22,400 nucleotides of DNA, taken from the IMG/VR virus record IMGVR_UViG_3300025769_012516, positions 1 to 22,400 of that record. The stretch is one strand, 5' to 3'. The stretch is from a virus. This document shows, piece by piece, positions 1 through 22,400 of this stretch. The notes under the pieces were generated by a model. The model did no database searches and was not told where the DNA came from. It was given only the letters and a program-made list of their open reading frames with translations. Position 1 is the stretch's first letter. Each line of letters begins with the position of its first letter. A program made the position numbers and the translations under genes.

Positions 1-183
1 AATAGCAATTTGTTTAGAGTAAACGGCTCGGAACTTTGCTTCTGCTTGTTCGGGAGTCGATCCGATACAAACAGACCAAAGAAAAGGGTAGTTACCGCAA
101 GTACCGAGTTGTCCGGCAGGACGGCAAGCGTAATGAGCATTTTCGGATGCTAGATTTTGGATCTCTAGTTTAAGTTTTTTCAT
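1..183 (-). CDS. Partial hypothetical protein (C-terminus beyond window)
   Basis: Translating the minus strand from the ATG at 183-181 gives 61 codons with no stop, running off the left edge, so only the N-terminus is present. It begins MKKLKLEIQNLASENAHYA and continues with two close Cys residues (ACRPAGQLGTCGN) and an STPEQAEAKFRAVY stretch that looks helical. The start overlaps the stop of the upstream gene in an ATGA arrangement, the coupling seen elsewhere in the window, which supports it as a real gene. I do not recognise a family. Confidence 0.7.
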   Translation of the reverse strand, partial: MKKLKLEIQNLASENAHYACRPAGQLGTCGNYPFLWSVCIGSTPEQAEAKFRAVYSKQIAI

Positions 184-773
184 TCTGCATCTTCTACGTA
201 GAAGTGGTTAATGGGAACTAAGTTACTGAGAGTTAAAATAGGAAAAAGTTTAACTACAATGATTTGAGATGTGTCGTTGGGTCTACCGTTGTCGTCCCAA
301 TCAACTTCTTCTTTCCATTCACCGTCAGCATCTTTATAGTCTGCTGCATCGGTTTCTGTAATTAAACAAGCATTGGTAGTAGAGATAAACTCGCTTAGTG
401 CATCCGATTCGTTCTGCGCACTTACTAAGTACTTAGGAGGAAATGCACAATCACAGTTTGCACACATATAAATGTGATCCCAATCTTCTAAGTCGATGTC
501 TGTTGGGATATCAACAAAATCGTATGAATGATGGTCGATCCATTTTAGGCAAGGGTATTTATTAGTTAGCTGAAATGAATGATCCAGGTTGGGTGAGTAA
601 ACGTAGAACCCGTCCCATGATGAACTGCGAAATAAAACTAATTCGTGTTCGGTATCGCCAGGAAGTTTTGTAGTTGTTTTAGGCATAGTAGTGTCTTTTA
701 GGAATTTAGGATAATCGTGAGTTTCTGGAAAAAGAGGAATTAAGTGTCTTAGAATGAAATCCTTCATTGACAT
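180..773 (-). CDS. Hypothetical protein, 197 aa, with Cys pair
   Basis: No family recognised. The protein is acidic, especially in the C-terminal third (ETDAADYKDADGEWKEEVDWDD), and has a compact Cys group near residue 105 (MCANCDCAFPPKYLV) that could bind a metal. The start at 773 directly abuts the TAG stop of the upstream gene (TAGATG) and a second ATG follows two codons later. There is no clear Shine-Dalgarno, so initiation probably depends on coupling. The stop overlaps the next start by ATGA. It lies in a run of small accessory genes at the left of the window. Confidence 0.75.
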   Translation of the reverse strand: MSMKDFILRHLIPLFPETHDYPKFLKDTTMPKTTTKLPGDTEHELVLFRSSSWDGFYVYSPNLDHSFQLTNKYPCLKWIDHHSYDFVDIPTDIDLEDWDHIYMCANCDCAFPPKYLVSAQNESDALSEFISTTNACLITETDAADYKDADGEWKEEVDWDDNGRPNDTSQIIVVKLFPILTLSNLVPINHFYVEDAE

Positions 774-1127
774 CTAAGTTAAATCCTTGAAACGTTTGGT
801 AGCTAAAGTTATTGCTTTATCGGATTGGTTTTCGAAGTATCCGCAAGCTACCCATGCTGCGTTGTATACATCGAAGTCGTCGTAAGTGTTGCGGTACTTG
901 GCTTGAAAAGCGTAAATGCAATCTAATCGGTAATGCCAAATCTTTAGCATTAAGTCGATAGAATGAAGCGAGTTGTACGCTGCTTCGTTGGGTAATCGAA
1001 ATTCTGCGGTTGCCCATCCGAGAAACGATTGAGGTTGATTGTCAGATGTTGCTCCGGGTTTGTTAGTTATGGTTGCACCCCAGTCGGGGTCTAGAATTAA
1101 AACACTTTCGGGCCAAACCATTGACAT
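774..1127 (-). CDS. Hypothetical protein, 117 aa
   Basis: No family recognised. The frame opens at 1175 (2 bases after the previous stop), but an excellent AGGAGG lies at 1140-1135, seven bases before the ATG at 1127, so I choose the shorter form beginning MSMVWPESVLILDPDW. The longer form would add MHKPYPFILHYIGGFP and would start by coupling to the upstream TAG. The sequence is Trp- and Tyr-rich and ends with NAAWVACGYFENQSDKA and a helical ATKRFKDL tail. Its stop abuts the start of the next gene. Confidence 0.75.
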   Translation of the reverse strand: MSMVWPESVLILDPDWGATITNKPGATSDNQPQSFLGWATAEFRLPNEAAYNSLHSIDLMLKIWHYRLDCIYAFQAKYRNTYDDFDVYNAAWVACGYFENQSDKAITLATKRFKDLT

Positions 1128-1177
1128 TGGAAATCCTCCTATGTAATGAAGAATGAAAGGGTACGGTTTGTGCATGG

Positions 1178-1378
1178 CTATTTGTATCTGTCAGGAACAC
1201 CGCAAGCGTCGAGGAAACGAGCTTTGTCAAAGTTAGAGTTATGGTTATTGCAAACACTAGCTACAGATAAGCAGCATCGTACCCAGGTTTTCATAACTAG
1301 CGTTTTGTCAGAACCGTTTGGTTTTTGGAAAGACAGTTGTTGAGCGAGATCGTTGAAATGTTTACGAGACATGGACAT
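1178..1378 (-). CDS. Small hypothetical protein, 66 aa
   Basis: No family recognised. The protein is small and basic with four Cys, including an adjacent pair (VRCCLSVASVC). The ATG at 1378 is preceded by TAATTACCT, where TAA is the stop codon of the gene before it. There is no strong Shine-Dalgarno (only AAAAGAG further back). This is one of the TAAYTACC gene junctions described in the findings. A second in-frame ATG lies two codons downstream. Confidence 0.65.
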   Translation of the reverse strand: MSMSRKHFNDLAQQLSFQKPNGSDKTLVMKTWVRCCLSVASVCNNHNSNFDKARFLDACGVPDRYK

Positions 1379-1384
1379 AGGTAA

Positions 1385-1873
1385 TTACTCTTTTGTTTCG
1401 ATTGAAGTTTGAATTGATGGTGAAGGTTGAACGCAACAGTGCCCTGGAGAGGAAGGGAGGGCCAACCAATCGGGTAGGTCGGAGTTGTCGTAGGAAACTA
1501 AGTTGAAAGTACAACCGCACTCTTCTCGATGAGCGATTAGTCGTACCTGACACTCTTCGTGGAAACAATTGACGCAGAAGTGAACTACAGTGTTCCATCT
1601 GGCATTAACGTATTCACCCCATGACCAAACCCATTCACTAGGAGGAAGTTTAGATTTACAAGTAGGACAAGATTTGCGACTTGACTCGTAACCTATGATG
1701 GAATTGTAAGGAGCGGACAAACGGTATTTAAGGTCTGCCCGTTCAATGGGTGAGAGTTGCTGATTGCATTCTCTATCTAAGATATCGTTGATGAGTTCAT
1801 CGGGACGAGTAACGTCACCGTACAAAGTTTTGACGTAGACTTTGCGAAAGTATTCATTGTGGATTCTGGTCAT
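1385..1873 (-). CDS. Cys-rich, probably zinc-binding protein, 162 aa
   Basis: Two CxxC pairs, C69-P-T-C72 and C100-V-N-C103, are spaced about 28 residues apart as in a zinc ribbon. Further Cys and His lie at 108, 115, 119 and 121 (HREECGC). The N-terminal 60 residues contain a charged helical stretch (LINDILDRECNQQLSPIERADLKY). A zinc-bound fold is inferred from the Cys pattern alone. A role in DNA or RNA binding is possible but not shown. The start at 1873 has AAGGA about eight bases upstream. The stop TAA is part of the TAATTACC octamer ahead of the next gene. Confidence 0.75.
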   Translation of the reverse strand: MTRIHNEYFRKVYVKTLYGDVTRPDELINDILDRECNQQLSPIERADLKYRLSAPYNSIIGYESSRKSCPTCKSKLPPSEWVWSWGEYVNARWNTVVHFCVNCFHEECQVRLIAHREECGCTFNLVSYDNSDLPDWLALPSSPGHCCVQPSPSIQTSIETKE

Positions 1874-1877
1874 TGAA

Positions 1878-2180
1878 TTATTCCTTAGTTGAAGTTTCGG
1901 TAGGGACGACCCATACTTTGAATGGAACCATCTTATGTGAGACGGTAGTTGCTCTGGTTGTTAGCATGTAAGCGGCACGATAAAGGCCGCAATCTGTTAC
2001 TGTTACGGCATCGGTGAACACTGCTTTGCCGATACTCTTGGAAACAAGTGAATCGACAAGTTCTGTTAATTTTTGATCACAGATAGGTTCTAGTAGAAAC
2101 CCGTCTTTGTCTGCATCTGCTTCGATGGTGATTGATGTGTCAGCGGGAATCGTATCAGGCTTAGTCATGTAAACGTGCAT
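1878..2180 (-). CDS. Hypothetical protein, 100 aa
   Basis: No family recognised. It has alternating short hydrophobic and charged segments (TSITIEADADKDGF, KAVFTDAVTVTDCGLYRAAYML, VPFKVWVVP), which suggests a small beta-rich domain. It has no membrane segment or signal peptide. The ATG at 2180 is immediately preceded by AACTACC with no Shine-Dalgarno. An upstream TAACTACC contains the stop codon of the preceding gene. The next gene begins 4 bases beyond its stop. Confidence 0.7.
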   Translation of the reverse strand: MHVYMTKPDTIPADTSITIEADADKDGFLLEPICDQKLTELVDSLVSKSIGKAVFTDAVTVTDCGLYRAAYMLTTRATTVSHKMVPFKVWVVPTETSTKE

Positions 2181-2202
2181 GGTAGTTTTTCGTAAAAGGT
2201 AG

Positions 2203-2607
2203 TTAAGAAATGGGCCAGACGTAGGGTAAGTTGTCGGGTTCGGACCAGTTGAATTGGCCGTACCATACGGGATCTTTGCGTAACAAGTTGGACCGATGCG
2301 AAGCGTGCAAGGCGGGATCGCCTAGCCACTTGGGGGCACCAGTGTCGGGGAATGAATTACGAATTTGGTACAATTCGTTGGTGACTTCTATGTAACATTT
2401 GCTGCGTTGTTGCAGAACTAACATGCCGTGTATTGAGTACCGGGCTAACTCGTGAAAATGACCTTGCCACATTTTGGAAGCAGGATGGTTTTGCCATCCG
2501 CCGCGAAGGAGGGTTAGACATTCGCGGCATACTTGATTACGTAGTCGAAGATCATCTAAACACTCGAAACCTTGTCGGTAGTCGGCAAAGGGTAAGAATG
2601 TCTGCAT
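2203..2607 (-). CDS. Pyrimidine dimer DNA glycosylase-like protein (MSMEG_6728 type)
   Basis: The 134-residue protein starts MQTFLPFADYRQGFECLDD and carries the hallmarks I associate with the MSMEG_6728 / T4 endonuclease V-like family: a conserved N-terminus, WQNHPASKMWQGH at residues 38-50, GAPKWLGDPALHASH at 90-104, SNLLRKDPVWY at 106-116 and a terminal LPYVWP. Members are predicted to act on UV-damaged DNA, but activity is rarely shown. The frame extends upstream to 2709, but that part overlaps the neighbouring gene and does not resemble the family, so 2607 is chosen. The ATG is preceded by TAATTACC, with TAA being the upstream stop, and no Shine-Dalgarno. The usual RLGKQR motif reads RLRNQV here. 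Confidence 0.82.
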   Translation of the reverse strand: MQTFLPFADYRQGFECLDDLRLRNQVCRECLTLLRGGWQNHPASKMWQGHFHELARYSIHGMLVLQQRSKCYIEVTNELYQIRNSFPDTGAPKWLGDPALHASHRSNLLRKDPVWYGQFNWSEPDNLPYVWPIS

Positions 2608-2612
2608 GGTAA

Positions 2613-2834
2613 TTACGATTGACGGGTTAGGGGAAACACGGTGAGGGAACGAAGATTGTTGTAGCGAATTTTGATATCGCCACCGTTGGGAAAGTCTCGG
2701 ATGCTGCATGGTTTACCGTCATATGGTGATGACGGGTCATGGTAGATAAAGTCTTTGCCAGCTTCGAAATCTTCGATGGCAGCAGAAGATGAACGGTAGT
2801 CACGACCATAAGCGGGAGTAAGTGTGATAAACAT
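2613..2834 (-). CDS. Small conserved-looking hypothetical protein, 73 aa
   Basis: It begins MFITLTPAYGRDYRSSSAA and contains FEAGKDFIYHD, GKPCSIRDFPNG and a final IRYNNLRSLTVF. I recall similar short proteins in phage and environmental genomes but no assigned function. AGGAG lies six bases before the ATG at 2834, which fixes the start. The stop TAA (TAATTACC) sits 5 bases before the start of the glycosylase-like gene. A second open frame in the same interval, at 2627-2809, is Ser/Thr/Pro-rich and lacks such a start, so I treat it as a shadow. Confidence 0.72.
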   Translation of the reverse strand: MFITLTPAYGRDYRSSSAAIEDFEAGKDFIYHDPSSPYDGKPCSIRDFPNGGDIKIRYNNLRSLTVFPLTRQS

Positions 2835-2857
2835 TGGATGCTCCTGGAAAGGAAAGG

Positions 2858-3091
2858 TTAGTTAGCGTTGGTAGGACGGGTTTGACGTTGATCGAAACAT
2901 TGAACGGCCTTTGCTCTGTTGCTGAAAGTAGACTCGTACAGAACAGAGGAAGGAATACCGTTGTCTAGCTTTTGAACTAAGTAGCGGTATGATTCGCGAA
3001 TTGCTCCACCCGGTTCAAGAACAGCAATGATCGAGAAACATAAATTGTCTTCGACGGCAATTCGAATTAATGTTGAAGTGGTGGTACGCAT
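2858..3091 (-). CDS. Small hypothetical protein, 77 aa
   Basis: No family recognised. An N-terminal hydrophobic beta-like part (LIRIAVEDNLCFSIIAVLE) is followed by a polar half (SYRYLVQKLDNGIPSSVLY, SNRAKAVQCFDQRQ). The ATG at 3091 is preceded by TAACTACCAA and no Shine-Dalgarno. It is the first gene after the intrinsic terminator at 3107-3139, and there is almost no room for a promoter between them. It is therefore probably expressed by readthrough or from a promoter inside the previous gene. Confidence 0.68.
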   Translation of the reverse strand: MRTTTSTLIRIAVEDNLCFSIIAVLEPGGAIRESYRYLVQKLDNGIPSSVLYESTFSNRAKAVQCFDQRQTRPTNAN

Positions 3092-3106
3092 TTGGTAGTT
3101 AAAGTA

Positions 3107-3139
3107 AAAAGAGAAAGGACTGTCCCCGAAGGGACAGTC
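3107..3139 (-). terminator. Intrinsic terminator with UUCG tetraloop
   Basis: On the minus strand a perfect 9-bp stem, GACTGTCCC (3139-3131) and GGGACAGTC (3126-3118), closes the very stable loop TTCG. It is followed by CTTTCTCTTTTT. It lies about 24 bases after the stop of the gene at 3163-3414. Confidence 0.85.
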
Positions 3140-3162
3140 GAGTGAAGGATGTCTAGTTAGTG

Positions 3163-3414
3163 TCAGTGGCTATGTTTGATAGCTACATCTTCTATCTTTA
3201 CGATGATGGATTCGATCCGTGGCACAGCAGGAACAGCAGAGTAGTGTAAAACTACATCAGGCCAGTAATCATCATCTTGTGATAAAGCCTCCCGTTCTTT
3301 TGCTGTTTGATTGAGATGAGTTAAAAGATGTTTCTCGGCTTGCTCTTTGGTAGGAGCGTCAACTTCGTACACATTCAATAATTCTTCTCGAACCCCTAAA
3401 GTGAAAATCGGCAT
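3163..3414 (-). CDS. Small acidic hypothetical protein, 83 aa
   Basis: No family recognised. A short beta-like N-terminus (MPIFTLGVREELLNVYEVDA) leads into a helical, charged stretch (TKEQAEKHLLTHLNQTAKERE). The C-terminus is DVVLHYSAVPAVPRIE followed by SIIVKIEDVAIKHSH. The start has TTAATTACCAA directly upstream and AAAGG eleven bases before it, a long spacing for a Shine-Dalgarno. It stands alone between the gene-free stretch and an intrinsic terminator, so it looks like a one-gene transcription unit, possibly from the candidate promoter at 3524-3552. Confidence 0.7.
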   Translation of the reverse strand: MPIFTLGVREELLNVYEVDAPTKEQAEKHLLTHLNQTAKEREALSQDDDYWPDVVLHYSAVPAVPRIESIIVKIEDVAIKHSH

Positions 3415-3458
3415 TTGGTAATTAACCTTTCGAAGTAGAAAACAGTAAGTAGGTCGCT

Positions 3459-3470
3459 GGGCGATCGCCC
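3459..3470. repeat. 12-base palindrome GGGCGATCGCCC (HIP1 core)
   Basis: A perfect palindrome whose centre GCGATCGC equals the HIP1 octamer that is over-represented in many cyanobacterial genomes. I noticed only this copy in the window. Confidence 0.6.
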
Positions 3471-3523
3471 AAAGTTAGCTATGTTTTGCGACCGACAAAG
3501 TGTGGAACCGTTCCACCCCCTAT

Positions 3524-3552
3524 AAGATATCGGAATAGGTGAACCGATTCAA
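3524..3552 (-). promoter_or_regulatory. Candidate sigma70-type promoter
   Basis: On the minus strand TTGAAT (3552-3547) and TATCTT (3529-3524) are separated by 17 bases, each matching four of six consensus positions. It would start transcription near 3517 and feed the gene starting at 3414. Confidence 0.35.
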
Positions 3553-3620
3553 TAGCTAAAAAGGTAAAAAGCGGTCGGATTAATATAATAAATAAGGATC
3601 GCGCGCGTATGCGTTCGCTC

Positions 3621-3674
3621 AGAAGTATAATTAATGTTTTTAATTAATTATGTTTTGCGTAGAAGTGTAATTAA
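3621..3674. repeat. Direct repeats in AT-rich gap
   Basis: AGAAGTATAATTAA (3621-3634) recurs as AGAAGTGTAATTAA (3661-3674), 13 of 14 bases identical and 40 bases apart. A second direct repeat, ATGTTTTGCG, occurs at 3481-3490 and 3650-3659. The interval between the copies is nearly all A and T. These could be operator or iteron-like sites. Confidence 0.5.
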
Positions 3675-3685
3675 CTATTCAAACG

Positions 3686-3721
3686 AAAAACGCGAAGCAT
3701 CCAGTTAAGAATGCTTCGCGT
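3686..3721 (-). terminator. Intrinsic terminator
   Basis: On the minus strand ACGCGAAGCAT (3721-3711) pairs perfectly over 11 bp with ATGCTTCGCGT (3700-3690) around a 10-base loop and is followed by TTTTCGTTTG. It lies about 80 bases after the stop of the basic protein at 3800-4132. Confidence 0.8.
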
Positions 3722-3799
3722 ACGTGCGTGATAATAATGTTGAAGAAGGTTACTAAATACGGAAAATTTTTCGCTTTCTTTCGTTAGTTGCTTGAACGC

Positions 3800-4132
3800 T
3801 CAAGCAGAGACAACATTAGCTACTTTCTTTTTAGCCTTTTTAGTCCTAACTTTGGGAGCAAGCAGGTTCAATAGGTCTTTGTCTTTTTTGCGAATTAAAA
3901 CAACTAGGCGTTCTAGGTTTTGGGCATAAGACTCTTCTTTAGTTTCAAGGATCACCCGTCGATAACCTTTGAGTTTGTTGGGAGATCCTTTCCTTTCCAG
4001 AGGGTCTGCTTTACGTACTTCCAACCCGTTAGGTTGATAGGACTTTGCTCCCTTTGGTCTACCGAACGTCTTAACAGCAGGTTCCTTTGCTTGTTTTTTA
4101 GAGGGTGCTTTAGTTACTTTTTTCTTAGGCAT
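3800..4132 (-). CDS. Very basic Lys-rich protein, 110 aa, AT-hook-like motif
   Basis: About a third of the residues are Lys or Arg. Both ends are Lys clusters (MPKKKVTKAPSKKQAKE and VRTKKAKKKVANV). A GRPKGAKSYQPNG segment at residues 24-36 contains the GRP core of an AT-hook. The central part (ETKEESYAQNLERLVVLIRKKDKDLLNLL) is predicted helical. Binding to DNA or RNA is a reasonable inference, but no family is recognised. It is a single-gene unit with its own promoter (4171-4199) and terminator (3686-3721), and an operator-like repeat overlaps the promoter, so it is probably regulated separately from the replication genes upstream. Confidence 0.75.
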   Translation of the reverse strand: MPKKKVTKAPSKKQAKEPAVKTFGRPKGAKSYQPNGLEVRKADPLERKGSPNKLKGYRRVILETKEESYAQNLERLVVLIRKKDKDLLNLLAPKVRTKKAKKKVANVVSA

Positions 4133-4151
4133 GATACTCTTTTGGGTGAGA

Positions 4152-4184
4152 GGTAATTAAGTATGTAGTTATACTATGATTACC
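4152..4184. promoter_or_regulatory. Operator-like inverted repeat over a promoter
   Basis: The arms GGTAAT (4152-4157) and ATTACC (4179-4184), then AGTAT (4160-4164) and ATACT (4171-4175), pair around GTAGTT with a 2/3-base asymmetric internal loop. The repeat covers the -10 element and start region of the promoter at 4171-4199. The outer arms match the GGTAATTACC-type sequence found at several gene starts. The XRE regulator encoded nearby is an obvious candidate ligand. Confidence 0.5.
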
Positions 4185-4199
4185 TTTTACGTTTGTCAA
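4171..4199 (-). promoter_or_regulatory. Sigma70-type promoter for the basic protein gene
   Basis: On the minus strand a perfect TTGACA (4199-4194) is followed, after 17 bases, by TAGTAT (4176-4171). It begins 1 base into the intergenic side of the upstream stop codon and would start transcription about 30 bases before the start codon at 4132. Confidence 0.6.
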
Positions 4200-4388
4200 T
4201 CAGGAAGGTTTCTTTTTTTGAAAAGGTTTTTTACCTTTGTTTTTTGCTGCTTTTGCTTTTCCTCCTTCCGAAGCAATTTTAGATCGTTCTTGACTGGACA
4301 GCATTTTGGCTCTTGCTGGTCCTCCTCTTTTTCCGCCTCTGCTACCGAGTTGTTTTGCTGCGTTTGAACTTGCTCTTGACTTTGCCAT
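4200..4388 (-). CDS. Small Gly/Lys-rich protein with RGGKxxxAR-type motif, 62 aa
   Basis: The protein contains SRGGKRGGPARAKMLSSQER (residues 16-35) followed by SKIASEGGKAKAAKN, an arrangement like the short GGKARA...LSPEERSEIARKAA motif found in many small bacterial, plasmid and phage proteins and in KGG-repeat stress proteins. The function of that motif is unsettled. The rest is Lys-rich (KNKGKKPFQKKKPS). AAAAGGAT lies upstream at a good Shine-Dalgarno distance. The ATG overlaps the stop of the XRE regulator gene (TAATG), so the two are probably co-translated. The high positive charge suggests nucleic acid binding. Confidence 0.72.
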   Translation of the reverse strand: MAKSRASSNAAKQLGSRGGKRGGPARAKMLSSQERSKIASEGGKAKAAKNKGKKPFQKKKPS

Positions 4389-4840
4389 TATGAGTATCCT
4401 TTTGGAGAAATGAGTTGCAGTAATCGCAAATCAGTTATGGACAATGTACCAGATTCATAAGAATCTAGCAATCTATCTATATGCTCTGTAGCGGGGTTGC
4501 GGATTTTATAGAATACTGTCCTGTTATTCTTAGTTTGACGAAGTAATCGTAGAGCTTGAGGGTATTGCTTAGATTCTCCTAACGCCCCTAACCATAACCT
4601 AAGTCGCTCTGGAGAAGGAGGAATGTTGTACCCTTCTTCGATGTTGCGAATGGTATACATGCTTAGGTTTAAAGCTTTTGCTACTTCAGTACGAGTTAAG
4701 TTTTTTTGGATTCTAAGGGAACGCAAGTATTCTCCAAAATCGGAGAATATAGCTTTTCGTTTACCTTTAGGTTTCTCTTCTTTTCTTCTTGCTCGGGTCC
4801 GGTTTTCTCGGGAGTTTTTTGCCACCTTGTTTCTCCACAT
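4388..4840 (-). CDS. XRE-family helix-turn-helix regulator, 150 aa
   Basis: Residues about 35-88 (FGEYLRSLRIQKNLTRTEVA, then KALNLSMYTIRNIEEGYNIP) match the Cro/CI-type helix-turn-helix, with TRTEVAKAL as helix 2 and SMYTIRNIEEG as the recognition helix. A very basic N-terminal extension precedes it. The C-terminal 60 residues are not recognised. The first ATG (4840) has no Shine-Dalgarno, while a GTG five codons in (4825) has GGAG seven bases upstream and may be the true start. The upstream gene overlaps by up to 74 bases. Its position beside the promoter and inverted repeat at 4152-4199 suggests local control, for example of the basic protein gene. Binding is inferred. Confidence 0.82.
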   Translation of the reverse strand: MWRNKVAKNSRENRTRARRKEEKPKGKRKAIFSDFGEYLRSLRIQKNLTRTEVAKALNLSMYTIRNIEEGYNIPPSPERLRLWLGALGESKQYPQALRLLRQTKNNRTVFYKIRNPATEHIDRLLDSYESGTLSITDLRLLQLISPKGYS

Positions 4841-4961
4841 GCAAATAGAGATCGTTGATTAATGATTTAATGTAATTAAAGTCTTTCTCATCTTCTGAAG
4901 TAACAAACAAAGATACGGTTTTATTGTCAGGGGGATCGGGTTCGGACGTACGTAAAATCAT
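4767..4961 (-). CDS. Small hypothetical protein, 64 aa
   Basis: No family recognised. An acidic N-terminal half (MILRTSEPDPPDNKTVSLFV, SEDEKDFNYIKSLINDLYLH) is followed by a strongly basic tail (KKLPRKPDPSKKKRRET). The ATG overlaps the primase-helicase stop as ATGA, with AGGTGA upstream as ribosome binding site. The 3' third overlaps the 5' end of the XRE gene in another frame. The gene fills an otherwise empty interval, which supports it, but the overlap keeps confidence moderate. Confidence 0.6.
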   Translation of the reverse strand: MILRTSEPDPPDNKTVSLFVTSEDEKDFNYIKSLINDLYLHVEKQGGKKLPRKPDPSKKKRRET

Positions 4962-7060
4962 TTTTTGTCACCTGCGAATACTTGTTCGACGATAGGCAAG
5001 AAGGCAGGCTCGACGCTGTAGTATTTACTTGGCCGCCCTTTAGGATCTCGGTTACGAGTCCTGTCATTAAGTTTAGTTACAACTTTGACCAATTTAGTGG
5101 TGTGGAGGTCGGTCATAACTCGATGAATACGAGTAGACGGTAGCCGAAGTTTTGATTCTAAGTCCTTTCGTCCTAAGTGCGGAGTTTGGCATAGTAGGCG
5201 AATGACATCTTGATTGAATCCTTCTGAAGTATCGTGAGCTACTTTTGCAATATGTTCTAATGTTCGATCAGATAGATCGAGTTCATTACCGTGTTTCTTT
5301 TTTGGATAAAAAACTTTTTCAAGAGCGTAAGCAAGTTTAGCAAACTGTAATGCAAGTCTGGATGCAACTTCTTTACGTGGACGATACTTTAGTCCGTCTT
5401 GCCGGTCTGTAGCTGGCCGAGTACGAATGTGAGCAGTGTACCTAGCTAAGGAAGAGATAACGCTTCGAGAATGAGAAGAGAGTCGAGGCAGTTCTTCTAA
5501 GTCCCATCGGTTATCTACTAACGTCTTAACGTACCCTAAAGTTGCTTCGGTCAGTGCTGCCTTACGGGAGTTTGTTTGTCCGAATCCTGACAGAGCAGAG
5601 TCAATGATAGCTAAGTCGTCGCACTCTGCACCCATGTAATCAAACCGTAAGAATCGTTCTCCCATTGACGCATCGTTGTGATCTTTGATGGCATCTGTTA
5701 CGCCTGCTATTAGATTGAAACGTAAGTTGTGGAAGTTACAGACTTTGCCGTTTCCGAAAGTGATATTAAGCGTACCGTCATAGATATCGCGGAATAAATT
5801 AAACACTTCTTTACGTTGTTCATTAGGCATACCTAGAACTACAGTAAAGTCTTTAATGAAAAACGTCTTTCCATTCATCCTGGGAAGGAGGGACGTTTCT
5901 CCTCCGCTGTTCCATCCTGATACGAGAGATTTCGCTGTGATGCGGGAAGCGTAATCAAAGTATTCGTTGTTACCTCCGTACGATTCGATTAAGGTAGTCT
6001 TTCCGCAACCGGCTTGCCCAACAGCAAAGAACCATAAAGGTTCACCAGGGATGTATTGGCTTGTTGCGATTGCCATCGTGATAGCAATTGCTTTGATGTT
6101 TTCATCGGACAGATGAAGATGATCGCTATATTGATCTACGTATTGATCAAACGTATCAATGGGAACAATGTCATTGATAGATGCAACGTACCCTGCGGAT
6201 AAATCTTCTTCTTCTCCTTCGCCCGGTGTTACTGGAATTAGAGCGGAAGTTAGATCAGCGTATGCTGTATCCGAATGCTTTGTTAGTACATCCCTGATAT
6301 CGTAGTTAGGATCTGCGTATTCTATGGTAGACCAGTCTACGGCTTGTACCGATTTTTGCCAGCGATGTAGGATAAGAGATGCTTTCTCTTTTCCCATATT
6401 TCCTGCTTCATCGTTGTCAAAAAACAGGTCAACGTGTTTAGCATGACTGAACCATTTCCCATTTGCTTCAGGAAAGATTAATGCACCGGGGACTCCTAAA
6501 ACAATTACGTTTTCTTTATCCTTAACTATGTCTAACATAGCTAAAGTATCCCATTCGCCTTCGCATACGTAATAATGATCTGATGCTTTTTTAGCTATTG
6601 GTTGATACGGATTGTAAAACGTTAAGGGTAAGGTATTGTCAATGTTCGGACCTTTATAGATCCGGTACGCATTCTTTCCCCTGGAATGGAAATAACCCAG
6701 ATTGGTCAGGTGCGTGCTAAACGGGTTTTTATATGGGATTAGCCAGCGATCAGAATATTCATCATATGCTAGTCCTGCTTTGCGTAGAGTGTCAGGAGAG
6801 ATTCCTCTAGCTTTATACAGAGCGTCATAATGCTCGTCAGTAGTAAAGTCGAACCAAGATTTGTGGAATTTAGTTAGGAAAGAGATGTGGTTACATTTTA
6901 CTCCGCAAGCAGCATGAAGGCATTGACCTTTTCCTTTTTGAACATCTACTGAAAATTTACCTTCTGCTTCGCAAAACGGGCAATCTGCTGTTTTGTTTCT
7001 ACCTGGGCCAGATAGAGGGTCGGGAAGGTAAGTATCAAACAATCGTGCGTAAGTTTCCAT
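4958..7060 (-). CDS. Primase-helicase (zinc finger, TOPRIM, AAA+-type helicase)
   Basis: A phage replication protein of 700 residues that should lay primers and unwind DNA at the fork. An N-terminal zinc-binding segment has C27PFC30 and C47/C52/C56. A TOPRIM domain shows the acidic CEGEWD at 166-171 and DNDEAG at 215-220. A P-loop ATPase domain has Walker A GQAGCGKT at 348-355, a Walker B-like KTFFIKDF at 398-405 and an Arg in GERF (467-470). The C-terminal 60 residues (LGRKDLESKLRLPSTRIHRV onward) look like a winged helix. The ATPase resembles SF3/AAA+ helicases rather than the RecA-type of T7 gp4. AAAAGG precedes the ATG. The gene follows PolA by 10 bases and overlaps the next gene by ATGA. 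Confidence 0.88.
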   Translation of the reverse strand: METYARLFDTYLPDPLSGPGRNKTADCPFCEAEGKFSVDVQKGKGQCLHAACGVKCNHISFLTKFHKSWFDFTTDEHYDALYKARGISPDTLRKAGLAYDEYSDRWLIPYKNPFSTHLTNLGYFHSRGKNAYRIYKGPNIDNTLPLTFYNPYQPIAKKASDHYYVCEGEWDTLAMLDIVKDKENVIVLGVPGALIFPEANGKWFSHAKHVDLFFDNDEAGNMGKEKASLILHRWQKSVQAVDWSTIEYADPNYDIRDVLTKHSDTAYADLTSALIPVTPGEGEEEDLSAGYVASINDIVPIDTFDQYVDQYSDHLHLSDENIKAIAITMAIATSQYIPGEPLWFFAVGQAGCGKTTLIESYGGNNEYFDYASRITAKSLVSGWNSGGETSLLPRMNGKTFFIKDFTVVLGMPNEQRKEVFNLFRDIYDGTLNITFGNGKVCNFHNLRFNLIAGVTDAIKDHNDASMGERFLRFDYMGAECDDLAIIDSALSGFGQTNSRKAALTEATLGYVKTLVDNRWDLEELPRLSSHSRSVISSLARYTAHIRTRPATDRQDGLKYRPRKEVASRLALQFAKLAYALEKVFYPKKKHGNELDLSDRTLEHIAKVAHDTSEGFNQDVIRLLCQTPHLGRKDLESKLRLPSTRIHRVMTDLHTTKLVKVVTKLNDRTRNRDPKGRPSKYYSVEPAFLPIVEQVFAGDKK

Positions 7061-7070
7061 GATGTGCCTT

Positions 7071-9002
7071 TTATACAGTAACAGGGATAGGTAGAGAGGT
7101 AGCGTTAGACCATGAAGAGTTAGTTATCTTTGCGTCTACTTCGGTGTAGACACCAACAGAATTAGCTGCTTGGTTCATCAAGTCAGCTACTTTAGTGATG
7201 TGGTGGATCTCTTGTTTTAAGAATCGTGCTTTTGTAATTACGTTCTTAGTTTGAAAGATGATTTCGTCATGGATAAGCATGATAGGAACGATAGGAACTT
7301 CTGGAAGGGAGCAGTATTCTGTGCAATCATTGATTGCCGTCTTTACCATCTCTCCTTCAGTTCCTTGCACAACGATGTTGCACGCTTTGTAAGCAGTCTT
7401 TTTAGGGACACGTAATGGGTATCCACCAAGCGTACGAACATACCCGTTGCGTTTCGCATATCGTTCACATCGTTTTAAGTACTTATCTACTAGAGGAAAA
7501 CGATCTTTGAACAAGGCGTACGATCCGTCAATCTTGCTCATCCTTTCGATCTTTGCCCTTCCTGCTCCAAAAATTATCCCAAAGTTGATTGCTTTCGCCG
7601 CTCTCCTTTGCAAGGATGTAGGCTGTTCTGTTTGAAACACTTCTTTGGCGACAATATCGTGGATGTCTAGTCCTTTGGCAAACGAATCTATTAAGAACGA
7701 ATCGCCGCAGGCATGGGCGAAGATCCTTAGTTGAAGTTGAGCATAGTCGATACATATCCATAGCTTTCCTTTTGGTGGACCGAACGCTTCTCGTAAGTTA
7801 AACGAAACTGTCATGTCGAAACTGTCATCATCATTATCTTGCTTACTAATGTTTTGGGCATTAGGGTTTTTAGCGGCATAACGAAGAGTAGATGTTCCGG
7901 CAGGATTTAAATTAGAATATAAGCGAGAGTTTATTTCGTGACGTTGATAAGAGTCTAGGTATGATTGGGCAGTGTTTAGTTTTCGGTAGGTAAGTAGGCG
8001 ACGGCAGAATTGTTCTTGTTTAGAATTGATGTCTGTCCGTTCTAGGATTTCTTTGATTGCTTCTTTATCGGTAGCTAAGTTTCCTTTTTCAGTAAACGAT
8101 TGACTCTCTATGTTTAGGGATTCGAACAGTGCTTGCTTTAGTTCTATTGGGGATCGTGGATTAAAGTCTTTGATACGACACAAACGTTGTAAGCCATTTC
8201 TCACATCTTCTTTTGTTTGAGATAAGTTATGAAGAAGTGATGGCAATCGTTGACGTTGAAGATAGAATCCTTGGTTTTGCATGTAGTAAGTAGGTAAAAG
8301 ACATAGACGATTTTTTTCGTAGTGTTTCCAGTCGTCTTTGTCTTTAAGTATTTTACGAAAATAGATGAATAATCCAATCGTGCGTTCTACATCTCCTACA
8401 GCGTAAGTTGAGCATACTTTTTCAAAGTACTGCTTGGTTTTGCTGTCCAGTGTTCCTGGAGGAGAAGAGCGGGCGACGGCCTTTGGTAGCCAGAAATCGC
8501 ATTTACCTTTCTTATCTTTTAACGCTTTCAAAGAATCTAGAGTGTCGTCAGCTATAGCCCATTTTAGTCTTTTGCCTATTCGACGAGCTTTGTTGACTGC
8601 TTTATCTAAATCTTTTTCGTCATGTTCAGGATAGTCTAAGTAAAGTAATGCTAATCCTTTTAGTCCTCTTTTGTCTAAAGAATCGTTGCAGTGTGCCATT
8701 AACATAGTGTCATGGATTACTACTTTTTGGATTAGGTTTTCAAAGTTAGTAGACCCTAATAGTTCTAGAGCTTTGATATCGAACAACGCATTATGAAACA
8801 CCCAAGTTTTATACTTACTTAGAGTATCGAAAAGATTAGTTACGGTTTCTTCATCGTAGATAGGATCTCTAGTATAAGGATCAACTGTAAATTCCCATTT
8901 AAAAGCGTACCCCTTTTCGTCACATGCCGTAACCATGAAAGGCTTACATCCATGTTGAAGAAAAGGACCAGTTGTTTCAGTATCAATCGCTATTGCGACC
9001 AT
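7071..9002 (-). CDS. Family A DNA polymerase with 3'-5' exonuclease
   Basis: The replicative polymerase of the phage, 643 residues and without a 5' nuclease domain. Exonuclease motifs: DTE at 7-9, N71ALFD75 and Y200AVGD204, all intact, so proofreading is expected. Polymerase motifs: motif A CIDYAQLQLR with catalytic D419, motif B RRAAKAINFGIIFG with R466, K470 and F474, and motif C HDE at 578-580. The upstream T-x-T-G-R signature reads TSTLRYAAKNPNAQNISKQ, with Leu in place of Gly. F474 aligns with E. coli Phe762, and the Tyr766 position is Phe here. GGAGG eight bases before the ATG sets the start. The 5' end overlaps a 55-residue gene. It is followed by the primase-helicase, giving a replication core. 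Confidence 0.95.
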   Translation of the reverse strand: MVAIAIDTETTGPFLQHGCKPFMVTACDEKGYAFKWEFTVDPYTRDPIYDEETVTNLFDTLSKYKTWVFHNALFDIKALELLGSTNFENLIQKVVIHDTMLMAHCNDSLDKRGLKGLALLYLDYPEHDEKDLDKAVNKARRIGKRLKWAIADDTLDSLKALKDKKGKCDFWLPKAVARSSPPGTLDSKTKQYFEKVCSTYAVGDVERTIGLFIYFRKILKDKDDWKHYEKNRLCLLPTYYMQNQGFYLQRQRLPSLLHNLSQTKEDVRNGLQRLCRIKDFNPRSPIELKQALFESLNIESQSFTEKGNLATDKEAIKEILERTDINSKQEQFCRRLLTYRKLNTAQSYLDSYQRHEINSRLYSNLNPAGTSTLRYAAKNPNAQNISKQDNDDDSFDMTVSFNLREAFGPPKGKLWICIDYAQLQLRIFAHACGDSFLIDSFAKGLDIHDIVAKEVFQTEQPTSLQRRAAKAINFGIIFGAGRAKIERMSKIDGSYALFKDRFPLVDKYLKRCERYAKRNGYVRTLGGYPLRVPKKTAYKACNIVVQGTEGEMVKTAINDCTEYCSLPEVPIVPIMLIHDEIIFQTKNVITKARFLKQEIHHITKVADLMNQAANSVGVYTEVDAKITNSSWSNATSLPIPVTV

Positions 9003-9150
9003 ATTTAATATCCTCCAACAACTTTCGAGCGGCTAAGAGTTCTGAAGCTAGTTTACGTACTTCTTCAAATCCGACTCCATATGGTTGCTTTGACCATGCT
9101 TCTAACTTTTCGTCTGACAGTGGTTTTTCAGATACTTTAGGTCGCTTCAT
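8983..9150 (-). CDS. Small hypothetical protein, 55 aa
   Basis: Translation from the ATG at 9150 gives an intact frame beginning MKRPKVSEKPLSDEKLEAWS, then QPYGVGFEEVRKLASELLAA, and ending RKLLEDIKYGRNSD before TGA. It is charged and mostly helical. AAGGA five bases before the ATG is a good Shine-Dalgarno. It overlaps the upstream gene by 14 bases and the polymerase start by 20, and the polymerase GGAGG lies inside it. It fills a gap of more than 130 bases that would otherwise be empty, which makes it credible as a coupled gene. Function unknown. Confidence 0.72.
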   Translation of the reverse strand: MKRPKVSEKPLSDEKLEAWSKQPYGVGFEEVRKLASELLAARKLLEDIKYGRNSD

Positions 9151-9487
9151 CACTATCCTTTCGCTTTTGTTTGGCTATGAGGTGATCGACATTAAGGTGA
9201 AGAACTAGGTCTTTCACTTGCTTGATTATGTACGCATTGTCCTTGAACAGTAGTAATACGTAGTTAAGCAAGTCGGCTAACTCTGAGTCATCCCTGCCTT
9301 TAATCTCATCGTAAATGTCAAAGATGGTGTGGTTCCAATTCCAGACATGGACCTGATTTTTGATCTCTTGTCGTACTCCATCTAAGATGACAACATTCTC
9401 TACCAAGTATGTAATGACTACCCTCATGTCACCGTTGCAGCAAGAGGGATCAACACCTGCTTCTTTACATACGTCTTCGTAATTCAT
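9137..9487 (-). CDS. Hypothetical protein, 116 aa
   Basis: No family recognised. The N-terminus has clustered Cys (VCKEAGVDPSCCNGD). The middle is hydrophobic but broken by charges (RVVITYLVENVVILDGVRQE), and the C-terminal half (ELADLLNYVLLLFKDNAYII, KQVKDLVLHLNVDHLI) looks amphipathic helical rather than membrane-spanning. The frame can open with GTG at 9490, but the ATG at 9487 follows GAGG at a good distance. It overlaps genes on both sides, so translation is coupled within the replication operon. Confidence 0.7.
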   Translation of the reverse strand: MNYEDVCKEAGVDPSCCNGDMRVVITYLVENVVILDGVRQEIKNQVHVWNWNHTIFDIYDEIKGRDDSELADLLNYVLLLFKDNAYIIKQVKDLVLHLNVDHLIAKQKRKDSDEAT

Positions 9488-9782
9488 CACTCACCTCACT
9501 TTCGGTTTCTTTTTGGACATCACGGTAGGTTTTCAGAAACAGATCCCACGCTTGGTCTAGGTCGTCTGTCCTGTAATCCGATGGTGGCAAATCGACGTAA
9601 TCGAACAACTCCCAAACAGCTTCCCGCAACTCGGCAAGCTGGGCTTCGGCGTCCTCATCTCCCGACAACACTTCTCGAACACAAAAGACTTCTGCACCGT
9701 GCGGTATCACTTCTGGTCCAATTGCAATCCCGAGGGATAGCTCACTTTCGTAGTACACTTCGTATTCACGTCGCTTGCTCAT
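9465..9782 (-). CDS. Acidic hypothetical protein, 105 aa, GC-richer than neighbours
   Basis: No family recognised. It is strongly acidic (LSGDEDAEAQLAELREAVWE, DLPPSDYRTDDLDQAWDLF) with a charged tail ending SDELRRRM. Its size and charge would fit a small inhibitor or DNA mimic, but that is speculation. The frame opens with a GTG at 9785. GAGGAG seven bases before the ATG at 9782 makes MSKRREY the likely start. It overlaps the next gene by 23 bases. Base composition and codon choice (GCG, CGG, CTG-type codons) are more GC-rich than the AT-leaning genes around it, which may indicate separate acquisition. Confidence 0.7.
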   Translation of the reverse strand: MSKRREYEVYYESELSLGIAIGPEVIPHGAEVFCVREVLSGDEDAEAQLAELREAVWELFDYVDLPPSDYRTDDLDQAWDLFLKTYRDVQKETESEVSDELRRRM

Positions 9783-9804
9783 CACTCATCTCCTCGTAGT
9801 GGTT

Positions 9805-10065
9805 TCATCGCAATATCTCTCGTAAAGGAATTACGTTATGAGAAACTTTCATAGTTACTTTATGTTGGAATATAATCGAATCGCTTTTATCTCCCCAACA
9901 AGTTTCTATGATTTGATTTTTGAAAGGGTACGTTTCTGCATGTAATCTTGCTGCTTCGCAATGAGTTACATTCTCATATTCAGTCCATACGTACGGAGGT
10001 TCTGACTTCTTATCAGTTGGGTCAACTTTAGGGTTGTATACCCTAGCTAAAACAGAATGAGACAT
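9805..10065 (-). CDS. Small hypothetical protein, 86 aa
   Basis: No family recognised. It begins MSHSVLARVYNPKVDPTDKK, continues with PPYVWTEYENVTHCEAARLH and ends with KVTMKVSHNVIPLREILR, a mixed alpha/beta pattern. AAGGAT six bases before the ATG is a good Shine-Dalgarno. It is the first gene of the replication block and starts only 19 bases after tandem terminators, with a TATAAT inside the second hairpin, so its transcription start is likely embedded there. Confidence 0.72.
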   Translation of the reverse strand: MSHSVLARVYNPKVDPTDKKSEPPYVWTEYENVTHCEAARLHAETYPFKNQIIETCWGDKSDSIIFQHKVTMKVSHNVIPLREILR

Positions 10066-10084
10066 GATTATCCTTAATGAAAGA

Positions 10085-10116
10085 AAAGGCCAATTATAGT
10101 TACATAATTGGCCTTT
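10085..10116 (-). terminator. Second of two tandem terminators
   Basis: On the minus strand AAAGGCCAATTA pairs perfectly over 12 bp with TAATTGGCCTTT around an 8-base loop and runs into TTTTCTTTC. The palindromic stem could also work on the plus strand, where it is followed by AAAA only. Confidence 0.75.
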
Positions 10117-10122
10117 AAAAAA
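10093..10122 (-). promoter_or_regulatory. Candidate promoter inside the terminator hairpin
   Basis: On the minus strand a perfect TATAAT (10098-10093) spans the end of the loop and the start of the 3' arm. The -35 position, TTTTTA (about 10121-10116), is poor. Transcription would begin near 10086, about 20 bases before the start codon at 10065, leaving just the Shine-Dalgarno. Confidence 0.35.
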
Positions 10123-10145
10123 TGCACCGTTCTACTCTACGGTGC
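10117..10145 (-). terminator. First of two tandem terminators
   Basis: On the minus strand GCACCGT (10145-10139) and ACGGTGC (10130-10124) form a perfect 7-bp stem with an 8-base loop, followed by ATTTTTT. It ends the recombination block after the SSB-like gene and the gene-free stretch. Confidence 0.85.
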
Positions 10146-10377
10146 CAGAGAGGACACGTTTGTTTGACGAAGTTTGTCAGACTTCCTACCAATGACCGTG
10201 AGGTTTGTTATGAACTCGGAAAGGTGGAGTTCCCGTCCGTCATCGTCCTAAGCCACAAACTCTAGCTGCCCATTTGCTACTACGGAGTTGATGCTTCTCT
10301 ACATCTTCTCGCATCTCCAATGAAAATGCCCGTCATACACTTACGGCGTTTCGCGACCAGAGCGGGTATGGAACGAT
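10146..10377 (-). other. 232-base stretch without an intact gene; candidate structured RNA or decayed gene
   Basis: It lies between the SSB-like stop and the tandem terminators, so it would be transcribed as a long 3' leader or processed RNA. On the minus strand it can form GAUGC (10315-10311)/GCAUC (10294-10290), and GUUUGU (10260-10255)/ACAAAC (10208-10203) enclosing GAACUC (10232-10227)/GAGUUC (10217-10212). Alternatively, three overlapping frames give peptide-like stretches that could be one small gene broken by two frameshifts. I cannot decide between the two. Confidence 0.4.
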
Positions 10378-11289
10378 CTATTCTTCTTCGAATGTCAGAT
10401 CAGAAAACTCACATTCGTATTCGTTATCGTCCTCATCGGTAACAGTAAATAGTCCGCTGTCTTTATCGTAAGCAGAGGCAGTAACCGAAAGTTCTCCTGT
10501 CTCTTCAGAATCAAAAACAGCTTCGTAACCTACATACTCGGAATAGTCTTCTTCTGAGTCGCTAGAAGAACCCTTATCCAAGTGAACGCCTAGATCCATC
10601 CACGTTTCAAACTCATCAGGATCTACGTTTGCTGCGGTAGCAGCTTCAGTCAACGTATTTACAGCGTCTTCATCTCCTTCGTCTGCCTTTGCACCCAAGG
10701 ATTCCATTGAAACCTTGCTTTCCTGGGAAGGAGCGGACTTAGCCTCTTTCTTGGCAGGTGGAGTAGATTTAGGTGCATCGGAGGAATTAACTAAACCAAC
10801 AACGTCGATGTTTAATCGGTCATTAGCATCACCCCAAGTACCTAGAGACAAACGTACTCCCGGCTTGTTTTGCGTCATTGTGTCCGCTGCTTCCACAGCA
10901 TTAACAGCAATTTCGTCAGTCGCCCATGAAGTAGTATCGTAGTCAAGACGTTGGAACAATCCACACAATCGTTTCATTCCCTTTTGTCGATCTGCTTTAG
11001 TTTTACCTCCTAGCCCAATGAACTGAGAGACGGTAAGCCCTTCATGCTCTCCTTGGGCAATAGTGAAATTAAATGCGAAGTACGGATTCTTGTTTTTGTC
11101 ATTACCGTACCGAACTCGGGATACTTTAGTTACGAACTGTTTTTTAGTATCTCCTAGTTCAAGAGTTTCGATGAGTTCTTCATCGGTCATAAATCCGCCG
11201 CCAACAGATTCTTTAGCGACTTCGGCAAGTTCTTTTTCACGCTTCTTAAAGTCACGGATGAAAGCACTTCGTTCGTTAGTAACAGCCAT
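10378..11289 (-). CDS. Single-stranded DNA-binding-like protein (DUF669-like), 303 aa
   Basis: The core (residues about 1-170) contains KKQFVTKVSRVRYGNDKNKN, then PYFAFNFTIAQGEHEGLTVS and QFIGLGGKTKADRQ, a pattern I associate with phage DUF669-type proteins that act as SSB-like partners of recombinases. A Lys/Ser/Pro linker (about 171-195) follows, then a long acidic region ending EFSDLTFEEE. Acidic tails in SSBs recruit other replication proteins. Its position directly downstream of a Sak4-like ATPase supports this role, because Sak4 recombinases are known to work with a cognate SSB. AAAAAAGG precedes the ATG at a good distance. A separate C-terminal domain (about 245-300) could also be present, which would make it unusual for an SSB. 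Confidence 0.65.
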   Translation of the reverse strand: MAVTNERSAFIRDFKKREKELAEVAKESVGGGFMTDEELIETLELGDTKKQFVTKVSRVRYGNDKNKNPYFAFNFTIAQGEHEGLTVSQFIGLGGKTKADRQKGMKRLCGLFQRLDYDTTSWATDEIAVNAVEAADTMTQNKPGVRLSLGTWGDANDRLNIDVVGLVNSSDAPKSTPPAKKEAKSAPSQESKVSMESLGAKADEGDEDAVNTLTEAATAANVDPDEFETWMDLGVHLDKGSSSDSEEDYSEYVGYEAVFDSEETGELSVTASAYDKDSGLFTVTDEDDNEYECEFSDLTFEEE

Positions 11290-11344
11290 TGTTTTACCTT
11301 TTTTAGGTGAGTTAAAATTAAATAGAGAATCAAGTGACTAAACA

Positions 11345-12217
11345 TTAACTAGGTTTCTTACGCTTTGCTCCTTTCTTTTTAATTACTTTTTTCTTAGTTA
11401 CCTTTTTTGATTTGCTATTGCTTCCTCGAAATGCAGTATTCAAGGTGTCATAAAATGCGTTAGGATTACTTGGAATAGTAAAACTGTTTATGGGTTCTCC
11501 GGTTTCGGGGTCCATAAAACCAGTACCGCAAGCAACATCAATTAGTCGATCAGGATCTCGGCAGAAGATAGTACGATTGCCGTCTTTCCATCCGTAGTAC
11601 AACCAGAACTCACAAGCGGATTTCAATATTTGCAAACATGCGGGGGCACAAGATGGGCCAATGATAGATAAGGTTCCACTACCGTCTTGGAACTCTTGAT
11701 CTCGCTCTTTTACGTGAGAGATAAGTAGGAGTCCTACTTTTTCTGACGCACGAATCGTATCAATGAGAGCGTTAAACTCATTCTTGATAGTGTTCCATGA
11801 TGCTCCGTAATCGTCTTTGATTTGATTAGGGTGAGTGACTCCTAATCGGGCACATACGGATTCGAAGCAAGCTTGGTATGCCAAGTCAACAGTGTCTACC
11901 GTGATCGTAGTAATCGTAGGGTCGTCTACTGCTGCGGCACAATATTCAATAAACAATTCCCAAGGGTCATCTGCCCCGTCAATAATTTCTTGTGCAGGCC
12001 GAACCATGATGCCTTCATCCGCACCAATCATACGTAGCTTGACGTTCTTACGTCGAGGTTCCCACATGATATTCAAATTCCCTGGAAAGGAAGATGATGC
12101 GGTGGTTTTGCCTATACCTTTGGCTCCCATGAGCAGAACAGTGTAGTCATGGAAATCTTCGGGAGGAATATTGAAGTCATCAGGACCGGGGAGAATAATC
12201 TTTTTTGTTTTAGCCAT
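11345..12217 (-). CDS. Sak4-like RecA-fold ATPase (AAA_24), 290 aa
   Basis: Walker A GAKGIGKT at residues 31-38 and a Walker B ITVDTVD with Asp108 give a RecA-fold P-loop ATPase. SHVKER (around 168-173) sits where Sak4/AAA_24 proteins carry their sensor. Sak4 proteins are remote RecA relatives that anneal or pair single strands, helped by an SSB, in phage recombination. The last 25 residues form a Lys-rich tail (SKKVTKKKVIKKKGAKRKK), probably DNA-binding. The ATG is preceded by the palindrome GGTAATTACC, with AAAAGG just before it. The stop codon of the nuclease gene is the TAA in that palindrome. The next gene is SSB-like, which supports the call. Confidence 0.82.
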   Translation of the reverse strand: MAKTKKIILPGPDDFNIPPEDFHDYTVLLMGAKGIGKTTASSSFPGNLNIMWEPRRKNVKLRMIGADEGIMVRPAQEIIDGADDPWELFIEYCAAAVDDPTITTITVDTVDLAYQACFESVCARLGVTHPNQIKDDYGASWNTIKNEFNALIDTIRASEKVGLLLISHVKERDQEFQDGSGTLSIIGPSCAPACLQILKSACEFWLYYGWKDGNRTIFCRDPDRLIDVACGTGFMDPETGEPINSFTIPSNPNAFYDTLNTAFRGSNSKSKKVTKKKVIKKKGAKRKKPS

Positions 12218-12223
12218 TGGTAA

Positions 12224-13267
12224 TTACCTTTTAGCAGGGTGAGATGCTGATAGTTCTGAAAAACACTTATTTCCGCTTGTTGTTCCGATTCTTCGATTTC
12301 TTGTAATTAGTTCGAAGAAGTCTCCGGTACCGAGCGTCATTGGTTCGTACACGCCGAAGGGACGCTGATGATGATGAGGATTGGGATCTCCGTTTGGTAG
12401 ATCCCACGGTGAAAAAGGGTCATGTTTCACCGAATCCCACCACATACAAAGTTGGGTTAATAGAGGGTCGAAAGTTGTTTGTCGCCATCTGGTCATATGC
12501 TCTTTGGTTAAAGCAAATTCCCAACGATAGAAAAAGTGTCCTCTATCTTCAGCTATTACGTTGTCTAATCTAGTTAAGAACTCTTTGTCCGTTTCTTTAC
12601 GAGCAGATGTTCTTTCCTTTTTAGTTACAGGATCGAGTATCTTTTCTTTAATCTTTGCTGGCTTGTGAGTTGGTTTCCTAATTACGTTGTAGACAATTCC
12701 AGTTACCGGACGCTTGAACAGTTTTTCAATTGCAACACAGTACATGAGAGACTGTAGATCAAACGGAATAGACGATTCAATTTTGTATTCGTTGAAGCGT
12801 TCTTTCGTTTTGTTTTCTTGTACCCAAAGAGTGCCGTCTTTAGCACCTATGATTTCGTCGGACTTACCTACTAGGTTTACCGTACGTCCATTAGGTAGTG
12901 TGTACGGAACGAAGAACTCTTGTTCTTGGGCGACATAGTGATATCGGTCTTCGGCATAGTGCTGGCAATATTGATTGAATACTAAATCAGCAATTGCTTT
13001 TTGAGACTTAGATATCTTCTTTTTTGCTTTCCTTGATACTCCTCCTGGGCTAAGGCTAGGATATTTAGCATGTAACTCTAATAGTTCATGGAAATAGGTA
13101 CCGAAATCCATTTGCTCTTTAGAGCCGGAGTGTTCTCTTACTCCTTCTACTGCATAGAGGCGAAACCGCTCTCTGCAATTAATGAACCTAGATAGCAAGG
13201 AAAAGGACACTCCCTTTTCTAACGTCCACATAGGACTCGGAGCGACTTGATCTGGACGTTTAGGCAT
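12224..13267 (-). CDS. PD-(D/E)XK nuclease (RecB/Cas4-like), 347 aa
   Basis: The protein carries the usual landmarks in order: an N-terminal box FSLLSRFINCRERFRLYAVE (22-41), FGTYFHELLE with His60, GKSDE with Asp137, the catalytic E151-x-K153 in VQENKTKERF, and the following LQSLMYC with Gln172. These are typical of PDDEXK_1 (RecB/AddB/Cas4-type) exonucleases. I see no four-Cys iron-sulfur set as in true Cas4, and only Cys31, 101 and 177 lie near the core. Next to a Sak4-like recombinase it probably resects DNA ends to expose single strands. There are no cas genes here. AGGAG precedes the ATG at 13267. Confidence 0.85.
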   Translation of the reverse strand: MPKRPDQVAPSPMWTLEKGVSFSLLSRFINCRERFRLYAVEGVREHSGSKEQMDFGTYFHELLELHAKYPSLSPGGVSRKAKKKISKSQKAIADLVFNQYCQHYAEDRYHYVAQEQEFFVPYTLPNGRTVNLVGKSDEIIGAKDGTLWVQENKTKERFNEYKIESSIPFDLQSLMYCVAIEKLFKRPVTGIVYNVIRKPTHKPAKIKEKILDPVTKKERTSARKETDKEFLTRLDNVIAEDRGHFFYRWEFALTKEHMTRWRQTTFDPLLTQLCMWWDSVKHDPFSPWDLPNGDPNPHHHQRPFGVYEPMTLGTGDFFELITRNRRIGTTSGNKCFSELSASHPAKR

Positions 13268-13288
13268 GTACTGTCTCCTGGAAGAGGG

Positions 13289-13313
13289 AAAACAATGATA
13301 CTAGATCATCGTT
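13289..13313 (-). terminator. Possible weak terminator or operator hairpin
   Basis: Minus-strand AACGATGAT and ATCATTGTT pair over 9 bp (one G-U) around CTAGT, followed by only TT before CCC. It lies in the 95-base gap between the glycosylase and nuclease genes. The short T tract makes termination uncertain. Confidence 0.3.
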
Positions 13314-13362
13314 GTGACACGTTAGGTCACTTCCTATTTAGTGGAATAAACTGCATTGCCTA

Positions 13363-13923
13363 CTAGATGTTGATTGCTTGCAATGCAGATACGGCACGTT
13401 TGTAATCGAGTGTACCCTGTTCGCCTTGATTCAAGATTGAAGTAAGCGTAGGAATCAACGTGTATTCAGGAGGATTAGCATCGTTAGCAGTACGTAACCG
13501 TTTTACGGCTTTTTCAGCGATACGACCAACAGCTACTACGTGTTTTGGAGAAACGATGTCGTAGAAATTTTGTAAGCGGGAACTACAGTTTCGTATCTCG
13601 TTCTCGCTAGGTTGTCGCATTTTGAAGGATGGCGGTTCGCAAGGGGCACACAAGATTGTGTAGGTCATACATAACGCAAGCTCATCGTATTCTTCTCCCG
13701 AAAAAGCTTCGTTTGTAATCTTAGTTAAGAGTCTGCCAGGTGGTCCCGAGAAAGGTTTTGATAAGACTAGATCAGTATCGGTAGGTGCTTCTCCTACGAT
13801 CAATATATCGGCAGGTATGACACCTCGATAAAAGATGCGGGTAGTAGAGTATCGCCCTATCGGACACTTTTGACACTCTGTATAGGAAGCTTCGTGCATA
13901 GAATAGTTAGACAGTAAGTTCAT
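13363..13923 (-). CDS. Uracil-DNA glycosylase superfamily protein (family 4-like)
   Basis: At 186 residues it matches the usual size. Cys17-x2-Cys20 near the N-terminus, with Cys95 and Cys113 (in CEPPSFKMRQPSENEIRNC), can hold the 4Fe-4S cluster of family 4 enzymes. Motif 1 GEAPTDTDLVLSKPFSGPPG (44-63) fits the GEAPGxxED...G.PF.G..G consensus. The last motif, normally HP(S/A)xxL, reads IPTLTSILNQ here, with no His. Family members remove uracil from DNA. Because the motif is altered, catalysis or substrate choice may differ. No clear Shine-Dalgarno precedes the start, which lies 5 bases after the upstream stop, so coupling is likely. An SPO1-type N-terminal relative is an alternative. Confidence 0.82.
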   Translation of the reverse strand: MNLLSNYSMHEASYTECQKCPIGRYSTTRIFYRGVIPADILIVGEAPTDTDLVLSKPFSGPPGRLLTKITNEAFSGEEYDELALCMTYTILCAPCEPPSFKMRQPSENEIRNCSSRLQNFYDIVSPKHVVAVGRIAEKAVKRLRTANDANPPEYTLIPTLTSILNQGEQGTLDYKRAVSALQAINI

Positions 13924-13928
13924 TGGAT

Positions 13929-14624
13929 TTAGATAGGGTTGTATTCCTTGCCGTAACCGGAAGGAAATTGGATAGAATCGTAAATAGGTTTTTTAATCTC
14001 TGCTTCAATTGTTTGAATTTCAACAATAGAAGGTACGTGCCAATTTATGTAGTCTCGATCATTATCAGATTGCTTAGTTCTTAGTTCGTTTAGTTCTTCC
14101 ACAGTAAAAAATCTAGGATCGGCAAATTGTTCTTGTTTCAGTTGTCTTTTGCAATATTGAAACGATATTAGTTGGCTAGTGAGTGTCGGGTGACGAATGT
14201 AGCCTTTGTTGTTCCAATACCAGCAATACAGTGGGGGAAGAACTTGCGAAGCGTATAGGTTTCCTGTGATGTATGAGTTGCGTTTATCAGAGAAATTCTT
14301 TAGATAAACATCTGATGCACTTTTTGACCAGTCTGGATATTCCTTTCGCATGTTTCGAAGTAGGAAGTATTTGTCGGACGCTTGTGCAACGCATCCAAGT
14401 ATCTCGTTACGTAATAGTAGTGCCCCAAAGAAGTGCGTCTTAGGTAACTTTGTTTTTATGCCGTCTGCTTTTACTTTCTTAGCTACTGCTCCTTTATGTC
14501 GAGTAGATACTAGTTGGTCAGTTATGCGGTGCTGCGAATATGTTACGTAATTATTCTTTGGGTTGAGCCGCACTTCGTTAATTGCTAGGTACGTTTCGGT
14601 AATCGAATTAAAAGGTATCCCCAT
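13929..14624 (-). CDS. Hypothetical protein, 231 aa
   Basis: No family recognised. It is basic in the first third (THRHKGAVAKKVKADG-like segment around residues 42-55) and rich in Tyr and Asn, with an aromatic stretch VLPPLYCWYWNNKGYIRHP near the middle and a helical segment QYCKRQLKQEQFADPRFFTV later. The frame opens at 14645, but GGAGG six bases before the ATG at 14624 makes MGIPFNSITETYLAINE the likely start. It is the first gene after the terminator that closes the virion block and precedes the glycosylase, so it should belong to the recombination/repair unit. Confidence 0.72.
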   Translation of the reverse strand: MGIPFNSITETYLAINEVRLNPKNNYVTYSQHRITDQLVSTRHKGAVAKKVKADGIKTKLPKTHFFGALLLRNEILGCVAQASDKYFLLRNMRKEYPDWSKSASDVYLKNFSDKRNSYITGNLYASQVLPPLYCWYWNNKGYIRHPTLTSQLISFQYCKRQLKQEQFADPRFFTVEELNELRTKQSDNDRDYINWHVPSIVEIQTIEAEIKKPIYDSIQFPSGYGKEYNPI

Positions 14625-14666
14625 TGCTTTCCTCCGTTTGGGCATTTAAGTATTTGACCATAACGT

Positions 14667-14692
14667 AAAAAAGGCCGCAAGGGGGTGCGACC
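14667..14692 (-). terminator. Intrinsic terminator closing the virion block
   Basis: Minus-strand GGTCGCA (14692-14686) and TGCGGCC (14679-14673) form a 7-bp stem with one G-U pair around CCCCCT, followed by six T. It lies 52 bases after the stop of the Cys-rich gene at 14744. Nothing else is seen in the 119 bases between genes except T-rich sequence just before it. Confidence 0.88.
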
Positions 14693-14743
14693 GTATTTTA
14701 AGAAAAAAATTTAAGAAAATTATGTAAAAGAAAGGGGTACCTT

Positions 14744-15208
14744 TTAGGTAAGATCCCCAGTTACATAATTAACTTTTAATCTTTGTTTATCTAAATGTTG
14801 GTAGCCATTTAGAGATTTGGCTAGGTCTTTAACTTCCTGGAGGAGGACGGACCTTTTAACCGGGGCAGGCAGATCGTTATTAGAATAGTGGTCGTAGATT
14901 AGATTTACGATGCCGAGAGCGTTTATCCGCCCAACTCCATGTTTTGTGAAATTATGTCGTAGCTCACGATCAAGAGGGAATAAGTATCGGTCGATGTACC
15001 ACGCATGATACGAAGTGATAGAGTACCAGTAACGGTCGGGGTGAGGACATCGAGAGTAAGGATTGCGGATACCAGATGCGTGATAGAGGGCACCTACTCT
15101 AGCGGTTTTTTCAATAAGATATCGGCATGTATTATTCTCATTATAAAAAGGGCAAGATTTACATATATTTAATCTTGCTTCTTCTAAAATTAATGAACTT
15201 AAAGGCAT
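14744..15208 (-). CDS. Small Cys-rich probable zinc protein, 154 aa
   Basis: Near the N-terminus ARLNICKSCPFYNENNTCRY gives Cys16, Cys19 and Cys28, with RCPHPDRYW adding Cys54 and His56. This spacing recalls the short phage proteins with an N-terminal IC..C....C.....CP..KW zinc-binding pattern, although the middle part here differs. The C-terminal half is helical (HGVGRINALGIVNLIYDHYS, KRSVLLQEVKDLAKSLNGYQ). It has no Shine-Dalgarno, starts 4 bases after the 764-residue protein and is the last gene before the terminator. A virion assembly role is inferred only from position. Confidence 0.72.
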   Translation of the reverse strand: MPLSSLILEEARLNICKSCPFYNENNTCRYLIEKTARVGALYHASGIRNPYSRCPHPDRYWYSITSYHAWYIDRYLFPLDRELRHNFTKHGVGRINALGIVNLIYDHYSNNDLPAPVKRSVLLQEVKDLAKSLNGYQHLDKQRLKVNYVTGDLT

Positions 15209-15212
15209 TATA

Positions 15213-17507
15213 TTATGTTCGATAAGTTAAATTAACAGTTTTATCAAAAGAGTTTAAATACGCTATGTAAGAGTTGGCTAAGTCTCTTCTTATTGTATTT
15301 AAAGAATTGGGGAACAATGTCCCTCGGCTACCAATGTAGTAAGTAGGAGGAGGAGGCGCGGGAGTTCCAGGAATAGTATCGGGAAAAGTAGTTACGCCAA
15401 ATTGAGAAGGCAATAGATCAGGGTGAATGCCTTTGCTTGTTCGCAATCGTTTGGGTTCATATTCGTAATGGTAAAATGAAAGTTCGGTTGAGTCGTGATT
15501 TATTCCTATTTTTATTTGGATTCTTTCATAGTAAAGTAACCATTTTTCTGCGAGAGCATCATTGTAGAGTTCGTTTTCTATTTGCACTTCATTAATAGTA
15601 GAAAAAACTGGTCTAGTTAAGTAATCAATAATAGCTTGCTTTCTCTCTTCTTCAGGGACTCGCATTACAAAATTAATTGTCGCTAAGTTTTCTGATTCGG
15701 GAAAGAATAAGTTTGTCGTTCTTTGTGAAGATACATTAGTCTGGTATTCTAATATTTCGAAAGGCTTATCGTCATCGTAATTAGTAAATCCTTCGTACAC
15801 ATAATTATGTACTTTTTCATAGCTGTTAGGGTCAGCTATTTCTAGTTGACTATCAGGAATTGCTGGATTGAAAGAATCTAATGACCAAATAATCTTATCT
15901 ACAAGATTTCCTTCAAACCTAATGTCAATAATTTCATTTTCTTCAATAGAAGTAGGGATTAAAGAAGTTCGATTAATTACGATAAAATCATTGCCAGAAA
16001 TGACTCCGTGAATTACATCGTGCGGATTAGCATCAGCATCTACTATAGGTAAAGACAGTTCATCTTCTATTATTAAATTGTTTGTTATATCTACAAAAGA
16101 AGAAAACACCATTCCGTTGGTCACTAAATTTTCTTTTACGACAGCCTTGAATGCGATATTAAATGCACCTTTTGTAAACCCCGTACCTGTACGGGTACCG
16201 TAAGGGTTAGCCGTGTTTCTTTTTTTGTGTTCGACTAAATATTCATAGTTAGTGTTTGTGAATTTTAAAGTTATGCTAGACCATTCGCTTTTAGAATAAA
16301 AATCGGGAGGTAAAGCTTTAGTAGAAAAGCAATATTCAGTAGCCATATTAACATGGGCTTTTTTTAGATATTGCGATAATTGGTCGAACTCTAGTAATTG
16401 ATAGTCAGAGTGGTACGGATAAAGGTTGCATATTAAGTCATAGTTACTTCGCTTACTATACTGATAGTTAATAATTGGAGACTGTGTAATTGTTCGTTCT
16501 ACGAATCCGGGATTATAAAGTGTTGTAGCACCGTAATAATCTTCCAGCTTTCTGTAGAGTATTACCGAGTTTTGCTCATCTTCTAAGGCATTAAGACTAT
16601 CTACAGGCCAAATACTTTTTTCATAAATAATGTCTTCGCGATATTCTATCGGTCGTCGATATCGCCATTTCATTGAAGTTAATACATCAGCGGCATCTAA
16701 ATTAGCGGCGTCTTGTCCGTTAGCTAAATAATCTTCTGGATCGGGAGACACTAATGTTTCTGATAGGAGTCGCCCTTCAAAGTTTTCTAATAAATTTTGA
16801 AGACAGAAACGTAACGTTTGTGATTTCCACAAACAATGATGAGGAACTACTGGCGGATATTCTGAAGGAAGGGTTCCGGTATCGTCAGAATAAATGATAC
16901 CGTAATCTAATTTAATTTTACGAAGACTCAGAAATTCTGCTATGTCTTCCCAAGACAACTTATTGAGAAGTCGAGTAGGAGCAAGCTCGTTATAGCGACT
17001 TAGGATAAAAGATAGTCGGTGAAGAATGTTGGCGTTATCTAATGAGGCTTGCCGAGTAAGAACGTGTTTATGTTCATATAATTCTAACTTGACTATCCCT
17101 GGTCTAGTTTGCCAATCTCCTAGATCAAGAGATCCGTCTTCGTTAGTTATAGGGTTGCCGTCTGCGTCTTTAATGTAGTTTGCAGGGAAGTGATTAGACA
17201 AAACATTTTCTAACCACATCCATTTCTGGAAAAGGAATAAGGGGTTGTCGGGATGATCTAAGTATTCAGTTTTACTGTGGAACTTTCCGGCGTTGTCTAA
17301 ATTTACAACGTACGCAGGTTGCGAGTTGTTAGGATCATCGGGATCGTAATTAGGATTTCTGATTTCCATCCATACTAGTTCGCTTGACGATGGAGCAATA
17401 AATTTGTCCATGTAAACATAACTAGGTTCTGACTTTGCTGAATCTGTAAATACGATTTTAGATTCGTTTTCAAGAGCCAAAACAGGTTGATAATTGATAG
17501 TGATCAT
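15213..17507 (-). CDS. Large unknown protein, 764 aa, probably virion-associated
   Basis: No family recognised. The protein is rich in Asn, Tyr, Asp and Ser and has no catalytic motif, signal peptide or membrane segment that I can see. The composition, with many beta-like segments (NLVTNGMVFSSFVDITNNLI, NDFIVINRTSLIPT), suits a structural protein. Near the C-terminus is a Pro-rich stretch (PDTIPGTPAPPPPTYY) like a linker before a short terminal segment. The ATG overlaps the stop of the 938-residue protein (ATGA), so the two are made together. Both follow the portal-like gene. The DNA is visibly more AT-rich than the replication genes. It could be a head fibre, tail or internal virion protein. 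Confidence 0.8.
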   Translation of the reverse strand: MITINYQPVLALENESKIVFTDSAKSEPSYVYMDKFIAPSSSELVWMEIRNPNYDPDDPNNSQPAYVVNLDNAGKFHSKTEYLDHPDNPLFLFQKWMWLENVLSNHFPANYIKDADGNPITNEDGSLDLGDWQTRPGIVKLELYEHKHVLTRQASLDNANILHRLSFILSRYNELAPTRLLNKLSWEDIAEFLSLRKIKLDYGIIYSDDTGTLPSEYPPVVPHHCLWKSQTLRFCLQNLLENFEGRLLSETLVSPDPEDYLANGQDAANLDAADVLTSMKWRYRRPIEYREDIIYEKSIWPVDSLNALEDEQNSVILYRKLEDYYGATTLYNPGFVERTITQSPIINYQYSKRSNYDLICNLYPYHSDYQLLEFDQLSQYLKKAHVNMATEYCFSTKALPPDFYSKSEWSSITLKFTNTNYEYLVEHKKRNTANPYGTRTGTGFTKGAFNIAFKAVVKENLVTNGMVFSSFVDITNNLIIEDELSLPIVDADANPHDVIHGVISGNDFIVINRTSLIPTSIEENEIIDIRFEGNLVDKIIWSLDSFNPAIPDSQLEIADPNSYEKVHNYVYEGFTNYDDDKPFEILEYQTNVSSQRTTNLFFPESENLATINFVMRVPEEERKQAIIDYLTRPVFSTINEVQIENELYNDALAEKWLLYYERIQIKIGINHDSTELSFYHYEYEPKRLRTSKGIHPDLLPSQFGVTTFPDTIPGTPAPPPPTYYIGSRGTLFPNSLNTIRRDLANSYIAYLNSFDKTVNLTYRT

Positions 17508-20320
17508 ATTGGAGCATCTATTTCAAAATTAACAGTACATACCGGCATAGAATCTATATCACCAGGAGCATTAGAAGTATTAATTCTCACATCTAATTTA
17601 TCAGATTTGGATTTAGCACTAAAAGGTATGGTGATTACTCCAGGGAGCGGAACGCGCGGCCAGGGAAAAACGTGACCTAAATAAACTAATAAACCATTCG
17701 TCAACCCGACCCAATCATATTCCCATCCATCTCCTAAATCATCAGGCGTTTCGCCTTTACTCCTTAACCTATTGACTATGTTTTCTACAGGGGTTTCTTC
17801 AAAAGAAATTTCAGTATCAGCAATAAGATTACTCGACGTTAAATTTCCGTCTGAATCAAAGTCTTCAATTAACCTGTATTCTTTACCGTAGATAAATTCT
17901 TCTCTATAAGGTATAGGAAATTGGCCGTTAGAGTAAAATCTACTTACTTCGTAAATAGGTAATTGATTTATAGGGTCGTAGAAATAGTCATTATCATACA
18001 TATCTGTATGCGGACCCTTTACGTATTGATTATGGTAGAAGTACCCGTTTCTTATTGCTTCAAAATGATAACTGTCTCTGATAATCCTACCATTATTATG
18101 AATAACTTCGTATACTCCTACTCTTTTAACTTTCTTTTGGCATTTATATAGCCATACAAACGGTTCTGATACCGGAGAATCTGGATTTCTACCGTGCCAT
18201 ATAATGTCACTAGTAGGAGCATATGCAGATGATAGAGTATAGTTTTCGTCTGCATTACTCCAAATATCTGCATATTGCACACCGTAGTAACTAAATATGT
18301 ATTGACCCGAATTATTAACTGTTCCTACAACTCCGTTTAATGTGGGATTAATTGAATGCCCCCTACGATACACTACTAGCGGCTCATCTGATTCTGCTAC
18401 ATACTTAGGACTATCTGGTATTGCTTCTTTATTGTACCTGTCTCCTAATCCTGAAGCAGATATTAAACGGTCATTGACATCATAAAATCCTTTAGGACAA
18501 TGGTATCTTCCGTCTTTATGTAAATGATTAAACGCTTTAGTATTTATTGAAGAAGAATAGGGTAAGTTATCTCCAGATATTATTTCTCCGTAATTAGAAA
18601 TCGTATTGATAACTTGTTCAGGCTCTCTTTGTTCATAATCTATGTGGTGAATATACTGACTTGTTCCAGCATTTAACGTAATGCCGTCACCTAATAATTT
18701 AGATATGGCTCCGTATTTACCGACACTTTGATATTCTTCGTTAAAATAAGCGTTGTCTGCGTCAAAAGGATTAGTTTCTTCTGTAAGATAGGTCGTCGCT
18801 TCTTTAGGCGAAACATGATCAATATACAGATTATATTGCCCGTGATTGAAAGCTATGTCTGTCCCACTAGAGAATATAGATTGTGGTGCCGGTAAAGTAT
18901 GGTGAACGTAATCTACTTCTGGCGTTTTTTGGGCAAGCATGTTTGAGTTAGAAAAAAAAGTATTGTTTTCTGTATTTCTTCTATCCCTATCGTCCCACCT
19001 AATACTTATTCTGGGTACTACATTAAAGTTATTTTCGTTATAAATAATATCAGGCAAAGTATCAATGTCTTGCCCAATTATTCCATTATCTAATCTAGCT
19101 CTAAAATACCTAGCTACGTTTCTTTCGAAATGAAAAGTAGTATGAGATCCGGCAAAATCCCTAATATTGTGCCAAGGATGTTTAAGTTCTGCATTAGTAT
19201 AATGCTCGTTATAAAGGTAGATCCCCGATCCGCCAAAGTAGTAGCTCTCATTTATGTATAATGGTCGAACCAAATACCGGACCATAGTTTTTAAATAACT
19301 AATTATAGGGGCATTTGTAGTATTTCTAATAGATGCAGTAAGTTCGTTTAAGGGAGTACCTTTAGGGTACAATCTTTCATCTACATATTCTTCTTTATAA
19401 ATTTTTCCTGTAGAAAAGTAGGAGATATTTTCTTGTCCATAAGGGTCGAAAAATGCGTCAAAATCAATTCTGCCGTCCGTACCGAAAGGATTATAGAACC
19501 TAAGATCAGGACGGTTAAAAGGAAAATCGACAGTTGATTCATCAAAAGTACTTTTTACCTTAGATAGCCATAGTTCATCTCTTGCCCAATTCATACCGGG
19601 ATAATCGGTTAAATACTGATAGATATCTAAAAAATGAGTTAAGCTTTGTTCAATAGCATTATATTGAGTATTACCGTATTGTTCTTCAGTGTAACCTTCT
19701 AGTTCTGATAAATTAACATCAACTTTATTTTGTAAATCTATTACTGTAGCTAAGTTATTTGTCAACATACTAATTCGTAATTGACGTTCATAAATTGCTT
19801 CATCATAACGATCATCTTCGTTATACGTTAAAAGATTAGTTGTCTCATCTATTATTCGTTGTTCGTTATTTAGCTTGGCTTCAATAATGTACTTTTGCTG
19901 TCTTAAAGAAGAAGCAAAAGCTAAATGATTTCGTTTTATTAATCCAATTTTTACAGAAAACGGAAATCTTTCAGGATAAGTTACACTAGTTGGAAAATAA
20001 GTATCTGTCGTATCGTGCCATCCGTATCTAGAGTATCTATCGAATGCTTGAGGATAACGAATTGGATATAGCCATAAATTAACGAGAGGGATATTGATCC
20101 CTCTAAATATTTCTGCTCGCCGTTCAGGACGATTAATATTTGGGCAAAAAGATAAATCAGTTAAGACATTTGCTTCTGTATAGCAAACACCAGTAGTATC
20201 GTCTTTCCAAGAATTTAAAGTTATATCTTTAGGTAAATATTTGTGTAATTCCTTAGTATCTTTCCATATTTTATCGTTAGATATTTTAAGATAAAAAGAT
20301 AAACTATTACTGCTAGTCAT
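17504..20320 (-). CDS. Very large unknown protein, 938 aa, probably virion-associated
   Basis: No family recognised. It is Tyr-, Asn- and Asp-rich without recognisable enzyme motifs. Residues about 132-208 (HLAFASSLRQQKYIIEAKLN through RISMLTNNLATVIDLQNKVD) form a long charged helix pair, possibly coiled coil. The rest is aromatic-rich with many short loops, for example SRYGWHDTTDTYFPTSVTY. The C-terminal segment (GVITIPFSAKSKSDKLDVRI) is beta-like. The start overlaps the portal stop by ATGA and the stop overlaps the next start by ATGA. Three-way coupling with a portal-like gene argues for a virion function. Its size fits a fibre, tail component or internal protein. Confidence 0.8.
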   Translation of the reverse strand: MTSSNSLSFYLKISNDKIWKDTKELHKYLPKDITLNSWKDDTTGVCYTEANVLTDLSFCPNINRPERRAEIFRGINIPLVNLWLYPIRYPQAFDRYSRYGWHDTTDTYFPTSVTYPERFPFSVKIGLIKRNHLAFASSLRQQKYIIEAKLNNEQRIIDETTNLLTYNEDDRYDEAIYERQLRISMLTNNLATVIDLQNKVDVNLSELEGYTEEQYGNTQYNAIEQSLTHFLDIYQYLTDYPGMNWARDELWLSKVKSTFDESTVDFPFNRPDLRFYNPFGTDGRIDFDAFFDPYGQENISYFSTGKIYKEEYVDERLYPKGTPLNELTASIRNTTNAPIISYLKTMVRYLVRPLYINESYYFGGSGIYLYNEHYTNAELKHPWHNIRDFAGSHTTFHFERNVARYFRARLDNGIIGQDIDTLPDIIYNENNFNVVPRISIRWDDRDRRNTENNTFFSNSNMLAQKTPEVDYVHHTLPAPQSIFSSGTDIAFNHGQYNLYIDHVSPKEATTYLTEETNPFDADNAYFNEEYQSVGKYGAISKLLGDGITLNAGTSQYIHHIDYEQREPEQVINTISNYGEIISGDNLPYSSSINTKAFNHLHKDGRYHCPKGFYDVNDRLISASGLGDRYNKEAIPDSPKYVAESDEPLVVYRRGHSINPTLNGVVGTVNNSGQYIFSYYGVQYADIWSNADENYTLSSAYAPTSDIIWHGRNPDSPVSEPFVWLYKCQKKVKRVGVYEVIHNNGRIIRDSYHFEAIRNGYFYHNQYVKGPHTDMYDNDYFYDPINQLPIYEVSRFYSNGQFPIPYREEFIYGKEYRLIEDFDSDGNLTSSNLIADTEISFEETPVENIVNRLRSKGETPDDLGDGWEYDWVGLTNGLLVYLGHVFPWPRVPLPGVITIPFSAKSKSDKLDVRINTSNAPGDIDSMPVCTVNFEIDAPI

Positions 20321-21546
20321 TCTCGATCTTGATTTGGTTGAGAGATGTCGGTGTTCGTTTCAGTCGCCGCTAATTGATCTGGTGAAGTCTGCATTGGATT
20401 ATACGATTTAGGTATAATTCTAGTAACTTCGTAATCAGGGTCCATCTGATTAACAAGCAATAGCGGGTTGATGATTTGCGAACAAACATCGTCAATCAAT
20501 TCAATTGAAGCAGGAGCTAAGGAAGCGTAGAAAGCTATCAGAGGTACCTTTCGACCTGTAGCACTGCCTAGACCCGTACTAGACGGGTTCTCTACGACTT
20601 CTGGAGGAATACCCATCCCTTCAAGGATTTCGATGCGGAGGTCTTGGCAGTACTCCATCATGCCTTGAGGGGTAGTGTTACTTCTAGGAGCTTCGTAATC
20701 CCAGGAACGTTCGTTCTTTCCTTGAGCAGACGCAGGCTTAGGAAAGATGCGGTATGAGCCGGTTTGAGAGTTCTCTAGGATCTTTGCCGCGACTTCAGTA
20801 GAAGTCATCTCCGTACCGTCCTCATCTACGATAGTTTCTTGAGGAACGTACAGAGTCCCAGAATCGTAGGAGTTTTTGAAGAACCAATTTCTTCGAACGT
20901 CACGGGCACCTCCTAGATTCCAATTCTCGTGCCAAGGAATATGGGCACCAAGTAATCGAGATCGCCCAGTGAAGTTATCATGCTCTCGTTGATGAACATG
21001 CAAGAAAGATTTGGGAATAGGAATAAACCTATCTTGTTTTTTAAGATAAATTCCTGTGAGATTATGAGATCGACTTACGGGCTTAACATGATGTACTCCG
21101 TAATGCACAAGTTTGTCGTACTCTAACTTTCCTTCAGCATTTCGCTTGTAGATAACTTGATTAGGAGAGTATCCCCAATCAATTGCTTCTAAGGCTTTTA
21201 ATGCTCCTTCATTCCAAAAACGGTTCAACGTTTTAATGATGAACGCTTCGGTATCAGGGTTCTTAGCCTGAATCTTGTAAGAGTAGTGGTATTCGAGATC
21301 AATAATTGCTTGCTGTACCGCAGGGTCTTCGGATTCTTCTTGCGAAAAAAACTTCGTGTACGCATAGATTGGTCCTTTAATCAACGATAAAGCATAACGG
21401 ATTCTGCTGTCTCGCAACATTAAGTCGATTGTTCCGTATGTGAAATACGGAAAATGATGCGAATAACGAGGATCGTAATACGGCATAGTCGTAAGTTGAC
21501 GATGCCTAGTCTTTACCACTGATAAAAGATCAATTCTTTGAGCCAT
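20317..21546 (-). CDS. Portal protein (DUF935/Mu gp29-like), 409 aa
   Basis: Portal proteins form the ring at the capsid vertex through which DNA is packaged. Seen here: an early helix RDSRIRYALSLIKGPI (45-60) like the DxxV...V...I entry segment of portals, ALEAIDWGYSPNQVIY (118-133), the conserved NFTGRSRLLGAHIPW (191-205) typical of portal families, and ILEGMGIPPEVV with GLGSATGRKVPLIAFYASLA, the C-terminal stem/clip region. The length is at the low end for DUF935 members, and no C-terminal extension is fused. AGGAA precedes the ATG. The stop overlaps the next gene by ATGA. A terminase would be expected just outside the right edge. Confidence 0.82.
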   Translation of the reverse strand: MAQRIDLLSVVKTRHRQLTTMPYYDPRYSHHFPYFTYGTIDLMLRDSRIRYALSLIKGPIYAYTKFFSQEESEDPAVQQAIIDLEYHYSYKIQAKNPDTEAFIIKTLNRFWNEGALKALEAIDWGYSPNQVIYKRNAEGKLEYDKLVHYGVHHVKPVSRSHNLTGIYLKKQDRFIPIPKSFLHVHQREHDNFTGRSRLLGAHIPWHENWNLGGARDVRRNWFFKNSYDSGTLYVPQETIVDEDGTEMTSTEVAAKILENSQTGSYRIFPKPASAQGKNERSWDYEAPRSNTTPQGMMEYCQDLRIEILEGMGIPPEVVENPSSTGLGSATGRKVPLIAFYASLAPASIELIDDVCSQIINPLLLVNQMDPDYEVTRIIPKSYNPMQTSPDQLAATETNTDISQPNQDRE

Positions 21547-21566
21547 TGCTCGATTTCCTAAAGAGT

Positions 21567-21734
21567 CTAATTAGAGATACTGGAAGTGTAAATGTGAATT
21601 AATCTTTTTGCGTAATCTTCATCATCATAGACTAGCATCGCTAGTCTGTAGATTTCGTCTTCATCTATTCCCGGTTTGAATAGGGAATTTAATCGTTCCT
21701 CTGCTTCCAAGATTGGCATAGCTTGGAAGATCAT
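21567..21734 (-). CDS. Small acidic hypothetical protein, 55 aa
   Basis: Translation from the ATG at 21734 gives an uninterrupted frame: MIFQAMPILEAEERLNSLFK, then PGIDEDEIYRLAMLVYDDED and YAKRLIHIYTSSISN before TAG. It is acidic and helical. The start lies two bases after the stop of the upstream gene with AAGTAAG as a weak ribosome binding site, and the stop is 20 bases before the portal start. It fills a 190-base interval that would otherwise be empty. Such a small gene before a portal could be an assembly factor, but this is only positional. Confidence 0.7.
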   Translation of the reverse strand: MIFQAMPILEAEERLNSLFKPGIDEDEIYRLAMLVYDDEDYAKRLIHIYTSSISN

Positions 21735-21736
21735 TC

Positions 21737-22072
21737 TTACTTCTTTTTCGTTTTTCGCCGTGAGTTGGACACCGGCTTTTTTAAGTTTTCGTATTCGGTA
21801 AATATACTTTTTTTTAAACTATCCATATTATCCCGATGAGCAGTCCATAAAAGCACTGCCTGACCCGAGGTAATGTTTTCGCCCGTTTTCTTTTTAAAGA
21901 TTCTAGGAAACTCATCTTTCCAGGACGTTGATAGTTCTGTAGCTAAATCTTCAGAATCTACAAACATTTGATCTAGTTCAAACGCATCCATTTCAACGCT
22001 TTTGGTTCGCGACAAATGAATAGTGAAAGTAGTATCTGACGATTCTGGCAAGTAGATCGAAGTGTTGCCCAT
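21737..22072 (-). CDS. Hypothetical protein, 111 aa
   Basis: No family recognised. Residues about 1-60 are acidic (MDAFELDQMFVDSEDLATEL), and the C-terminal half is basic, ending NSRRKTKKK. The segment TSGQAVLLWTAHRDNMDSLK may form a helical bundle. AAAGAGAAAGAA precedes the ATG as a purine-rich ribosome binding site. It stands two genes upstream of the portal-like gene, where packaging or head genes are usual, but I see no motif that would assign it. Confidence 0.68.
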   Translation of the reverse strand: MGNTSIYLPESSDTTFTIHLSRTKSVEMDAFELDQMFVDSEDLATELSTSWKDEFPRIFKKKTGENITSGQAVLLWTAHRDNMDSLKKSIFTEYENLKKPVSNSRRKTKKK

Positions 22073-22095
22073 TTCTTTCTCTTTTTGTTAAAGGG

Positions 22096-22365
22096 TTAAA
22101 CGTAAATTACGGACGCTCCCGTGTCCTGGATAGAAGATAAAATATCGTCTGTTAATATAGATTTGTCAATCGTATAGGTTTGTTCCCACATGGCTAAATA
22201 TACAGGGAGGTCGCCACCGGGGGTCAAATTGGTGTGTTTGAATCTTCCGTTGCCAACGCGAGTAGCAGGTTGCCCCGCTATTTCTAATACGGCAGGAATC
22301 GGAACTTTGTACTTTGCTCTAATCGCATGACCCTTTACTGTTACGTAATAACGGGGAGCAGTCAT
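22096..22365 (-). CDS. Hypothetical protein, 89 aa or longer (start may lie beyond window)
   Basis: No family recognised. It begins MTAPRYYVTVKGHAIRAKYK, a beta-rich, basic segment, and ends with DILSSIQDTGASVIYV. The ATG at 22365 has no Shine-Dalgarno, and the same frame stays open without a stop through KLPVRARKTYA to the right edge at 22400. The true start may therefore lie outside the window and this may be a C-terminal part. Its place upstream of the portal-like gene suggests a packaging or virion role, by position only. Confidence 0.62.
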   Translation of the reverse strand: MTAPRYYVTVKGHAIRAKYKVPIPAVLEIAGQPATRVGNGRFKHTNLTPGGDLPVYLAMWEQTYTIDKSILTDDILSSIQDTGASVIYV

Positions 22366-22400
22366 CGCATAAGTTTTTCTAGCACGAACCGGAAGTTTAT

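Follow-up and report, generated by a model that had tools for sequence, protein, structure and literature searches.

GOLLD and ROOL are linked to phages. Together with OLE, they are classed among the large, ornate structured bacterial RNAs of largely unknown function (PMC12286853). Two phage sRNAs, PreS of lambda (~88 nt) and VpdS of VP882 (~50 nt), are short, depend on Hfq and act in trans by base pairing; PreS, encoded between ea10 and ral, promotes replication of the phage (PMC12197685). The put RNA of HK022 (~70 nt) is formed by two stem-loops and lies near early promoters (PMC9378689).

The element described here is found in the window (the whole stretch of 22,400 nucleotides analysed, a 22.4-kb uncultured virus record), where the genes around it are on the minus strand. 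Positions 10146-10377 lie exactly between the stop codon of a 303-aa ORF and the first terminator stem, and contained no ORF of at least 50 aa. To our knowledge, it is rare for a dense phage genome to retain 250 untranslated bases. Comparison with a relative indicated that the element, taken to the end of the terminator stem (Table 1), is very probably a conserved structured RNA.

Table 1. Positions of the features at and around the element in the window, and their state in the relative (R); helices P0 to P7 and the pseudoknot are predicted
Feature	Positions	Strand	Pairing, sequence or basis	In R
Candidate conserved structured non-coding RNA	10124..10377	-	First base past the ssb-like stop codon through the last base of the terminator stem; conservation with R, no coding signal	L001 984-1233
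SSB-like gene, 303 aa, acidic tail	10378..11289	-	Upstream of the element; by position and tail	
First downstream ORF, 86 aa	9805..10065	-		No homologue at the corresponding place
DNA polymerase A gene	7071..9002	-	Downstream of the element, same strand	
Intrinsic terminator	10124..10145	-	GCACCGU-AGAGUAGA-ACGGUGC, 7 bp, 8-nt loop, then AUUUUUU	21/22 bases identical; stem invariant
Second palindromic terminator-like hairpin	10085..10116	-	14 bp palindrome	Absent
Core block	10254..10286	-	UCCGUAGUAGCnAAUGGGnAGCUAGAGUUyGUG	Few changes
P0, closing the 5' domain	10268..10363	-	GCUC/GGGC (10363-10360 / 10271-10268)	ACCC/GGGU; one compensatory pair and one wobble change
P1 hairpin	10330..10346	-	CCGU/ACGG	CUGU/ACAG; one compensatory pair
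P2 variable hairpin	10284..10318	-	GGAG-AUGC/GCAU-CUCC	GGGU-AGCA/UGCU-ACCC
P3, closing the 3' domain	10145..10265	-	10265-10261 / 10149-10145	Invariant
P4	10158..10260	-	GUUUGU/ACAAAC (10260-10255 / 10163-10158)	GUUCGU/ACGAAC; one compensatory pair
P5	10190..10245	-	CGAUGAC/GUCAUUG (10245-10239 / 10196-10190), 7 bp	Invariant, uninformative on covariation
P6	10212..10232	-	GAACUC/GAGUUC (10232-10227 / 10217-10212)	GAACCU/GGGUUC; one compensatory and one wobble change
P7	10169..10185	-	GAAGU/ACUUC	GAAGG/UCUUC; one pair changed, U-A to G-U
Likely pseudoknot	10153..10178	-	P7 loop GACA (10178-10175) with UGUC (10156-10153), strand after P4	AACC/GGUU; 2/4 pairs changed on both sides

Locus, coding potential and nucleotide conservation

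The genes ahead of the element form a recombination/ssb operon with an exonuclease, a Sak4-like ATPase and the SSB-like gene. The 303-aa SSB-like protein had no match in Pfam or PHROG, and its AlphaFold model was of low confidence (mean pLDDT 44) and was not used, its fold not being established; a ~24% identical protein occupied the SSB-like position in two distant relatives (L012 and L016). Between the element and polA, positions 8983-10065 were a turnover spot, with four small ORFs in the window lacking clear counterparts in R, and two small ORFs in R different from those of the window. No tRNA or tmRNA was found in the element. Both of the tandem terminator-like hairpins seen in the initial annotation were present, the second with a perfect TATAAT inside its 3' arm and no good -35 box. 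Terminator-like hairpins were not above chance by count (3 found, 3.6 expected).

Two other short sequences were observed in the window. In the gap separating the UDG-like and PD-(D/E)XK exonuclease genes, TGACCTAACGTGTCA (13329-13315, minus strand), an interrupted palindrome TGAC...GTCA, was identical in the corresponding gap of R (L005), and resembles an operator or promoter element; a hairpin bearing a T-run comes after it in the window. A 20-nt near-identical direct repeat, TTTAGTTACTTTTTTCTTAG, occurred at 4109-4128 and 11378-11397, in lysine-rich stretches of two different genes, and is probably a codon-level coincidence.

The relative, R, is the IMG/VR contig IMGVR_UViG_3300030095_004742, and was found via the 303-aa protein. 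Its homologue of the 303-aa gene was 74-76% identical and was followed, in synteny with the window, by the corresponding element. The two elements were identical in 183 of 240 columns (76%) when aligned by hand and 77% identical by global alignment (z ~26 against shuffles), with the 3' two thirds near 80%. Identity at 4-fold degenerate sites between the same two genomes was 47% for ssb, 38% for polA, 41% for primase and 48% for sak4. Nucleotide conservation above that of 4-fold sites, together with the turnover of small genes, implies that the element must act as RNA (or as DNA). Two other intergenic gaps (UDG/exonuclease and sak4/ssb) were also fairly conserved, over 67-79% of their length, and part of the conservation of the element could be that of ordinary regulatory sequence as in those gaps, though they are short and the element is long. 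Two changes in the core block were matched by compensatory partner changes.

The initial annotation had offered, as an alternative to an RNA, a single protein gene whose reading passes through three successive frames by two +1 shifts. Open fragments do occur in three frames, but they gave no intact reading, the first of them (10318-10377) containing a stop, and stops were present in all frames of both the window and R elements. The element of R was 76% identical to that of the window despite independent gaps, the five gaps of the alignment being of 1, 1, 1, 1 and 2 nt and thus not triplets. Identity by codon position was flat over the element (0.76, 0.71 and 0.81) and highest at third positions over the last proposed fragment (0.77, 0.81 and 0.86), compared with 0.80, 0.86 and 0.52 for ssb. 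The frame fragments had no match in Pfam, in PHROGs (best E 0.13) or by tblastn against phages. A sequencing indel in the window was ruled out as the cause because R also lacks a frame. The frameshifted gene was rejected on these grounds, and a pseudogene or an assembly-indel artefact is highly improbable. R keeps nucleotides and not codons, with compensatory changes, which supports the RNA that the initial annotation had set against it.

Predicted helices and their covariation

Two domains are predicted for the RNA, one at the 5' end (P0-P1-P2) and one at the 3' end (P3-P7); a pseudoknot probably locks the latter, which would stack against the terminator. The helices named in the initial annotation exist in the window, and fared unequally in R: GUUUGU/ACAAAC and GAACUC/GAGUUC had compensatory changes, but GAUGAC/GUCAUU was invariant and uninformative, and GAUGC/GCAUC corresponded to a hairpin kept in position with different letters. 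That hairpin, P2, kept its position relative to the GUAGUAGC block, its letters being replaced and its 5' strand shifted in register. Helices with compensatory changes that were absent from the initial list were also found. When P3 was fully extended (GCUAGAG/CUCUGGC), 2 nt at the base of the terminator stem fell within it.

For comparison, columns were shuffled so as to preserve the numbers of identical, different and gapped columns. Intact helices of at least 5 bp with a double change numbered four versus 0.73 expected (reached in 1/300 shuffles); the four include mutually exclusive helices, so that the count reflects a surplus of covarying helices and not four independent parts of the fold. 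Summed double changes were reached in 5/300 shuffles. One helix with two double changes, as in the pseudoknot, was given by 31/300 shuffles; the evidence for pairing of the P7 loop with the strand after P4, which is likely, is thus moderate on its own.

Covariance had been proposed as a check of the RNA, and with R as the one relative the outcome was mixed: several helices had compensatory changes, but the RNAalifold covariation term was not better than shuffles. For the nested part and two sequences, the RNAalifold result was modestly better than column shuffles (25/500 as good). Single-sequence folding energy was not above chance on either strand (z = +0.43), and structure could not be claimed from one sequence because the element of the window folded alone no better than shuffles. 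With the pseudoknot ignored and further pairs allowed, the proposed helices were 17-20 kcal/mol above the unconstrained minimum of each sequence (the figure for R being approximate), and this constrained fold confirmed P7 for the window only. The case for base pairing appears good in some helices, but is provisional for the fold as a whole, which is limited by two sequences.

Distribution and possible roles

Searches by blastn of phages and plasmids gave no further members, the sole match being a 23-nt chance match. Exact conserved blocks searched in viral and genome contigs were found in R alone, plus chance matches elsewhere, and R was also the only contig reached with the proteins SSB-like, PolA, primase and Sak4 as queries. 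One locus, L011, scored 20.7 bits with the covariance model and was discounted, having been chosen by an exact 18-base match and lying inside a long reading frame resembling ftsA. The PolA alignment reached five distant contigs with PolA ~35% identical, and the RNA was not found elsewhere in these five records (possibly fragments) by DNA search or covariance model. The two examined in detail, L012 and L016, keep the order sak4, ssb-like, polA and primase, with a plain terminator hairpin alone between ssb and polA. The RNA likely arose or was inserted just upstream of the terminator in the branch of the window and R; on these data, the other branch could equally well have lost it. The IMG/VR contigs L012-L016 belong to an apparently undescribed phage lineage with the order exonuclease, Sak4-like, SSB-like, PolA and primase-helicase. 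A tblastn search of 50,697 phage records gave no match to the primase, Sak4 and portal proteins of the window.

The element was read as the 3'-end product of the ssb operon because it comes directly after the stop codon, has no promoter that could be identified and has a terminator at its end. From this position and the terminator, transcription of the element would start in the upstream operon: the RNA would be made as the 3' end of a long recombination/ssb operon transcript and ended by the intrinsic terminator. It may then be released, or persist, as a discrete RNA. If it acts in trans, it would most likely do so by binding, during replication, a protein or complex of the host or of the phage. 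Antisense pairing with the genes of the phage itself gave nothing beyond shuffles. A structured non-coding RNA of ~250 nt, forming the 3' end of the ssb-operon transcript and acting in trans, is the best explanation of the whole and is favoured by a narrow balance of the evidence; for the discrete, trans-acting nature of the RNA taken by itself, the balance is even.

The main rival, possible but less probable, is a cis-acting element for attenuation or antitermination, similar to a riboswitch or to the put RNA of HK022. Its fold would set the choice between stop and read-through into the small ORFs, polA and primase-helicase, and such a role agrees with the location of the element directly before a terminator, between two same-strand blocks of replication genes, and with the 21/22 identity in R of the terminator stem and loop. 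Attenuation is kept alive by the invariant extended P3, whose strand shares 2 nt with the terminator stem; yet this overlap is too small for the two structures to be called mutually exclusive. The genes just downstream differ between the window and R, and the second terminator is present in the window but not in R. In the distant relatives, polA follows a plain terminator with no such RNA, and no match was found to riboswitches, T-boxes or the like in Rfam. Since relatives without the RNA still have a terminator at that place, the RNA is not needed merely for ending transcription, and the sharing of the RNA but not of the small adjoining ORFs fits a function that does not depend on the next gene. 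A discrete, trans-acting RNA was favoured over attenuation in cis because the RNA outlasts the turnover of downstream genes and because relatives terminate without it.

That the stretch acts as DNA, as a replication origin, primer-RNA site or packaging signal with incidental RNA pairing, is improbable. The element does sit among replication genes, and conservation alone cannot tell DNA from RNA, but the compensatory changes (G-U pairs included), the register-shifted hairpin and the conserved terminator point to RNA, and no repeats or iterons were found at the element.

Comparison with known RNA families

No Rfam 15 family matched in the window at its gathering threshold, and allowing E up to 10 gave sub-threshold chance matches which differed between the window and R. 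Qrr sRNA (RF00378) and GcvB (RF00022) matched weakly at the end that carries the terminator (25.1 bits in the window, 13.4 bits in R); membership was rejected, these scores being far below the gathering scores (50 and 42), not common to the window and R, at chance level and driven by terminator hairpins. A T-box leader was considered for UGGCACCG and rejected, with no T-box covariance-model match at E up to 10. The VS ribozyme was considered for short shared strings and likewise rejected, the local alignment score with a VS sequence being 26 in the window and in R and averaging 26 in shuffles.

The best reading of the sequence comparisons is a small new family of structured phage RNAs, of which two members are known, probably a lineage-specific addition. 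A new class of compact pseudoknotted phage RNA, from the 3' end of the ssb operon and unrelated to catalogued families, that serves as a ribozyme or as the RNA part of a replication or host-takeover complex, is a speculative extension that we regard as unlikely. Two diverged phages kept ~250 nt while synonymous sites and adjoining small genes turned over. The element marks an almost unsampled phage lineage, and offers a clean starting point for learning the role of a structured phage RNA next to replication genes.

GOLLD, ROOL and OLE are much longer than the element, which had no Rfam match to them. Like the put RNA of HK022, it is a structured phage RNA associated with transcription termination, but it is of ~250 nt and lies after an ssb-like gene and directly before the terminator. 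It shares with PreS and VpdS, which act during infection, the condition of a phage-encoded non-coding RNA; those two are short and Hfq-dependent, whereas the element is of ~250 nt with a conserved fold of multiple predicted helices.
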